Source: Bacteroidales bacterium
Lineage (GTDB): Bacteria; Bacteroidota; Bacteroidia; Bacteroidales; UBA10428
DNA length: 57,820 nucleotides
Assembly (NCBI GenBank): GCA_016935355.1
Contig: JAFGRC010000056.1
Coordinates: forward strand, 1 to 57,820
Direction: 5' to 3'
The position numbers were made by a program, and so were the translations under genes. Below are positions 1-57,820 of this stretch, one piece after another (position 1 is the stretch's first letter; each line of letters starts with the position of its first letter). The notes beneath the pieces were generated by a model. The model did no database searches and had not been told where the DNA came from. It saw only the letters and a list, made by a program, of their open reading frames with translations.

Positions 1-134
1 AGACCTATTATAAAGACAAAGCGCTTATTCTAAGGCTCATCCGGAACGGAATGCAACAGCATTTCTCATGGGATGACAGCGCCGTTCTATATATGGAGCT
101 ATACCGGAATACCCTTCAGCGCATATCAGGTTGA
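1..134 (+). CDS. Glycogen/starch synthase family protein, C-terminal end (partial)
   Basis: An open frame enters from the left edge and ends at TGA 132-134, giving about 43 residues. The segment NGMQQHFSWDDSAVLYMELY matches the last helix of glycogen/starch synthases (GT5), where a 'naM..dFSW..sA..Y..lY' pattern is standard. In that family this helix packs back on the N-terminal Rossmann domain, and the enzyme transfers glucose from ADP- or UDP-glucose to alpha-glucan. Only the tail is visible, so the catalytic residues cannot be checked. Other GT4/GT5 transferases end similarly, so the family call is firmer than the substrate. Confidence 0.7.
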   Translation, partial: TYYKDKALILRLIRNGMQQHFSWDDSAVLYMELYRNTLQRISG

Positions 135-388
135 TCTTACAGTTTTGGAATTTTCGTATAGAATGATGCTTGCCTGAGCATATGACTGCCCAATCTGGAA
201 GTTGAATATCATTTTTTATACGATTTGTCAATACATATTTTTAGTGAAATACTCCTGTATGGAAAATATTTCAGTCAAAAGGGCCATCCTGACTTCGTTT
301 TCATGACAGGTGAGCGTTTTCATTTTCTTCGTGAGTCGGATACCCGCAATGATGAATGGGTTTTAACGTACCCTGATCACAAATTTCC

Positions 389-682
389 TCAATACACATC
401 GCAGTTCTTCATGAATTTCAAATCGTAAAAATCCTCAAGATTTTCTTCTATGATCATCGTATCGCCGGTCGACCATTTTTGGGCATAAGGCTTTCCTCTT
501 AAATAATAACAGCGCGTATTTGTTGGATTCTTAAACCAGACCTTCCTCTTCTGCACGGCATATACGATCAGTGCCTTTTGCTGGTACAACGCATAATGCG
601 TTTCTTCGATCCTGTCGGCCACCCTTGAAACTGAACCGCAGGATAACATGAAGAAGAATCCGGCGCACAGCGCTTTATTCAT
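389..682 (-). CDS. Small lipoprotein of unknown function
   Basis: A 97-residue protein with a short hydrophobic N-terminus (residues 4-13) ending in FFMLSCGS, a lipobox-like site that would make Cys15 the lipidated residue. The mature part is basic and aromatic (VQKRKVWFKN, CYYLRGKPYAQKW) with no family I recognise. It reads away from the glycogen synthase tail, and no partner gene is adjacent on its strand. The 254 bases between it and the synthase hold only weak open frames without a recognisable product. A lipoprotein location is likely; the function is unknown. Confidence 0.55.
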   Translation of the reverse strand: MNKALCAGFFFMLSCGSVSRVADRIEETHYALYQQKALIVYAVQKRKVWFKNPTNTRCYYLRGKPYAQKWSTGDTMIIEENLEDFYDLKFMKNCDVY

Positions 683-737
683 TTGGTCTGTATTCCTTTC
701 GCTTCAAGTTACGGATTTTGTTGTATAAATCCGTATT

Positions 738-2069
738 CTATTTCAGATTTTTGGAGGGGATCAGCCAGGCTGCCACACCGGATATCAGCAACGGAATAGA
801 AAAAAGAATAAACAATGTGGAGATCGACAAGCCAAGATCTGATAATACCCCAAACAATGCCGGGCCGGCAATGGCGCCAAAGCGTCCCGCACCTATTGCC
901 CATCCGGTTCCGGTTGTCCTGATCTCGGTTTCATATACCCTTGTGGTAGCCGGCCAGTAACCATTAAAACCGCCCTGTACAGTAATGCCTATAAAGAAGG
1001 TAGCAATGAAAACTATGACATAGCTCAGTGAGATATTTCCATAGGTTACCATGATTCCGAAAGCAATGGCAAAGAATGTAAATATCAATTTCTTGAGATT
1101 AAATCTGGCAGCCAGCCATCCTATTCCTGTACTTCCAAGGAAAGCACCAACATTGAGCACTGTTCCGACATAGGTTGCCATTTTGAATGGCATACCTGAA
1201 TCCGTTGCAATACTGGGTACCCAGCTTATTAACGTATATAATGTCATAAAACCAAAAAATATTCCAATCCACAATAAGATGGTTGATTTGCTGTATTCCC
1301 TGGTAAACAGAATGCGAACACCCGGCTTCTGAGTCGTTTTCTGGTCGGGAAGCGCCTCAATCTTTTCATGGCCCATTTTTTTCAACACCTTGTTTATTTT
1401 CTGCAGGGCATTTTTTGGCTGGTACTTCCATAAATACTCAATGGACTCGGGCATGAAAAACACAATCATCAACAACATAAGGCCAGATATTGTTCCCGCG
1501 GAAAAGAAAGCAAAGCGCCATCCGAATCCGGGAACCGCCCAGGCGGTATAGAAACCCATAAAAATTGCACCTATTGGCCATCCCGCCTGCACAAAGCCGA
1601 CAGCCAGGTCTTTTCTTCTGTTGTTCGAAAATTCAGATGCAACAGCTGCCATTGTCGGCAAAAGCCCTCCGATCCCCAGTCCGGAAACAAACCGCAAAAA
1701 CAGCAGTTGTCCGTATCCCGTAACAAGGGATGAAAGAAGCATCCCTGCCGTTTCCATTGCCATTGCAAAAATGAAAAGTTTTCGTCTTCCGATCCTGTCT
1801 GCCAAAGGAGCAATCAACAGACATCCTAAAGTCATGCCCGCCAAACCGGCGCTAAAGATATATCCTTGCTGTGCTTTTGTAAGACCCCATTCACTTAATA
1901 TTTCTGATCCCGTATAAGAAACGACCAATACGTCTATCCCATCGTTCATGTTCAGGATGAAGCACATGATGACAATGACCACCTGAAATGCAGTCATGTT
2001 ATTGTTTGAGATCAGATCTTTAATGAGATTTCCCTTTGATGTGTGATTTGCCTGCTCTGCCTTCTTCAT
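738..2069 (-). CDS. Major facilitator superfamily transporter (metabolite/proton symporter type)
   Basis: A 443-residue polytopic membrane protein with about 12 predicted membrane segments. The MFS signature between helices 2 and 3 is clear (LADRIGRRK, residues about 89-97). The central loop is cytoplasmic and lysine-rich (residues about 215-255), and the motif MPESIEYLW lies before it, as in the sugar and aromatic-acid:H+ symporter branches. It starts 16 bases after the zinc dehydrogenase at 2086-3105 on the same strand, so the two are probably co-transcribed and the transporter may import the polyol, sugar acid or related substrate of that enzyme. The exact substrate cannot be read from the sequence. 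Confidence 0.85.
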   Translation of the reverse strand: MKKAEQANHTSKGNLIKDLISNNNMTAFQVVIVIMCFILNMNDGIDVLVVSYTGSEILSEWGLTKAQQGYIFSAGLAGMTLGCLLIAPLADRIGRRKLFIFAMAMETAGMLLSSLVTGYGQLLFLRFVSGLGIGGLLPTMAAVASEFSNNRRKDLAVGFVQAGWPIGAIFMGFYTAWAVPGFGWRFAFFSAGTISGLMLLMIVFFMPESIEYLWKYQPKNALQKINKVLKKMGHEKIEALPDQKTTQKPGVRILFTREYSKSTILLWIGIFFGFMTLYTLISWVPSIATDSGMPFKMATYVGTVLNVGAFLGSTGIGWLAARFNLKKLIFTFFAIAFGIMVTYGNISLSYVIVFIATFFIGITVQGGFNGYWPATTRVYETEIRTTGTGWAIGAGRFGAIAGPALFGVLSDLGLSISTLFILFSIPLLISGVAAWLIPSKNLK

Positions 2070-2085
2070 AAAATGTCTGGATTCA

Positions 2086-3105
2086 TTATTGTTGCATGCT
2101 GATTACGATCTTGCTTTCTTTCCCTTTTGAAGCTTCTTCCAGTGCTTTTTGCGATTCTTTCAGAGAAAAATAACGGCTGACAATAAATCCGGGATGAATG
2201 ATACCTTGTTGAACCAGGAAAATGGTTTTTTCATAACCGGAAGGGTGGTCATAAATTAACGAAGTGCTGACTAAAATTCCCTTTTTTGCCAAATCCATCG
2301 GAATGAAAGAAGCGGGTTTATCAGAAAGTCCAAGTAAAATAACCTCTGATCCCCTCGGAGCAACCTTGATAGCCATGGATGCGGTTTTACCGGAACCCGC
2401 ACATTCAAATACAGATTTTACACTTTCTTCCTGACAGGTTTGACAGATCCGCTCCGCAACTTCTTCATGATTCAGCCCTTTGCCAACCGGTATTGCCCCC
2501 ATATCGACGGCAATTTTTGTTTTATTTTCGGATATTTCCACTACCAAAACCCTGTATCCAAATGCCAGCGCAATATGTGTGATCAACAGTCCGATTGCCC
2601 CGAGTCCGATCACCAGTATTGTGTCGCCCGGACTGGCCCCGGACCGGTTTATGGCGCTAAGTGCAACGGCAGCCGGTTCAATGGTCACGGCATCGGTATC
2701 TGAAATGGAATCCGGAATGCTCCAGGCAAACGAATCGGGTACGATTACATATTCTGCAAGGCAACCGTTTTCAGTGACACCAATGATACGTTTGTTCCTG
2801 CATATATTTCCGCGACCTGACAGGCACTCCGGACAGGTCATGCAGGGGATATTCGGCTCAATTACAATCCTTTCTCCTGTTCTTCCCGGATTTACATCTG
2901 GTCCTGTTTTATCGATTCTTCCCAGACCTTCGTGACCTATAGTCAGCGGATCATGTTCCGGTCTCCCTTTATGAAACAAATGCACATCCGATCCGCAAAT
3001 ACCTGTCATGGCCAACCGGACCCTTACTTCTCCCCGTCCGGGCTCAGGATTTAAGGTTTCTTCCAGTCGGATGGAACCCGATTTTACAAGGGTGGCTCTT
3101 AGCAT
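2086..3105 (-). CDS. Zinc-dependent alcohol/polyol dehydrogenase (MDR family)
   Basis: A 339-residue medium-chain dehydrogenase of normal family length. The catalytic zinc ligands are visible as Cys37 (GICGSD) and His58/Glu59 (IGHEG). The structural zinc set is Cys88, Cys91, Cys94 and Cys102 in PCMTCPECLSGRGNIC. The nucleotide-binding turn GLGAIG is at 167-172. The pattern fits the sorbitol/L-idonate/threonine dehydrogenase branch, which oxidises secondary alcohols with NAD(P)+ in the cytoplasm. It is the first gene of a two-gene unit with the MFS transporter downstream, suggesting uptake and oxidation of one small polyol or sugar acid. Substrate unknown. Confidence 0.88.
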   Translation of the reverse strand: MLRATLVKSGSIRLEETLNPEPGRGEVRVRLAMTGICGSDVHLFHKGRPEHDPLTIGHEGLGRIDKTGPDVNPGRTGERIVIEPNIPCMTCPECLSGRGNICRNKRIIGVTENGCLAEYVIVPDSFAWSIPDSISDTDAVTIEPAAVALSAINRSGASPGDTILVIGLGAIGLLITHIALAFGYRVLVVEISENKTKIAVDMGAIPVGKGLNHEEVAERICQTCQEESVKSVFECAGSGKTASMAIKVAPRGSEVILLGLSDKPASFIPMDLAKKGILVSTSLIYDHPSGYEKTIFLVQQGIIHPGFIVSRYFSLKESQKALEEASKGKESKIVISMQQ

Positions 3106-3391
3106 GTCATTTATACTAATGGTTTTGTATTCTGTTCAGAAAATTATTCGATTCAGCCACCAGGCTGGTTCATATCCTTCCTTATCCATTGCAGGATATC
3201 TGAATCCGGCCTCCCGGGCATAAATGAATGGCTGTATCCTGCTGTGTATAACTGCAGATACTGAAAACAATAAAGATAATGCTGGATGCACATGCTTTCA
3301 CGGGTACTTTGTTTTATCCGGTATATACCTTATTATGTTCTTTAGCAGTTGAATGTATGGATTTATTTTAAATTATAAAATAGATTGTTAG

Positions 3392-3493
3392 ATTTATTCA
3401 AACGGAGGTCACGGAATTGTCAGTCCCGATATTGAAAAAGACGGCGCAGACTGGATGGCCAGAATGCATTTATCAGGTCCGGATGATGATTGA
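3392..3493 (+). pseudogene. Short C-terminal relic of an unidentified gene
   Basis: The 427 bases between 3106 and 3532 contain no intact gene. Inside them, 33 codons from 3392 to TGA 3491-3493 have no start codon but read like real protein (NGGHGIVSPDIEKDGADW and so on), following directly on a stop codon and AT-rich sequence. A GGHG followed by a tryptophan 14 residues later is seen near the C-terminus of some alpha/beta hydrolases and esterases, but this is too short to assign. It is most simply the 3' stump of a deleted gene. The rest of the gap shows nothing I can name. Confidence 0.3.
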
Positions 3494-3532
3494 AAGCAGC
3501 GCTGCCAAATAAGGAAATTAATATTGTGCCGG

Positions 3533-4864
3533 TTATCTGATAATTGTAAGTGTTATGCTTTCTCCTTTCTCAGATACAACAAGATAAGTGCCCATGGGAA
3601 GAAGTGTTCCGTTTGAATCGTTGCCATCAAAATAAACGGGACCGGTAAGTCTGCGTTTCAAATTACCGTTGCGGTCAAAGATCCTGACGGATCCCTCGAA
3701 ACTGATGAAATACCTGTCATCCAATCCGTCTTCATTGGGCGAAAACACCGGACGGTCGTTCAGGCAGTCTTTTCTTACAACCAGGTTCTGCGGATAACGG
3801 AGTGCACATCCATTATCATTGATGATTTCAAGACTGTAAACACCTTCAGGTAATTCTGTTAAAGTACTGACTTCTGAATTATCAATCAGGTTGGTAACTT
3901 TGTAAGTATAGGGAGGTCTACCGCCTGCAATTTCCTGATCCCGGATTTCGATCCTGCCTTTTTCATAACAATCAGCATCTCCGATTCTTAAATCTACATT
4001 GACAATAGATATCTTTTCAACCTGAAATGTATCGGAATTGCTGCACCCTTTGTCATTTGTAACCCTGTACCATATGGTGGCAGCTTCTGTCAGTCTCACT
4101 TCCTGACTTACAGTACCTGTGGACCACTGAACCGATCTGTACCCATCCGTTACTGAAAGGGTTAGTGCATCCCCGCATATAAACGTATCGGGCATACTGA
4201 TAATCGGCGGGATTTCATTTAAGGTCAGGGTCAGACTGTTGGAGTTTAAGCACCTGTCAGAATTTAATGCAATAGTATAATCTCCTGCTGCACTGGTGAC
4301 CGGATCAATCAATCCTGTTTCAGCATCAATGTTGAGGTTGTTATCAGCTTGAAACAACAGGTTTTCAACCGGATGACTTAATAATGGCCGTATGTCTTTT
4401 TCATTAAGACAATATTCCGGCTTCGGATAACCGACGTTTATCCGTTCATAATCAAGTATATTGATGCTATTGGTTGCCGTGTTTGAAAAAATTAACGGAT
4501 TGTCAGACTCAACCTGTGATATGTGCTCCAGTATGCAATTTTCATTGCTGAGCCAGATCTTCAGGTTCAGTGGATCCCCGGCATTAAATCCGTCCGTTGT
4601 GCCATCAGATCCGTAAACTGTAATCCTGAAATCTGCAGTATCCTTCCAACGTGCCAGTCCGAAACACCTTCCTGCATCATCAAATATCCCGATAAAATCG
4701 CCCTCGGACAGGGATTGCCCGTCAATCCGGGGAATGCAGTTTATGATTAACGGGACAGCATTCAGAGATGCCGAAGGTGTAACCCACGGAACGGTTTGTC
4801 CCGATAACGTGATGAAAGCCGTCAGTCCGGTAACTGTCACGATATGTCGAAGGTTGAACAGCAT
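3533..4864 (-). CDS. Secreted T9SS cargo protein with gliding-motility-type C-terminal domain
   Basis: A 443-residue protein with an N-terminal signal peptide (residues 1-23, ending LSGQT). The middle holds Ig-like and SprB-like modules; one (about 290-360) contains GGRPPYTYKV and ends with paired cysteines. The last 75 residues (369-443) are a CHU_C/gliding-motility C-terminal domain: FSPNEDGLDDRY, then LLPMGTYLVV and a final LTIIR. In Bacteroidota this domain is a type B T9SS sorting signal, so the protein should be exported across the outer membrane. It lies close to a PorP/SprF gene, the usual partner of such cargo. The function of the displayed part is unknown. Its last two domains resemble those of the anti-sigma factor at 7842-9005. 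Confidence 0.85.
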   Translation of the reverse strand: MLFNLRHIVTVTGLTAFITLSGQTVPWVTPSASLNAVPLIINCIPRIDGQSLSEGDFIGIFDDAGRCFGLARWKDTADFRITVYGSDGTTDGFNAGDPLNLKIWLSNENCILEHISQVESDNPLIFSNTATNSINILDYERINVGYPKPEYCLNEKDIRPLLSHPVENLLFQADNNLNIDAETGLIDPVTSAAGDYTIALNSDRCLNSNSLTLTLNEIPPIISMPDTFICGDALTLSVTDGYRSVQWSTGTVSQEVRLTEAATIWYRVTNDKGCSNSDTFQVEKISIVNVDLRIGDADCYEKGRIEIRDQEIAGGRPPYTYKVTNLIDNSEVSTLTELPEGVYSLEIINDNGCALRYPQNLVVRKDCLNDRPVFSPNEDGLDDRYFISFEGSVRIFDRNGNLKRRLTGPVYFDGNDSNGTLLPMGTYLVVSEKGESITLTIIR

Positions 4865-4910
4865 ATTCAGGTATCAAAGTCTGACAATCCAAATTTACAA
4901 ATTAATCCAA

Positions 4911-5912
4911 TTATTCAACTGAATCGGTAAAGGCTAATTCATTTGACCTTAAACGCAATACCGGATAACCAAAATTGTTATAACGGTATTTATAGCATAC
5001 TGCTCTTTCCAAAGAACCATTATCAAATACAATGGCGGTAACGTTGTTCGGTGATATGACATCCATCCACTCAAACAATGAGGAAACCGGGAGATTGAAA
5101 TCTCTGAAAGGATTTATGGCGTTATCATATTTATAATATACAACCCATTTACGGATCACATCATTTACACTTGCAGCAAGCGGAGCGGGATAATAGAATG
5201 CTTTACGCTCTATATTATTTCTGTTGTCATAATAAAGATGGCAAATGAATTGCAGCACATCCGATTCGTCATGATAACCGGCTATTTTTACGAGTCTGCC
5301 CGACCTGTCATATGTGTAGGTGAAATAATACGGAGGCCGGTCGGGTTCTTTGACGGCTTTTTTCACCATGTTACCCGTTTTATCATAATACAGGTATTCG
5401 ATCTTTTCCCTGTCCTCAGCAGCATTCGGCCAATTCGTCACAATAACGGCCAATTGTCCGGCTGTATTATATTTGTAATTCTTCCTGACCCTCACATTTG
5501 TGAGTTGAGGTGTATTGGTCCGGTCATACCTTAAAATTTCGGCCAGTCGTCCGGCATTGTTATACACAAACCTGTCCTGCATATAAACATATCTTGGGGC
5601 GATATCCGCAGCACTTGTCGTAATTCCGATATTCCTCCTGAAATAATTGATGTTAAACAACCTGCCGTACCGGTCATAGGTATACGTAATGTAATCCTCC
5701 CGGTACTGCGAAACCGACGCATGTGTAATGAGAATACTATCTTCCACAACAATGTCGGGAACAACAACCATAGTTGTGTCTGTGGTTACTGATTTCAGAT
5801 CTCCTGAATGCATCTGATCGTATTCATCATCTGTGAGGTCATCCTGCTCGCATGCAAATGCGAGCATGAATAACAAAGCACTTGCAAATACTTTCATTCT
5901 TTTTGTTTTCAT
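4911..5912 (-). CDS. YD-repeat-like lipoprotein
   Basis: The ATG at 5912 is chosen because it places a clean lipoprotein signal (MKTKRMKVFASALLFMLAFAC) at the N-terminus; the frame opens 37 codons earlier, but that stretch is not signal-like. The 333-residue product contains at least six short repeats of the type YDRYGRLFNINY, YNNAGRLAEILRY, YDRSGRLVKIAGY and YDNRNNIERKAFY, i.e. RHS/YD-like units about 30-45 residues apart. Such repeats form extended beta-structure on the cell surface or in the periplasm. It sits between the T9SS cargo gene and PorP/SprF on the same strand. Function unknown; a role on the cell surface is inferred. Confidence 0.75.
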   Translation of the reverse strand: MKTKRMKVFASALLFMLAFACEQDDLTDDEYDQMHSGDLKSVTTDTTMVVVPDIVVEDSILITHASVSQYREDYITYTYDRYGRLFNINYFRRNIGITTSAADIAPRYVYMQDRFVYNNAGRLAEILRYDRTNTPQLTNVRVRKNYKYNTAGQLAVIVTNWPNAAEDREKIEYLYYDKTGNMVKKAVKEPDRPPYYFTYTYDRSGRLVKIAGYHDESDVLQFICHLYYDNRNNIERKAFYYPAPLAASVNDVIRKWVVYYKYDNAINPFRDFNLPVSSLFEWMDVISPNNVTAIVFDNGSLERAVCYKYRYNNFGYPVLRLRSNELAFTDSVE

Positions 5913-6140
5913 GATTTCATTTTTTTGTTTATAACTGGTTTTCACTTCAACAACCACTACAATTCCGCATATAAAAGGTAACCCACCGGATTTGATTTTT
6001 TTGCTTGTACATATCATGGCCATGCCGGCAGCAAGATCAGCGATTTGTGTTTCCTGTTTTTCTCATCACAGCCCGTTCCGGTTTACCGGTGGCAAAAGAG
6101 TGAAAGATTTATGCCGCCCTGAGCATTTATATTGAAGGAT

Positions 6141-7049
6141 TTAAAAAGAATAACTAAGGGATATTTCCATTGTATTGATGCCAATAGCGGCCTTCTGCAA
6201 CGTTGTAATGTATGAAAGTGTAAGGTCCAGACTGCTCCCGTAAAGGTTCAGATCATTTATTCCAAGCATGGCTGACATACTGGTCCTCCGGTTCCATCCT
6301 ACAACGGAGATGATTTTGCCGAAGAATAGTCCATAAAGAACGGCACGGATACTTGTGGTATTGTAATAAGGCAGTGTTACCAGAATATGAGGTCTGATGA
6401 TCACATCCTCACCCTTAACAACAGCATAGGAAGCAGTGATATTGAAATGAGTGGGAAGGACGGTCTTTTCATCAAGGGGCTGGAAAACACTCCGGAACAA
6501 CTGATTCACGGAAATCCCCACATGAAAATCATCATTGTACAGCCAAAGTCCGGTATTCGCATCGACCTTAAAAACGGAAGATCCTTCCGTTGTAGGAGTG
6601 GCCTTAACTGAGAAATTCATCCCGCCAAAATCGACACCTCCCGAAAACATTAGTCGGCCGGTTACTCTGGTATGAAAAGCATACATGGCATAAAACCGTG
6701 AACGGTTTATATATGCACCCTCATTGTCGTTAAAAAACCTGAAACCAACTATGCTTCTGTTGATTGCATCCGGACTGATCCTGTACGGTACAAAACTGAT
6801 GTTGCAAAAATATGTGGAAATACCCGTGAATCCGGTTACGGGTTTCTGATAGCCGGCGACCACTTCATTGTTGTCGTTTACTCCTATGCTGGAAGGATTT
6901 ACAAGTGGATAGCTGAATATGAACTGGCTGAACTGAACGGGATAGTTCTTGTTTGTCACCTGGGCATTTACATTACAGAAACAACAAAACATATAAAAGA
7001 CGATCGGAAAGTATCCTGCTGATTGAAGCATTACGCCTTTTTTGCTCAT
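6141..7049 (-). CDS. Type IX secretion system outer-membrane protein, PorP/SprF family
   Basis: A 302-residue beta-barrel protein with a signal peptide ending VNAQ (about residue 30). It shows the PorP/SprF layout: a conserved VNPSSIG near the mature N-terminus, FRFFNDNEGAY, a GVDFGG strand, ANTGLWLYND, and a C-terminal strand ending in aromatic YSF. PorP/SprF proteins are outer-membrane partners of T9SS that bind type B cargo such as SprB and help anchor it. Here it lies 3' of the divergent sigma/anti-sigma pair and upstream of a cargo gene bearing the matching C-terminal domain, so the three probably work together. Confidence 0.87.
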   Translation of the reverse strand: MSKKGVMLQSAGYFPIVFYMFCCFCNVNAQVTNKNYPVQFSQFIFSYPLVNPSSIGVNDNNEVVAGYQKPVTGFTGISTYFCNISFVPYRISPDAINRSIVGFRFFNDNEGAYINRSRFYAMYAFHTRVTGRLMFSGGVDFGGMNFSVKATPTTEGSSVFKVDANTGLWLYNDDFHVGISVNQLFRSVFQPLDEKTVLPTHFNITASYAVVKGEDVIIRPHILVTLPYYNTTSIRAVLYGLFFGKIISVVGWNRRTSMSAMLGINDLNLYGSSLDLTLSYITTLQKAAIGINTMEISLSYSF

Positions 7050-7269
7050 CAGATCAGAAATTAATATCTGAAATTAATAATTACGCTAATATAATCAACC
7101 CTTTATACGCTTCATAATTTTTTCCTCTGTTTGTCTTCTTTTTATCTTCAGGATGGTTCACCTTTTGAATAATTTAACCTGTGAATATGATCCGGGTTAA
7201 TTATTTCTTGCTAATTTGGGTTACCTTTTCAACAATGAACTGAAGATACCTAAAAGTCTTTATCAGAAA

Positions 7270-7845
7270 ATGGGATATTCCGACAATGAAATCATAAAAG
7301 CCATTGAATCGGGTAAAGACAGGGATGTATTGAAATACCTGTACAAAATCCATTTTCCAAAAGTAAAGAAATACATCATGAACCATTCGGGGGACAGCGA
7401 TACGGCATTCGATGTTTTTCAGGACAGCATTGTGGTCTTTTACAAATATGTAAAAGAAAAGAAATTCGATACGGCTTATGAAACAGGAGCTTTTATCTTC
7501 ACGGTAAGCAAAAATATCTGGCTGAACAAAGTACAAAAGGATAAGAGAAATGTGGCTTTACCTGAATATGCAGAATTCAGGGATGACGGCCAAAGCATCA
7601 TGGATCAGCTGATCACCAGAGAGCGCGAAAAAATGGTTTCTGATATTCTGAGGCAACTTGGGGAAAAATGCGAGAAACTGCTGCAATATTCGATCTTTTA
7701 TAGACTGAGAAATGCGGAAATATGCGAAAGAATGGGATTCAGTACTGAAAACGCCGTGAAAACAAGAAAGTACAAATGCATGCAAAAGCTCATATCGATC
7801 GTTGAAAAAAGTCCCTCTTTAAAAAAGGCTTTGCAGGAATTATGA
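7270..7845 (+). CDS. ECF-type RNA polymerase sigma factor
   Basis: The ATG at 7270 is preferred; a TTG at 7216 would add 18 residues. The 191-residue product has region 2 (about 25-90: FDVFQDSIVVFYKYV, FIFTVSKNIWLNK) and region 4 (about 130-185: KCEKLLQYS, RNAEICERMGFS, VKTRKYKCMQKL), with a helix-turn-helix in the latter. It directs core RNA polymerase to a specific regulon. Its stop overlaps the start of the anti-sigma gene by 4 bases (ATGA), so the two are translationally coupled. It is divergent from the PorP/SprF gene, which is a candidate target. Confidence 0.88.
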   Translation: MGYSDNEIIKAIESGKDRDVLKYLYKIHFPKVKKYIMNHSGDSDTAFDVFQDSIVVFYKYVKEKKFDTAYETGAFIFTVSKNIWLNKVQKDKRNVALPEYAEFRDDGQSIMDQLITREREKMVSDILRQLGEKCEKLLQYSIFYRLRNAEICERMGFSTENAVKTRKYKCMQKLISIVEKSPSLKKALQEL

Positions 7846-9005
7846 AAAATGAAATCGAAATAAACGAACGGATTGATTCCTACCTCAAAGGGATACTTGC
7901 TGAGGATGAGAAAATGGTCTTTGAACTGCGAATGCAGGAAGATCCTTCCCTTGCCCGGCAGGTTGAGCTGCACAGACAGTTGCATGATGTGATCTCAGAC
8001 GGCGTGTATCTTGATCTTAAAAATGCGCTTAAAACAATTCACCTGAAGAAAATCAGCACATCAGGAAAGATCAGAAGAATCACCGGTTATGGAAGCGGGG
8101 GACTGATCATCGGACTTGCCGTTTTTCTGGCGATCAAAAACGGAACCGATAATAGAAATTCTTTCAGGGAAAGTCCGGTTGTCCCTTACAGAAAAACAGC
8201 AACTGATACCTTGGAAAGAGCAGTTGCTGAAAATGATAATCCTAATGCCGGCACGGAAGTCACGGTTCCGTCAGGTGATAATATTCTTGTCCTTGCAACG
8301 GATGCTGATGCTTTACAGCCGGTTACCATAACACAGGATGCTCATGGTGAAACCGGTATGACCGGCACCCTTTCATCTTCAACAGATGACGCCGACTCAA
8401 CCCTGATCCATAGACCGATACCGGTAGTTGAAGTTCCAGAGTATGAACCGGATCAGGATGGTGACCTGAAATCTGAAGAAGAAATGACAATTGACTGCAG
8501 CCAAATAAATATTGAGGCCGTTTTCACCAGTCATTCAAGCTGCAACAATAAACCTACCGGCGTCATTGAAATTGATGCACAATCAATTAAAGGTGGCGAA
8601 CCCCCATATGTTTTCTCCCTCAATCAGAAAACGTTCGCCGATACCTTAATTTTTGCTTCGCTTTCCCCCGGAAGCTACCCTGTTTATGCAAAGGATGCAC
8701 ATGATTGCGCCAACCGGCTGGGAATTGCAATCATAGATTCTGAGGACTGTACCTACCAGGATATATTTGCACCCCTAAAAGGTGAAATATGGTCCGTTCC
8801 GGTTGAACGGGATAAAGCGGGCACATTATTGATCTATTCAAAAGCCGGAATTGTGGTTTACAGCATCCCTGTGAGCGGAAATGATCCGGTTGTCTGGAAC
8901 GGAGAAACGGTAAATGGTCAAATGCTTCCCATGGGACTGTACCAGTTTGAGATCCGTTACAGCGACGGAACATCATTCACCGGTAATGTCACAATAGTGA
9001 GATAA
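7842..9005 (+). CDS. Membrane anti-sigma factor fused to an SprB-like repeat and T9SS-type C-terminal domain
   Basis: A 387-residue protein with three parts. Residues 1-75 are a small helical, zinc-free domain typical of Bacteroidota anti-sigma factors (ERIDSYLKGILAEDE, FELRMQEDP). One membrane segment spans about 83-98. An acidic, Thr/Ser-rich linker follows, then an SprB-like module at about 220-305 (GGEPPYVFSL, ending in paired Cys) and a CHU_C/gliding-motility-like domain at 306-387 (QMLPMGLYQFEI, ending VTIVR). The last two parts resemble those of the cargo protein at 3533-4864. The protein should hold the sigma factor inside and expose a cargo-like domain to the periplasm. That it senses T9SS state is an inference. 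Confidence 0.8.
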   Translation: MKNEIEINERIDSYLKGILAEDEKMVFELRMQEDPSLARQVELHRQLHDVISDGVYLDLKNALKTIHLKKISTSGKIRRITGYGSGGLIIGLAVFLAIKNGTDNRNSFRESPVVPYRKTATDTLERAVAENDNPNAGTEVTVPSGDNILVLATDADALQPVTITQDAHGETGMTGTLSSSTDDADSTLIHRPIPVVEVPEYEPDQDGDLKSEEEMTIDCSQINIEAVFTSHSSCNNKPTGVIEIDAQSIKGGEPPYVFSLNQKTFADTLIFASLSPGSYPVYAKDAHDCANRLGIAIIDSEDCTYQDIFAPLKGEIWSVPVERDKAGTLLIYSKAGIVVYSIPVSGNDPVVWNGETVNGQMLPMGLYQFEIRYSDGTSFTGNVTIVR

Positions 9006-9149
9006 AACTTATTCAGGGAGGTGTTTTTGGGTTCCCCCCGGCAGACCATAGCCTGCTGAATGAGGAGTTCAGGATATCTTATGGATTGCTGATTTTACAT
9101 CCTGTCAGGATTCCCGCAATTTGAATATCCCAAAAAACAAGATTTATTT

Positions 9150-11141
9150 TTATTCTGTCGATACCGCTTCACCGCTGAACATTTCACCTGCCAGATTTAC
9201 CTGTTCTGGATTCCCCAGAATATAAGCAATGTCTTTACCCTGGAAAACAATATCCGGTTCAGGATGTTCAATAATTTCCGTGCCTCTTTTTATTGCCAGC
9301 AGGGTAGCCCCGGTTTTTTTCCTCAATTCCGTTTGATACAGCGACTTGCCGTTGGCCGTGGATTTTTCTTCAACCGTAATGGCAGAAATGGTGATGTTCG
9401 AAAGTTCATCCAGTATGGATGGTCTGTTGATGATGTCCTTATCGGTGAAATCCCCCAGGTTCATGCTTCGTATGTGTGACAACATCCGTTGAATCTTCCT
9501 TTGAGGATATAATTTCTTTGCCAGGATCCGGTGAAATAAATTAATGGCGATCTCAAGCTTTTCGGGGAACACCTGATCCGCCCCGAGATTGTACAGGTGT
9601 TCCATATTCTCAATTAGCTTAGCCCTTACAATGATGTGCGCACTGCTGTTAAGTTTGTTTACCTTATCCGTTATTGCCATCGCAGCAATCATGTCACCGA
9701 CCGAAACGACAACGACATCAGCTTTATCAACATGGGCTTTCAACAAAATGGGCTCATTCACTGCGTCTCCATAAACGGCAATATCTCCCTTATTCAGCTT
9801 TTCCTTTACCAATGCCGGATCAAAAATTATGGAAACATGGGGTATATTATAATGTTTGGCCATTATCGACAATTTCAGTGCGCTCGGATCTTTCCCAATA
9901 ATGACCAGATGATTCCGGTATTCCGGTATTTCAATTTCCCTCAACGGAAACATGCCCTCCACCAGAAGTTTTGGCAACGGTAGCTTCAACAGAACATTGG
10001 CAAAGGGTAGTGAAATGTTCATCAGGAAAGGAGTCATTGCCATCGTTATAACCGTGACCGCAAGAAACAACTGGTAATAAAAACCGGACAATATTTCATA
10101 CTGAAGGCCCATTTTGGCGAGAACAAATGAGAATTCACCAACCTGGCACAGTGCAAGACCGATTACAACGGTACCCCGGAACGTATGACCCAGAATAAAA
10201 CCGGTGCCGCCCGCGATGAAAGTCTTTATCAACACAACCAAAAGCACACTGATGATAACCAGCGAAATATTATCCATAACGAAGTTGAGATCCAGTAACA
10301 TTCCGATGGATACGAAAAAGAAACTTGTAAAGGTATCTTTGAAGGGGATGAGATTTCCGAAGGCGTTATGACTGTATTGCGATTCCGAGATCATCAGGCC
10401 GGCCAGAAAGGCCCCGAAAGCAAGAGACATGCCCATGGAATATGTCAGCAATGCAATTGCAAAACAAATCAGGAAAATACTCATCATGAACAATTCCTGA
10501 TTTTTGGCCATTGCAATGAAGTGCAGCAGTCGTGGTAAAAGCCATTTATTTCCAACATAGACAAGACCTATGATCAACGTTGCCTTGAGTGTGAGTATCA
10601 ACAATTCATTTGTAAGGTCAATCGAATCATCGCCCAGAAGATTGGTGAACAACAACAGCGGTACCAGCAGCATATCCTGAAAAATCAATATACCCAGCAC
10701 CGTACGACCATAATTGGAGGTGAGTTCGGAGCGTTCCTGCAGAAGTTTCAGTACCAGTGCAGAACTGCTCAGGGCTGCAAGAAATCCGATAAACAATCCG
10801 CTCTGCCAGGTCATGTTATAAAAGTACGAAGTAAGATAAACAAGTGCCGCTGTGAATGAAACCTGCAACAACCCCCCGAAAAATACGATTCTCCTGATTT
10901 TGAGCAAATGTTTTAGAGAGAACTCCATACCAATTGTGAACAACAAAAAAATCACTCCGATTTCTGCAAGCAGTTCAATGTTATGCTCGGAACTGATCAG
11001 TCCAAGCAAATGGGGACCGGCTACGATACCGGTCATTAAATACCCCAGAATTGTAGGTATTCTGAGTTTTGTAAAAAGAAGATTTACCAGGGTGGATAAA
11101 GCAAATATGATTACGATATCCTTGAGAATCATCATTTCCAT
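9150..11141 (-). CDS. CPA2 family monovalent cation:proton antiporter with RCK domain
   Basis: A 663-residue inner-membrane transporter. The first 380 residues form the Na_H_exchanger domain with about 12 membrane helices (PTILGYLMTGIVAGPHL, FLLFTIGMEFSL, FGAFLAGLMISES). A Rossmann-like RCK/TrkA-N domain follows (about 412-530) and then a TrkA-C domain (about 570-655). This layout is that of KefB/KefC/YbaL-type K+ or Na+/H+ antiporters, which control cytoplasmic pH and K+ under stress. The usual GxGxxG of the RCK domain is altered to GKDPSA, so NAD(H)/nucleotide gating may be changed. It is monocistronic as far as the sequence shows. Confidence 0.9.
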   Translation of the reverse strand: MEMMILKDIVIIFALSTLVNLLFTKLRIPTILGYLMTGIVAGPHLLGLISSEHNIELLAEIGVIFLLFTIGMEFSLKHLLKIRRIVFFGGLLQVSFTAALVYLTSYFYNMTWQSGLFIGFLAALSSSALVLKLLQERSELTSNYGRTVLGILIFQDMLLVPLLLFTNLLGDDSIDLTNELLILTLKATLIIGLVYVGNKWLLPRLLHFIAMAKNQELFMMSIFLICFAIALLTYSMGMSLAFGAFLAGLMISESQYSHNAFGNLIPFKDTFTSFFFVSIGMLLDLNFVMDNISLVIISVLLVVLIKTFIAGGTGFILGHTFRGTVVIGLALCQVGEFSFVLAKMGLQYEILSGFYYQLFLAVTVITMAMTPFLMNISLPFANVLLKLPLPKLLVEGMFPLREIEIPEYRNHLVIIGKDPSALKLSIMAKHYNIPHVSIIFDPALVKEKLNKGDIAVYGDAVNEPILLKAHVDKADVVVVSVGDMIAAMAITDKVNKLNSSAHIIVRAKLIENMEHLYNLGADQVFPEKLEIAINLFHRILAKKLYPQRKIQRMLSHIRSMNLGDFTDKDIINRPSILDELSNITISAITVEEKSTANGKSLYQTELRKKTGATLLAIKRGTEIIEHPEPDIVFQGKDIAYILGNPEQVNLAGEMFSGEAVSTE

Positions 11142-11325
11142 ATCAGATCATAATAAATCACTAATAAACGCCATGGAAAAGTTAAAATTTTACCGACTAT
11201 TTTACAAGCAAACTTAAAACAAAGATCAGAATAATCCGAAACGAATGCGGCATCTTTCAACAGATGCATATCCGGTAAATGAAAAATCCGTTTTTTATCG
11301 CTTTTGGTTTCTTATTAAAAAATAA

Positions 11326-12501
11326 TTGCGCTTTTTTCTTTATTTTGCGGGCGTTTTGTTGTTGCTTGTGTATCAGAACCGGATAAGCATCCTGTTGTTT
11401 TCAATCCTTGAAGGGATCCTGCTTTTGTTTGCACAATCACCTGAGCAGGTAAGTATAGAAGCATGGGTGACAAATCCCGACCGGAGTGATCTGTTCAGCA
11501 AACAGGAAACAAATATACAGTTCAATAATAGTGGACGCCGCAGAGGAATCGGATCTGTCATTACCATTGACGATGGTATAAAAATGCAGTCAGTCGATGG
11601 TTTTGAATTTGCATTGACCGGCGGGAGTGCCTGGCTTATGATGAATATGCATCCTGCTGAGCGGATGAAACTGATTCATGAACTGTTCAGGATGGATGGC
11701 AATAATATAGGTGTCAGCTATGTAAGCCTGATCATAGGTGCTTCCGATCTGAACAATTTTGTATTTTCTTACAACGATCTGGGAGATAGCGAAACAGAAC
11801 CAAACCTTGATAAATTTAACCTGTCCCAGGATCGATTATCCTCTTACCATACTCAATGATCCTGAAGCCGTAAAAATATGTTGACGGATTCGCTTTCCAC
11901 CATTACGGCGGAGCATTAAGCGCGATGACGATCATGCATAATGCCCGTCCGGATAAGAATCTGTATTTTACAGAACAGATGGTGACCGAACAATCCGGCA
12001 GTACAACAATCGGCATTGCAGCTCGTGTTAAACAACTGATTGTTGGTGCAATGGGGAATTGGAGTAAAAATGTGATATTGTGGAACCTGGCCGCTGATCC
12101 GCTGAATGGTCCGCATACAGACAACGGTGGCTGCACCATGTGCCAGGGAGCTGTTACAATCGATCAGGACAGTATTACCAGAAACCTTGCCTATTATACG
12201 ATTGCTCATGCATCAAAATTTGTCATACCCGGATCAGTCAGGATTCAATCAACCGGGAATGGTGATATGGCGGTTGAACTGACCACAGATGAGGAATCCC
12301 AGGATGCCGTTGCAATGCGCGTAGCAGTAACCCGTAACTATGATTTTTTACCCAATGTGGCTTTCCTGACACCTGGAGGCAAAATTGTATTGATTGTTGC
12401 AAATGACACTTTTAATACAAATTCATTTATTATTCATCATGACGGAAAGGTACGCAAATATAAGACTCAGTCCAGGTGCGGCAGGTACGTATATCTGGTA
12501 A
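11326..12501 (+). pseudogene. GH30-type glucosidase/beta-1,6-glucanase relic
   Basis: The N-terminal part (11326-11838) reads as a GH30_3-like enzyme: a signal-like segment, TNPDRSDLF, VDGFEFALTGGSAWLM, GNNIGVSYVSLIIGASDLNN and FSYNDLGDSE. The frame then shifts. The next matching piece is DYPLTILNDPEAVK, one base out of frame in an A-run, followed by DGFAFHHYGGALSAM, RPDKNLYFTEQ (nucleophile region) and the beta-sandwich (VILWNLAADPLNGPHT, TIAHASKFVIPGSVRI). A last slip before the end restores PGAAGTYIW with a stop at 12499-12501. About 120 residues carrying the acid/base NE motif are missing. The gene cannot make active enzyme. Length and motif order are from family knowledge. Confidence 0.87.
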
Positions 12502-12571
12502 TTTCACTTTTTGTTGTTGCGCATCTCAAGCATCTTTTATTAAATTACGGAACTGAATCCGGCTTTCTTCT

Positions 12572-13615
12572 TTATTGTTCGCCTTTCCTTCCGAAAAAGA
12601 TCAGTCCCAGTTTGAAATTCACAAATGATGCCTGTATGGGCGTTCTTTGAACGAACAATCCTGCCCCCAGGTTAACTGCCAGCCTGTCGGAAACGTTCCG
12701 GTAAATTCCTGCTCCCGGATTGATGAACAATCCGGGTTCCTTCAGATTTTCGAAAACGAAAAGCAACCCGCCATCAGCAAAAAAATACGGTATGAAACCG
12801 GTCTCCTTTAAATTATATCGAAAATCCAGATAGACAGGAGCCGCCATTCCACCGTTATACGCATTCAGTCCGACACCGATCCCGGTCGCAAACCTTCTGT
12901 TGATGACATAACCGTTGATCATGTTGATGCTGTAGAAATGATGTGTGTATGGCACTGATATGATCTTCAAACCCGGAGCAGCTCCTATGTCGGTGTTGTT
13001 AAAATATCCGGACACGTCTTCTTCCTTTCTCAAACGCTCGGCTTCAGCCATTGCAGCAGAATCGGCAACAATCCTTTCATTCTGGTCACCGATTTTTTCA
13101 GCCAGCATGGTATTCGTTGTATTGATTTCCTGAAGCCGGACCTGCAAATCCTCAATCTGCGAATTTAAAGTATCAACCCTGGTGCTCAGTGTTTCATTTT
13201 CTGACAAATATTTATCGATTATGGTTTGAAGTTCTGCATTTTCACTCTTGAACTTCATGATCTGCTGATTGTTGGAAGCGTTAAGAGCCGAGAGCCTGGC
13301 GTTCCGCTCCAGGGCGGATTGCAGATCCGTCCCGAGGATTTCATTACGCAACATCAGAGTATCATTATTGAATTGAAAGGTCCTGATCTCATTTGACAGG
13401 GAATCCCGTTCCCTCTTATAGGCAGTTTCTGTCTCACTGAGTTTCAGTTCCAGATCATTCACCTGGTTATTTTTACCTGCCAGCAGAATGGCCAAAGCGA
13501 TCAGACCACCGCCGGCGACTGCTCCTCCAAACCACCAGAAAAAAGGAATGGCCCTCCTCTTTTCTTTCTGTTTATCCTGATTATTTACAGTATCCATATC
13601 TAGTGATTTATTCAT
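12572..13615 (-). CDS. Inner-membrane-anchored coiled-coil protein with a C-terminal barrel-like domain
   Basis: A 347-residue protein. After a basic cytoplasmic stub, one membrane helix lies at about 24-46 (FFWWFGGAVAGGGLIALAIL). Residues about 50-195 form a long heptad-rich coiled coil (LELKLSETETAYKRERDSL, LNSQIEDLQVRLQEINTT). Residues about 205-347 are rich in alternating aromatic/glycine strands (GVGLNAYNGGMAAPVYLDFR, FFADGGLLFVFE, LGLIFFG) like an outer-membrane beta-barrel or a porin-like fold. It could bridge inner and outer membrane. No named family was recognised. It stands alone between the GH30 relic and the GMP synthase subunit. Confidence 0.7.
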   Translation of the reverse strand: MNKSLDMDTVNNQDKQKEKRRAIPFFWWFGGAVAGGGLIALAILLAGKNNQVNDLELKLSETETAYKRERDSLSNEIRTFQFNNDTLMLRNEILGTDLQSALERNARLSALNASNNQQIMKFKSENAELQTIIDKYLSENETLSTRVDTLNSQIEDLQVRLQEINTTNTMLAEKIGDQNERIVADSAAMAEAERLRKEEDVSGYFNNTDIGAAPGLKIISVPYTHHFYSINMINGYVINRRFATGIGVGLNAYNGGMAAPVYLDFRYNLKETGFIPYFFADGGLLFVFENLKEPGLFINPGAGIYRNVSDRLAVNLGAGLFVQRTPIQASFVNFKLGLIFFGRKGEQ

Positions 13616-13662
13616 TATTCAATAATATTCTACGTAACAAAATAAAAAAAGTTTATTTCAGA

Positions 13663-14625
13663 TCATACTGCTTCTATGGTTGAAGGGGGTTTCGGTGCAA
13701 TGTTATAGGTAACACTGACCACTCCGGGAACCTCACGGATCAAATCCCCTGCAAGCCGTTCGAGAATTTCGAACGAAAGCCTTACAGGAGTAGCTGTACG
13801 TGCATCCACGCTGTCCCAGCAGCGTATCTCGACCTGCTGGCCAAAATCACGTTTGCCGTCCCGCATCCCCGTTACCCGGTCTTCATGAAGGATGGCCATG
13901 TACTGAAAAGCACCGGATGTTTTCAGGATACGCTCCACTATTGTGGTTGCCCTGCGAACGGTTTCGATCCTTTCAGGTGTTGCTTCCCCAATCACTCGTG
14001 CAGCAAGTGCCGGACCGGGGAAAGGGATCCGTGAGAACAATTCTGAAGGAAGTCCCAGAACACGTCCAACTTCCCGTACGCTGTCCTTCCGTAATTGAAT
14101 CAGCGGTTCAATGATCCGGTAGCCAAAAGCCTTTTGCGGGTCGATTCCCAGCTGTTCAAAAACATTATGCTGTCTTTTTATTCCTGCGACCGTTTCATCG
14201 ATATCGGTAAGAATCGTGCCCTGAAGCAGGAATTTTGCCCTGCTTTCCCTGACAATCCGTCCGAATACATCCCTGTAAAAAGTAGATGTTATGGCTTCGC
14301 GCTTTTCCTCTGGGTCAACGATTCCCTTCAAAGCCTTAAAAAACTCATTTCGTGCATCAACTACTTCAACATTCACACCCAGGTTGCGGAACATTTCAGC
14401 AACCTGTAACGGTTCACCTTCCCGCATCAGACCGTTTTCAATGATGACGGTTTTCAGCCGGCTCCCCAAAGCTTTATGCCCAAGCAATGTAACTACCGAA
14501 GAATCAACACCTCCGGAAAGTGCGTTGATGGCAATTCCGTCACCGACAATTTTTCTGATCTCGTCGACCTTTTCTCTGATGAATGTATTGGCATTCAGTT
14601 CCTGCAGGGTAATTTCTTTATTCAT
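13663..14625 (-). CDS. GMP synthase ATP-pyrophosphatase subunit (stand-alone GuaA C-terminal half)
   Basis: A 320-residue protein matching the synthetase half of GMP synthase: the PP-loop SGGVDSS at 37-43, LLQGTILTDI, PFPGPALAARVIGEATPERI, and the C-terminal dimerisation tail ending KPPSTIEAV. In the family this domain adenylates XMP and aminates it with ammonia supplied by a glutaminase. The glutamine amidotransferase domain normally fused in bacteria is absent, and no separate one is in the window. It lies 28 bases after the nucleotide-sugar dehydrogenase and is probably in its operon. It could be a two-subunit GMP synthase as in archaea, or a paralogue using XMP-like chemistry for another nucleotide product. 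Confidence 0.82.
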   Translation of the reverse strand: MNKEITLQELNANTFIREKVDEIRKIVGDGIAINALSGGVDSSVVTLLGHKALGSRLKTVIIENGLMREGEPLQVAEMFRNLGVNVEVVDARNEFFKALKGIVDPEEKREAITSTFYRDVFGRIVRESRAKFLLQGTILTDIDETVAGIKRQHNVFEQLGIDPQKAFGYRIIEPLIQLRKDSVREVGRVLGLPSELFSRIPFPGPALAARVIGEATPERIETVRRATTIVERILKTSGAFQYMAILHEDRVTGMRDGKRDFGQQVEIRCWDSVDARTATPVRLSFEILERLAGDLIREVPGVVSVTYNIAPKPPSTIEAV

Positions 14626-14653
14626 AATACCATTACCTTTAAAATAAATGTTT

Positions 14654-16288
14654 TTATGCTTTTCTTATTTCATCTTTTATACGCTGAATGTGTCCACGCC
14701 CCAAACCCTTTACTTCACAGCCAAGATGCAGATAGCGTCTGATCTTTTCATCCGTCAGGATTCCAAAACAATCAATTATTGCAGCGGATTTACCGATTTT
14801 GCTAACCACCTCATCGGGGTCAAGATTGAGGTAAATCTCATGGCGTACTGCCAGGATTACAGCATCAGCATCTTTCAGGGCTTTATCCAGATCCTGTTCG
14901 ACATGCATATCCTTTAGTTTCTCCTGATTTCGGAAAAACCGTGCTTTGCTTTGTCCCACACCCGGATAAGTATCCTGCATTTCAAACTCCCACCAGTGTT
15001 CTACATAAGGGTCGTGAACCCTGATTTCGGCACCCATTTCCGCCAGTTTCCTGATTACAATTTCAGAGCCGCTGTAGCGTGTATCTCCGACATCCTCACG
15101 ATAGGACGCACCGAGTACCAGAACTTCCGCTGCAGCGACTGCCTGACCCATATTGCGCAGTGCATCGCGGGTAAGCTGTCCGACATGCAGACCACGCGTA
15201 TCATTGATATTTATGGCCAGCGGTGTAATTTTAAAAATATTATCATCAAAACCAAGTATATGTTTATAAGCCCATAAACCCAGTCCCCCGTCCTTGGGCA
15301 GACAATATCCCCCGATGCCCGGACCGGGGAAAATTATATTGTTGTGGGTCGGCCGCATCTTAATGGCTTTCAGGACTTTGATCAGATCCACCCCGTTACG
15401 TTCAGCAAAAAGGCTCCATTCATCCAGAAAAGCCAGAATGGTTGCCCTGTAACTGTTTTCAACGATCTTGGCCGTTTCCGACTCGATGGGACGATCCATT
15501 ACCGTAAGGGGGAATTTATCCGTGTTCAATACTTCATTCAGGAATTTCACCACAAGTTGCCGGGATTCTTTATTGATACCGCTGCATACCCTCCAGAAAT
15601 CACGGATGCTGGCCACGTAATCACGACCTGGCATGACCCGCTCATAGCTGTGGGCCAGCAGCGGGTCAGATTCAATACCCCGTTTTTCAAATATCTTTTT
15701 CATGATCGGATAGGCAACCTGTTCAGTGGTACCGGGAGCGACTGTAGTTTCGATCAGGACAAGGGCACCGGGTGGTATGTGTTCTGCAATAATACCAATT
15801 GAGGATTCCAAAGCTGCCATATCGGTCTTTCCATTACGGACGTTGCCAAGTTCTGCCTTCAGATAATCGCACTGCACATCAACAACAACCACATCAGCAA
15901 GCTTCAGGACATCGTATGTATAGGTTGCAATTAAGGTTTTTTTCTCATTCACACAACGGGTGATCATCGGATCCACCTCAGGATCCTCGGCTTTTACGGG
16001 AGAGATCCCGCGATTAAGAATGGGGATCTTCCAGTAACTCCGGGAGCTCGGGCGCTGCATTCCGATCACAAATTTTGACGGCCGTCCCTTTTCGTCAACG
16101 GTATCGGCAACAATAGCCGCCATGACCGCACCAACGAATCCAATTCCCATAACCACAACGATCTCACGATTCCTGGACCGCTCTTCGCCAATACGTTTTT
16201 TAAGGCGCTCGAATTCCTCCTTATACTCTTCAGGTTTTGGCAACGGAAATTTCTCGCCTCCCGGACTGATGGAAACATTTTCACTCAT
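14654..16288 (-). CDS. Nucleotide-sugar dehydrogenase (UDP-glucose/GDP-mannose dehydrogenase family)
   Basis: A 544-residue enzyme with all core motifs: the N-terminal NAD site GIGFVG at 48-53, IETTVAPGTTE, the ENSYRA helix, the catalytic Cys329 in GIGGYCLPKDGG, and a C-terminal UDP-binding domain (LGASYREDVGDTRYSGSE). The family oxidises UDP-hexoses or -HexNAc to uronic acids with two NAD+ for surface polysaccharide. It is about 100 residues longer than common members; a charged N-terminal extension of about 40 residues is visible. It precedes the GMP synthase subunit by 28 bases. The exact sugar cannot be determined; WecC/TviB-type or UDP-glucose dehydrogenase are both possible. Confidence 0.87.
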   Translation of the reverse strand: MSENVSISPGGEKFPLPKPEEYKEEFERLKKRIGEERSRNREIVVVMGIGFVGAVMAAIVADTVDEKGRPSKFVIGMQRPSSRSYWKIPILNRGISPVKAEDPEVDPMITRCVNEKKTLIATYTYDVLKLADVVVVDVQCDYLKAELGNVRNGKTDMAALESSIGIIAEHIPPGALVLIETTVAPGTTEQVAYPIMKKIFEKRGIESDPLLAHSYERVMPGRDYVASIRDFWRVCSGINKESRQLVVKFLNEVLNTDKFPLTVMDRPIESETAKIVENSYRATILAFLDEWSLFAERNGVDLIKVLKAIKMRPTHNNIIFPGPGIGGYCLPKDGGLGLWAYKHILGFDDNIFKITPLAININDTRGLHVGQLTRDALRNMGQAVAAAEVLVLGASYREDVGDTRYSGSEIVIRKLAEMGAEIRVHDPYVEHWWEFEMQDTYPGVGQSKARFFRNQEKLKDMHVEQDLDKALKDADAVILAVRHEIYLNLDPDEVVSKIGKSAAIIDCFGILTDEKIRRYLHLGCEVKGLGRGHIQRIKDEIRKA

Positions 16289-16368
16289 ATTTTTCTGATT
16301 TTACGGGGTTAAATGATAATTCACCGGAAATATTTAATAATGCTTAAATATACAAAATATGAAAAGGT

Positions 16369-16455
16369 ATGCAAAAGAAAATGGTTGCTGAGATCAACGA
16401 TGCGATTAACAATGCTTTTAACAATACATTCAATGAAGCGATTAATGATGTATAA
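16369..16455 (+). CDS. Possible 28-residue peptide (uncertain)
   Basis: The gap 16289-16494 contains an ATG frame encoding MQKKMVAEINDAINNAFNNT and eight more residues before TAA. The peptide is regular, with Ala/Ile/Phe and Asn/Asp/Glu alternating about every 3-4 residues, so it would form an amphipathic helix. No clear ribosome binding site is visible and no family is recognised. It could be a short gene, a gene relic, or chance. Confidence 0.2.
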   Translation: MQKKMVAEINDAINNAFNNTFNEAINDV

Positions 16456-16494
16456 AATGTGATCTGTTTAAATCCGGAGGTCTCACGGAAATCT

Positions 16495-19400
16495 TTAAAA
16501 GCTCATATTCAAACCAAAGATGATCTGCTTTGGAGCCGGGTCTCCTCCATTGTATATTCCCATGGATGAACCGCCGGGACCGGAAATACTGATACCGGGA
16601 TCCAGACCGGTATGATCTTTAATATAAGTCCATATGTTCTCCGTCTGAAGATAAATCCTCAGGCTTCTGACATTAAACCTGTTTGTCAGCTCCGAAGGCA
16701 ATGTATATCCGATTTGCAGCTGTTTCAGACGGATATAGGTCGCATCTTCAACGAAATAATCTGTTGCATACTTATTGGAATACAAATCGTTCAGATCATG
16801 TTTGGGCAGTCTTGCATTTGTATTCTCCGGGGTCCATGATTCATAAAGCATCCGGGTACTCCTGTTATACTGGAACGTATTAAAATCAATATTGTACCGG
16901 ATCAGATTGAAAATGTCACCCCCCTGATTCCAGAAAATAAAACCGCTAAGATCCAGATTCCTGTATGTCAGAAAAACATAAAACCCGACCTGAAAATCAG
17001 GATGCGGATCACCGATGTATGTCCTGTCGTTGTCATTGATCACATGATCACCATTCACATCCTCAATTTTCCATCGCCCTTCAGCCGGAGGCAGCCATGT
17101 ATTCATTGTTGCGGCATTATAGGCATCAACCTCTGCCTGTGAGTTGAAAAATCCTTCAATCCTGTAACCGTAAAACATGGAAACCGGATATCCCTGTTTT
17201 GTTAGCGTTACATAACCCATTCTTGTTCCTCCTCCGGCAATGGCTGAACTTGGATTTTCGGTCAGTTTCAATACTTCATTTTTATATGCTGAAAAATCTG
17301 CCGCAACCTCGTAACCCAATTCCCCTGCAATCTTACCCCTCCAGGTAAATGTGGCATCCACACCCCTGTTCTGCATTTCACCCGTATATATTAACGGTTC
17401 TGCAGTCGGGGAACCGACCAGCAGGTCTTTTGATCTTTTAATATAATAATCAAAATTCATGGAAATATTACCTGCAAGAAGTGTTGCATCCAAACCCAGA
17501 TTTGTTGATATGACTTTTTCCATAATTGCATTCAGGTTACCCGTAACACCATGGCCGGCACGAAGCTTCAGATCATTAAGCCATGTCAGGTTTTCCATAA
17601 GCCGTTCACCGGAGATTCGCCATCCTGCCGCGACAGCAGGGAAATAATGGTATTTGTTGTCATCCTCAGGTCCGGATGGCCTGTCACTTCGTAAAGTGAC
17701 ATTTATCAGATATTTACCGGAAAAGTTATAGTCAACCCTCCCGAATATTGAGAACCATGAATGGTCAAAATATGTTCCGGTTGTGGCCTGGATAATTGCA
17801 TCCTTACGTGCCTCATCATCAATTTCATATGCTTCTCTTGCGGAGTTGAGATCCTGAACATATGTATCGAGGTATTCAGTCCCGAGCAGGATTTTAACAT
17901 TGTGGAAACCTGATGTCTTTGAATAATTCAGTGTATTTGTGAAAATCCAGTTTGTATGATGTCCCCAGTTTTTCGAAAGGATGCTTGGAGCAGGGTAGTT
18001 TTCCGCATGCTCATAAGTCGCCATGGTGTAATTCTTGTTTATTCCGGACAGATGGTTCATACCTATTGATGAATGAAAAATAACACCTCTTAACAAAGTG
18101 ACATCAACGAATGCATTTCCAAAAACACCATAGTAGTAATCACCGTCAAACCGGTTCCGCCACGCATTGGTAACGGGATTGCCCATGCCTGTGCTTATAA
18201 TTCCGGGAGCTGCGCTGCTGGCAGGATTTCTGGCAATATCATAAACCGGGCAAAGCGAAGGCATGTTCCAGGCATTTCCATTCCCTGCATTCCTTCCTTC
18301 TGAATAGGACACCTGTATATTCTCGCCAAAGCTGATCCTTGAGCCGTTAAAAGCAGCATTTGACCGTAATGTATACCTTCTGAAAAAAGTATACCGGTCA
18401 GCCACATGATCCCTGTCAAAGAAATTTCCTGACATCAGATATTGAACACGTTCTTTGCCTCCTGATATATTGATCTGCAGGTTGTGCATGGATGCAGGAT
18501 TGTAGACCTCGCCGAACCAGTCAGTATTGCCTGCTTTCACAATCTGATGTGTTGCAAAGTCATAATTCTCAGGATCTACATATTCGGCAAAAAGTTCCGG
18601 GTCAGAAATCCTCAGGCTTTCAAGTATTGTCCCCCCGGTCCTGGAACCGTTGTCATTCACCAGAATATATTCAGGTATCAGGGGTTCCGGCCCGTTTCCA
18701 TACTGAGGATGCCACCAGTTACCGTCATCATAAGTCCGGCCGGCACCTTCCATCTGCAGCCAGTACAAATCACCCCATTCTTCGGCATCAAGCAGATCCG
18801 GAAAATCGTTTTTACTAACGTAATTAATTCCGAAATAATAATTTACATCAAGTTTTAACGGACCGGCTACACCCCGGTTGGTAGTTATGACAATTACGCC
18901 CCCTGCGGCACGGCCTCCGTATATTGCAGCTGAAGATGCATCTTTTAGAACCTGCACCGTTTCGATATCATTGGGATTTAGTCTGCCGATATCCCCCGGA
19001 ATACCGTCAATGATATACAGCGGGTCGCAGGAGCCAAAAGAACCGAAACCGCGAATCCTGACTTCAGGCAACCCGCTGACGGAACCTTCGCTGCTAACAT
19101 TGACACCTGCAGTGCGTCCCTGAAGCTGTACACTGGTAAAAGCGGAAGGTGTGCGCAGCATACTCGCCGTGTTCACCAATGATACCGAACCGGTAATATC
19201 TTTCTTTCTTTCCGGAGCATAACCTGTTATCACCATTTTATTCAGATCCCGGGTCTCCTCAACCATGATTACGTTAACCACGGATCTTCCTGAAACAACA
19301 ATTTCCTGTTTCTGATATCCTTCAAGACTGAAAATCAGCATCCGGGCATCAGAAGCAATTGTTACCGCAAAAGAACCATCTTCCCCGGTGATTGTACCGG

Positions 19401-19680
19401 ATGTTGTTCCCCTTATCAGAACTGAAACACCGCCGAGCGGTTTTCCGCTATCCCCGTTCAGGACAGTGCCCCTGACCACCTGCTGCTGATTTGCTTCGAC
19501 GCTGTTCCGCATTCCGGTAACATCAGAATGATCAGCCAAAGTATTGTGGTAAACAAACGGAGCGCATACCGTTACTTGTGACAGTCCTCTTGCAGGAATC
19601 ACCATTACAGCCATCTGGAGGAAAAACGAGATCAACTTCAGGATGAAGGATATTTTATGTGACCATTTGCGTTTAATCAT
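16495..19680 (-). CDS. SusC/RagA family TonB-dependent receptor
   Basis: Start at ATG 19680, which gives a normal signal peptide (MIKRKWSHKISFILKLISFF); the frame also allows a start 7 codons earlier. The product (1061 residues) has the carboxypeptidase-regulatory-like domain (about 50-130: VVRGTVLNGDSGKPLGGVSV), a plug with IRGFGSFGSCDPLYIIDGIP and the SusC hallmark AAIYGGRAAGGVIVITTNRG, and a long beta-barrel ending in an aromatic strand (FGLNMSF). Such receptors import oligosaccharides or peptides with a SusD lipoprotein. No susD follows: the next gene downstream is a nucleotide-sugar dehydrogenase. Two broken glucan hydrolase genes lie nearby (11326-12501 and 20044-20690), suggesting the remains of a polysaccharide utilisation locus. 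Confidence 0.92.
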   Translation of the reverse strand: MIKRKWSHKISFILKLISFFLQMAVMVIPARGLSQVTVCAPFVYHNTLADHSDVTGMRNSVEANQQQVVRGTVLNGDSGKPLGGVSVLIRGTTSGTITGEDGSFAVTIASDARMLIFSLEGYQKQEIVVSGRSVVNVIMVEETRDLNKMVITGYAPERKKDITGSVSLVNTASMLRTPSAFTSVQLQGRTAGVNVSSEGSVSGLPEVRIRGFGSFGSCDPLYIIDGIPGDIGRLNPNDIETVQVLKDASSAAIYGGRAAGGVIVITTNRGVAGPLKLDVNYYFGINYVSKNDFPDLLDAEEWGDLYWLQMEGAGRTYDDGNWWHPQYGNGPEPLIPEYILVNDNGSRTGGTILESLRISDPELFAEYVDPENYDFATHQIVKAGNTDWFGEVYNPASMHNLQINISGGKERVQYLMSGNFFDRDHVADRYTFFRRYTLRSNAAFNGSRISFGENIQVSYSEGRNAGNGNAWNMPSLCPVYDIARNPASSAAPGIISTGMGNPVTNAWRNRFDGDYYYGVFGNAFVDVTLLRGVIFHSSIGMNHLSGINKNYTMATYEHAENYPAPSILSKNWGHHTNWIFTNTLNYSKTSGFHNVKILLGTEYLDTYVQDLNSAREAYEIDDEARKDAIIQATTGTYFDHSWFSIFGRVDYNFSGKYLINVTLRSDRPSGPEDDNKYHYFPAVAAGWRISGERLMENLTWLNDLKLRAGHGVTGNLNAIMEKVISTNLGLDATLLAGNISMNFDYYIKRSKDLLVGSPTAEPLIYTGEMQNRGVDATFTWRGKIAGELGYEVAADFSAYKNEVLKLTENPSSAIAGGGTRMGYVTLTKQGYPVSMFYGYRIEGFFNSQAEVDAYNAATMNTWLPPAEGRWKIEDVNGDHVINDNDRTYIGDPHPDFQVGFYVFLTYRNLDLSGFIFWNQGGDIFNLIRYNIDFNTFQYNRSTRMLYESWTPENTNARLPKHDLNDLYSNKYATDYFVEDATYIRLKQLQIGYTLPSELTNRFNVRSLRIYLQTENIWTYIKDHTGLDPGISISGPGGSSMGIYNGGDPAPKQIIFGLNMSF

Positions 19681-20043
19681 TTCAATAATTATAGTCACCA
19701 TTCTGTCATGCTATGGTATGTGCATTTTGGGGAGATCATTTTCATGTGATCATTGTTATTTAACCGCTTGGGTGTGATCATGGTCCAAACCCCATCATCA
19801 TATGACAATAAAATGCAAACATTTAAATGTGCAAAATATGAATCAGGCTTACAAATTTATGTGAAATCAAAAATATATGCCATAATGAAGTGAACCGGAT
19901 ATTCTGACGGCATATTATGATGATCAGCAAAATATTTCGTAATTTTTCTTTTTCGGGAATCCCGGTCTGAAGTATAAATTATACACAACCAATACTGATC
20001 TTACCGGTCAATGCTCATGAATAACAATCTTAAACCATCAACG
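19681..20043. other. Gap between SusC and the GH144-like relic; short direct repeat
   Basis: No gene seen. TGTGATCAT occurs twice, at 19745-19753 and 19773-19781, 28 bases apart and 65-100 bases upstream of the SusC start, where a regulator could bind. The half-site resembles a CRP/FNR-type TGTGA element, but no matching second arm is present, so this is only a note. Confidence 0.2.
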
Positions 20044-20690
20044 ATGTACAGAATTGTTTTATTTTTATTACTACCCCGGAATGGCCAGAGAACGTTACCA
20101 TATGGATGGCATTTACCCCGGGAATGATAAAAATGTGGTAACAACCGGACGAACAGGATTCGGACTGAGGTTCTTATTGCCGGTATTGAAAGGGATTATA
20201 TTACCAGGGAGGAGGGTTTCAGAAGATTTTCGAAGATCGTGGATTTTCTGGAGCAGGCTGACCGGTTCCATGGCATCTGGCCGCACTGGATTTACGGAGA
20301 GACGGGCAGGATTAAACCTTTCAGTCAGAAAGACAACGGAGCTGACGGAGTGGAATCTGACTATCTTTTTCAGGGACTGTTGATGGTAAGGCAGTATTTC
20401 ACGAATGGCAACGAACAGGAAAGAGCGCTGGCGGAGCGGATTGACCGGCTTTGGAGAGAAGCTGAATGGGACTGGTTCAGAAAGGATAATGAAAACGTGC
20501 TTTACTGGCACTGGTCGGCTGAATACAACTGGTTTCCAAAAAGATATCTGTCTATTGACCGGGGACCCATTACAGTGATGATCGAGAACTACCGTTCCGG
20601 ACTCGTGTGGATTTTTTCATGTCTTGTTCCCAAGTACAGACCGGTTTGGAAGAACTGGGATTTATATTTGGGATCCCACCCAATTATTGA
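20044..20690 (+). pseudogene. Glycoamylase/GH144-like glucan hydrolase relic
   Basis: Pieces of one protein are spread over shifting frames. A signal-like start (MYRIVLFLLL) at 20044 is followed by YYYPGMARERY, YPGNDKNVVTTGRTGFGL, then in the next frame IAGIERDYITREEGF, FLEQADRFHGIWPHWIYGE, PFSQKDNGADGVESDYLFQG, LWREAEWDWFR and YWHWSAEYNWF. The read then jumps to the C-terminal SIDRGPITVMIENYRSGLVW and, after one more slip at about 20613, FMSCSQVQTGLEELGF with a stop at 20688-20690. These are landmarks of the PF10091 glycoamylase/GH144 family (beta-1,2-glucanase-like), whose central about 200 residues are missing. Non-functional. Confidence 0.83.
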
Positions 20691-20855
20691 TTTTTATAAA
20701 AGTAACTTTCTTAATAAATACATCGTTTAAATGGGTGGATTCATTCTGATTGTTTAATGATAACATTAAAACCAGAATGGATCAAAATTTTTATAAAACA
20801 ACAAAATTCCACAAATTTTATCCAAATTCGTGGCTTCGTTAAAAAATAAAACTAT

Positions 20856-21881
20856 ATGAGAAAAGCGTTGCGATTTCTGATCGTGTTGACAGCACTGATG
20901 ACAGGATCATGTGCTACCGTGAGGATGATTGACTATTCCCAGACCTCTGTTCCCCAGGAAGGTGGATATCAGTTCAGACAGATCACGTCCGAGGAGCAGT
21001 CTGTCTGGGGTCCGATGGTGAAAAAGGAAAACGGTAAACTTCAATGGTTCACCGGTGCCATGTTCGATATCTCGGAAGATGGGGAAAAAATTGTATACAT
21101 TGCAGGTACTCCCGGCCAAAATGAAGGCAATGTCTATGTCAGGTCAACCGCAGGGGGAAGGAGCTCTGTTCAGAGAACCTTTAACATCTCCGCTTCCAGC
21201 CCAAGCTTCTCACCTGATGGAAATTCGATAAGCTTCAGCGGTACATTTCCCGGTCAGACCAAGTCAAATATCTGTGTCATCAATACCAATGAAGGGAGTG
21301 CAATACAACACCTGACTGAATCTCAATCTGGGCTTGCCACTGAACCTGTTTTCTCCTCTGACGGGGAACGGATTTTTTATACCCGGGGTATATCAACAAC
21401 TTCCTATGTGGGAACAACACCCTATACAACAGTGTTATATTCCATCTGGTCGATGAATAAGAACACCTCCATCACAACACAGTATGTTGAAGGTTCATCC
21501 CCTGACTATATAACCGGCGACAAACTTCTTTTCACCAAGGTTAATGTTACAACCGGTAACGGTGAAATATGGATGCTTGACCTTAATTCAGGACAGGAAA
21601 CGTTAATTCTGAGGGATAATGAGCGCGGTTTTTCCACCCCAAAAATATCTCCCGACGGCAGGAGTCTTTTGTGCACCGGCGCTTCCACCAGTGCCGAAGG
21701 ACCGAACCTTGACATTTATCAGATAAATATTGATGGTACCGGTCTGAAGCAGATAACCTTTCATCCGGGTACGGATGCATCACCGGTCTGGGCACCCGAT
21801 GGCAAATCAATATATTTTATCTCTCAGAGGGGCACGCCTAAAGGAACTTATAATATCTGGAGTATTGACTTAACCGAATAA
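20856..21881 (+). CDS. TolB-like beta-propeller (PD40-repeat) lipoprotein
   Basis: A 341-residue protein with a signal ending in a relaxed lipobox (ALMTGSC, Cys19). At least five PD40 blades are visible: FDISEDGEKIVYIAG, PSFSPDGNSISFSG, PVFSSDGERIFYTRG, PKISPDGRSLLCTG and PVWAPDGKSIYFIS. The fold matches the TolB C-terminal propeller, usually a binding platform for proteins or ligands in the periplasm. The gene ends 8 bases before an outer-membrane barrel gene, so the two form an operon and may work as a lipoprotein/barrel pair. No enzyme motif is present. Confidence 0.82.
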   Translation: MRKALRFLIVLTALMTGSCATVRMIDYSQTSVPQEGGYQFRQITSEEQSVWGPMVKKENGKLQWFTGAMFDISEDGEKIVYIAGTPGQNEGNVYVRSTAGGRSSVQRTFNISASSPSFSPDGNSISFSGTFPGQTKSNICVINTNEGSAIQHLTESQSGLATEPVFSSDGERIFYTRGISTTSYVGTTPYTTVLYSIWSMNKNTSITTQYVEGSSPDYITGDKLLFTKVNVTTGNGEIWMLDLNSGQETLILRDNERGFSTPKISPDGRSLLCTGASTSAEGPNLDIYQINIDGTGLKQITFHPGTDASPVWAPDGKSIYFISQRGTPKGTYNIWSIDLTE

Positions 21882-21888
21882 TTTTACT

Positions 21889-22680
21889 ATGAAACGAGCA
21901 TCGATAAGAATGATTTATGCAGCAACCATGATGTTGCTGACCGGCATGACTGGCATGGCACAGATGGTTGGCGGAGGGGCTGCCGGGACTGCCTCTTCAA
22001 CAGAGTCAGCAAAATTCACAGGCTTTTTTGTTAAGGCAGGTGCTGCCATACCGGTCTCAGAATTTAAAATCATACCGGAATTTGACAACACCACTCCGTC
22101 TGAGTGGGACGAGATGCCGGTCAGCAGTGGTAATATGGGAGCCAAAACGGGGTTTTATATCGAGGCAGGTATTGCGCTTAATCTTATGAACAGCAGTGAT
22201 CAGGATAATCTTTTTGGTTTTTATTACTATCCCATAATTGCAGCCTTCTGGCAGACATCTCTCGACTGGAGTGAAACCGGAGATATTTTCACCGAGAAAT
22301 CCATCTATACAAAACCGTTCAGGATTTTAGATATTGGTCAGCGTTATGGACTTATGATAAATCCGGTAAAGGATCTCTCCTTTGGACTTTATTACAGGCC
22401 TGGTTTGATCATACCATTTGATTTTGAGACAGTCAGTGAAAGTGACTTTCTCCTGACCGGAAGCATGACAACATCAGATGATGCACCTGTATTCATGATG
22501 TCTCATTCCGGAGGTATTTCAGTCAGTTACTCCATTCTGTCCCTGTCAGCCGAGTTGTATTTTGCCCGTCCGACAATGGACGTGACATACGCATACACAG
22601 GAATGGGTGTTGCTTCAACAACCTTTACCGGCAAAATACCTGTGCGGTTACTGAATCTTTCATTGGCTGTTACTTTCTGA
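21889..22680 (+). CDS. Outer-membrane beta-barrel protein of unknown function
   Basis: A 263-residue protein with a signal peptide ending GMAQ (about residue 25). The mature part begins with a Gly/Ala/Ser/Thr-rich stretch (VGGGAAGTASSTESAKF), then shows about 10 alternating amphipathic strands (GFYIEAGIALNLM, YGLMINPVKDLSFGLYYRPG, LSAELYFARPTMDV) and ends in an aromatic strand (LLNLSLAVTF). This fits an outer-membrane barrel. It is the second gene of an operon with the PD40 lipoprotein. No named family was recognised. Confidence 0.65.
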   Translation: MKRASIRMIYAATMMLLTGMTGMAQMVGGGAAGTASSTESAKFTGFFVKAGAAIPVSEFKIIPEFDNTTPSEWDEMPVSSGNMGAKTGFYIEAGIALNLMNSSDQDNLFGFYYYPIIAAFWQTSLDWSETGDIFTEKSIYTKPFRILDIGQRYGLMINPVKDLSFGLYYRPGLIIPFDFETVSESDFLLTGSMTTSDDAPVFMMSHSGGISVSYSILSLSAELYFARPTMDVTYAYTGMGVASTTFTGKIPVRLLNLSLAVTF

Positions 22681-22917
22681 TCAGAAAAATATGCATATGC
22701 ATCACCATTTTGAGAACCTGACCAGTATTCAGCTTTCGGAACCACAACATGCTTTCCTATATTGTTGAAGATTAAAAACTGCAGCATTATTGTATCATTG
22801 AAATGTCATAAGACAAAACCCATATCTGAATTCCACCTTAATGAGGTAATGCATAGCTGTATTTCAGCTTATTTTGACTAATTTTAAACCAGCATTATGT
22901 TGTTAATTACACGGAAC

Positions 22918-23463
22918 ATGATAAAAATAGCCATTATTTCCCCGAGTGTCAGAAAGGGCAGGAACAGTCACAGAGTTGCGCTGTACATCAGAAATTTCAT
23001 GGAGGAAAGAAATATCGCAACACCAGTATTGGTGGATCTCGCTGCATACAATTTTCCATTGTTTGATGAAAGACTGAAGAATCAGGAAACCCCATCTGAA
23101 GGAATGCTCGATTTTGCTGAAAAAATAGAATCCAGCGGCGGAGTGATCATCATCACTCCCGAATACAACGGAGGTTATCCGGCCAGCTTAAAAAATGCCG
23201 TTGATCTTCTGTATGGTCAATGGCAGCGTAAACCTGTTGCTTTTATAAGTGTTTCCGACGGAAATTTCGGAGGTACCCAGGCAATCACTGCGCTTCAGTT
23301 TGTATTCTGGAAAATCGGTGCCTTGTCCGTACCCGTGTCTTTTCGCATTCCGTATGTCCAGAATGCCTTCGATGAGAGCGGCACACCTGCGGATAAAGAT
23401 GCCATGGACAAAAGAACCTCCGCCTTCATTAAAGAACTGCTCAAGCTTGCGGAAATGAAATAA
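22918..23463 (+). CDS. NADPH-dependent FMN reductase
   Basis: The ATG at 22918 is preferred because MIKIAIISPSVRKGRNSHRV begins the flavodoxin-like fold directly; an upstream ATG would add 7 residues. The 181-residue product has the FMN phosphate loop SPSVRKGRNS, the middle loop TPEYNGGYPASLKNAVD and the isoalloxazine-contacting GGTQA segment. The family reduces FMN (or quinones and azo compounds) with NAD(P)H in the cytoplasm. It stands alone, with 237 bases of non-coding sequence upstream. Confidence 0.87.
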   Translation: MIKIAIISPSVRKGRNSHRVALYIRNFMEERNIATPVLVDLAAYNFPLFDERLKNQETPSEGMLDFAEKIESSGGVIIITPEYNGGYPASLKNAVDLLYGQWQRKPVAFISVSDGNFGGTQAITALQFVFWKIGALSVPVSFRIPYVQNAFDESGTPADKDAMDKRTSAFIKELLKLAEMK

Positions 23464-23711
23464 ATTCATCCTGATTATTTTTCCAATTGGTATTATCCGG
23501 TCAATAATCACTATTGATACGGAATAAAGAGATGAACTTAATACCATTGCCAAGATGGATTCCCTCTTCTCCAGGAAAATACAAAAAAGTATTTAATTGA
23601 AAAAAAACTCAATCTGCAAATAATTTGCACATTGGGCACATATCTTTAATTTGTAAAATTGAAACCTACGGTTTTGATCGTTTTTTATAGGCAATATTTC
23701 TAAACATTGAT

Positions 23712-23933
23712 ATGAAACCAGTTAAATTATTTGCTGATTTTTTGATTTTATTTGTTTTTCTATTTGTTGGGATTTCATTGATGGATTTTATTATTGATTA
23801 TTTCTTTCTTTCCAGAGGTTTGAAAGAGACCATATTATCAGGCGATAGATTCATTATAATGAACTACTTGTTAACATCCCTAATTGTTACGCTTATTGCA
23901 ACCTTTTATAAATATAGAAAAAGGAGAAACTGA
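23712..23933 (+). CDS. Small two-helix membrane protein
   Basis: A 73-residue protein with two hydrophobic segments (about 8-30, LILFVFLFVGISLMDFIIDY, and about 48-65, MNYLLTSLIVTLIATFYKY) and a basic C-terminal tail (RKRRN). It has an ATG with AT-rich upstream sequence and lies convergent to the barrel gene at 23990-24739. No family was recognised. The clear hydrophobic pattern makes a real membrane protein more likely than chance. Confidence 0.55.
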   Translation: MKPVKLFADFLILFVFLFVGISLMDFIIDYFFLSRGLKETILSGDRFIIMNYLLTSLIVTLIATFYKYRKRRN

Positions 23934-23989
23934 TTCTGTTACGTCATGATAAATGAGAAACTGACTCCAAGAGAAAATGTCTGATCGGA

Positions 23990-24739
23990 TCAGAGGTATA
24001 AAAACACACCAAAAGCGGCGTAATGGAATAAAGCAAAATTATATACTTCATCATTATCCGCACCTCCTTCAAGAATCCGGTATCCTGCTTTTAATCCCAC
24101 ACGGTCAGATATCCGGTATGTTGCAGCAATCAACACATCCTCAGCTCTTCCCTGTTTAGCCGCCAGGGCATCGCCATCTATCAAAATACCAAGATTTTCT
24201 TCCGGGCGCCATAACAATCTGAAATTGATAATAGGAACAAAACCCACATTCGTTTTTTCACTCTTTAAACCTGATGATTCAAGGGCAATTTTTGCATCCC
24301 GTATTTTTGCAGTGAAACCTAATCCGAAATCAAGTTTCGGTTTTTTTATTATATCATAACGGTAGGTCAGCCTGTATGAATTGAACTTGTAAAATGCACT
24401 TATTTCGGTGTTGGATGGGAAATTTTCTCCCTCAAACAAAATATCCTTTGGCACACTCCCTTCCGATTTAATCTCAAGGGGAGCAAACAATAACGAAAAT
24501 GTATGCCGGGAATTTATTGTATAGTTCGCTCTGATCCTGTAAAATATTTGTGGATTTGCATTCAGATCCTGATTTAATGAGAAAAAAGTACCCTGATTTC
24601 CGGGAATACGCACGTCATTATAACCCGTGAAAACAATACCTGCCTCAAAATCAAAAACAACCTGGGCATTCGAAGTCATTGCAGGAATAATGATCAGAAA
24701 AAGAAGTAATTTTATAGAAATAGTGAATATCTTTAACAT
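23990..24739 (-). CDS. Outer-membrane beta-barrel protein
   Basis: A 249-residue protein with a signal peptide ending TSNAQ (about residue 26). The mature part has repeated amphipathic strands (AGIVFTGYNDVRI, YRIRANYTINSRHTFSLLF, YRLTYRYDIIKKPKLDFGLGF, AFGVFLYL at the end), as in small outer-membrane barrels of Bacteroidota. A candidate -7 element TACTTTTG is on the minus strand at 24763-24770. It is monocistronic. No substrate or partner is suggested by its neighbours. Confidence 0.7.
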   Translation of the reverse strand: MLKIFTISIKLLLFLIIIPAMTSNAQVVFDFEAGIVFTGYNDVRIPGNQGTFFSLNQDLNANPQIFYRIRANYTINSRHTFSLLFAPLEIKSEGSVPKDILFEGENFPSNTEISAFYKFNSYRLTYRYDIIKKPKLDFGLGFTAKIRDAKIALESSGLKSEKTNVGFVPIINFRLLWRPEENLGILIDGDALAAKQGRAEDVLIAATYRISDRVGLKAGYRILEGGADNDEVYNFALFHYAAFGVFLYL

Positions 24740-24762
24740 ATGCCTGTATTTTAAGTTTGAAC

Positions 24763-24770
24763 CAAAAGTA
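24763..24770 (-). promoter_or_regulatory. Candidate -7 promoter element (TAnnTTTG type)
   Basis: On the minus strand this reads TACTTTTG, matching the Bacteroidota -7 consensus TAnnTTTG, 24 bases upstream of the start codon at 24739. A -33 TTTG is not clear; TTCG lies about 23 bases further upstream. The rest of the 310-base gap (24740-25049) holds no gene I recognise. Confidence 0.4.
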
Positions 24771-25049
24771 TGTAATATTGAATACTAAACACCCGAAGCA
24801 TAATAATTGTTTAATTTTCGATTTTAAAAATTAAACATTATTAAAGGAATAATCTGATACATAACCAGTTTGAATGAAACCATTCCAGAAACCGGAACGC
24901 CCGAAAGGAAAGTTTTATGCATTTGTCTTATTCACGATTTCCGGCCGATATCATGCCGGTCAGCATTGATTGCAGGATTTGCGGCATTCATCAGGGTATT
25001 CCCCTTAACAAAATGACGACTTTATTGTTTATCCATAAAAAGGGGAATT

Positions 25050-26225
25050 ATGAAACGTCATGTTGTTTCCTTCTTTATTCCTTCCATTTTAATATTACTG
25101 CTTCTCAATAACTGCCAATCAACATCCAGTCAGGTTATGATCGGTGCTGTTGAAATTGACACCCACTCGGTTGCTACGGGACTGGATACACCATGGGAAA
25201 TCCTGTGGGGTCCGGATAATCACATCTGGATAACAGAAAGACCGGGCTTTGTAAGCAGACTGAACCCTGAAAACAGTAAACATGACTATTTGCTGACCAT
25301 ACAGGATGTTCATGAAGAAAGTGAATCCGGATTACTGGGGATGGTCCTGCACCCCGATTTTCCCGGCACTCCTTATGTGTATCTCGTGTATAATTATTAT
25401 TCAGGTGGTATCAGGGAACGCATTGTTCGTTACCGGTATACTGGTACAGTGCTGGTTGAACCCTTTGTACTGCTCGAAGGCATCCCGGGTGCAAGAAATC
25501 ATAACGGATCAAGACTCGTCATTGATGGCGATTATAAACTGTATGTCACAACCGGTGATGCAGGCAACGGTTCTTCCGCTCAGGATCTTTCATCGCTCAA
25601 TGGTAAAATACTTCGTATGAACCTCGATGGCAGTGTCCCGGATGACAACCCTGTAGCCGGCAGTTATATCTGGTCATGGGGCCACCGCAATCCGCAGGGA
25701 CTCGTCCTTACCTCTGACGGAAGATTGTTCAGTTCGGAACACGGACCCAATAATGATGATGAAGTAAATCTGATTGAAAAAGGAGGCAATTACGGATGGC
25801 CTGAAGTGCATGGATTTTGTGATACGCCTTCAGAAAAAGCTTTCTGCAATTCATACGACATGATCGAACCGCTGTATACCTGGACGCCAACCCTGGCGGT
25901 TGCTGGAATTGATTTTTATGAAAGTGACATGATTTCGGCCTGGAAGAACAGCATTTTAATTACGAATCTGAAAGCAAGCGAACTTATAAGCCTGAGTCTG
26001 GATGATGGGGGACAAACCGTACAAACGGTTTCAACATGGTTTGACAACTGGTTTGGAAGACTCAGGGATTTATGCATTTCACCCGACGGAAGGGTATTTC
26101 TGGCAGTGAGCAACCGTGACGGCAGAGGCTCGCCGGATGCCGGTGACGACCGGATTGTTCAGATCAGCGCTGATGTTTTTGCGGATAATCCTCTTTTTAT
26201 ATCAAAAAGTCAAGTCAACCGTTAA
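25050..26225 (+). CDS. PQQ-dependent glucose/sorbosone dehydrogenase-family lipoprotein
   Basis: A 391-residue protein with a lipoprotein signal (ILLLLNNC, Cys22). The beta-propeller of soluble PQQ glucose/aldose sugar dehydrogenases (GSDH, PF07995) is clear: GLDTPWEILW, WITERPGFVSRL, GLLGMVLHPDF, the active-site HNGSRL, WGHRNPQGL and the metal-site region EHGPNNDDEVN. Family members oxidise aldoses at C1 in the periplasm and pass electrons to the respiratory chain. It appears monocistronic. Which sugar it uses, or whether it binds PQQ in this host, is not shown by the sequence; no PQQ biosynthesis gene is in the window. Confidence 0.88.
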   Translation: MKRHVVSFFIPSILILLLLNNCQSTSSQVMIGAVEIDTHSVATGLDTPWEILWGPDNHIWITERPGFVSRLNPENSKHDYLLTIQDVHEESESGLLGMVLHPDFPGTPYVYLVYNYYSGGIRERIVRYRYTGTVLVEPFVLLEGIPGARNHNGSRLVIDGDYKLYVTTGDAGNGSSAQDLSSLNGKILRMNLDGSVPDDNPVAGSYIWSWGHRNPQGLVLTSDGRLFSSEHGPNNDDEVNLIEKGGNYGWPEVHGFCDTPSEKAFCNSYDMIEPLYTWTPTLAVAGIDFYESDMISAWKNSILITNLKASELISLSLDDGGQTVQTVSTWFDNWFGRLRDLCISPDGRVFLAVSNRDGRGSPDAGDDRIVQISADVFADNPLFISKSQVNR

Positions 26226-26243
26226 ATTTGTGTTTTATTGCAA

Positions 26244-27365
26244 TCAGAGATTTTTGTAATAAATTCTGTAACGCTTATAAACCAGCCCCTGAAGCCTCTC
26301 ATATTCGGCAAGCATTTTTGTGTTCGTCTCAAGCACCAAATGACTGTCAACCATTTCATATTTGTGCCTGGACGCTGACTGGTATATTTTCATACCCAGA
26401 ATTGCGCCCAGTCCACGGTCACGATAATCGGGACGGATGGCTCCGAGTAACATTGTCAGGATCTTTGTTCTTTTTGCTTCCCTTAATATTTTGAATACAC
26501 CGAATGGATAGAGTCTCCCGTGCGCATTTCTGATACCTGCGGATATATCAGGTATTGCAAGGATAAATGCTGCAACCTGTTCATTTCCGTCAAGTATGAT
26601 CTTCACAAACTCAGGATTGATTATCGGAAGGTACCGTTTGGCAAAATAATTGATTTCACCTGAATCAAGTTCCAGGAATCCATATATGTCATTATATGTC
26701 TTGTTAATAAGTTCAAAGACAGGTTTGATGAAAGGTTTCAACGCTTTGCGGTTATTGAATTCAAGCAGTTTGAATTGATTGTTTTTATAAGTACGGTTAT
26801 AAACAGCTTCATAAAAATCAGCTATTCTTTTTTGAATGACAACTTTGTATTCAAGCAGGTCAATTTCCTTCTTGAATCCGCAATGATCCATGAGTTCAAC
26901 CATATATGGCAGACTATAGTTTGTTGCGATGACCATGGGCTCATTGAAACCCTCTATCATAAATCCCTGCGGATCCTTATCTGAAAAACCAAATGGACCG
27001 ACAATCCTGTTCATTCCCTGTTTCTTTGCCCATTCTTCAGCTGCATTGGTTAAAGCCAGGGCAACTTCATGATCATGGTAACATTCCAGAGCAAACATGC
27101 GTGCATTCAATTCCTTATGCAGCGTATTATAGGCATGATTAATGATTCCCATGATCCTTCCGAGCAGTTTACCATCCCTGTATGCAAGGTATAATACAGT
27201 ACTGCAATGTTCGAATGAACGGTTCTTCCCGGGATTATAAAAATCCCACTCGTCTTTATAAATGGGAGGAATCCAGTTTTTATGCTGTGCATGTATTTTT
27301 TCAGGAAGGTAAATGAAGCGTTGCAAATCTTTTCTTGAACTGACTTCACGGACAACAACTGCCAT
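26244..27365 (-). CDS. GNAT-fold acyltransferase-like protein (YghO-like), copy 1
   Basis: A 373-residue cytoplasmic protein. The N-terminal half has a GNAT-like core (YLAYRDGKLLGRIMGIINHAYN) and GPFGFSDKDPQGFMIEGF. The C-terminal half carries DYRDRGLGAILG (about 311-322), similar to the acyl-CoA pyrophosphate-binding loop of GNAT enzymes. It resembles the protein at 33058-34233 in layout (WAKKQGMNRIVGPFGF versus WLKENGMEAMDGPINF), so the two are distant paralogues. It is divergent from the methyltransferase that starts the lipid cluster. A substrate is not known; transfer of an acyl group from CoA in lipid synthesis is inferred from context. Confidence 0.65.
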   Translation of the reverse strand: MAVVVREVSSRKDLQRFIYLPEKIHAQHKNWIPPIYKDEWDFYNPGKNRSFEHCSTVLYLAYRDGKLLGRIMGIINHAYNTLHKELNARMFALECYHDHEVALALTNAAEEWAKKQGMNRIVGPFGFSDKDPQGFMIEGFNEPMVIATNYSLPYMVELMDHCGFKKEIDLLEYKVVIQKRIADFYEAVYNRTYKNNQFKLLEFNNRKALKPFIKPVFELINKTYNDIYGFLELDSGEINYFAKRYLPIINPEFVKIILDGNEQVAAFILAIPDISAGIRNAHGRLYPFGVFKILREAKRTKILTMLLGAIRPDYRDRGLGAILGMKIYQSASRHKYEMVDSHLVLETNTKMLAEYERLQGLVYKRYRIYYKNL

Positions 27366-27568
27366 ATATTATATTATAATCTTTGCAAAGAAAAGGATTT
27401 TTTGATACAACGAGGATCATCTTGAAAGAAAACGCAAAAATGAATGGATAGCAGTTATCAAATTTATTGTAAGTCTAATTTTTATCAGTGACTCCCCCAA
27501 AAAATTGAACCGGTATAAAACATAGTATCACGTATTTTTAATAATTTCAAAGCCAATTCATACTCGTA

Positions 27569-28351
27569 ATGACCGTGGAGTATTTTATCAAATCCGTTTT
27601 AAAGCCTTTTGCCATAATGCTGTACTGGTATATCAGTAAAAAAGATCAACTGGGAGAAGTTAAATTCCTGAATTACGGATTTGACGATGGCACAAAGATT
27701 GAATTGTCCAAAAATGATGAAACTGAAAGGTATCCTTTGCAATTATACCACCACGTGGTTTCAGCAATTGAAATAAACCAATTGGATATCCTTGAAGTCG
27801 GCTGTGGTCGAGGAGGCGGATCATCATACATTGCCAGGTATTTTAAGCCTAAGTCAATTAAAGCAGTTGATATTTCAGGGAAAGCAATTGATTATTGCAG
27901 GAAGAACCATATATTTCCGACATGTGAATTTATCAAAGCTGACGCACAAAAATTACCCTTTAATGACAAAACGTTTGATGTGGTATTGAATATTGAATCA
28001 TCGCTTTATTACCCGGATGTGGAAAAATTCTTTAATGAAGTATACAGGGTGTTGCGGCCAAACGGGTATTTTCTTTATGCTGACTTCAGGTACAGAATAA
28101 ACATTGCTTCGCTGAAAGAAAAAGTGAAAACATCGAAGTTTCAGATCATCCGCAGCGAGAACATAACAAAAGAAGTTGTAAAAGCACTGGAAACGGATCA
28201 TGAGCGGAGGGTTGATTTAATTAAAAAGCTGGCGCCCAGATTGATTACTGCTCTGGTCAGCGATTTTGCAGGAGTTAAAAGATTCAACACATATAAGGCT
28301 TTTGCTAAAGGAAAGTGGGAATATTATTTCTATGTCCTGAAAAAAAATTAA
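27569..28351 (+). CDS. SAM-dependent methyltransferase resembling phthiotriol-dimycocerosate methyltransferases
   Basis: A 260-residue class I methyltransferase. The SAM site is LEVGCGRGGGSSYIARY (about 74-90), followed by the acidic AVDIS, the DAQKLPF adenine-binding segment and NIESSLYYPDVEKF. The YPLQLYHHV start, the GGG after the first motif, FLYADFRY and a C-terminal FAGVKRFNTYKAFAKGKWEY are features I know from mycobacterial phthiotriol/phenolphthiotriol methyltransferases, which methylate long lipid diols. This gives a lipid O-methylation role as the best guess. It is the first gene of a plus-strand series with two permeases, an AMP ligase, a GNAT and an oxidoreductase. Confidence 0.83.
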   Translation: MTVEYFIKSVLKPFAIMLYWYISKKDQLGEVKFLNYGFDDGTKIELSKNDETERYPLQLYHHVVSAIEINQLDILEVGCGRGGGSSYIARYFKPKSIKAVDISGKAIDYCRKNHIFPTCEFIKADAQKLPFNDKTFDVVLNIESSLYYPDVEKFFNEVYRVLRPNGYFLYADFRYRINIASLKEKVKTSKFQIIRSENITKEVVKALETDHERRVDLIKKLAPRLITALVSDFAGVKRFNTYKAFAKGKWEYYFYVLKKN

Positions 28352-28462
28352 CAGACCAACTGCAATAAAATATAAAATGGGAAAGAAATTTCCGCGGGCA
28401 CATTATGTGACAAAGAATACTGGGACTCGAAAGTTTTATGATAAAGGGAACGGGTTAAATCG

Positions 28463-29680
28463 ATGGGTGAATTTAAAATAGCCTGGAGGAACCTCTGGCG
28501 AAACCGCAAAAGAACATTGATCACCGTCATGACTGTCATCATGGCCGTAATGCTTTCCACTTTTATGAGTTCACTGCAGGAAGGTACCTATTCCAGAATG
28601 ATCGATAATGTGGTTAAGTTTTATTCGGGTTACCTTCAGGTATTGCATACCGACTTCCGGAAATCGAGGTCGATCAACGATTCGTTTGAACCTCCCGATT
28701 CGCTTTATGAAATCATTGACAATTTTGAAGAAATCAGCCAGGTGGTAAAGCGACTGGAGGCATTTACCCTGATCTCCAACGGTGATAATACAAGGGGATG
28801 TGCATTGATCGGTATTGATCCGGAAAATGAGGACAGGCTTACCGGCCTTTCCCGCTGGATTGATGAAGGCTATTATCTTTCCCCAGGAGACAACGGTATC
28901 TTACTGGCCGGCAATCTTGCCAGGAACCTGAATGTCAAAACAGGCGACACGCTCATACTGATCAGCCAGGGTTACCATGGTGCTACTGCTGCTGCTCTGA
29001 TGCCGGTCAGGGGGATACTGATATTCCCGTCACCGAATTTAAACAGTTATGGAGCATATGTTGATTTCCGGCAGGCTAGTTATTTTTTTGACACAGGTGA
29101 AAACATCACTTCGCTGGTCCTGATGCCCAAAGATTATAACCAGGTGGAATCCATAAAGCAAAAACTTATTGAAAAACTTGGTGGTCATTATGATATACTG
29201 TCCTGGGAGGAAATGCATCCGGACCTTGTAAGCATGATCGAAGGTGACCGGGCCGCTGCAGCCATCCTGAAAGGTGTACTTTATCTGGTCGTCGGTTTTG
29301 GCATACTGGGGACTATTATCATGATGATGTCAGAAAGAAAGAAGGAATTGGGTATCATGGTGGCAATTGGTATGCGGAAAATCCGGCTGCAAAGGATCCT
29401 GATGTATGAAACCATTTTTATTGGCATTCTGGGTGTTCTGACCGGCTTTCTCATCATTTTCCCGGTAGTTGCCTTCATGGTCAACCACCCGGTTCCTTTA
29501 CCCGCCGGTATTGCCAGAGCATTTGAGTCTTTCGGACTGGAACCTGTCTATTACTTCAGCATGATGTCAGGAGTATTTGTTAAGCAAATCATCATAATAT
29601 TTGCAATCACCCTCGTGATCGCCTGTTATCCGTTTTTTAATGTATTAAAAATGAATATATTGCGCGCCATAAGGGGGTAA
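28463..29680 (+). CDS. FtsX/LolC-type ABC transporter permease, first copy
   Basis: A 405-residue membrane protein with the MacB/FtsX layout: one N-terminal helix (about 19-40) after AWRNLWRNRKRT, a large periplasmic domain (about 45-265), and three C-terminal helices (about 270-290, 315-340, 375-395). MMSERKKELGIMVAIGM is the conserved coupling region. Such permeases move lipids or lipoproteins from the inner membrane with an ATPase. No ATPase gene is adjacent, so it must be supplied elsewhere. It is 13 bases before a second permease of the same kind. Confidence 0.87.
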   Translation: MGEFKIAWRNLWRNRKRTLITVMTVIMAVMLSTFMSSLQEGTYSRMIDNVVKFYSGYLQVLHTDFRKSRSINDSFEPPDSLYEIIDNFEEISQVVKRLEAFTLISNGDNTRGCALIGIDPENEDRLTGLSRWIDEGYYLSPGDNGILLAGNLARNLNVKTGDTLILISQGYHGATAAALMPVRGILIFPSPNLNSYGAYVDFRQASYFFDTGENITSLVLMPKDYNQVESIKQKLIEKLGGHYDILSWEEMHPDLVSMIEGDRAAAAILKGVLYLVVGFGILGTIIMMMSERKKELGIMVAIGMRKIRLQRILMYETIFIGILGVLTGFLIIFPVVAFMVNHPVPLPAGIARAFESFGLEPVYYFSMMSGVFVKQIIIIFAITLVIACYPFFNVLKMNILRAIRG

Positions 29681-29693
29681 TTAATTTGCAATT

Positions 29694-30914
29694 ATGATAC
29701 CAGTCATCTCATGGAGAAATATTTGGCGGAATAAGATCCGCAGCTCGGTCATTATCGCAGCCATTGCCATAGGAATATTTGCAGGGATATTTGTATGGTC
29801 TTTTTACCGCGGAATGGTTAACCAGCGTATCCTGACAGCCATACAAACCGAAGCATCCCATATTCAATTGCATCATAAGGACTTTCCTGAAGATCCGGAT
29901 GAAGAATACTACATTCCCGATGCTGCCGGAATTGCCAACGGAATCAGAACGATAGAAGGAGTTGATGCCGTTTCCACCCGCATGCTGGTTACTGCTATGG
30001 CTTCTTCAGCCGAAACCGGTTCAGGTGTGAAGCTCGCGGGTATTGATCCGGAATATGAAAGGACCGTAACGAACCTATTTACCAAAATAACAGAAGGTTC
30101 GTATTTTGAAGGTCAGGGGAAAACACCGGTAATACTCGGTGAAGGACTTGCTGAAAAGCTTTCGGTAAGTTTAGGTTCAAGGATTGTCCTTACCCTTCAG
30201 CATATTGATGGTACCATAACCACAGCATTATTCCGGGTAACAGGAATCTTCAGATCTTCCAACGCAAATTTCGATGAAATGAACGTTTTTGTGAAAATGG
30301 AGGATTTGAGAGCACTGACGGGTATTGAGGATCATGCTGCCCATGAACTGGCAGTCATTTTAAAGGACCATGAACAACTGGAATCCATCAAAGTTTTGCT
30401 AAAGGAAAAATATCCCGGACTGGACATTAAAACCTGGAGGGAACTGATGCCTGAAGTAAGTGTGGTTGAAACCACAATGGATCTGTATATGAACATTTTT
30501 ATAGGGATCATCCTGATCGCACTTGTTTTTGGTATCGTGAACATCATGCTTATGGCTGTTCTCGAACGTGTAAAGGAAATTGGCATGTTGCTGGCAATTG
30601 GCATGAACAAGTTCAGGGTTTTCCGGATGATCGTCATGGAAACAGTCTTTCTCGCACTCACAGGCGGAGTAACCGGTATTATTCTGGGATATCTGCTGAC
30701 AGCCTTTTTCAGCAGAAAAGGAATTGACTTGTCAGTATTTGCTGCCGCCATTGACAGGATCGGATATGATAGCATTGTTTATCCTGTAATTCATGTTGAT
30801 ATTGCCTTGAAAGTTACTTTAATGGTATTGACGGCCGGGATCATTGCATCTGGCTATCCGGCATATAAAGCTCTCAGGTTGAAACCATCAGAGGCTTTAC
30901 GCATTGATCTGTGA
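29694..30914 (+). CDS. FtsX/LolC-type ABC transporter permease, second copy
   Basis: A 406-residue paralogue of the preceding permease with the same layout: N-terminal SWRNIWRNKIRS and a helix, a periplasmic domain (about 45-265), then three helices with ERVKEIGMLLAIGMNKF as the coupling loop. The two probably form a heterodimer, as LolC and LolE do. The gene follows 13 bases after the first and ends before a 343-base gap that holds a dispersed repeat. In context it most likely exports the product of the surrounding lipid genes, which is inference. Confidence 0.87.
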   Translation: MIPVISWRNIWRNKIRSSVIIAAIAIGIFAGIFVWSFYRGMVNQRILTAIQTEASHIQLHHKDFPEDPDEEYYIPDAAGIANGIRTIEGVDAVSTRMLVTAMASSAETGSGVKLAGIDPEYERTVTNLFTKITEGSYFEGQGKTPVILGEGLAEKLSVSLGSRIVLTLQHIDGTITTALFRVTGIFRSSNANFDEMNVFVKMEDLRALTGIEDHAAHELAVILKDHEQLESIKVLLKEKYPGLDIKTWRELMPEVSVVETTMDLYMNIFIGIILIALVFGIVNIMLMAVLERVKEIGMLLAIGMNKFRVFRMIVMETVFLALTGGVTGIILGYLLTAFFSRKGIDLSVFAAAIDRIGYDSIVYPVIHVDIALKVTLMVLTAGIIASGYPAYKALRLKPSEALRIDL

Positions 30915-30950
30915 CAAAACATCCATAGTGTCCACTAAAAATTAAATCAT

Positions 30951-31061
30951 GGTAATGAAACCCCAAAGCAAGCTTTGGAAACTTTTTCCGCAATAAACTG
31001 AGGGAAACCGAGTTTACGAGCCCGGCGTAACCAATTCAACCCTCCGACTGAAGTCGGGTTA
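30951..31061 (+). repeat. Dispersed repeat, copy A (two hairpins)
   Basis: Shares with 43758-43837 the core ATGARACCCCAAA, then CAAGCTTTGRAAACTT and TTCCGCA, followed after a variable spacer by CCCTCCGACT and GTCGGG. Here CCAAAGC-AA-GCTTTGG and CCCGACTT-type arms form two hairpins. The 343-base gap 30915-31257 holds no gene I can name apart from this element. Confidence 0.6.
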
Positions 31062-31257
31062 AGTGCAACTTACAAATTTTAATGCGTTTCACTTTTAAAG
31101 TTTGAGTTTCACGAATAAAACACTCAATTCAGAAAATTCTTATATTGCAATAATTGTCAGATCTTAAGATCATTTAATGACATGCTGATTGTTTCGCTGA
31201 GCCCTTCCGGGTTCATCGCGAATTGAATACAACTATTAAAAACAATATTATATACAC

Positions 31258-33030
31258 ATGAATGTAGAGCGGACTTTTGATCTTCTTAACCGGTACAGGG
31301 AGTACTTTATAAAAGAAGATGCTCTTTGCAGCAAGCAGAATGGTGTATGGGTAAAATACAGCTCGGGCGATTATCTTGATTACTCATATAACTTTAGCTA
31401 TGGCCTCCTGAATATGGGCATAAAAAAGGGCGACAAGATCATAACCGTATCGAACAACCGCCCCGAATGGAACTTTGCTGATATGGGCATGTTAATGATT
31501 GGGGTTGTTCACGTCCCGGTATTTACATCCCTCAGTACGGCTGATTATCAATATATTATTAACCACAGTGAAGCGAAACTCATCATTGTATCCGATAAGA
31601 AATTGTATAAAACTGTGAGTATTGCAGCCGCAGCTTCCGGCCAGCCTGTTCAAATTTATTCCTTCGATGAGATAGACGGAGTAAAGAACTGGAAAAAAAT
31701 CATTGAAGAGGGTAAATTAAGCTCGCTGAAACATAGCCAGACTGTCGAGGCAATAAAAAGTACCATCCGTCCTGATGATTTTGCTTCACTGATCTATACA
31801 TCCGGAACAACAGGTAAGGCCAAAGGTGTAATACTTACTCACAGGAATATGGTAAGCAACTTCCTGTCTGCAGCATCCGTCTTCAAACTAAAACCGCAAG
31901 ATAAATATCTCAGCATATTGCCTTTATGCCACGTTGGAGGCAGGATGGGCAATTACCAGACCCAGTATAGCGGAACAAGCATATATTATGCTGAAAATAT
32001 GGGTTCAATCGCCATAAACATGGCTGAAATTAAACCGGATGGTTTCGACGCCGTTCCAAGGGTGCTTGAAAAATTTTATGATGCCATTATTTCAAAAGGT
32101 AATAAGCTTGAAGGCATAAAGAAAAAGTTATTTTTCTGGGCTGTCGGCCTCGGGCTGAAGTATCAACCATTTGGCGAAAACGGCTGGTTGTACGAAAGCA
32201 AACTGAAAATTGCAGATAAGCTTATATTCAGCAAATGGCGTCAGGCACTGGGTGGCAATGTCAGGATAGTCGGTTGCGGCGGAGCCAGTCTGCAGTCCAG
32301 ACTCGAACGGATATTCTGGTCAGCAGGGATTAAAATAATAAATATGTACGGTCTTACCGAGACTTCTCCCATTATCACAATCAACAGGACAGAGAAAGGG
32401 AATGTCAGGCTTGGTTCAGTTGGAACGGTGATAGAAAACGTGGAAATTAAAATAGCCGATAACGGAGAAATATTATGCAAAGGCCCAAATGTCACACCCG
32501 GTTATTACAAGGACCCTGAACTGACAAGACTGGCCTTTGACAAAGACGGGTGGTTCCATACCGGAGATATCGGACATATCGAAGACGGGAAATTTCTTAT
32601 GGTGACCGACAGGAAAAACGAAATCTTCAAACTCTCGAACGGTAAATTCATTGCACCTCAGATGATTGAAAATATTTTCAAAGAATCCCCCATTATAGAT
32701 CAGATTATGGTCATCGGCGCACATGAAAAGTATGCAAGTGCTTTAATATCACCCAATTTTAAGTATTTTGACGACTGGAAAGAATCAAAAAAAATTGTGT
32801 TCTCAGATCATCAGGAACTGATTCTGCAACCAGCCGTTCAGTCGTTCTTCTCTTCTGAAATTGAGAACCTGAATAAGAAGTTGAGTCCTCATGAAAGACT
32901 GAACAGGTTCAGGCTTGTTCCGGAAGAATGGACACCGGCAACTGGAGAATTATCACCGACATTAAAACTTAAGCGGCAATTTATCTCTGATCAATACAAA
33001 GACCTCATTTCACAGATCTACAAAAAATAA
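31258..33030 (+). CDS. AMP-dependent acyl-CoA synthetase (long-chain fatty acid type)
   Basis: A 590-residue adenylate-forming enzyme. The P-loop IYTSGTTGKAKGV is at about 178-190, YGLTETSP at about 363-370, and GWFHTGDIG with DRKNEIFKLSNGKF covering the hinge and catalytic Lys region at about 430-460. These match FadD/ACSL-type long-chain acyl-CoA synthetases, which activate fatty acids as acyl-AMP and then as CoA thioester. It ends 27 bases before the second GNAT-fold gene, which could use the acyl-CoA. The chain length is not deducible. Confidence 0.9.
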   Translation: MNVERTFDLLNRYREYFIKEDALCSKQNGVWVKYSSGDYLDYSYNFSYGLLNMGIKKGDKIITVSNNRPEWNFADMGMLMIGVVHVPVFTSLSTADYQYIINHSEAKLIIVSDKKLYKTVSIAAAASGQPVQIYSFDEIDGVKNWKKIIEEGKLSSLKHSQTVEAIKSTIRPDDFASLIYTSGTTGKAKGVILTHRNMVSNFLSAASVFKLKPQDKYLSILPLCHVGGRMGNYQTQYSGTSIYYAENMGSIAINMAEIKPDGFDAVPRVLEKFYDAIISKGNKLEGIKKKLFFWAVGLGLKYQPFGENGWLYESKLKIADKLIFSKWRQALGGNVRIVGCGGASLQSRLERIFWSAGIKIINMYGLTETSPIITINRTEKGNVRLGSVGTVIENVEIKIADNGEILCKGPNVTPGYYKDPELTRLAFDKDGWFHTGDIGHIEDGKFLMVTDRKNEIFKLSNGKFIAPQMIENIFKESPIIDQIMVIGAHEKYASALISPNFKYFDDWKESKKIVFSDHQELILQPAVQSFFSSEIENLNKKLSPHERLNRFRLVPEEWTPATGELSPTLKLKRQFISDQYKDLISQIYKK

Positions 33031-33057
33031 CATAAAAGTTTTTATAATCTTATTCTT

Positions 33058-34233
33058 ATGAATCTGCTTAGAGTCGCTGACAGAAAAACGGAAGGGATGT
33101 TTCTTGATACGGCCCGGATGATCAACAAGAACGACAAAATATGGGTGTGTCCTCTCGATAAGGATATTAAAGCTGTATTCGATCCCTTTAAAAATACATA
33201 TTTCAAGCATGGAATCGTTGAACGGTGGGTCCTGACTGACGAAAAAAACAGATTGACCGGAAGAATAGCTGCTTTTATTGATTATAACCTGGCAAATTCA
33301 TATGAACAACCAACAGGAGGTATTGGTTTTTTTGAATGTAAAGATGATAAAGATGCTGCATTTCTTCTTTTTGATACGGCAAAAGAGTGGCTGAAAGAAA
33401 ATGGAATGGAAGCAATGGATGGCCCCATAAATTTTGGAGAGACTGATAAATACTGGGGTCTGCTGGTAAATGGATTTACACATCCTTCATTTGATGTACC
33501 GTATAATCAGCGGTATTACCAGGAACTTTTTGAATCATATGGTTTTCAGGTATACTATCAAATGGAGGGATTTCATCTTGACATCACAAAATCCTTGCCG
33601 GAAAGATTTAAGAAAATTGCAGAACGTATACCCCATAAACCAGGTTATGAGTTCCGGCATTTTACATGGAAAGAAGAGGAGAAATATACGAACGACTTTG
33701 CCGTGGTGTTTAATGAAGCATGGGCTTCTTTCAAAAAACATTTTGAACTTCTTGATCCGGCATATATTAAGGCTACTCTGAAAAAAGCCAGGCCTGTTGT
33801 TGATGAGGAATTTATCTGGCTCGCATATTTTGAAGGCAAACCTGTCGCAATATTCCTTATGTTCCCTGACGTGAACCAGATCCTGAAACACCTTGACGGT
33901 AAACTCGATGTGATCAGCATGCTAAAGTTCATGTGGCTAAAAAAAAGAAATACAATGACACGGGCAAAAGGTTTGCTCATGGGTGTCATACCAGAATATC
34001 AGAATCGCGGTATTGAATCTGCATTCATACATAAACTGTCAGAAGTACTCAGGAATAAACCGCACTATACTGAAATTGAGTTCTCATGGGTTGCGGATTT
34101 CAACCCAAGGATGAAAAAGCTATTTACTGCAGTTGGCTGTATGCCTGTAAAGAACTATATTACATACAGATACCTGTTTGACAGATTAAAAGAATTCAGG
34201 CGATACCCGATTCCGTCAGACGGGAGTGACTAA
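33058..34233 (+). CDS. GNAT-fold acyltransferase-like protein, copy 2
   Basis: A 391-residue cytoplasmic protein related in layout to that at 26244-27365: a first half with AFIDYNLANSYEQPTGGIGFFE, then WLKENGMEAMDGPINFGE, and a second half with MGVIPEYQNRGIESAFIHKL (about 312-330), close to the GNAT acyl-CoA-binding loop. It follows the acyl-CoA synthetase by 27 bases, suggesting it transfers the activated acyl group. The acceptor is not known. Confidence in the GNAT fold is moderate because the sequences diverge. Confidence 0.65.
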   Translation: MNLLRVADRKTEGMFLDTARMINKNDKIWVCPLDKDIKAVFDPFKNTYFKHGIVERWVLTDEKNRLTGRIAAFIDYNLANSYEQPTGGIGFFECKDDKDAAFLLFDTAKEWLKENGMEAMDGPINFGETDKYWGLLVNGFTHPSFDVPYNQRYYQELFESYGFQVYYQMEGFHLDITKSLPERFKKIAERIPHKPGYEFRHFTWKEEEKYTNDFAVVFNEAWASFKKHFELLDPAYIKATLKKARPVVDEEFIWLAYFEGKPVAIFLMFPDVNQILKHLDGKLDVISMLKFMWLKKRNTMTRAKGLLMGVIPEYQNRGIESAFIHKLSEVLRNKPHYTEIEFSWVADFNPRMKKLFTAVGCMPVKNYITYRYLFDRLKEFRRYPIPSDGSD

Positions 34234-34290
34234 ACAATTTAAACCTGTAAACTGGCTGTTCAAGACACATTAAAGACAATTTAAAATTAT

Positions 34291-35742
34291 ATGATGAAAT
34301 ATGATGTAATCATCATCGGTGCTGGACTTGGCGGATTGACCGCGGGGGCGAAACTTTCCCGTGAAGGGAAAAAGGTGCTTCTGATAGAACAGCATGATCG
34401 TCCGGGAGGGTATGCAACTACATTTAATAGGGGCGACTTCATTCTTGAAGTGGGGTTGCATGAGATGTATGGTCCCTCACCAGGGGATATGAAGACAAAG
34501 ATATTCAACGATCTTGATGTATTTAAGAATTTGGAGTTCATACGGTTACCTGAATTCTACAGGTTTAAAAATGATCGTTTTGATGTGACCATACCCCATG
34601 ATCCTGAGGTTGCTGCGGAAAGATTATCCCGACTTTTCCCCGGAGAAACCGGTGGCATTAAAGCATATTTTGATCAGATCCTGAAACCTAAAAAGAAAGT
34701 CCTTGAAAATGAACAGCAGGATAGAAGTCTTGGAGAATTTCTTGACTCAATAATTAAAAACGAGGACCTGAAGCTTATACTTCTTGGCAATCTTGGATAT
34801 TTCCACGATGATCCCTATTCCCTCTCTCTTGCTTATTACTCAATATCTCAGGGAAGCTATTTCACTGGCGGAGCAAGTTTTATTAAGGGAGGTTCGCAAA
34901 AGTTGTCGGATCATCTTGCAGATTTTATCAGGAATCACGGTGGTGAGGTTCTTTTAAACCATATAGCGACCGGTATCAAAACTGAAGGTCATCAAGTGAC
35001 AGGGATTCTTTTCAAAAGAAAAAATCTGCACGGAACCGGCAATATTGAGGCCTCAGCAAATGATATAATTGCAAATACTGCTATGCCTAATGTTGCAGAT
35101 CTTCTGTCAGAGGAATATGGCAGTAAATTAAAAAATGAATTGCAGCATCAGAAAACAGGAGCGTCACTGCTGACAATATATCTTGGTTTCAATAAGCCTG
35201 TTAAGGATCTGGGATACAGGTATTATTCGACATTTATCTACGACAGTACTATAAAATCACAGAAAGATATCCTTAAAAATAATAAGGATGAATTCACATC
35301 ACGAAGCTTCACATTTATCGACTATGGTCAGGTTGATTCAGGGCTGGCTCCCCCTGGCAAAGGTGTCGGTACAATATGCTGCATTGATTATTTGAATTCC
35401 TGGGAAGGCCTTGACAGGAAAAAGTATATTTCAAAAAAAGAGCTGGTGGCTTCAGTCTTTATTGAAAGACTGGAAAAACTGATCCCCGGAGTTGGAAATA
35501 TCATTGAATACCGTGAGGTGGGTACACCGCTCACCCTCAAACGCTACACGCTTAATCCCGGGGGTGCCGTCTACGGTTTTGCACAAACACCATCAAGAAA
35601 AATTATCGATACTTCAGAACTTCCTGATAATCTTTATTTTGCTTCTGCCTGGGGAAAAACGGGAGGCGGCTTCTCAGGGGCTGTCTATGGTGGTTATTTA
35701 TGCGCCATTAATATCCTGCGCAACAAACAGGATAAAAAATAG
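34291..35742 (+). CDS. FAD-dependent oxidoreductase of the phytoene desaturase/retinol saturase family
   Basis: A 483-residue flavoprotein. The FAD-binding motif IIGAGLGGLTAGAKLSREGK is at the N-terminus, followed by IEQHDRPGGYATTF. The C-terminal second FAD site reads LPDNLYFASAWGKTGGGFSG. This is the CrtI/CrtISO/retinol-saturase branch, which desaturates, isomerises or reduces polyene lipids at the membrane. It follows 57 bases after the GNAT-fold gene, so it belongs to the lipid cluster. No carotenoid biosynthesis gene (phytoene synthase) is visible, so an action on a fatty acyl or polyene product is more likely; this is inference. Confidence 0.87.
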   Translation: MMKYDVIIIGAGLGGLTAGAKLSREGKKVLLIEQHDRPGGYATTFNRGDFILEVGLHEMYGPSPGDMKTKIFNDLDVFKNLEFIRLPEFYRFKNDRFDVTIPHDPEVAAERLSRLFPGETGGIKAYFDQILKPKKKVLENEQQDRSLGEFLDSIIKNEDLKLILLGNLGYFHDDPYSLSLAYYSISQGSYFTGGASFIKGGSQKLSDHLADFIRNHGGEVLLNHIATGIKTEGHQVTGILFKRKNLHGTGNIEASANDIIANTAMPNVADLLSEEYGSKLKNELQHQKTGASLLTIYLGFNKPVKDLGYRYYSTFIYDSTIKSQKDILKNNKDEFTSRSFTFIDYGQVDSGLAPPGKGVGTICCIDYLNSWEGLDRKKYISKKELVASVFIERLEKLIPGVGNIIEYREVGTPLTLKRYTLNPGGAVYGFAQTPSRKIIDTSELPDNLYFASAWGKTGGGFSGAVYGGYLCAINILRNKQDKK

Positions 35743-35749
35743 AATGCCA

Positions 35750-36166
35750 TATTTTTATGCACAGGCGCAATGATCACCTTTCGGGATATCCTCTTCGTCT
35801 CAACAAGGATTTTCACGGCAGGACCAGCATCAAACTTATGGACCGCCATTGAAGCAACAGCAATATCAAATTCACGGTCAGCATAATATGACCGTCCAGA
35901 AACGTCCCTGACTTCAAAAAGTACATGATCAGCCTTTCGGCGTCGGGCTGCATACCTTGCAGCTGCTATAACCTCTTCAGAAATGTCTTTACCCGTTACA
36001 TGCCTGACTTAATTCGTCATTGCCAATGTGTCAATGCACCGGCTCCGCACGCAACATCAAGAACACGATCTGATTGCTTTACATGAACCAGTATACTTCT
36101 ATGAAGCTCTGAAAGAATGGGATCAATGGCTTTCCTGTAAAAGAAGGCTTTGAGGGAGAAGATCAT
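35750..36166 (-). pseudogene. SAM-dependent methyltransferase relic
   Basis: On the minus strand an ATG at 36166 starts MIFSLKAFFYRKAIDPIL, then VKQSDRVLDVACGAGALTH (SAM motif I) and a stop shortly after. After a frame change the remainder reads HVTGKDISEEVIAAARYA, EVRDVSGRSYYADREFD and ILVETKRISRKVIIAPV. The parts belong to one class I methyltransferase with a premature stop and slip. The protein cannot be made. The rest of the 624-base gap (35743-36366) shows nothing I can name. Confidence 0.75.
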
Positions 36167-36366
36167 TTCCTGACGTTAATTTATACTGAGGTCCCGGATT
36201 GTCTGAAAATGATTTCATCATGGCAGCGAAAATAGATACACAGCAGACAAACTCATAACTTTTCAAATCCCTTTTACAGTGAAACCATAATTTATATTTT
36301 TATGCCAAAAAGTTACAATTATTTTGAAGACATTCATTTAAACGATTTGCGGCAAGGATCTTTTTA

Positions 36367-39246
36367 TCAAAAGAATTTATAACCCATACTGAAGCTGAAG
36401 CTGGTGCCGGAATGCAGCCGGTTAAAATATTGATCATCAGCTTTAAACGATTTAAAGACCGATTCGTTCCTGGCATTCAGGATGTTTGAGATCTTAAAAC
36501 CGGTCTGAAGGCGGTTGTTTTTGCCCAGACTCATATTTGAATTGAAGTTCAGGCTGTGGAATGGCTTGGAGTATATGTCCGGACGGTCGGCTATGCCTAT
36601 ATATTGAAGGGTTTGTCCCTGAACATTGTAATACAGGCCGGCTTCAATTGCGTTCCACAATCCGCTAAAATCTCCACTGTATGAGATACCGCAGTTAATG
36701 ATAAAGGGTGACTGACCTGCCATATCGCGGTACTCATCAAAAATCTGACCGGTACGGGCGGTTTCAACCCTTGAATTGTATTCGGTTTTGCTCATTTTGA
36801 TGCGTGATTTGGCATAGGTCAGGTTTGCAGAAAAATTAAAGCCTCCGATCAGATTCTGGCGGATCTCGACTTCGGTACCGGTAACCTCGCCATTACCAAC
36901 ATTCCGGGGTTGAAAAGCCCCGATTTGTGTCGCGTATTGAACAATCTCGATTGGATTGTCAAATCTCTTGTAGAAACCGCTTACCGATATCATTTGACCT
37001 CCGGTCCGGTAGAATTCCCAGCGAAGATCAAAATTATTGATATAGGTGCTTACCAACTTCCCATCCCAATATTCTATGCCGGTCAAATCGTTGGCATCCC
37101 GGAACAAACCGCCCACGAAAGTGCGTCCGTTAATCGGGTCATAAATCTCTGCATATGACAGTTCCTTGAAGGATGGACGGGCGATTGTCCTGGAATAAGA
37201 AAATCTCAGATTTTGTTTTTCGCTCAGGTTATAAACCAGACTCACTGATGGAAAGAAATCCAGATCATCAAGCACCTTATCATTTTCAAGGATGTTGTTG
37301 CCCAGCTGGTCTTCTCCGGAATAACGCTGCACAAAATTTTCGACGCGAACTCCGGCGATGGCTTTTAAATTGCTGAAAGGACATAATTCAATGGATGAAT
37401 AGCCGGCAATATAGTTCGTGCTGGCACTGAATTGGTTTGGATTTGTCGGAATGAACGGAGCCTCGTAAGTGGTGCCTTTTGATGGATTTTCATCCATCGG
37501 CCATAAATTTTCAGGATCGAAAAGCTCATTCGGGTCACCGGTGAGCGGCACATTCCTGATGTTAAGCGCAAAACTGCGGATGACAAAATCACGTTCCTTA
37601 TAAGTGTAAGACCCTCCAAACCGAAATACTGCTTTCTGATTCCTGAATTCAAATTCTTTTGAAACATTCAGTATGCCGGACAAATTGATTTCCTCCAGGT
37701 TACGCCATATCCTTTCGGGGAATCCCGACTCGGTATTGATTTTGTTAGTTCCCTGATCCACCACATATCTTGTAAAACGTATATCAGGATCTTCAATCTT
37801 AGAGAGGGTCGGGGAAAATTTCCAATCAATGTCCCAGCCCGAATTCATAAAATGATGCTTGCCGTTCAAAAGAAGGTTGGTGAGTGATCGTTGGCTGTAT
37901 TCCAGATTGTGCTGATAACCTGAGAAAACGCTACCCTGGTCAGATCCCTTATAACTGAATATACCGGCTGTGGATTCTCCGTTTTGCAAGTGAAGCAAGT
38001 TGATCCGCACTTTGGACCGGAGTGTTTTTATTGCAATACCTGCCAGTCCGCTCACCAGAACATTACTGATTCCGTAGTTCCCGAGCTGGAATTCACGCAC
38101 ATCCATCTCATATTCACTACCGCTGTTTGGCAGTCCGTAACTTCCGTATTCAGCATTTTCATAATATTCCGTATTGTTCTTATAGGAAAGGGTAAAGCTG
38201 TATCCAAGTGTAAACTTCTTAAAGGCTGATTGGTTTCCGAAAGAAGTTCCGAAATTGTAATCCATGAAACTCTTTTGTTTAAATGCGGCCATTTCAGGAT
38301 TAAAACCTTCAAGAATTTCCCGGTACCGGACACCTTGTTCTCCATCAGGATTTCCAACAACTTCCACAAAAAACGGTATGTTGGCAATGGCCGGGATGGC
38401 ACGCGTACCATCATCAAAACCAAGGAAATCGGTTTTCCCTCCGGTATAGGTCAGGTAATCACTGTTAAAATGAAAACCGGGATTGTAACCAACTCCCAGG
38501 GAAACGCTGGCTGTCTTTGTTTCAGGAAAATCCTTGACCGCAATATCAACGACGCCACCTGTGAAATCTGCAGGCAGCTCAGCGCTGAAGGATTTATGAA
38601 CGATGATGTTATCCAGGATGTTGCTGGGGAATATGTCCATCTGCAAGGTGTTGCGGTCGGGATCCAGACCCGGAATATCCACTCCGTTAAGGATGGTCTT
38701 GGTATAGCGGTCACCCAGTCCGCGCACATATACATATTTTCCGCCCGTAACGGACACACCGGGAACACGTTTCATGGAGGATGCTGCGTCCGGGTCTCCT
38801 ATTTTCTTAAAGTTAACAGCTGAAATGCCGTCCAGCAGGTTGGGGGATATCTGTTTGATGGTGAGCAGGGCTGTTTCCGTATTCCTGACCCGTCCCGCAG
38901 TAATGACAACTTCTTCAATTTCTATGGATGCTTCTTTCATACGCAGTTCTTCCAGAAGGATTACTTCTCCTGATTTTACCTCAAGATCATCAATAATGAT
39001 CGTTTCGTATGAAACAAATGATATTCTGAGATCATATTTGCCGGGATCAAGGTTGAGATTGAATGCACCGTCAAGATCGGTCATCGTGCCTGTTAAGACT
39101 TCTTCGATGTAAACGGTCACGCCGGGAAGCGATTCACCGGTTGCATCATCTATGACTGTCCCTCTGATTATGCCACTGTCAGCGGCATGCAAAAGGAGAT
39201 ATGCAAACAGTAAACAAATCAGGGTAAAAATTTTTTTTGTACGCAT
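36367..39246 (-). CDS. TonB-dependent receptor of the phosphate-linked type (CarboxypepD_reg N-terminus)
   Basis: A 959-residue outer-membrane receptor. After a signal peptide (ends LLLHAAD), the carboxypeptidase-regulatory-like domain lies at about 25-100 (IIRGTVIDDATGESLPGVTV), then a plug with KRVPGVSVTGGKYVYVRGLG, GLDPDRNTLQMDIFP and ELPADFTGGVVDI, and a barrel ending FSMGYKFF. It is not of the SusC type. It follows 98 bases after the lipoprotein at 39345-40793 and sits beside PhoR/PhoB-like genes; I know this receptor and lipoprotein pair as a neighbour of phosphate regulators in Bacteroidota. It probably imports a phosphate compound, which is inference. Confidence 0.87.
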   Translation of the reverse strand: MRTKKIFTLICLLFAYLLLHAADSGIIRGTVIDDATGESLPGVTVYIEEVLTGTMTDLDGAFNLNLDPGKYDLRISFVSYETIIIDDLEVKSGEVILLEELRMKEASIEIEEVVITAGRVRNTETALLTIKQISPNLLDGISAVNFKKIGDPDAASSMKRVPGVSVTGGKYVYVRGLGDRYTKTILNGVDIPGLDPDRNTLQMDIFPSNILDNIIVHKSFSAELPADFTGGVVDIAVKDFPETKTASVSLGVGYNPGFHFNSDYLTYTGGKTDFLGFDDGTRAIPAIANIPFFVEVVGNPDGEQGVRYREILEGFNPEMAAFKQKSFMDYNFGTSFGNQSAFKKFTLGYSFTLSYKNNTEYYENAEYGSYGLPNSGSEYEMDVREFQLGNYGISNVLVSGLAGIAIKTLRSKVRINLLHLQNGESTAGIFSYKGSDQGSVFSGYQHNLEYSQRSLTNLLLNGKHHFMNSGWDIDWKFSPTLSKIEDPDIRFTRYVVDQGTNKINTESGFPERIWRNLEEINLSGILNVSKEFEFRNQKAVFRFGGSYTYKERDFVIRSFALNIRNVPLTGDPNELFDPENLWPMDENPSKGTTYEAPFIPTNPNQFSASTNYIAGYSSIELCPFSNLKAIAGVRVENFVQRYSGEDQLGNNILENDKVLDDLDFFPSVSLVYNLSEKQNLRFSYSRTIARPSFKELSYAEIYDPINGRTFVGGLFRDANDLTGIEYWDGKLVSTYINNFDLRWEFYRTGGQMISVSGFYKRFDNPIEIVQYATQIGAFQPRNVGNGEVTGTEVEIRQNLIGGFNFSANLTYAKSRIKMSKTEYNSRVETARTGQIFDEYRDMAGQSPFIINCGISYSGDFSGLWNAIEAGLYYNVQGQTLQYIGIADRPDIYSKPFHSLNFNSNMSLGKNNRLQTGFKISNILNARNESVFKSFKADDQYFNRLHSGTSFSFSMGYKFF

Positions 39247-39276
39247 AATCGTTTAAACTTTATTGTTCTGGATTCA

Positions 39277-39306
39277 AACCCGGAGGTCATTAATAACCTC
39301 CGGGTT
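39277..39306 (-). terminator. Strong stem-loop between the lipoprotein and TonB receptor genes
   Basis: AACCCGGAGGT (39277-39287) pairs perfectly with ACCTCCGGGTT (39296-39306) around an 8-base loop. No T-run follows on the minus strand, so it is more likely a partial terminator or an mRNA-stabilising element that sets different levels of the two co-transcribed genes. Confidence 0.55.
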
Positions 39307-39344
39307 CTTTAAGCTTGACATATATATAGAATTGATAATTGCTA

Positions 39345-40793
39345 TTAAAAACCGGTATCGTCGAGCGCTCCTGAAGCAGCAGCCCATGACCAGCCGTCGA
39401 AGGCGGAGACATCGGCTCCAACGGTATTTTCTCCGGCATTTACAACGGTAACAAAAGCATCACTGCCATCTTGAAAGAAATCTGTTACAGCAGTTCCCTC
39501 AGGCAAGGTGACCTCAAAATTCATGAAACTGCAGACATAGTCGATCGGGATTTGATCAAAATCCTGTCCGGCATTCAACCCGAAGAAATAAATACCGTCC
39601 ATATCCACCCATGTGTTGGCGTCATTGTCGACAAGTCCTTCAGCATTACCTGCATATACAGAGCCGTTTTGAAGCGTATATTTGGCTTCCAGGGTACCTT
39701 CCGGGCCATCCAGCTCAAAGCACTCATCGCCGGGATTTACCACGATGAAATTATCCAGTGTTCCGCCCCATGACTGGTCAGCGTCAATTGCATCGTCACC
39801 GGCATTCCATACAAGTGCATGGGTAACATTTACAGTACCGCCGAACCATTCTATACCATCGTCCTGGTTTGCCACAACTTCAATATTTTCGATAACAGTT
39901 CCTGAACCCACACCGCCCAGTGTCAGTCCGTTGATCTCGTTTCCTTCACCGATGTTGCTGCCGCCATGACGGATCGATACATAACGGATCACTCCCGAAT
40001 TATCGGCAGGATTTGTACCACCGTACAGGCCGTTCTGATCGGATGGAGGAATGCCTTCAATCTGAACGGAAGCCGCATCGGCGGAGATGGGAGCGTTTCC
40101 AAGGATTATCAGTCCACCCCAAAGCCCGTTCAGATCAGGATCAAGATTCGGGCTTGACACTTCACCCGGCATGATCTCATCGGCGACCGATGTGAAAATG
40201 ATAGGGGAATTTGCAGTACCTTCAGCCATCAGGGTGCCTCCGCGTGCAATCAAAAGAGCCGTGGCATTAGGACCGGTACCGGCCTGCCCCTTGACAATCA
40301 CACCCGGTTCAATAGTCAGCGTAACACCATTTAAAACTGAAACACGACTTTCCAGTAGATACACTTTACCGGTTTCCCATGTGGTATTCTGCGTAATGTT
40401 TCCGGTTACCGAAAAGATGATTTGCTCTTCAACCACGCTGATGACGGCCGTGGCTGATCCGGACTGATTTTCCGTATCGGTGACTGTAAGCGTAACCGAG
40501 CCGGCGCCCACAGTATTTCCTGCTGTATATGATACAGCGATGGTGCCGGATTTTGCACTGCTTGTGGCTTCACCGGTGACAACTGCATTGCCGTTCGTAA
40601 CCACCAGTGCTGAGGTCTTGAAGCCTGCTTCGGCAGAAAAGTTAAAGGTCAGGTCGATCGAAGTTCCTGCTTCAGCAGTCTGTGTTGACGGTGCGGTTAC
40701 TGAAGGAACACTGAATGTTGTTTCTTCCTCGCATGAATTGAATATCAGCGCAAAACCGGCCAGCAACAAAAATAATTTAATTGGATTTTTCAT
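39345..40793 (-). CDS. Surface lipoprotein with Ig-like and beta-helix domains, partner of the TonB receptor
   Basis: The ATG at 40793 is preferred (MKNPIKLFLLLAGFALIFNSC, lipobox Cys21); an upstream ATG adds five residues. The 482-residue product has an Ig/cadherin-like domain (about 27-125), then GNITQNTTWETGKVYLLES and parallel beta-helix turns (LTIEPGVIVKG, PIIFTS, GLWGGLIILG, NNIEVVANQDD-type turns), with acidic Asp/Asn-rich loops. It is the first gene of the operon with the TonB receptor. A candidate -7 site and Pho-box-like repeats lie just upstream. It likely binds a ligand outside the cell for the receptor. The ligand is unknown. Confidence 0.8.
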   Translation of the reverse strand: MKNPIKLFLLLAGFALIFNSCEEETTFSVPSVTAPSTQTAEAGTSIDLTFNFSAEAGFKTSALVVTNGNAVVTGEATSSAKSGTIAVSYTAGNTVGAGSVTLTVTDTENQSGSATAVISVVEEQIIFSVTGNITQNTTWETGKVYLLESRVSVLNGVTLTIEPGVIVKGQAGTGPNATALLIARGGTLMAEGTANSPIIFTSVADEIMPGEVSSPNLDPDLNGLWGGLIILGNAPISADAASVQIEGIPPSDQNGLYGGTNPADNSGVIRYVSIRHGGSNIGEGNEINGLTLGGVGSGTVIENIEVVANQDDGIEWFGGTVNVTHALVWNAGDDAIDADQSWGGTLDNFIVVNPGDECFELDGPEGTLEAKYTLQNGSVYAGNAEGLVDNDANTWVDMDGIYFFGLNAGQDFDQIPIDYVCSFMNFEVTLPEGTAVTDFFQDGSDAFVTVVNAGENTVGADVSAFDGWSWAAASGALDDTGF

Positions 40794-40834
40794 AGCATCA
40801 AATTTCATTTATAAATTACCTGATATAACTGATG

Positions 40835-40842
40835 CAAAGCTA
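40835..40842 (-). promoter_or_regulatory. Candidate -7 promoter element of the lipoprotein/TonB receptor operon
   Basis: The minus strand reads TAGCTTTG, a full match to the Bacteroidota -7 consensus TAnnTTTG, 41 bases upstream of the start codon. A -33 TTTG is not obvious; instead 11-bp repeats begin 22 bases further upstream, where an activator could replace it. Confidence 0.6.
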
Positions 40843-40863
40843 TTCCCGGAATATTAAGAAAAT

Positions 40864-40892
40864 GTTACCGTGTGATTAAAGTATTATTAAGC
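40864..40892 (-). promoter_or_regulatory. Pho-box-like 11-bp direct repeats upstream of the lipoprotein operon
   Basis: On the minus strand three 7-mers, GCTTAAT, CTTTAAT and CGGTAAC, occur exactly 11 bases apart (plus-strand starts 40886, 40875, 40864). This is the spacing of OmpR/PhoB-family sites. They end 22 bases upstream of the candidate -7 element and share GTAAC with the repeats before phoB (43713-43752). Confidence 0.55.
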
Positions 40893-40941
40893 AGTGTAAA
40901 AGAAATGAACAGCAGTAAATAATTGAAAAACAATATTCAAA

Positions 40942-40958
40942 GATTGTTATTAACAATC
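40942..40958. promoter_or_regulatory. 17-base perfect palindrome in the intergenic gap
   Basis: GATTGTTA-T-TAACAATC is a perfect inverted repeat of 8 bases per arm. It lies between the PhoR-like gene end (41191) and the lipoprotein promoter, in a 397-base gap that otherwise holds only the repeats listed. It could be an operator for a dimeric regulator or a weak terminator. Confidence 0.35.
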
Positions 40959-41190
40959 GGCAGGTGTTTTTATCGTTCCGTTAGTCATACAAAGTGATTC
41001 AATAATTACTCATAACTAATTCCGTTGATGTCTCTATGTGTGATCTCAAGTACCATTTTATTACCATTAAAGATCTATACCTTAACAGATTAGTGTTTTA
41101 GGGTTATTTAATAGACCAAACGGGGTATATGTAATAATTTTATTCTGTGATTAAATGATGAATGGATCAGGTGATGAATTGATAAACAAC

Positions 41191-42960
41191 TCACCGCAAT
41201 TTTTTTGAAATGGTGAATAAGAACTCCAGTCCTCCTTCATTGCGATTTTTTACGGAAATAACACCTTTATGAAACTCAACGGCATTTTTCACAATGGCAA
41301 GTCCGAGTCCCGTACCACCTTTATTGCGATCACGTCCTTTATTAACCCTGTAAAAGCGCTCAAAAAGCCTTGGCAGATCATCATCCGGAACTCCCCTTCC
41401 ATTATCTGAAAATGAAAAATAAAAGAATTTCGAATCTTCCGCGTATTTTTCGATATTTATGGTGATATCCATGCCTCCATGACCTATGGCATTATCAATC
41501 AGGTTCCTGAACACAGAGTACATCAACACCGGATTGCCTTTTAATAGCAATTTACCTCCAAGGTCGGTTTTTAATTTTATATGATGTTCATCCAGACTGG
41601 GTTGTATTTCCTGCCTGATTTCGTTGATGATCTCATGAAGATCAATGGTCTCGATCTCATACAGACTTCCGGCTTCCTCAATTTTTGTGAGCAAAGAGAT
41701 ATCATTAATCAGTTCGGCCAGCCGGCATGACTGAGAATAAGCCCTGCGCAAGAAATCAAGTGTTTTTTCCTCATCTGGATTACTTTCAATAATTGTTTCA
41801 AGTAAACCCTTAATGGAGCTTACCGGCGTTTTCAACTCATGTGCAATGTTTTCGGTGAGCTCATGTTTCAGCAGTTTACGCTTCGCAGGTTTGGTTGCAT
41901 CCTGGATTGAAACTTCGAAACTTCTATCCTGAAAGACAATGCTCCTTACAACATAATACTTACCGCTTTTGTTTATACTGATCTCATATGCAGGCTGAGG
42001 ATCTGCGGGATCTTCCTCTTCATTCTGAATATACTTATTGATAAAAGCGAACAACGGTTTAAAATCTTTAATCATGAAAAAACCCTCTGCTGAATACAAC
42101 CTGCGATCGCTGATATGATTGATAAACTGCATAAAATGATTGTTGCTGACAATCATATGCTTATCCTTGGAGAAAATGGCAACACCTTCTTCAAGAAGGT
42201 CAATATGCCTGATGAGTTTCTCCCGTTCCGACAGCAGATCCTCTTTCGACTGGTTCAGTCTCTGGTAAATCTCAATTATCTCCTGTCCGATGGAGCCCAG
42301 TTCATTATCGGGAAATACAAGACCTTCTTCAAGAGGTTTGTTTGCAAAAGCCCTCAGTGTGAATTCACGCAATGTGCTGATCGATTTTCCAAATTTGTCC
42401 GTGATTAAAACAACACTGAATGAAGTTATTAATAAGATCAACACGACAAACATCATGAAGATCATATCGGGCTGGATGAACTGCCTTGCTTCAATATCAT
42501 ATACAACAGATATCCTGATAAAATATCTGTCAAAATGTTTTGCATAATAGTAGTATTTTATTTTTGTTGTTGCCGAAACACGAATGTCTGTACCAAATTC
42601 CTTGTTAAGTGACTCCTGTATTTCAGGACGGTACAGATGGTTTTCCATTGTACTGAAGTCTTCGACCTGCGAATCATACCATACCACACCATAGGGTGCG
42701 ATTAAGGTTATTCTCAGTGTATTACCCGGGATCAGATCTTCAAGTATATTTAGTTCTGAATAGGATTTACTGTAGTATAACTGATACTTTTGAATATACC
42801 TTTCAATTAAACCGACGTAATTGTTCATTTCGTCATTCAGTGCATCAATACGAATGTTCTTTTCATGTCGATACTGTATGATCAGTAATATGGTCGCAAA
42901 AAAAACAAAGAAAGAAACTACATAAACAAGCCACTTCTTATTATAGGAAGAAAAACTCAT
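41191..42960 (-). CDS. PhoR-like sensor histidine kinase
   Basis: A 589-residue membrane kinase. Two membrane helices (about 10-29 and 166-188) enclose a periplasmic sensor of about 135 residues. A cytoplasmic region with HAMP/PAS-like features (about 190-355) precedes the H-box NIAHELKTPVSSIKG with His374, then the N-box (FRNLIDNAIGHGG), G1 (FSDNGRGVPDD) and G2 (KGGTGLGLAIVKN). It phosphorylates the response regulator encoded 9 bases upstream on the same strand. The layout is that of PhoR, which senses phosphate shortage. The identity as PhoR is inferred from family and from the neighbouring receptor operon. Confidence 0.87.
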   Translation of the reverse strand: MSFSSYNKKWLVYVVSFFVFFATILLIIQYRHEKNIRIDALNDEMNNYVGLIERYIQKYQLYYSKSYSELNILEDLIPGNTLRITLIAPYGVVWYDSQVEDFSTMENHLYRPEIQESLNKEFGTDIRVSATTKIKYYYYAKHFDRYFIRISVVYDIEARQFIQPDMIFMMFVVLILLITSFSVVLITDKFGKSISTLREFTLRAFANKPLEEGLVFPDNELGSIGQEIIEIYQRLNQSKEDLLSEREKLIRHIDLLEEGVAIFSKDKHMIVSNNHFMQFINHISDRRLYSAEGFFMIKDFKPLFAFINKYIQNEEEDPADPQPAYEISINKSGKYYVVRSIVFQDRSFEVSIQDATKPAKRKLLKHELTENIAHELKTPVSSIKGLLETIIESNPDEEKTLDFLRRAYSQSCRLAELINDISLLTKIEEAGSLYEIETIDLHEIINEIRQEIQPSLDEHHIKLKTDLGGKLLLKGNPVLMYSVFRNLIDNAIGHGGMDITINIEKYAEDSKFFYFSFSDNGRGVPDDDLPRLFERFYRVNKGRDRNKGGTGLGLAIVKNAVEFHKGVISVKNRNEGGLEFLFTISKKLR

Positions 42961-42969
42961 GTTAATAAG

Positions 42970-43665
42970 CTAATCGATTTCAAGGCAATATCCGTACCCT
43001 GATCTGCTGATCAGATGTTTCCCGTATTTACCCAGCTTTTTTCTTAAACGGGTAATGTGCACATCAACGGTCCTGTCAATTACAGTAACATCCCGCCATG
43101 CATAATTCAGTATCTGTTCCCGGCTAAAAGTAGTACCCGGACTCTTCATCAGAAGCTGTAAGATCCTATATTCATTAGGTGTTATATTGGTTTTAACCCC
43201 ATCCACAAAAAGTCTCTTTTTATCAAGATTCATCTCAAGCCCAAGAAATTTCAACTTTTTATCATTTCCTTTTGATATTAAATCTGATCCCGATCTGGAC
43301 AGCACTGCCTTTACCCTTGCTATCAGTTCCCTGATTGAAAATGGTTTTGTTATGTAATCATCAGCTCCCAGAGTGAAGCCCGTTAGCTTATCATTTTCTG
43401 AATTCTTTGCAGTCATGAATATGATGGGCTTGTCCAGTTGCTTTTTTTTTCGCAATTCATCTGCCAGCATAAAACCCGACATACCTTTCATCATGATATC
43501 CAGCAGAAAAAGGTCGTATTCATTAAGTTTCATTTTCAAAGCCTGTTCCGAAGAATTAACTGTGTCAACATGAAATCCCTCTGATTCCAGGTTGAACTTA
43601 ATGATTTCACATATGTCATCTTCATCATCAACGACCAGAATCCTGAATCCAAAATTTTGCATCAT
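42970..43665 (-). CDS. PhoB-like response regulator (OmpR family)
   Basis: A 231-residue two-domain regulator. The receiver has Asp13/Asp14 and the phospho-acceptor Asp56 (LLDIMMKG), with Lys (ITKPFSIREL) in the conserved position. The C-terminal winged helix (about 130-231) includes TPNEYRILQLLMKSPG and DRTVDVHITRLRKKLGKYG. It pairs with the kinase 9 bases downstream. Four Pho-box-like repeats lie 48-90 bases upstream of its start, suggesting autoregulation. It most likely drives the receptor operon at 36367-40793 through the same repeat type. Confidence 0.88.
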   Translation of the reverse strand: MMQNFGFRILVVDDEDDICEIIKFNLESEGFHVDTVNSSEQALKMKLNEYDLFLLDIMMKGMSGFMLADELRKKKQLDKPIIFMTAKNSENDKLTGFTLGADDYITKPFSIRELIARVKAVLSRSGSDLISKGNDKKLKFLGLEMNLDKKRLFVDGVKTNITPNEYRILQLLMKSPGTTFSREQILNYAWRDVTVIDRTVDVHITRLRKKLGKYGKHLISRSGYGYCLEID

Positions 43666-43712
43666 CTGATACTAAGCTTGTTGTTAATTTTTTACGAAAT
43701 AATAAAACATTT

Positions 43713-43752
43713 CTTACACACATGTTACAAATTCGTAACAAAAATATTACAA
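43713..43752 (-). promoter_or_regulatory. Array of four Pho-box-like 11-bp direct repeats upstream of phoB
   Basis: On the minus strand four 7-mers follow each other at exact 11-base steps: TTGTAAT, TTGTTAC, TTGTAAC and GTGTAAG, separated by 4-base AT-rich spacers. This is the layout of the E. coli Pho box (two 7-mers, 4-base spacer) doubled. The consensus is TTGTAAC-like, related to the repeats before the lipoprotein operon. Confidence 0.65.
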
Positions 43753-43757
43753 TTACA

Positions 43758-43837
43758 GGTATGAGACCCCAAATCAAGCTTTGAAAACTTATTCCGCAGC
43801 AAGCTATGGGGTATGAAACCCTCCGACTTCGTCGGGA
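43758..43837 (+). repeat. Dispersed repeat, copy B
   Basis: Shares with 30951-31061 the core ATGAGACCCCAAA, CAAGCTTTGAAAACTT, TTCCGCA and the arms CCCTCCGAC and GTCGGG around TTC (a 6-base hairpin). The spacer between the halves is 25 bases shorter than in copy A. It lies directly beyond the Pho-box array. Confidence 0.6.
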
Positions 43838-43885
43838 TTGTTCAATTAAGTTAATCCGACCTTTCTCTTTCCGGATCAGGGAAAA

Positions 43886-44125
43886 ATGTTTCTCAACGAA
43901 GAGCACGAACTGCATAAACTCCGGTAGGAACATGAGGAATTACCGCTGAAATTTGGCAAGCTTGGGGATGATGCTTTTAGAATTGGCAAACGGACAGCAG
44001 AGTTGTAAAGAAAGTATAATGATCTTCAGGATATTACAAGTGTTTCGATCAAATATTATAAGGAAAAATTAAAGTCCCCGGGCATTCAGGTGGACGAAGA
44101 ACCTAAAATCGACCTTCCGGAATAA
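43886..44125 (+). pseudogene. Small gene relic with two in-frame stops
   Basis: From ATG 43886 to TAA 44123-44125 one frame reads protein-like sequence interrupted by TAG after 13 codons and TAA later: MFLNEEHELHKLR, then EHEELPLKFGKLGDDAFRIG, then KYNDLQDITSVSIKYYKEKL and PKIDLPE. The charged, helical composition resembles a short helical protein. No family was recognised. It is a decayed gene. Confidence 0.45.
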
Positions 44126-44203
44126 ATCAGTTACCCAATAAGCCGAAAAGAATCATTTTTAAGTAGATGATTGCTTTTTCAATACTGTCACAAAATTCCC
44201 ACA

Positions 44204-44278
44204 TGTGGTCCCGTTAACATAAAGACCCCCTGATTTTTCAGGGGATCTAACGGACATTGAGGTCTTATTAAGACCACA
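44204..44278. other. Folded repeat-rich intergenic element
   Basis: Nested inverted repeats: an outer stem TGTGGTC (44204-44210) with GACCACA (44272-44278), an inner stem CCGTTA (44211-44216) with TAACGG (44248-44253), a perfect hairpin CCCCTGA-TTTT-TCAGGGG (44227-44244), and GGTCTTA-T-TAAGACC (44261-44275) as a competing hairpin. It could be the remnant of a small mobile element or a structured RNA. No gene overlaps it. Confidence 0.45.
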
Positions 44279-44413
44279 CCGAGCAAGGAAGATATGGCTG
44301 AAGCTGAAAGGGTTTTTTCTGATTTTTATTTGTAGTCGGATAATAGTGATTTATATTGAAATTATGATAGCTCCCCAACAAAAGATAGAGATAATCATAG
44401 ATTATTTATTAAA

Positions 44414-44472
44414 GTTCGTTCGATACTTACAATATTTTAATATATTTGTTTGTTGTTTTACGAACAGCGAAC
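44414..44472 (+). promoter_or_regulatory. Promoter of the arsenic island with flanking inverted repeats
   Basis: A full Bacteroidota -7 element TATATTTG is at 44441-44448, about 47 bases before the first gene (ATG 44495), with TTCG 18 bases upstream as a possible -33. GTTCGTTCG (44414-44422) and CGAACAGCGAAC (44461-44472) are inverted with respect to each other and bracket the promoter. They are a plausible operator for the ArsR-type repressor at 46863-47231. Confidence 0.5.
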
Positions 44473-44494
44473 AAAGATATTAATTCTAATCAAT

Positions 44495-44734
44495 ATGGAA
44501 ATAAATATTTTGGGGACAGGTTGTCCCAGGTGCAAAGCACTTGAAAAAGCAGTGAAGGATTCGCTTGAAGAACTAAAGGTTACTGCTTATGTAAGTAAAG
44601 TCGATGATATTGTAAGAATAATGGAGTATGGTGTAATGCATACACCAGCTCTGGTCATCAACAATAATGTCGTGTTAAGCGGTCGTATACCATCATCCGC
44701 AGAATTAAAAGAAATATTAACCAATAATAACTAA
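44495..44734 (+). CDS. Small thioredoxin-like redox protein (TM0996/MTH895 type)
   Basis: The ATG at 44495 begins MEINILGTGCPRCKALEKAV directly at the first strand of the fold; the frame opens earlier but without a suitable start. The 79-residue product has the redox motif Cys10-Pro-Arg-Cys13 and a cis-proline region (MHTPALVINNNVVLSG). This family of small thioredoxin-like proteins is common next to ArsP-type permeases. It likely donates electrons or carries a metalloid within the cytoplasm. It is the first gene of the island after the promoter. Confidence 0.83.
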   Translation: MEINILGTGCPRCKALEKAVKDSLEELKVTAYVSKVDDIVRIMEYGVMHTPALVINNNVVLSGRIPSSAELKEILTNNN

Positions 44735-44746
44735 CCCTCCATAAGC

Positions 44747-44800
44747 ATGGAAACAATAAAAATGATCTTCATAATTTTATTATTAATGACAACATTGTGA
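44747..44800 (+). pseudogene. N-terminal stump of a membrane or secreted protein
   Basis: An ATG 12 bases after the redox gene encodes only METIKMIFIILLLMTTL before TGA. It reads like the start of a signal peptide or membrane protein, with nothing after it in the 158-base gap. In such clusters a membrane or secreted thiol gene often stands here. It is most likely the remnant of a deleted gene, although a tiny membrane peptide is possible. Confidence 0.3.
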
Positions 44801-44892
44801 ATTATTAAACCTTCACATATTTTTTTTACCAGTTGCTGCGACAGGTAGTTATTAAAACCTGCATACCGGCAGAAAGGTCATGAAAGGCAGAA

Positions 44893-46242
44893 ATGAATCA
44901 TATGGAAACAAAAAAAGAAATAAAAATTCTCATCTGGATAATCGTTGTATTTGCATTTGCATTCTTTCTTCCCATTGAAAGCGCCCGTTTTAACACTGCC
45001 ATAACGGCTATGCTCGACCTTGTGAAATGGTATGCCCGCGAGCATGTAGTGCTTTGCCTTTTGCCCGCCTTTTTTATTGCCGGTGTGATCTCCGTTTTTG
45101 TAAGTCAGGGGTCAGTGCTGAAATATTTCGGAGCCAATGCAAAAAAGTGGCTGGCTTATTCGGTTGCAGCTGTTTCGGGCACTATTTTAGCCGTATGCTC
45201 CTGTACTATTCTGCCGTTATTTGCCGGCATTCACAAACGTGGTGCAGGTCTGGGCCCTGCAATTGCTTTTCTGTATTCGGGTCCGGCCATCAACATTCTT
45301 GCCATTATTCTTACTGCACGCATTCTGGGATTTGAAATGGGTGCAGCCCGAGTGACAGGGGCTGTGGCATTCAGCATTGTAATTGGAATTGTAATGTCAC
45401 TGATTTACAATAAAGAAGAAAAGGTTAAACGTGAAGAACAAATGAACATTTCCCCTCAGCCTGAAAAACGACCTATGTGGCAGACTTCCTTTCATTTCTT
45501 TGTTCTGGTTCTAATCCTCGTTTTTGCAAATTGGGGGAAACCCGGTGAGGATGATACGACAAGTATCTGGTTCTATATCTGGTCATGCAAATGGTATATT
45601 ACCGGATTTTTCAGTGTCCTGCTTGGTTATTCCCTGATAAGAATATTGAAAATAAAATGGCAGTGGGTGCTGCTGGCCGCTGTCACAACCATCGCTTCTG
45701 CATTGCTGGCTTCCGGGTTTATTAACAATGATAAGCTGGCACCGCTGGTCCCTATGCTCTTTGGTATCATCTCATTAAGCATCATCACATTAAACGACAA
45801 AAACGAACCTGAGAACAGGGAATGGACACTGGCTTCCTGGGATTTTGCCAGGCAAATAATGCCCCTTCTTGCTATAGGTGTGGTTATTGCCGGTTTTCTG
45901 CTGGGGTCCACACACAACGGCACATCAATACCAGGAGTGATACCTGATGAATGGATTGCTGCACTTGTGGGCGGGAATTCTGTTCTTTCAAATTTATTCG
46001 CTTCTGTTGTTGGAGCATTCATGTATTTTGCAACACTCACTGAGGTGCCTATTTTACAGGGACTGATTGCTTCAGGAATGGGAAAAGGTCCTGCTCTGGC
46101 TTTACTGCTGGCTGGCCCTTCACTGTCATTGCCCAACATGCTGGTTATCCGGGATGTTCTGGGAACTCAAAAAACTTTTGTTTACGTAATACTGGTTGTT
46201 ATTATGGCAACCCTAAGCGGATTAATATATGGTAATTTATGA
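44893..46242 (+). CDS. ArsP-type permease (DUF318/YraQ family)
   Basis: A 449-residue membrane protein with about 10 helices. The Cys-rich helix AVCSCTILPLFAGIHKRGAG (about 99-118) and FLYSGPAINILAI are hallmarks of the DUF318/YraQ permeases, which include ArsP, the exporter of trivalent organoarsenicals. The second half repeats the pattern (TLTEVPILQGLIASGMGKGP, LLAGPSLSLPNML). A second ATG 3 codons in is also possible. It lies among ArsR, ArsC and ACR3, so metalloid export is likely. Which arsenic form it exports is not shown. Confidence 0.83.
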   Translation: MNHMETKKEIKILIWIIVVFAFAFFLPIESARFNTAITAMLDLVKWYAREHVVLCLLPAFFIAGVISVFVSQGSVLKYFGANAKKWLAYSVAAVSGTILAVCSCTILPLFAGIHKRGAGLGPAIAFLYSGPAINILAIILTARILGFEMGAARVTGAVAFSIVIGIVMSLIYNKEEKVKREEQMNISPQPEKRPMWQTSFHFFVLVLILVFANWGKPGEDDTTSIWFYIWSCKWYITGFFSVLLGYSLIRILKIKWQWVLLAAVTTIASALLASGFINNDKLAPLVPMLFGIISLSIITLNDKNEPENREWTLASWDFARQIMPLLAIGVVIAGFLLGSTHNGTSIPGVIPDEWIAALVGGNSVLSNLFASVVGAFMYFATLTEVPILQGLIASGMGKGPALALLLAGPSLSLPNMLVIRDVLGTQKTFVYVILVVIMATLSGLIYGNL

Positions 46243-46282
46243 TAACCCTCATATATAATATGTTGATGTGGAAAAACCACCA

Positions 46283-46588
46283 ATGGATATATTAATAGAA
46301 TTTACCCCTGAATTTGCCAAAATGCAAATGGACGAAAAGGCCATGCTTTTTAAGAACGACAATTACCAAGCTATACTTAAAAAGTATAAACTTCTGGCAG
46401 GTATTGCTGCAGCAGCCGTGTTGAATTCCAATAATTGCACCCGCATGCGGATCAGGCAGGTAAAGGGAGCAGGCATTACCGCCAGGGAAGTTACCGGGGC
46501 CATAATGGCGACAGGGTTTAAAAAACAGGCCGTTGTATTGGATACGGTCAACAATTCACTTCAAGTATTATTTGAAAATAAAATGTAA
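46283..46588 (+). CDS. Carboxymuconolactone decarboxylase/AhpD-like protein
   Basis: The ATG at 46283 is taken (a GTG five codons earlier is also open). The 101-residue helical protein has AAAAVLNSNNCTRMRIRQVK and GAGITAREVTGAIMATGFKK, the pattern of AhpD/CMD-fold proteins, which act as thiol-based peroxidase or redox partners. The usual CxxC is not complete: only one cysteine (NNCTRMR) remains. It is between the permease and the second thioredoxin-like gene, whose frame may overlap its end. Function in the island is uncertain. Confidence 0.5.
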   Translation: MDILIEFTPEFAKMQMDEKAMLFKNDNYQAILKKYKLLAGIAAAAVLNSNNCTRMRIRQVKGAGITAREVTGAIMATGFKKQAVVLDTVNNSLQVLFENKM

Positions 46589-46607
46589 CTCTTTAAATTT
46601 TAATAAT

Positions 46608-46859
46608 ATTTTAGATATTAAAGTCATTGGGGCAGGTTGCGCAAATTGTGTAAGGCTCGAAAATCTTTGCAAGGAAATAGTGTCAGAGAAGAAATTGACT
46701 GCCAGTATTGAAAAAATAACCGATTATAACGAATTCGGCAAGTATGGTGTTTATTTGACACCTGGACTGGTTGTTAACGGAAAAATACTGGTGCATGGCA
46801 AAATCCCGGTAAAAAGCACACTGGAACACTGGTTGGAAAATGAAATGAAAGGCAATTAA
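46608..46859 (+). CDS. Second small thioredoxin-like redox protein; start codon uncertain
   Basis: The fold begins with DIKVIGAGCANCVRLENLC, so the CxxC sits where it does in the redox protein at 44495-44734, with TPGLVVNGKILVHGKIP as the cis-proline region. No ATG precedes the first strand: the options are ATT codons at 46608 or 46617, or a TTG at 46533 inside the upstream gene, which would add 25 residues unlike the family. The gene may use a rare start or be translationally coupled. It ends 3 bases before the ArsR-type gene. Confidence 0.7.
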   Translation: MLDIKVIGAGCANCVRLENLCKEIVSEKKLTASIEKITDYNEFGKYGVYLTPGLVVNGKILVHGKIPVKSTLEHWLENEMKGN

Positions 46860-46862
46860 AAG

Positions 46863-47231
46863 ATGGAAACATTAACCTATCAGGACATAACATTGAAACT
46901 TGCACCATTGCTTGATGCCCTCTCCCATCCTGCAAGACTGCAAATCGTACTGCACCTGGCAAAATACAATAATTGCCCAGCACATAGTATCTCAAACCGT
47001 TTGCCTATATGTAAATCGACCGTATCGAAACACATGTCGAAACTGAAGGAAGTCGGGCTTATTACCAGTACGTCTGAAGGCATTTGTCAGAATTACAGGC
47101 TAAACGATGAAAATATTTTGATGGTAAGAGAATATTTACTTGATTTTTATAATCTTGTGGAATCTCTGAGAGAAAAACGAACCGATTGCAGGCCGTTAAA
47201 GAAGGATAATTCCGTTTGTAACTCCAACTGA
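46863..47231 (+). CDS. ArsR/SmtB-family metalloid-responsive repressor
   Basis: A 122-residue winged-helix protein: LDALSHPARLQIVLHLAK (helix 1-2), NRLPICKSTVSKHMSKLKEVGLI (recognition helix) and SEGICQNYRLND (wing). The usual ELCVCDL metal site is replaced by cysteines at 38 and 50, with Cys75, Cys109 and Cys119 also present. The first two lie near the DNA-binding helix and could bind As(III). In this family metalloid binding releases DNA. It likely acts on the inverted repeats at 44414-44472. It is co-directional and 3 bases from the redox gene. Confidence 0.88.
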   Translation: METLTYQDITLKLAPLLDALSHPARLQIVLHLAKYNNCPAHSISNRLPICKSTVSKHMSKLKEVGLITSTSEGICQNYRLNDENILMVREYLLDFYNLVESLREKRTDCRPLKKDNSVCNSN

Positions 47232-47338
47232 TTTGGATTGTATTTAAACCTTAAGGGTATAGGCGAATTTTGTCAAACCATTCATTAAATATATTATTAT
47301 GAAAACGAGAATTGTCAAATACAATTAAACCGAATACT

Positions 47339-48109
47339 ATGAAAACAAGAACTCTTGGATTTATTGGTGGTGGCAGGATCACAAAAATTATCCTGCAGGC
47401 CTTCAGGAATGAAAACGTTCTTTTCAAAAGCATTGATGTATTTGAAACCAATGGCGAGATTGCCGGAAAGCTGCATCATTCTTATCCGGAGATTGTTTTA
47501 TCTGAATTGGGACAAGTTGCTAAAAAGGATATTGTATTTGTTGCGCTTCATCCACCTGCAATTATGGAAACCCTCGGTGAAATCAGTGAATATATTTCCA
47601 AAGATGCTGTCATCATTTCCCTTGCTCCAAAAATCAGCATCCGGAAGATATCTGAAAAACTGAATGCAGAAAAGATTGTCCGCATGATTCCCAATGCCAC
47701 ATCATTCATCAATCAAGGATTTAATCCGGTTTGTTTTGCGGAGGCCTTTCCTGAAAATGAAAAACAGCTTTTAATGAAGATCCTTTATGTTCTGGGTAAA
47801 ACTTTTGAGGTGGAAGAAGCGAAACTGGAATCTTATGCAATCGTTTCGGCCATGTTACCGACATATTTCTGGTTCCAGTGGGAAAAACTTGAGGAAATCG
47901 GGCAGGAAACCGGGCTTAGCAAAAAAGAATCTGAAGAGGCTGTGAAGGAAACAATGCTGGCAGCCATACATCTCTTTTATAGTTCAGGACTGGCAAAAGA
48001 AGAGGTGATTGACCTGATTCCGGTCAAACCCATTGCCGAACACGAAGATAGCATAAGGGAGTTTTTTTCCGGCAAACTGATTCCCTTGTATGACAAATTG
48101 AAACCATAA
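47339..48109 (+). CDS. ProC-like NAD(P)-dependent oxidoreductase
   Basis: The ATG at 47339 is used (MKTRTLGFIGGGRITKIILQ); a start 9 codons upstream is unlike the family. The 256-residue product has the Rossmann loop GFIGGGRITK, VALHPPAIMETLGEI, and the dimerisation domain with IVSAMLPTYFWFQWEKLEE, where proline-synthesising enzymes have a SGSGPAY motif. It therefore is a pyrroline-5-carboxylate reductase-like protein that probably acts on another imine or carbonyl. It follows the ArsR-type gene by 108 bases; a short upstream leader repeats ATGAAAAC. Such proteins occur in metalloid islands; the role is unknown. Confidence 0.75.
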   Translation: MKTRTLGFIGGGRITKIILQAFRNENVLFKSIDVFETNGEIAGKLHHSYPEIVLSELGQVAKKDIVFVALHPPAIMETLGEISEYISKDAVIISLAPKISIRKISEKLNAEKIVRMIPNATSFINQGFNPVCFAEAFPENEKQLLMKILYVLGKTFEVEEAKLESYAIVSAMLPTYFWFQWEKLEEIGQETGLSKKESEEAVKETMLAAIHLFYSSGLAKEEVIDLIPVKPIAEHEDSIREFFSGKLIPLYDKLKP

Positions 48110-48173
48110 TCCCCTCCCATTTTATTTTTGATTTATTATAAGTCTATTTAATCACAATTTTAGAATATAGTAT

Positions 48174-49009
48174 ATGGACAGACGCAAAGCAATAAAAATA
48201 GCTGCCGGTGCAGTTGTTGGAAGTGGAGCCGGCATGATTACGCTCTCTAATGCGTTCAAGCCAGAATACCAGCCTCTTGCAGAACCTCAGAAGCTGAAAT
48301 TCAGTGATACCCAATCTAATTGGATTTATTATCCTCTGGATCCTGCTTTAACTGCTGAGTTAGCCTATAAGTTTTACGACAGTGGCAGTTGCATGTATGC
48401 TACCTGCAGTAGCATCATTTCTCAATTAGCTGATAATATTGGTGAACCCTATACCTCATTTCCGCTTCATATGATGAAATATGGTCATGGCGGTATCGGC
48501 GGTTTTGGGACAATATGTGGTGCACTAAACGGCGCTGCAGCAATCATAGGGTTACTCATTGCCGACAAATAATCCGGGATAGTCTGATCACAGGAATTTT
48601 CAGATGGTACGAAGAGGCTAAGCTCCCGGAATTCAGGCCTAAAGTGGCAATTAAAGATTTCACACCACCCCCGGCTATATCCAATTCAACCCTGTGCCAT
48701 GCATCTAACACAAACTGGACAAAGGCAGCAGGATATAAAATAGATAGTGATGAAAGAAAAGAAAGGTGCCGTCGCCTGACAAGTGATGTAACATCTCGTC
48801 TCACTATTGTTTTAAATAATTATTGTAGCAATATTTATATGACAGATGTTGCTGATAATAAACCAATCAGAGAATGCATGACATGCCACAGTGATAAAGG
48901 TAAAATAAGCAATACCAATGCTAATATGAGTTGTGATGCATGCCACACAGAGTCGGTTGGACATAAAATATTTTCTGATATCCATTACAAATTAATGAAA
49001 TCAAAATAA
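48174..49009 (+). pseudogene. Split-Soret-type cytochrome c (C_GCAxxG_C_C) gene with a one-base frameshift
   Basis: The first part (48174-48572) encodes MDRRKAIKIAAGAVVGSGAG, a twin-arginine-like signal, then a C_GCAxxG_C_C domain (FYDSGSCMYATCSSIISQL, GGFGTICGALNGAAA) and stops at IADK-TAA. The protein continues in the next frame (QIIRDSLITGIFRWYEE, FTPPPAISNSTLCHASNTNW) to two haem-binding motifs, CMTCH and CDACH, and a stop at 49009. One extra A in the AAA run at about 48566-48570 would rejoin the frames. The whole resembles split-Soret cytochrome c of sulfate reducers, a small di-haem protein. A sequencing error at the A-run is possible. Confidence 0.75.
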
Positions 49010-49265
49010 TATAATACGTCCGTATTACACGGATACAAAAGGTTGCATTTCTTCAGACAGTTCCAACAAACTTCCACTAAGCTGAAAAACCGTGAATCAG
49101 AATTCAAAAAAATTCAAAAAAATTAAAAGTCCGGAATCCGGTCAAAGGGTAAATTAAAAATGTGAAAACCAATTATTGTCTTAATTCACATATGATCAAA
49201 CATGTTAAAAATATAATTGAATCATTTATGACAGATATGCAATGCAATGACATAATAAATAGTTT

Positions 49266-49694
49266 ATGATGAAAATTCTGATATTATGTACAGGCAACAG
49301 TTGCCGCAGTCAGATGGCACAGGGATTTCTGCAGTCATTTGACAATAATATAGATGTCAGGTCAGCAGGTACTCAACCGGCTCAGGATATCAACCCGAAA
49401 GCGGTCAGGGTCATGGCCGAGAATAACATTGACATCAGTGATCACAAACCTGAGCATGTCGATCAATATCTGAACGATGAATGGGATTATGTCATTACAG
49501 TATGTGACGATGCGAACGAAACATGCCCTGTCTTTCTGGGAAAAGTAAGCCATCGGCTTCATATGAGTTTCGAAGATCCTTCCAAAATGACCGGAAGCGA
49601 TGAATTTATCTGGAGCCAGTTCCGAAGGATTAGGGATGAAATAAAAACAGTTTTTAAGAAATTATATTTTGATCAGATAAAACCTCAACTTTAA
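49266..49694 (+). CDS. arsC: Arsenate reductase ArsC, thioredoxin-coupled low-molecular-weight phosphatase type
   Basis: A 142-residue cytoplasmic enzyme with the PTP-loop CTGNSCRS (nucleophile Cys8, Cys13), the redox pair Cys80 and Cys87 in CDDANETCPVF, and the general acid Asp104 (FEDPS). These are the marks of the ArsC branch that reduces As(V) to As(III) with thioredoxin. Its length is typical. The gene lies 256 bases after the split-Soret region; the ArsM relic and ACR3 follow, so reduction is linked to efflux. The two ATGs at its start are adjacent; either can serve. Confidence 0.9.
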   Translation: MMKILILCTGNSCRSQMAQGFLQSFDNNIDVRSAGTQPAQDINPKAVRVMAENNIDISDHKPEHVDQYLNDEWDYVITVCDDANETCPVFLGKVSHRLHMSFEDPSKMTGSDEFIWSQFRRIRDEIKTVFKKLYFDQIKPQL

Positions 49695-49752
49695 TGACTT
49701 CAAAACAGATGAAAGCCTGTTTTCAACAAGGATCAATTATAACCTCAATAAT

Positions 49753-50152
49753 ATGAAACCGGAAGACCTGAAATTAATAGTAAAAGATAAATACGGAAAG
49801 ATCGCGGAGCAGTCCAAAAACACTTATGAAACATCTTGTTGCTCCACAGCGGGATGTTGTTCGACAGATGAATATGCAGTTTTCAGCGAGAATTATGAAA
49901 AACTGGCAGGATATCATCCCGATGCTGATCTGGGCCTTGGATGCGGATTGCATTTCCGGAGCAGTCGGAATGGAGGCATACCCGAAAATAATAAATAAAC
50001 AGGGATTCAAGAATATTACTATCCACAAGCTTAAGGAAATATCAATACCGGCCGATATTCTGGATAAATTTTTAACAAAAGAGGAAATTTCGCATGTTCA
50101 GAATGAAGAGACAGGGATCTTTAGCATTACAGTATCAGGTTATAAAAAATAA
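49753..50152 (+). pseudogene. arsM: ArsM-type arsenite methyltransferase with an internal deletion
   Basis: The N-terminal piece (49753-49998) reads DKYGKIAEQSKNTYETSCCS, TDEYAVFSENYEKLAGY and ADLGLGCGL, as in ArsM. The C-terminal piece, in another frame, reads DADCISGAVGMEAYPKIINK, GFKNITIHKLKEI and TGIFSITVSGYKK, ending at 50152. The SAM-binding core between GLGCGL and CISGA, about 130 residues, is missing, and the junction changes frame at TGCGGATTGC. ArsM normally methylates As(III) with SAM and needs the core, so this copy is inactive. It sits between arsC and ACR3, where an intact arsM is common. Confidence 0.87.
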
Positions 50153-50215
50153 GTATAAACATACATTACACAGGGAGGAAGATTCTTATTTTTCAAAACT
50201 TCAAACGGATATTTC

Positions 50216-51259
50216 ATGGAAAGAACGACTCAAAAACTGTCATTTTTTGACAGGTATCTGACGCTCTGGATATTTGCCGCAATGCTAACCGGAGTGTTGT
50301 CTGGGTATTTTTTTCCCAATATAGCTCAATTCTGGAACAGCATGAGCAGGGGCACAACCAATATTCCGATAGCTATCGGTTTGATCATAATGATGTACCC
50401 GCCCCTTGCAAAAGTAAGGTATGAAGAACTAAAAGATGTTTTTCGGGATCGACAAGTGCTCCTTCTTTCACTTATTCAAAACTGGTTCATCGGACCTATT
50501 TTGATGTTTGTATTAGCAATAATCTTTCTGCACGAATACCCGCATTATATGGCTGGATTGATCATGATCGGACTGGCAAGGTGTATTGCAATGGTACTTG
50601 TCTGGAATGATCTTGCAAAAGGGGACTCTGAATATGCTGCAGGATTGGTAGCTTTCAATTCAATTTTTCAGGTTCTTTTCTTTTCCCTTTATGCATATGT
50701 TTTTATCACCCTGCTGCCAAACTGGTTCGGCTTGGAATCCTTTACTGTGGATGTAACCATTGGGCAGATCGCGAAAAGTGTTTTTATTTACCTGGGTATT
50801 CCTTTTCTCGCTGGATTCTTAACTCGATATATGCTGATCAGGGTAAAAAATAAAACCTGGTATCACTACAATTTCATTCCTAAAATCAGTCCATTAACCT
50901 TGATCGCCTTGCTTTTCACAATTATCGTAATGTTTTCCCTCAAAGGTGAATATATCGTTAAAATACCCCTGGATGTTGTCAGGATCGCTATTCCTCTGAT
51001 GATATATTTTGTGATCATGTTCCTTGTTTCTTTCTTTATGGGGAAATGGATCAGGGCGGATTACCCAAAGACAACCACTATTGCGTTTACTGCTGCAAGT
51101 AATAACTTTGAACTGGCAATAGCGGTGGCTATAGCAGTATTTGGGATTAATTCAGGGGAAGCCTTTGCTGCGGTGATCGGTCCGCTCGTAGAAGTCCCTG
51201 TATTGATTCTGCTTGTGAACGTTGCATTGTATTTCAAACGAAAGTATTTTGACAATTAA
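50216..51259 (+). CDS. acr3: Arsenite efflux permease ACR3
   Basis: A 347-residue inner-membrane protein with about 10 helices. The family signature [19 protein letters not shown] contains the conserved Cys123 in helix 4, and [18 protein letters not shown] is the conserved helix 9 region with Glu. ACR3 exports arsenite using the proton motive force. It is the last gene of the island; a strong hairpin at 51304-51341 follows. It is complete and unbroken, unlike the arsM before it. Confidence 0.93.
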
Positions 51260-51303
51260 AGGATTGGTATAGTTATAACATGGATAAGAGTGTTACCACT
51301 AAA

Positions 51304-51341
51304 AAATCCTATCACATTGTATATCAATGTAGATAGGATTT
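51304..51341 (+). terminator. Terminator hairpin after ACR3
   Basis: AAATCCTATC-ACATTG pairs with CAATGT-(A)-GATAGGATTT around TATAT, giving a 16-bp stem with one bulged base, followed by TAATTTT. It likely ends the arsenic transcript. It is also the last recognisable feature before the integrase element. Confidence 0.65.
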
Positions 51342-51538
51342 AATTTTGAGGTCTCTGGCGAACATCAAAATACTTAATTGAGGTTTTTCAATTTTTATAC
51401 TCAATGCCTGAAAATACAAGGCTTTCAGAATATAAAAGTAAAGGGTTGTTAATAAAAATTAATTAAAATTAAGTCAATTGTCGGGAAAATGTCGGGAAAG
51501 TTTTTTAATTTGGGACTACATAATTTAAACTTTGACCC

Positions 51539-52852
51539 ATGGCAACGATTAAATTACTTGTCAAATCAGATAAAAAACAAAGCCTGGCAACAATGTATCT
51601 GCGTTTTATCAATGGCCGTGAAACAGATATAATCGTACCTATTCCCATTAAAATTTATCCCGAATATTGGAGCAATAAAAGCCAGGCATTTAAGCCAAAG
51701 ATTGTTTTTGACGATGTATTCACCGAAAAGGATAAAGTCAAGATTGAAAACAAGCTACGGACGATGAAAAACAATATCCTGAACCAGTTCAATGAATTGG
51801 CAGGATCCGGGGGAACCATAACAAAGGACTGGTTAAAATCAATCATTGATGAGCATCACAATAAACCAGGCACTCAAAATGAAAACCTGAATCAGTATAT
51901 AAACAGATTCATAAAAGAGGTTGAATCGGGAGAACGAACATATGTACATAATAACGAAAGCAAACGATACGAATACAGTACAATCAAAAATTTCAAAGCA
52001 TTCAAAGTGCAGTTTGATCTGTATCAGCAAGATAAAAGGGTTAAACTGAATTTTAATGATATCAACATTGATTTTTATGATCAGTTTGTTCAGTTCTTCC
52101 TGAAAAAGAGTTATTCTCCAAATACAATCGGAAGGAACATCAAAAACCTGAAAACCTTAATGAGACTTTCCCGGGATGAGGGTTTACACAGCAATACTGA
52201 AACTGACAGGAAGAAATTCAAGGTATTAAAAACCCAGGTACAGAATATATACCTGACTGAATCGGAACTGGACCGGATCAGTGAACTGGATCTTTCAGAT
52301 AATAAAGTTTTAGAGGTGGCAAGAGATGTTTTTCTGATAGGGTGTTATACAGCACAACGGTTTTCAGATTATTCAAAAATAGGCCCTGCAAATGTCAGGC
52401 AAATGGATGAAGGGTTTAAAGTCATTGACCTGATCCAGTCCAAGACAAGGGAACGGGTTATCATTCCCATACGGCCGGAACTGGAAGAGATCTTAAAGAA
52501 ATATGATTACCAGGTGCCTCATATCTGGGAGCAAAAATTGAATTTACATATTAAAAAAATCGGTGCTATGGCAGGGATAACAGAAAAGATTGAAGTTGAG
52601 GAGATAAAGGGAGGTTTGAAAGTCAAAAAATGGGTACCAAAAAATGAAATGATAAAAACACATACCTGCAGAAGGACGGGTTGTACTTTAATGTACCTGG
52701 CCGGGATCCCCACTATTGATGTAATGAAAGTATCAGGGCACAAGACCGAAAGAGAATTTCTGAATTATATCAAAGTTTCAAAAGAGGAAACGGCTTTAAG
52801 TTTATCAAAACACCCATATTTTATGGGAACAAAATTGAAGGTTGTTAAATGA
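51539..52852 (+). CDS. Tyrosine recombinase/integrase
   Basis: A 437-residue integrase with an N-terminal Arm/SAM-like DNA-binding region (1-240), preceded by ccATGg. The catalytic set is visible: Arg274 (YTAQRFSDY), Lys302 (QSKTRERV), His375-x-x-Arg378 (HTCRRTGCT), His401 (VSGHKTE) and the nucleophile Tyr410 (FLNYIKV). This is the phage_int_SAM_5 type common in Bacteroidota mobile elements. It marks the left border of the element and should recombine an attachment site nearby, likely between 51342 and 51538. Its end overlaps the region where the next gene could start. Confidence 0.92.
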   Translation: MATIKLLVKSDKKQSLATMYLRFINGRETDIIVPIPIKIYPEYWSNKSQAFKPKIVFDDVFTEKDKVKIENKLRTMKNNILNQFNELAGSGGTITKDWLKSIIDEHHNKPGTQNENLNQYINRFIKEVESGERTYVHNNESKRYEYSTIKNFKAFKVQFDLYQQDKRVKLNFNDINIDFYDQFVQFFLKKSYSPNTIGRNIKNLKTLMRLSRDEGLHSNTETDRKKFKVLKTQVQNIYLTESELDRISELDLSDNKVLEVARDVFLIGCYTAQRFSDYSKIGPANVRQMDEGFKVIDLIQSKTRERVIIPIRPELEEILKKYDYQVPHIWEQKLNLHIKKIGAMAGITEKIEVEEIKGGLKVKKWVPKNEMIKTHTCRRTGCTLMYLAGIPTIDVMKVSGHKTEREFLNYIKVSKEETALSLSKHPYFMGTKLKVVK

Positions 52853-52859
52853 ATATGCC

Positions 52860-53741
52860 ATGGAGATGAAAACTGCAAAACGTAAATATACATTTGATGA
52901 TTGGCTTGAAAGCCGTATCAATGAAATGGTGCAATTTGACAAATCAGGTCCTGAAACGATACCGTTGGAATTTTTATACCGGATGGAGAAACTGGACCTG
53001 CAGACACTTAAAGAAATAAATCAGCATCAAAAATGGGCATTTGACAGATATGTTGAAATGAATTTTGAGGGCTGGAAGAAATTAATAAACCTGGATCTTG
53101 ATAAGGCCTTTGATAAAAGAAAATTCAAAGAATCAGTTATTAAACGAATTGAAGCAGAGATAAACACTAATCTGCGAGATTATGAATATGCAATGTTGAA
53201 AAAAGCATATGTCAATATTACCGGACCGGATTATCAGAAAATAAAAAGTTATTATGAGCAAAAGAAAGATCCGGTATTCCCTTTGAATATACCACAGGAG
53301 GATCTTTTTAATATCAGGATGCATATTATAGATAAACAATTGGCATATTTAAAAAATTCAAAAATAAGTAAGAGGTTTTCAAGTAAGGAAGTAATCGGGA
53401 AAAAATATGAAGAATTTTTTTTAAATGAAGATCTGAAAAATGATGTTGAAAAAATACTTAAAAGAGACAATTATTTGGATGAAGATTATTCAAAATGGAT
53501 TGATAAACCGACAAAAATAATAGCATTAATCCATGTTTTAAATAATAGGGGAATAATAGTTGGTTCAATAGATGAGATACCAAATCAAATAAATATTTTC
53601 TGCAGACATTATAATCTTAAAATAGGAACATCGAAAATACCAGGTGGCGACATTTCTGATCGTTCATTTACAAACCCTCCAAAAGTTGAATATTATTTGG
53701 AATTTCAGGAGAAATTTAAAAACCTGAAAATCAGCGAATAA
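52860..53741 (+). CDS. Unknown element protein, weakly RteC-like
   Basis: The ATG at 52860 (7 bases after the integrase stop) gives 293 residues, largely helical and charged. The C-terminal part (KIIALIHVLNNRGIIVGSID, ICNFCRHYNLKI-like, PPKVEYYLEFQEK) resembles RteC-type regulators of conjugative elements only weakly. No DNA-binding motif is clear. It is AT-rich and shares direction and spacing with the integrase, so it probably belongs to the element. Function unknown. Confidence 0.6.
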   Translation: MEMKTAKRKYTFDDWLESRINEMVQFDKSGPETIPLEFLYRMEKLDLQTLKEINQHQKWAFDRYVEMNFEGWKKLINLDLDKAFDKRKFKESVIKRIEAEINTNLRDYEYAMLKKAYVNITGPDYQKIKSYYEQKKDPVFPLNIPQEDLFNIRMHIIDKQLAYLKNSKISKRFSSKEVIGKKYEEFFLNEDLKNDVEKILKRDNYLDEDYSKWIDKPTKIIALIHVLNNRGIIVGSIDEIPNQINIFCRHYNLKIGTSKIPGGDISDRSFTNPPKVEYYLEFQEKFKNLKISE

Positions 53742-53795
53742 CAATTGTTCATAACTTTGTTGATAAGATATTTATCTGTAAATCAATTAATTGTT

Positions 53796-53828
53796 TTTCG
53801 CATTTATTAAAGTGCGAAAAATGCGAAA
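53796..53828. promoter_or_regulatory. Triple TGCGAAA repeat before the HTH gene
   Basis: TTTCGCA at 53796-53802 is inverted relative to TGCGAAA at 53813-53819 and 53822-53828 (9 bases apart). The array lies 54 bases upstream of the HTH gene start and is a plausible operator for a phage or element regulator. Confidence 0.45.
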
Positions 53829-53882
53829 TGATTCGGATTTTTTGTCTATTTATTTGCGGTGCCAAACATAATGACCGGCACC

Positions 53883-54170
53883 ATGAAAAACAGCATTTTA
53901 CTTGAAAACATTGATTCAGAAGGATTAAAATCTTTGATCCGCGAAATAATCAGAGAAGAACGTGAATCAATTTATCCTCACAAATCAGACAACAAAGAAG
54001 TCTATCTAACCAGGCGAGAAACTGCCAATAAACTCCACGTCAGTTTGGTAACCTTGAATGCCTGGAGCAAAACCGGACGGCTGAAGGGTTACCGGGTGGG
54101 AGGTCGTGTTTTGTATCTGGAAAGTGAAATTAAAGATTCACTAAAACAAATGATTACAAGAATTAAGTGA
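53883..54170 (+). CDS. Excisionase/AlpA-type helix-turn-helix protein
   Basis: The ATG at 53883 is preferred (frame also open from a GTG at 53859). The 95-residue product has a MerR/excisionase-like helix-turn-helix at about 45-80 (YLTRRETANKLHVSLVTLNA) and the wing KGYRVGGRVLYLE. In Bacteroidota elements such proteins are excisionases or small regulators that act with the integrase. The TGCGAAA repeats are directly upstream. It is in the early-gene position of the element. Confidence 0.75.
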   Translation: MKNSILLENIDSEGLKSLIREIIREERESIYPHKSDNKEVYLTRRETANKLHVSLVTLNAWSKTGRLKGYRVGGRVLYLESEIKDSLKQMITRIK

Positions 54171-54198
54171 TTTTTTATAAATATAATAATTAAAAAAA

Positions 54199-55026
54199 AT
54201 GAAAGAATATTTTGATTTACAGCGATTTGAGTACTCTAAATACGTAAACGAGAAGTATTTGGAGGTGTTGCGACACAAAGTAAATGTGTGGAGCAATGAA
54301 TCAGTTCTACCGACAATAACCGCCGAACATGCCCGGCAATTGTGCATTTCAGGTACTTGGTACATGCATCAGGTTTATTTATCAATCACTAAAAAGCGCA
54401 GGGAAGATTTATTGCAAAAATACCCTGATGTGATGCTGAAACCTGAAAATCAGGAATATACACGCGAATATTTTGAAAAAAAATTAATGCAGGGGTTATC
54501 CCCGGATCTCCAAGAAGTAGTTAATAAGGCTCCGCAGCATCCGTTCAGAGGGATTATTTCTATTGATTTTTACCAATTTGCTGATGATGCTTCACCGTCA
54601 TTAAAGCCTGATTATGAGGAACTTTTGAAGGCCAGGTGTACTTATCAACTGGATACAGGTCTACAAAGAATGTATGCAGAAGTCATTCCCGCTTATTTTG
54701 AAGCTGTGCAGAAAGTCGAACTGATGATCAGAAAATATGATTTGAAAAAACCACTCCAACCTTTTGCTGCAGTGCCGGATAGCTTCCTGATCATGGATCA
54801 TCCATATGGCAAACAACGTCTTGTCATGGGCATTAATACTGTTCACTTGGAGCCCGCCTTACCTAAGCCTGAAATTGGACTACAGAAAACAGGACATTTA
54901 AACGCCAAATGGGGCGATTTAAGTGAAGAAGAATCACTTAGGATTTTCGGACCAGCCGATAAAAAAGAGGAAAAATTGTTGGTTGAATATAACAAAAAGG
55001 CAAAGACCAAAAAACCAAGTAAATGA
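54199..55026 (+). CDS. Unknown element protein, 275 residues
   Basis: A soluble, mainly helical protein (MKEYFDLQRFEYSKYVNEKY; KPDYEELLKARCTY; MYAEVIPAYFEAVQKVEL) with a lysine-rich C-terminal tail (KKAKTKKPSK). No named family or catalytic motif was recognised. It follows the HTH gene by 28 bases and precedes a 56-codon gene, both rightward, so it is part of the element. A role in replication or regulation is only guessed from position. Confidence 0.55.
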   Translation: MKEYFDLQRFEYSKYVNEKYLEVLRHKVNVWSNESVLPTITAEHARQLCISGTWYMHQVYLSITKKRREDLLQKYPDVMLKPENQEYTREYFEKKLMQGLSPDLQEVVNKAPQHPFRGIISIDFYQFADDASPSLKPDYEELLKARCTYQLDTGLQRMYAEVIPAYFEAVQKVELMIRKYDLKKPLQPFAAVPDSFLIMDHPYGKQRLVMGINTVHLEPALPKPEIGLQKTGHLNAKWGDLSEEESLRIFGPADKKEEKLLVEYNKKAKTKKPSK

Positions 55027-55049
55027 TTAATAATCTATAATATAAAGCT

Positions 55050-55220
55050 ATGAAAAGACATGAGGAAGCGACACTTGAAAGGTCCCAGACTTTAAGGGAT
55101 TTGATCCAACGGAGAATCCGGGAACTTAGGCGGGCTGGGCATTACGATGAGGCCAGGTCATTGCAACGGGATCTTGATGAAACGGAAATCCAACGCAATG
55201 AAAAACAGGCTGATGAATAA
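55050..55220 (+). CDS. Small charged helical protein (56 residues)
   Basis: An ATG at 55050 opens 56 codons ending TAA 55218-55220. The product is rich in Arg, Glu and Lys with helical heptads (ERSQTLRDLIQRRIRELRRA; RSLQRDLDETEIQRNEKQ), as in small coiled-coil phage proteins. It is 23 bases after the previous gene and just before a strong hairpin. No family was recognised. Confidence 0.5.
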   Translation: MKRHEEATLERSQTLRDLIQRRIRELRRAGHYDEARSLQRDLDETEIQRNEKQADE

Positions 55221-55225
55221 AAAAA

Positions 55226-55245
55226 GGGAGGTCATTTGACCTCCC
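55226..55245 (-). terminator. Hairpin with A-run on the left (terminator facing left)
   Basis: GGGAGGTC-ATTT-GACCTCCC forms a perfect 8-bp stem. A-runs precede it on the plus strand, so a rho-independent signature (U-run after stem) is present only for transcripts running leftwards. It sits just before the DnaD-like gene, between rightward genes. Confidence 0.5.
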
Positions 55246-55280
55246 GATATATTATACAAAATGAATGGAGGCACAAAGAT

Positions 55281-56207
55281 ATGGAAAATTCGGCAGGATG
55301 GGTGAAGATTTACAGGGAAATTACGAAGCATTGGCTATGGCAAAATGATAAATATCTAAAACGATGGATGACTATTTTGCTTTTTGTCAATCACGCACCG
55401 AGCAAATTCAATGCAGGTCATGAATTATATACATGCCCGGCGGGATCTTCCTATCGGAGTTTATCTGAATGGGCCAGTTTATTCAATACCAACAAACGCC
55501 AGGTGAAGTCTTTTTTCGATTTATTACAAAGTGATAATATGATTTCACGTCAAATTTTAGGAAAAGGGAACCAAAGGAAACACTTGCTATCAGTAGTGAA
55601 TTGGGATAAATATCAACAAAGTGGAACCGAAGATAAATCCATGGATACCCAGTATTCATCTAACATTGCCACTAATGATGGTCAAAAATCGCAAAAACGG
55701 AACCAAACAGAAACCGCACTATTATTGGTACAGCAAGAAAAAATATCAAAAAATGATTTCGCAATGGAACCGAAAACGGAACCGAAAAGGTACCCCGAAC
55801 AAGAAGGATTAAGAATAAATAAAAATAATAAGAATATTTCTAAAGAAAGCGGACAGGAAAAACCGCTTCCAAAGAAACCAAATATTCCATATCAAATAGT
55901 TAGTGAATTCAAGAAAGTATTTACAGACTATGTTGAGCAGCCCAAAGATTTTAAGATGGCTAATACTCTGTATGGATTATGGAAGAAAAAACATCCTGAT
56001 TGTAATGAAGAACAATCCTTGATGTCATTAAAGGATTTTTTTATTGATTGTAAGAATATCCGGGATAGGTGGTACCAAGACAATATGAGTTTAGCAACAA
56101 TAACATCAAAGTTCAATGAAGTGATCCGGATATTAAGTAAACCTAAAATCAAAAAAGGGTTGCCTGTTTTTGATGAAGAAAATCAGGATTATAATAAAAC
56201 CTTGTAA
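55281..56207 (+). CDS. Phage replisome organiser/DnaD-like protein
   Basis: The ATG at 55281 is preferred because MENSAGWVKIYREITKHWLW begins the family's N-terminal fold; an upstream in-frame start lies 15 codons earlier. The 308-residue product has an N-terminal winged helix (GSSYRSLSEWASLFNT, LLQSDNMISRQ) as in phage replication initiation proteins, a low-complexity polar linker (about 120-220) and a C-terminal DnaD-like helical domain (FKKVFTDYVEQPKDF). It helps load helicase with the DnaC-like protein 2 bases downstream. Confidence 0.75.
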   Translation: MENSAGWVKIYREITKHWLWQNDKYLKRWMTILLFVNHAPSKFNAGHELYTCPAGSSYRSLSEWASLFNTNKRQVKSFFDLLQSDNMISRQILGKGNQRKHLLSVVNWDKYQQSGTEDKSMDTQYSSNIATNDGQKSQKRNQTETALLLVQQEKISKNDFAMEPKTEPKRYPEQEGLRINKNNKNISKESGQEKPLPKKPNIPYQIVSEFKKVFTDYVEQPKDFKMANTLYGLWKKKHPDCNEEQSLMSLKDFFIDCKNIRDRWYQDNMSLATITSKFNEVIRILSKPKIKKGLPVFDEENQDYNKTL

Positions 56208-56209
56208 TT

Positions 56210-57019
56210 ATGGAAACATTAATTAATAATTATCAGACGCTTGAGGTTTACTGGGAATACAGTACAGGAAAATTGGGCAGCATGAAAGAGGCGAAGGAAT
56301 TATTGCCGGATTGTCTGGTTGAAATTATTGACAAAGGCGAAACTATAAAGCCCTGGCATTGCGACCATGAGTTGTTAAAAAACCTATTTGTCAAAAGATG
56401 CAGGAAGTTTGAACCACAGTTTAAACTGGATGAGGATTGCGAACCTGTCATTAATAAATTCTGTCAATACATGAGGAAGGATCCAGCCTTCCTTACACAC
56501 AATAAAAAATATTCTTTTGAGAAAGGGATCCTGTTAAGGGGTCGTATAGGTTGTGGAAAAACTCTAATAATGAGGGCAGCATCCGATTTGCTTCAAACCT
56601 TTGAAAGTTTCATTCCTGGATATAAAGAAGGCCATACGCCATTACACCCTTATTATAAAACAACATTTGAAGTTGTAGAAGTTTCGAGTGTTACTGAAAA
56701 ATTCATCATGAGAGGGTATGAAGGATTTTACAAATCACAATTCGACCATAACAATAGCATCCTGGAAGAAGCAATTTGTTTTGATGATCTGGGATCCGAA
56801 CCATGTCCGGTTTCATATTATAGCAATTCAATTGATTTGATAGGTGAAATCCTTATGAAACGTTATAAATCATTTAAAGAAACCGGAAGGCCAGTAACAT
56901 TTGCAACAAGTAACCTAGATGTTAAAAATCTAAAAGAATTTTATAATGAAAGGGTTTTTCCCCGGATGAGGGAATTGTTCAATGATATCGTATTATCAGG
57001 AAATGACAGGAGGGAATAG
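56210..57019 (+). CDS. DnaC/IstB-like helicase-loader ATPase
   Basis: A 269-residue AAA+ ATPase. The Walker A motif is GRIGCGKT (111-118), Walker B is ICFDDLG (189-195), and the sensor region reads TFATSNLDVKN. An N-terminal helical part (about 1-90) may bind the helicase. Proteins like DnaC load the replicative helicase on origins. It follows the DnaD-like gene by 2 bases, so the two form a replication unit in the phage-like element. It is followed by an unknown gene 2 bases further on. Confidence 0.85.
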   Translation: METLINNYQTLEVYWEYSTGKLGSMKEAKELLPDCLVEIIDKGETIKPWHCDHELLKNLFVKRCRKFEPQFKLDEDCEPVINKFCQYMRKDPAFLTHNKKYSFEKGILLRGRIGCGKTLIMRAASDLLQTFESFIPGYKEGHTPLHPYYKTTFEVVEVSSVTEKFIMRGYEGFYKSQFDHNNSILEEAICFDDLGSEPCPVSYYSNSIDLIGEILMKRYKSFKETGRPVTFATSNLDVKNLKEFYNERVFPRMRELFNDIVLSGNDRRE

Positions 57020-57021
57020 CA

Positions 57022-57309
57022 ATGGATCTTCAACTCATGGTACAGGCGATAAATTTGACAATGGCTAAAGAAGTGGCCAGGTATGTTACCAGAGATACTT
57101 TGTTGATTAATGGCAAAGCAGTTGTTTACAGGGGCGGTGTATTTCATGCAGGATCTGTAAGTTTCAGACCATTGAGTTTTACGGACTTTTTTTTAAGCTT
57201 GAGAGATGGCTGTATTATTGATCTGACTATTGACGAAATAGGGAAAATTATTGCAACTTATAATCGAATGAGATTTAAAAATGAAAAACTAATTTTTAAG
57301 AACATATGA
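57022..57309 (+). CDS. Unknown 95-residue element protein
   Basis: A short protein with a helical start (MDLQLMVQAINLTMAKEVAR) and a beta-rich middle (TLLINGKAVVYRGGVFHAGS). It lies 2 bases after the DnaC-like gene and overlaps the start of the prohead protease gene by 4 bases (ATGA), so it is translated in the same unit. No family was recognised. Confidence 0.5.
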   Translation: MDLQLMVQAINLTMAKEVARYVTRDTLLINGKAVVYRGGVFHAGSVSFRPLSFTDFFLSLRDGCIIDLTIDEIGKIIATYNRMRFKNEKLIFKNI

Positions 57310-57820
57310 TCGTTTCAGGTTTCATACCATTTAACAGAAAAAGTCATTTTTATTATGATAATGAAGGTCCTTACAGGGAGATCCTGGATCCCAGTTGCAT
57401 GGATCATGCAGACCTGGATAATCTTAAATGCATTATCAACCATTGTGATAAATCACAAAGTTACCTGGGGTCTTATCCCGGTGATGTTCAGATCCAGGTA
57501 AAGGATATTGGAATCTTTTATCAGGTTGAAACAAAAGGTTACCTATGGGGAAAGTATCTTGATGAATCATTGAAAGCAGATATTCAATATGCGAGGTTGA
57601 AAGGAAGTTCAATAAGGTATTACTATATTCCTGAATTGCAAGTTTTGGGAAAAAACAAACAAGGTACGATATTGACTGTAAAACAAATTTTATCCCTTAT
57701 TGATATTGGGCCTTGTACTGATCCGGCTTATCCCGACAGTCAGACTTGGATCGGGACAATAACCGATTCGAAAATTCATGAAGTTGAATTAAAATATTAT
57801 GAGCCAGTTAATGAATATAA
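57306..57820 (+). CDS. HK97-type prohead protease, cut by the window edge
   Basis: An ATG at 57306 overlaps the previous stop by 4 bases and the frame runs to the edge (about 171 codons seen). The product shows the peptidase U35 pattern: VSGFIPFN, EILDPS, a His46 (INHCDKSQSYLG), KGSSIRYY with Ser101/102, and the end-of-domain LSLIDIGPCTDPAYPDS. Such proteases cleave scaffold and capsid protein during phage head maturation. Its presence right after replication genes, with no terminase or portal seen between, is unusual for a normal tailed phage. The C-terminal part is outside the window. Confidence 0.75.
   Translation, partial: MIVSGFIPFNRKSHFYYDNEGPYREILDPSCMDHADLDNLKCIINHCDKSQSYLGSYPGDVQIQVKDIGIFYQVETKGYLWGKYLDESLKADIQYARLKGSSIRYYYIPELQVLGKNKQGTILTVKQILSLIDIGPCTDPAYPDSQTWIGTITDSKIHEVELKYYEPVNEY

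Follow-up and report, generated by a model that had tools for sequence, protein, structure and literature searches.

The window, that is, the whole stretch of 57,820 nucleotides that was analysed, includes an ECF sigma factor gene on the plus strand (7270..7845; 191 aa), which matches TIGR02937 (E 5e-17, above cut-off) and TIGR02985 (E 4e-17). Its start codon, ATG at 7270, agrees with the position of an upstream promoter-like motif and with the start codons of relatives. The next gene encodes an anti-sigma factor of 387 aa with a type IX secretion system (T9SS) cargo-like C-terminus (7842..9005, plus strand), whose full length is kept in 12 genomes. The anti-sigma start codon sits in a 4-bp ATGA overlap with the end of the sigma ORF at 7845, just as an earlier inspection of the DNA (the sequence-only reading) had described. 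On the minus strand, a PorP/SprF-family outer-membrane shuttle is encoded at 6141..7049 (PF11751 and TIGR03519, E ~1e-28; TIGR03519 above cut-off). A DUF4595-like lipoprotein gene is at 4911..5906 (minus strand; PF15283 E 1e-6, below gathering). The cargo gene, here called Y, is at 3533..4864 (minus strand), and its product consists of a signal peptide, Ig-like modules, an SprB-like module and a type B-like C-terminal domain (CTD), which matches CHU_C slightly under gathering (E 2e-5). The sequence-only reading had placed PorP/SprF between the cargo and the anti-sigma factor; this position holds (TIGR03519 E 1e-28), and the lipoprotein gene lies in addition between cargo and porP. No FecR domain and no STN/TonB receptor was found by Pfam among the locus genes.

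Elsewhere in the window, at 11326-12650 on the plus strand, two ORFs are present in different frames. The second ends in the GH30 C-terminal domain PF17189, and the first is GH30-like by eye, without a Pfam match. Together they probably represent one gene of glycosyl hydrolase family 30 that is frameshifted or decayed.

The anti-sigma factor begins with a cytoplasmic anti-sigma domain (residues 1-79; 7842..8078, plus strand, as are all parts of this gene), which is helical in the AF2 model. The relative at locus L161 matches the anti-sigma profile NF052375 at E 2e-6, under cut-off. A transmembrane helix follows (residues 80-98; 8079..8135), a hydrophobic stretch at the same place in 12/12 proteins; the helix claimed earlier at 83-98 is confirmed, at about 80-98. 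Five net positive charges precede it, and from this charge the helix is predicted to lie N-in/C-out. A Sec signal peptide is absent by hydropathy and inspection, and the internal anchor at 80-98 stands in its place. Residues 99-216 (8136..8489) constitute a disordered periplasmic tether, with AF2 pLDDT <50 at 100-213. The tether is 115.6 +/- 5.7 aa long in the 12 proteins, of low complexity and hardly conserved in sequence. Next is an SprB-like Ig module (8490..8750; SprB PF13573 E 0.0057) with the cysteines C234, C289 and C303; this three-cysteine spacing is kept in 12/12 anti-sigma proteins and also in cargo Y. The last part is a type B-CTD-like Ig domain (8751..9002) that ends in VTIVR, assigned from hhalign to the cargo, motif alignment and Foldseek. 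The AF2 model shows the two Ig-like modules as strands at 228-298 and 327-385. The C-terminus is a short cargo-like strand whose last residue is R or K in 12/12.

The alignment with cargo Y is significant. BLASTP aligns anti-sigma 240-367 with Y 303-427 over both modules at 27% identity (E 3e-9), and hhalign gives 99.1% (E 5.7e-19), reaching the last residue of both proteins. The claim that the cargo at 3533-4864 ends in the same two modules is confirmed by these alignments. By the curated profiles, the last module is weak. The sole Pfam match above gathering is FlgD_ig PF13860 at anti-sigma 326-375 (E 1e-6). The matches to CHU_C (E 0.0015, 19.1 of 27 bits), to TIGR04131 (E 5e-4, 20.1 of 35 bits) and to SprB are all under the curated cut-offs. 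The naming of the modules as SprB-like and cargo-like in the sequence-only reading is backed by hhalign, but not by the curated T9SS models. In Foldseek, the best matches are to PorU 6za2, with PorZ 5m11 in the top ten and FlgD further down; the low whole-model TM-scores are due to the disordered tether. The anti-sigma CTD is homologous to the T9SS cargo C-terminus. The recurrence of the fusion and its neighbourhood in 12 genomes indicates that the match is not due to chance.

The likeness to cargo is incomplete at one conserved site. Where the cargo has F-[ST]-P-N-x-D, the anti-sigma CTD has F-A-P-x-x-G-E-x-W-x-x-P, and across the anti-sigma CTDs F-x-P-x-x-(G)E-x-W-x-x-P or (Y)W-E is found at this place. 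PNxD is present in 0/12 anti-sigma CTDs versus 69/89 other CTDs collected, a count that ignores relatedness. The proposed imitation of a cargo C-terminus therefore stands as homology, but without the F[ST]PNxD motif of the cargo. In Flavobacterium johnsoniae, mutating any of five type B motifs stops the secretion of an SprB-CTD fusion (PMC12618676), and PNxD is presumably one of these five. Because PNxD is missing, the idea that the tail is handled or cleaved like cargo is doubtful. The scores under the CHU_C and TIGR04131 cut-offs, together with the absence of PNxD in 12/12, suggest that the CTD is probably a docking or decoy domain and not an exportable signal.

In the CTD tree, the family's anti-sigma rows cluster by themselves, 10 of 11 Y rows group together (99), and generic cargo makes up a third cluster. 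The tree has few columns and long branches on the L158 and L159 rows, so it was used for coarse grouping only. The separate anti-sigma cluster implies that the tail is a variant of old standing, maintained on its own. It also led to rejection of the idea that the tail was copied recently from the neighbouring cargo; moreover, the closest cargo in the host genome by E-value is on contig C6, not in the neighbourhood. That cargo (L044:3-3719) is a long SprB-repeat protein, with 925 aa visible, followed by its own porP, and by E-value no other cargo tail in the genome comes closer to that of the anti-sigma factor.

Full-length relatives of the anti-sigma factor were observed in 10/23 genomes of the host's uncultured Bacteroidales family. 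Outside the family, 392 genomes were sampled at the level of the order, 395 at that of the class and 395 at that of the phylum; two full-length matches were observed, G438 and G706, which belong to two other families of the class. These large searches scored just the few top candidates of each genome and may have passed over members that are rarer or more diverged. The survey for this fusion beside ECF genes, suggested by the sequence-only reading, thus returned 12 genomes from three families, and in all of them the order of anti-sigma domain, transmembrane helix, tether, SprB module and cargo-like end is kept. Short CTD ORFs in other families yielded no further fusions; they all looked like cargo or contig-end fragments with canonical motifs. 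No description of an anti-sigma/CTD fusion was found in the open-access literature searched.

A PorP/SprF gene, intact or partial, adjoins the fusion in 12/12 loci; this count includes one gene that is partial by rearrangement, one cut by a contig end and one locus split over two contigs. In the home family, porP/sprF is divergent from sigma and is followed by a variable surface gene and then by Y. In most other carriers, the variable slot contains an adhesin with PKD repeats and a type A T9SS tail (PKD_4 and Por_Secre_tail). The window has the DUF4595-like lipoprotein there, and G018 has a similar protein. In G006, sigma, porP and Y are on one contig and the anti-sigma gene on another. In G438 and G706, an apparent operon with all genes in one direction comprises porP, the gene of a Y-like CTD protein, sigma and anti-sigma. 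Y is present at 10/12 fusion loci, the exceptions being G001, which is rearranged, and G021, whose contig ends inside porP. Orthologs of Y have variable N-terminal domains and a conserved end, and they co-occur with the anti-sigma fusion: of the nine family genomes with Y, all but G015 have the fusion, and in G015 the Y gene lies at the end of its contig (Fisher p 7e-4, uncorrected for relatedness). A link between the fusion and PorP/SprF plus CTD cargo is supported in three families.

At the rearranged locus of G001 (L034:6821-8422, minus strand), porP is cut after ~190 residues and joined in frame to a TonB-receptor-like C-terminal sequence. SusD genes surround the joined porP; this is either a rearrangement or an assembly join.

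The fusion is not found mostly in genomes without T9SS genes, a distribution that would have counted against sensing of the secretion system. PorU is matched in 23/23 family genomes and SprA (SprA_N) in 20/23, including all fusion carriers. T9SS presence alone was dropped as evidence; since genomes without the fusion also have T9SS, its presence shows only that the model is possible. PorP/SprF paralogs number 7-22 per genome, and the host genome has ten besides the PorP of this locus.

A promoter-like motif of ~27 bp, GGTTACTTTTT-N11-TGTAG, precedes the sigma gene in all ten carriers of the family, with a few mismatches in some. For this count, G010 and G021, which have misplaced start codons, and G006, which has the split locus, were read by hand. 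In the window, GGTTACcTTTT-N11-tGaAG is located before the ECF sigma gene (7219..7245, plus strand; PWM score 24.0), and GGTTACCTTTT-N11-TGTAG before the lipoprotein and cargo genes (5957..5983, minus strand; PWM score 32.6). Most loci have the motif ahead of the surface-protein/Y genes; besides the window, it is found before the surface gene in L033, L035, L036, L039 and L040. In L036 and L039 it is just inside the mechanically called ORF, which is taken to be a start-codon error. At the distant loci, it is located before porP (L160, L161) and before Y (L160), and it heads the porP-Y-sigma-anti-sigma cluster in two distant carriers. In the home family, porP itself has no motif site.

The motif is concentrated at these loci, with 18 matches in ~0.22 Mb of loci versus 11 in 1.92 Mb of shuffled DNA. 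One of the 18 matches (L037, 19722) is away from sigma, cargo and porP genes. The weight matrix (25 bits, threshold 13) was built from the motif sites. It was applied to 294 kb from the host, roughly one tenth of its genome, consisting of stretches around T9SS and PorP genes, including sprA and porU. At PWM >=13, it recovered the two locus sites and one weak match of 13.3; as the matrix was trained on both locus sites, the informative part is the absence of other matches. No convincing motif was seen in the sampled stretches of sprA, porU and other porP genes, which thus gave no sign that this sigma factor controls the core T9SS genes. The motif is read as a putative promoter of the ECF sigma factor, pointing to autoregulation and control of surface cargo. 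Because the motif is shared, it is very likely that the sigma factor controls the cargo genes.

The N-terminus of the anti-sigma factor recurs with other tails. Homologous N-termini lie beside related ECF genes, with TPR or other tails. Anti-sigma-like proteins with TPR or TPR-like periplasmic tails were observed in L042, L045, L047, L175-L177, L179 and L181, and they are related via the N-terminal domain or the sigma partner. They are a family with exchangeable sensor domains. No neighbour of the TPR-tailed or other-tailed loci matched the PorP profile of the locus. In L042 and L045, a histidine-kinase gene is next after the anti-sigma-like gene.

A second build is seen in G576 and G698, where an anti-sigma protein with two PKD domains and CHU_C is encoded beside a related ECF sigma gene (L180:6041-7450, minus strand; L183:1857-3278, plus strand). 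Here CHU_C is above gathering (E 5e-9 and 2e-8). It is a different build of the same idea. Housekeeping genes border these fusions on one flank, the contig ends on the opposite flank, and no porP was observed beside them within the short contigs available. Pseudo-cargo anti-sigma factors may have arisen at least twice, once as the SprB-CTD form in three families and once as the PKD-CHU_C form in another family.

The domain homology, the architecture, the synteny and the shared promoter-like motif are direct observations. A pseudo-cargo on a periplasm-spanning leash, encoded beside a shuttle and controlling cargo, is most simply a shuttle sensor. The preferred explanation, at nearly an even chance, is that the anti-sigma factor listens across the periplasm to its cognate PorP/SprF, senses the occupancy of the shuttle and releases the sigma factor accordingly. 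Its N-terminus would hold the sigma factor at the inner membrane. The tether of ~116 residues, which would be long enough to cross the periplasm, would carry the SprB-CTD pair, and the pair would dock on the neighbouring PorP/SprF, or on this protein assembled with SprA, where cargo Y would also bind. Whether the receptor is free or filled with cargo would change the tension on the tether or its exposure. The released sigma factor would transcribe its own operon and the surface-protein and Y genes, and in the two distant families also porP. The outcome of the circuit would be a cargo supply matched to a stoichiometric shuttle. We infer the sigma binding, the docking on PorP, the release step and the direction of the response.

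Published work provides the background for this reading. Type B CTDs need a cognate PorP/SprF shuttle, in amounts taken to be stoichiometric (PMC12618676). PorP binds a type B CTD protein (PMC9143113), and type B substrates stay bound to their own shuttle (PMC9143113, PMC12618676). The same sources place the binding between shuttle and CTD after translocation, on the outer side (PMC12618676, PMC9143113). The anti-sigma CTD, with its inner-membrane anchor, would have to bind on the periplasmic side or thread through SprA. Points against the listener model are this outer-side binding, the absence of PNxD, the dependence of secretion in F. johnsoniae on every one of five type B motifs, the scores of the curated type B models under their cut-offs, and the second build without a porP neighbour on its short contigs. 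The more general claim, that there is a class of anti-sigma factors in which a type B-like pseudo-cargo couples transcription of the cargo operon to PorP/SprF occupancy by substrate mimicry, is tentative and somewhat short of an even chance.

Among the alternatives, it is rather unlikely that the locus is a surface signalling system of the FecA/FecR kind. PorP, the surface protein Y and the adhesin would then be a receptor for a ligand or a surface outside the cell, and the C-terminus of the anti-sigma factor would listen to them while secretion status stays unread. The variable N-terminal domains and conserved end of Y fit this alternative, as does the co-regulated slot, which is filled by either a PKD adhesin or a lipoprotein. 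However, neither an STN/TonB receptor nor a FecR domain was found among the locus genes, there is no known ligand, and the same anatomy suits the occupancy model just as well.

It is unlikely that the domain is an ordinary Ig-like sensor, periplasmic or ligand-binding, related to T9SS tails in fold only and without T9SS handling. FlgD_ig, the one domain above Pfam gathering, and the absence of PNxD in 12/12 speak for such a sensor, as do the TPR and unknown-domain tails, which are freely swapped among the anti-sigma proteins of the family. Against it, the match to the type B-like cargo takes in both modules, in unchanged order, and runs through to the C-terminal residue, the link with porP and CTD cargo is constant in three families, and the promoter-like motif is shared. 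It is very improbable that the anti-sigma factor is a leashed T9SS substrate, whose tail is pulled, or cleaved by the PorU sortase or another protease, so that its activity is destroyed or restored with the state of the translocon: the cargo-like ending in 12/12, a tether long enough for the outer membrane and PorU in the family genomes agree with it, but PNxD is missing, secretion in F. johnsoniae depends on all five type B motifs (PMC12618676), PorP and not the sortase route keeps type B cargo anchored (PMC9143113), and the protein has no signal peptide.

The shuttle-listening anti-sigma factor can be compared with known systems. There are tethered anti-sigma factors that extend as far as the outer membrane; Dma, a precedent, is held to span both membranes (PMC13088901). 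Like the protein here, Dma1 and Dma2 (thetaiotaomicron; PMC13088901) have an anti-sigma domain, one transmembrane helix, a long disordered tether and an outer-membrane-directed C-terminus, and their genes accompany that of an ECF sigma factor. The C-terminus of Dma is a beta-barrel of its own; that of the anti-sigma factor here is a T9SS cargo-like pair of Ig modules, and the barrel, PorP/SprF, is a separate protein encoded beside it. With SprB/SprF and PG1035/PorP (PMC9143113, PMC12618676) the anti-sigma factor shares the SprB-like module, the type B-like CTD at the C-terminus and the adjacent PorP/SprF. Unlike type B substrates, it has an inner-membrane anchor and an anti-sigma domain, no signal peptide, a conserved W/P variant in place of PNxD, and scores under the TIGR04131 and CHU_C cut-offs. 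The PorA-PorXY-SigP system of Porphyromonas gingivalis also has a CTD-bearing protein upstream of an ECF sigma factor, SigP, which serves T9SS genes (PMC7712824). PorA, however, is a surface protein acting via a two-component system, without an anti-sigma/CTD fusion (PMC7712824). FecR/FecA is similar in that an inner-membrane anti-sigma factor has a periplasmic part that would contact an outer-membrane protein, but it differs in the FecR domain and the TonB/STN receptor, for which no match was found among the locus genes here.

On genomic grounds, there is good support for a sigma circuit linked to T9SS cargo. The locus would be a compact portable circuit, composed of a sigma factor, a cargo-tailed anti-sigma factor, a shuttle, a cargo and a promoter motif of ~27 bp. 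For anti-sigma factors reaching the outer membrane, it would add a fused ligand of a separate barrel to the fused barrel known from Dma. The circuit bears on how Bacteroidota match type B adhesins to dedicated PorP/SprF shuttles and on how they sense the outer-membrane machinery of T9SS, and it is directly testable in a tractable flavobacterium.

Follow-up and report, generated by a model that had tools for sequence, protein, structure and literature searches.

The window analyzed here is the whole stretch of DNA, 57,820 nt, and it is one entire contig of a Bacteroidales genome that spans 2.83 Mb in 173 contigs and is 94% complete. The stretch carries a response regulator gene and a sensor kinase gene, followed after 382 bases by an operon for a predicted lipoprotein and a TonB-dependent receptor (Table 1). 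Both scores lie above the curated NCBIfam cut-offs and identify the regulator as the Bacteroidota PhoB equivalog and the adjoining kinase as the Bacteroidota PhoR equivalog. The nearest solved structures (PDB) to the DNA-binding domain of this PhoB are those of E. coli PhoB (3t72, 1qqi, and 1gxp), and the recognition helix reads vidrtvdvhitrlrk in the window PhoB and vedrtvdvhirrlrk in E. coli PhoB.

A SusC/RagA-type assignment (TIGR04056) of the receptor was rejected at 61 bits against a cut-off of 368.25, and the protein stays a TonB-dependent receptor by its Pfam domains. The predicted structure of the lipoprotein is weak (mean pLDDT 64.8, from an alignment of six sequences), and fold searches with this weak model returned mostly Ig-like matches at the N-terminus, plus a doubtful pectate-lyase match.

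Table 1. Genes and predicted promoter features of the phoBR region, in window coordinates.
Feature	Position	Strand	Details
Predicted Pho-box array 1	43713..43752	-	Four 7-mers, TTGTAAT / TTGTTAC / TTGTAAC / GTGTAAG, in exact 11-base steps
-7-like element TTATTTCG	43695..43702	-	Imperfect TAnnTTTG, in phase; 10 bases after GTAAG of the last array 1 unit
phoB, OmpR/PhoB-family response regulator	42970..43665	-	NF053854 RespRegPhoBBctds, 308 bits (cut-off 270)
phoR, sensor histidine kinase	41191..42960	-	NF053855 HisKinPhoRBctds, 645.5 bits (cut-off 500)
Predicted Pho-box array 2	40853..40892	-	GCTTAAT / CTTTAAT / CGGTAAC / TCTTAAT, 11-base period
-7 element TAGCTTTG	40835..40842	-	TAnnTTTG; 10 bases (40843-40852) from TTAAT of the fourth unit
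Predicted lipoprotein, operon gene 1	39345..40808	-	487 aa; no Pfam family
TonB-dependent receptor, operon gene 2	36367..39246	-	959 aa; Pfam Plug and TonB_dep_Rec_b-barrel

The two arrays and their promoters

The repeats upstream of phoB (array 1) are spaced exactly as the initial annotation had described them. They match four tandem copies of TTGTAAC at 24 of 28 positions, a score that 300 dinucleotide shuffles of the window do not approach beyond 21. The further claim that all units have GTAAC in common fell away, since the exact pentamer is present in just one of the four units of array 1 and in one of the three units first described for array 2. Similar arrays occur in the phoB promoters of the same genus, and in nine of these promoters, agreement with TAnnTTTG is highest at an offset of 15, with 4.75 of 6 compared to about 2 elsewhere. 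In the nearest relative, G001, array 1 is kept with one unit base changed, together with the -7-like TTATTTCG.

Array 2, which precedes the lipoprotein/TonB-receptor operon, had been described as three units. The 11-base steps hold, but a fourth unit (TCTTAAT, 40853-40859) that continues the register had been overlooked. When the units are read as KTAAY (TTAAT, TTAAT, GTAAC, and TTAAT), the array agrees at 20 of 20 positions and 300 shuffles reach at most 19; it is the only exact match to four KTAAY units in the genome. Scored as a three-unit TTGTAAC array, it reaches 12 of 21, a score equalled or exceeded at 355 places in the window. The TAnnTTTG element reported below array 2 is indeed perfect, but its gap to the three units as described is 21 bases rather than 22. 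There is no TTTG at the expected -33 position upstream of TAGCTTTG (read directly, with the position taken from the general spacing rule), which bears out the earlier remark that the promoter has no clear -33. In G001, the four units of the receptor-operon promoter are identical bar two spacer bases and the sequence is nearly so down to the -7, while the flanks have diverged. The receptor operon and phoBR lie on different contigs in that genome, so the conservation of array 2 is not a by-product of its adjoining phoBR.

Spacing and phase in related genomes

The regulators found among 99 relatives are of two types. Type A (NF053854) is present in 24 of the genomes, and type B is present in 60 at E <= 1e-60. 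Type B is an OmpR-family regulator; its first examples share 33-34% identity with type A and fall below the PhoB cut-offs.

Conservation at the receptor operon was examined in the 200 bases upstream of each of 41 receptor/lipoprotein operons, 18 of them from genomes with a type-A PhoB and 23 from others. This is a chosen set, made of 21 lipoprotein matches with an intergenic-looking upstream region, 17 receptor-first operons, and three other loci; the spacing of 11 came from the initial annotation. With KTAAY picked after the receptor promoters had been viewed, and among related genomes that are not independent of each other, at least two in-phase units are seen in 32 of the 41 at a spacing of 11, compared to 4-11 at spacings of 7-10 and 12-18. 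At least three in-phase units are seen in 14 of the 41 at a spacing of 11 and in none at the other spacings. Shuffled receptor promoters give means of 3.6 (maximum 9) and 0.07 (maximum 3) for at least two and at least three units, respectively. The opposite strand has some excess at a spacing of 11 as well, with at least two units in 20 of the 41.

The units are also phased to the promoter element. In the 34 promoters for which a -7 could be called blind to the arrays (seven were dropped), units within -70 to -10 start at -15, -26, -37, -48, -59, or -70 from the TA of TAnnTTTG in 74 cases, with 0-6 in each of the other phases. The same spacing is visible at phoB, where at least two in-phase units are present at a spacing of 11 in 13 of 26 promoters, compared to 2-5 at other spacings. 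The remaining 13 have fewer than two in-phase units, and among them are copies that seemingly lie directly after phoU.

The pst promoters played no part in the choice of the motif. A pstC match is present in 55 of the 99 genomes, and loci were on hand for 30 of the matches. Leaving out one short region and three genomes with neither PhoB type, at least two in-phase units at a spacing of 11 are found in 5 of 10 type-A genomes (0-2 at other spacings) and in 11 of 16 type-B genomes (0-4 at other spacings). The region taken was the one before the first gene; at several loci, pstS was not found and the region before pstC was used instead. The phase to the -7 is kept here too, with 28 units in phase and 0-3 in each other phase at the loci with a callable -7.

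Across 295 genomes of the order, a blind scan used a pattern of three exact units and TAnnTTTG at a fixed distance, with the reversed pattern as the control. It returned 58 matches in 49 genomes, compared to one match for the control. Thirty of the 58 loci were fetched, and the genes behind these matches include those for PHO4 (2), PstS-like (1), Porin_O_P (3), and porin-like (2) proteins, PhoB-like regulators (3), TonB receptors (3), a metallophosphoesterase, a glycosyltransferase, a DedA protein (of the family that adjoins pstS in G024), and small secreted CarboxypepD_reg proteins (5); at eight loci, there was no clear or related gene. A plainly phosphate-linked or receptor gene thus stands at 15 of the 30 loci, or at 17 when the DedA and glycosyltransferase genes are counted.

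A background set of 203 upstream regions serves as a list only, because most of it came from loci fetched for their phosphate genes, which makes it biased; 18 of these regions have at least three in-phase units. The genes behind the 18, assigned partly by eye, are receptor/lipoprotein genes (6), phoB (3), porin genes (3), PhoU-like genes (2), a phosphoesterase gene, a PstS-like gene, a second TonB receptor gene of G004 that lies behind a phosphodiesterase-like lipoprotein gene, and, in G024, a porin-like gene that diverges from pstC. Arrays are up to six units long (in G050).

A predicted Pho box for the Bacteroidota

Pho boxes are 11-nucleotide direct repeats of about seven conserved and four less conserved bases, and their consensus differs among species (PMC4415409). 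The E. coli Pho box sits 10 bp upstream of the -10 (PMC1906773). Both arrays of the window have at least two such units; array 2 ends 10 bp before its -7, array 1 has an imperfect -7 in the same phase, and arrays are present at the known Pho genes (phoB and pst) of the same group. The E. coli consensus CTGTCAT is absent, the units being TTGTAAC-like and TTAAT/GTAAC, but the consensus is species-specific and does not define the box. The proposal of an E. coli-type layout with a different base content is in keeping with these observations.

We estimate a probability of about 0.84 for the reading, drawn from sequence comparison, that both arrays are Pho boxes and that PhoB controls its own phoBR operon and activates the lipoprotein/TonB-receptor operon in phosphate starvation. 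The in-register arrays are very probably a switch that turns genes on when phosphate runs out. We infer PhoB occupancy, an activating and not a repressing role, and the substrate of the receptor. In phosphate starvation, PhoR would phosphorylate PhoB, and PhoB subunits would fill the 11-bp TKTAAY repeats head-to-tail, with the last slot ending 10 bp before the -7 TAnnTTTG. The bound PhoB would stand in for the absent -33, contacting sigma and keeping it on the promoter, as in E. coli. At array 1, this would bring about autoregulation of phoBR; at array 2, it would turn on the lipoprotein/TonB-receptor operon, a putative phosphorus-scavenging outer-membrane system.

A lack of conservation in orthologous promoters had been named beforehand as a refutation, but the arrays are conserved, both as footprints over the arrays and the -7 elements in G001, with diverged flanks, and as recurrence before phoB, pst, and receptor/lipoprotein operons of the order. 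The Bacteroidota Pho box put forward by the initial annotation stands as a prediction, with its consensus corrected to TKTAAY, in which G prevails at phoB and T at the receptor operon. Two observations support the link that it drew between phosphate and the receptor and lipoprotein: their genomic linkage to PhoB-type regulators and the case of Flavobacterium johnsoniae, whose phoBR operon (PUS IV) includes a TonB receptor (Fjoh_0545) and a lipoprotein (Fjoh_0546) that are strongly induced at low phosphate (PMC8115612). The likeness to the F. johnsoniae operon lies in the described presence of these two genes beside PhoBR; the sections of that paper drawn on here describe no operator.

Literature searches of open-licence papers found no definition of a Bacteroidota Pho box. 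Bacteroides fragilis PhoB is a Bacteroidota PhoB that binds its pst promoter in an EMSA, but the Pho box figures in the portion of that report consulted as a concept only, without a defined sequence (PMC3547664). Compared to the E. coli Pho box, the arrays are alike in their 11-bp tandem direct repeats, in an array end 10 bp upstream of the downstream element, in their presence at phoB and pst, and in the matching recognition helix. They differ in their unit (TKTAAY and not CTGTCAT), in the downstream element (TAnnTTTG), in reaching up to six units, and in having TonB receptor/lipoprotein operons among their targets. The cyanobacterial SphR box (CTTAACCT) has a TTAAC core in tandem, with 8 bp and a 3-bp linker adding to 11 bp (PMC1906773), but its regulator and promoters are cyanobacterial, while the arrays described here vary between G and T at one position and keep a fixed phase to TAnnTTTG. 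The PhoP of Riemerella anatipestifer, a Bacteroidota regulator, prefers TTTAACA in DAP-seq and shares the TTAAC core; compared by description, its motif was likened to that of ArcA, and the passages of the paper that were available describe no 11-bp array or phase (PMC9603813). Beyond these, the direct repeats bound by Mycobacterium tuberculosis PhoP are 7 bp long and separated by 4-bp spacers (PMC4832192).

A box in fixed register with the promoter would make Pho regulons predictable from sequence across a phylum with non-E. coli promoters. It would also flag TonB-receptor operons that probably serve phosphorus rather than carbohydrate acquisition. Bacteroidota PhoB is known to be important for survival in abscesses and for phosphorus turnover in soil.

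Two regulator lineages and the alternative readings

Array-type promoters are found with both PhoB lineages, which occur together in 1 of the 99 genomes and are both missing from 16 (Fisher p = 4e-11, without correction for relatedness). Nine genomes of the genus, including this one, have type A only, and G008 has type B only. In G008, the PiT, type-B regulator, and receptor genes are adjacent, and a locus of G003 is alike, with receptor, phoBR, and PiT genes. Lipoprotein homologues, present in 56 of the 99 genomes, are found in 56 of the 83 with either regulator and in none of the 16 with neither.

The box itself varies with the regulator. In-phase units start with G or T in a ratio of 19:4 in type-A phoB promoters and 1:15 in the promoters of the type-B regulator, 12:24 (type A) and 4:29 (type B) in receptor promoters, and 7:1 (type A) and 5:32 (type B) in pst promoters. 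The pooled counts, 38:29 for type A and 10:76 for type B (p = 2e-9, with units that are not independent), suggest that the box differs slightly by regulator, and least at the receptor operon. We lean, at a little better than even odds, toward one common Bacteroidota Pho operator, with TKTAAY every 11 bp locked at -15/-26/-37/-48 to TAnnTTTG and read by two largely exclusive PhoB lineages that differ in their G/T preference at one base. Within the genus of the window, one lineage would have taken the place of the other at the phosphate locus with no change in the box grammar of the receptor operon, an exchange of regulators that left the regulon conserved. The box would also offer a test case of one response regulator replacing another without loss of the regulon.

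The same counts bear on a different reading of array 2. Its units are mostly TTAAT, like the type-B boxes, and orthologous receptor/lipoprotein operons often adjoin a type-B regulator (15 genomes; loci L097, L099, and L106), so only array 1 might be a PhoB box, with array 2 inherited from the type-B lineage and currently recognized by a different regulator of the OmpR family, or by no regulator at all. This is improbable, however, since a type-B regulator was not found in the own genome at E <= 1e-60, array 2 is conserved in G001, which likewise has type A only, and T also predominates in the receptor promoters of the other genomes with type A, with their phase to the -7 kept.

Direct repeats of the array type are bound by many regulators of the OmpR family. 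The arrays could then be the operators of a different response regulator of the same family with no role in phosphate, and the Riemerella PhoP motif, reported as ArcA-like, is tied to redox genes (PMC9603813). Such a reading is very unlikely because the arrays precede phoB itself, pst, phosphate-selective porin, PiT, and PhoU-like genes, and because the lipoprotein homologues are confined to genomes with one or the other PhoB type.

Chance repeats in AT-rich intergenic DNA, which would fit the near-control count of imperfect arrays given below and the chance-level score of array 2 in its first form, are scarcely credible given the spacing specificity, the phase lock, and the footprints, and are refuted by the blind scan.

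In the own genome, the TTGTAAC-N4-TTGTAAC search proposed by the initial annotation gave 36 matches with at most two mismatches, compared to 39 for the control, and is useless alone. Four KTAAY units with at most two mismatches gave 12 matches compared to 10 for the reversed control, so an imperfect array taken alone says little. The array-plus-promoter pattern with at most one mismatch gave 3 matches compared to 7 for the control, and a wider regulon in this genome was rejected, there being no excess over the two arrays. Neither PstB nor PstC was found in this 94% complete genome, and the promoter of its single PiT transporter has no clear array as judged by eye; the strong case here is therefore limited to the receptor-operon and phoBR promoters. 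Three further near matches lie at loci L200, L280, and L281, of which the open reading frames were listed. When one mismatch was allowed across 10 genomes, many of the matches in genus members fell, from their coordinates, at the phoB and receptor loci.

Phosphate transport and regulator genes

The genome to which the window belongs carries phoBR, yet neither PstB (best score 142 bits against a cut-off of 343) nor PstC was found anywhere in it, and PiT (753 aa, contig C117) was the sole one found among the phosphate transporter families sought. The permease encoded beyond phoB in the window does not reach the score that NCBIfam sets as the threshold for its Cu/Zn efflux equivalog. In G008, a genome of the same genus, the place held by phoBR in relatives is occupied by a type-B regulator (OmpR family, other PhoB lineage), and a regulator replacement is possible at this locus.

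Features and their positions
Feature	Location	Remarks
PiT / type-B regulator / TonB receptor	L196 (G008), 167-5564	regulator between PiT and receptor
ArsP/SO_0444-like permease gene	window 44893-46242	divergent transcription, beyond phoB; PF03773
Divergent promoters of porin-pstS and pstCAB	L245 (G024), 3515-3725	one array each
Small secreted CarboxypepD_reg proteins	L302, L307, L308, L309, L310	downstream of perfect box-plus-promoter match

Box arrays in related genomes

The longest array seen lies upstream of a TonB receptor in G050 (L193 / L294), where six consecutive units of the putative Pho box follow at exact 11-bp steps and end 10 bp before TAGCTTTG. In G024, each of the two divergent promoters has a separate array in the right phase to its own TTTGC element. 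At five of the 30 loci examined from the blind scan, the perfect match is followed by a gene for a small secreted protein (114-121 aa) made up of a CarboxypepD_reg domain, possibly a new phosphate-starvation protein.
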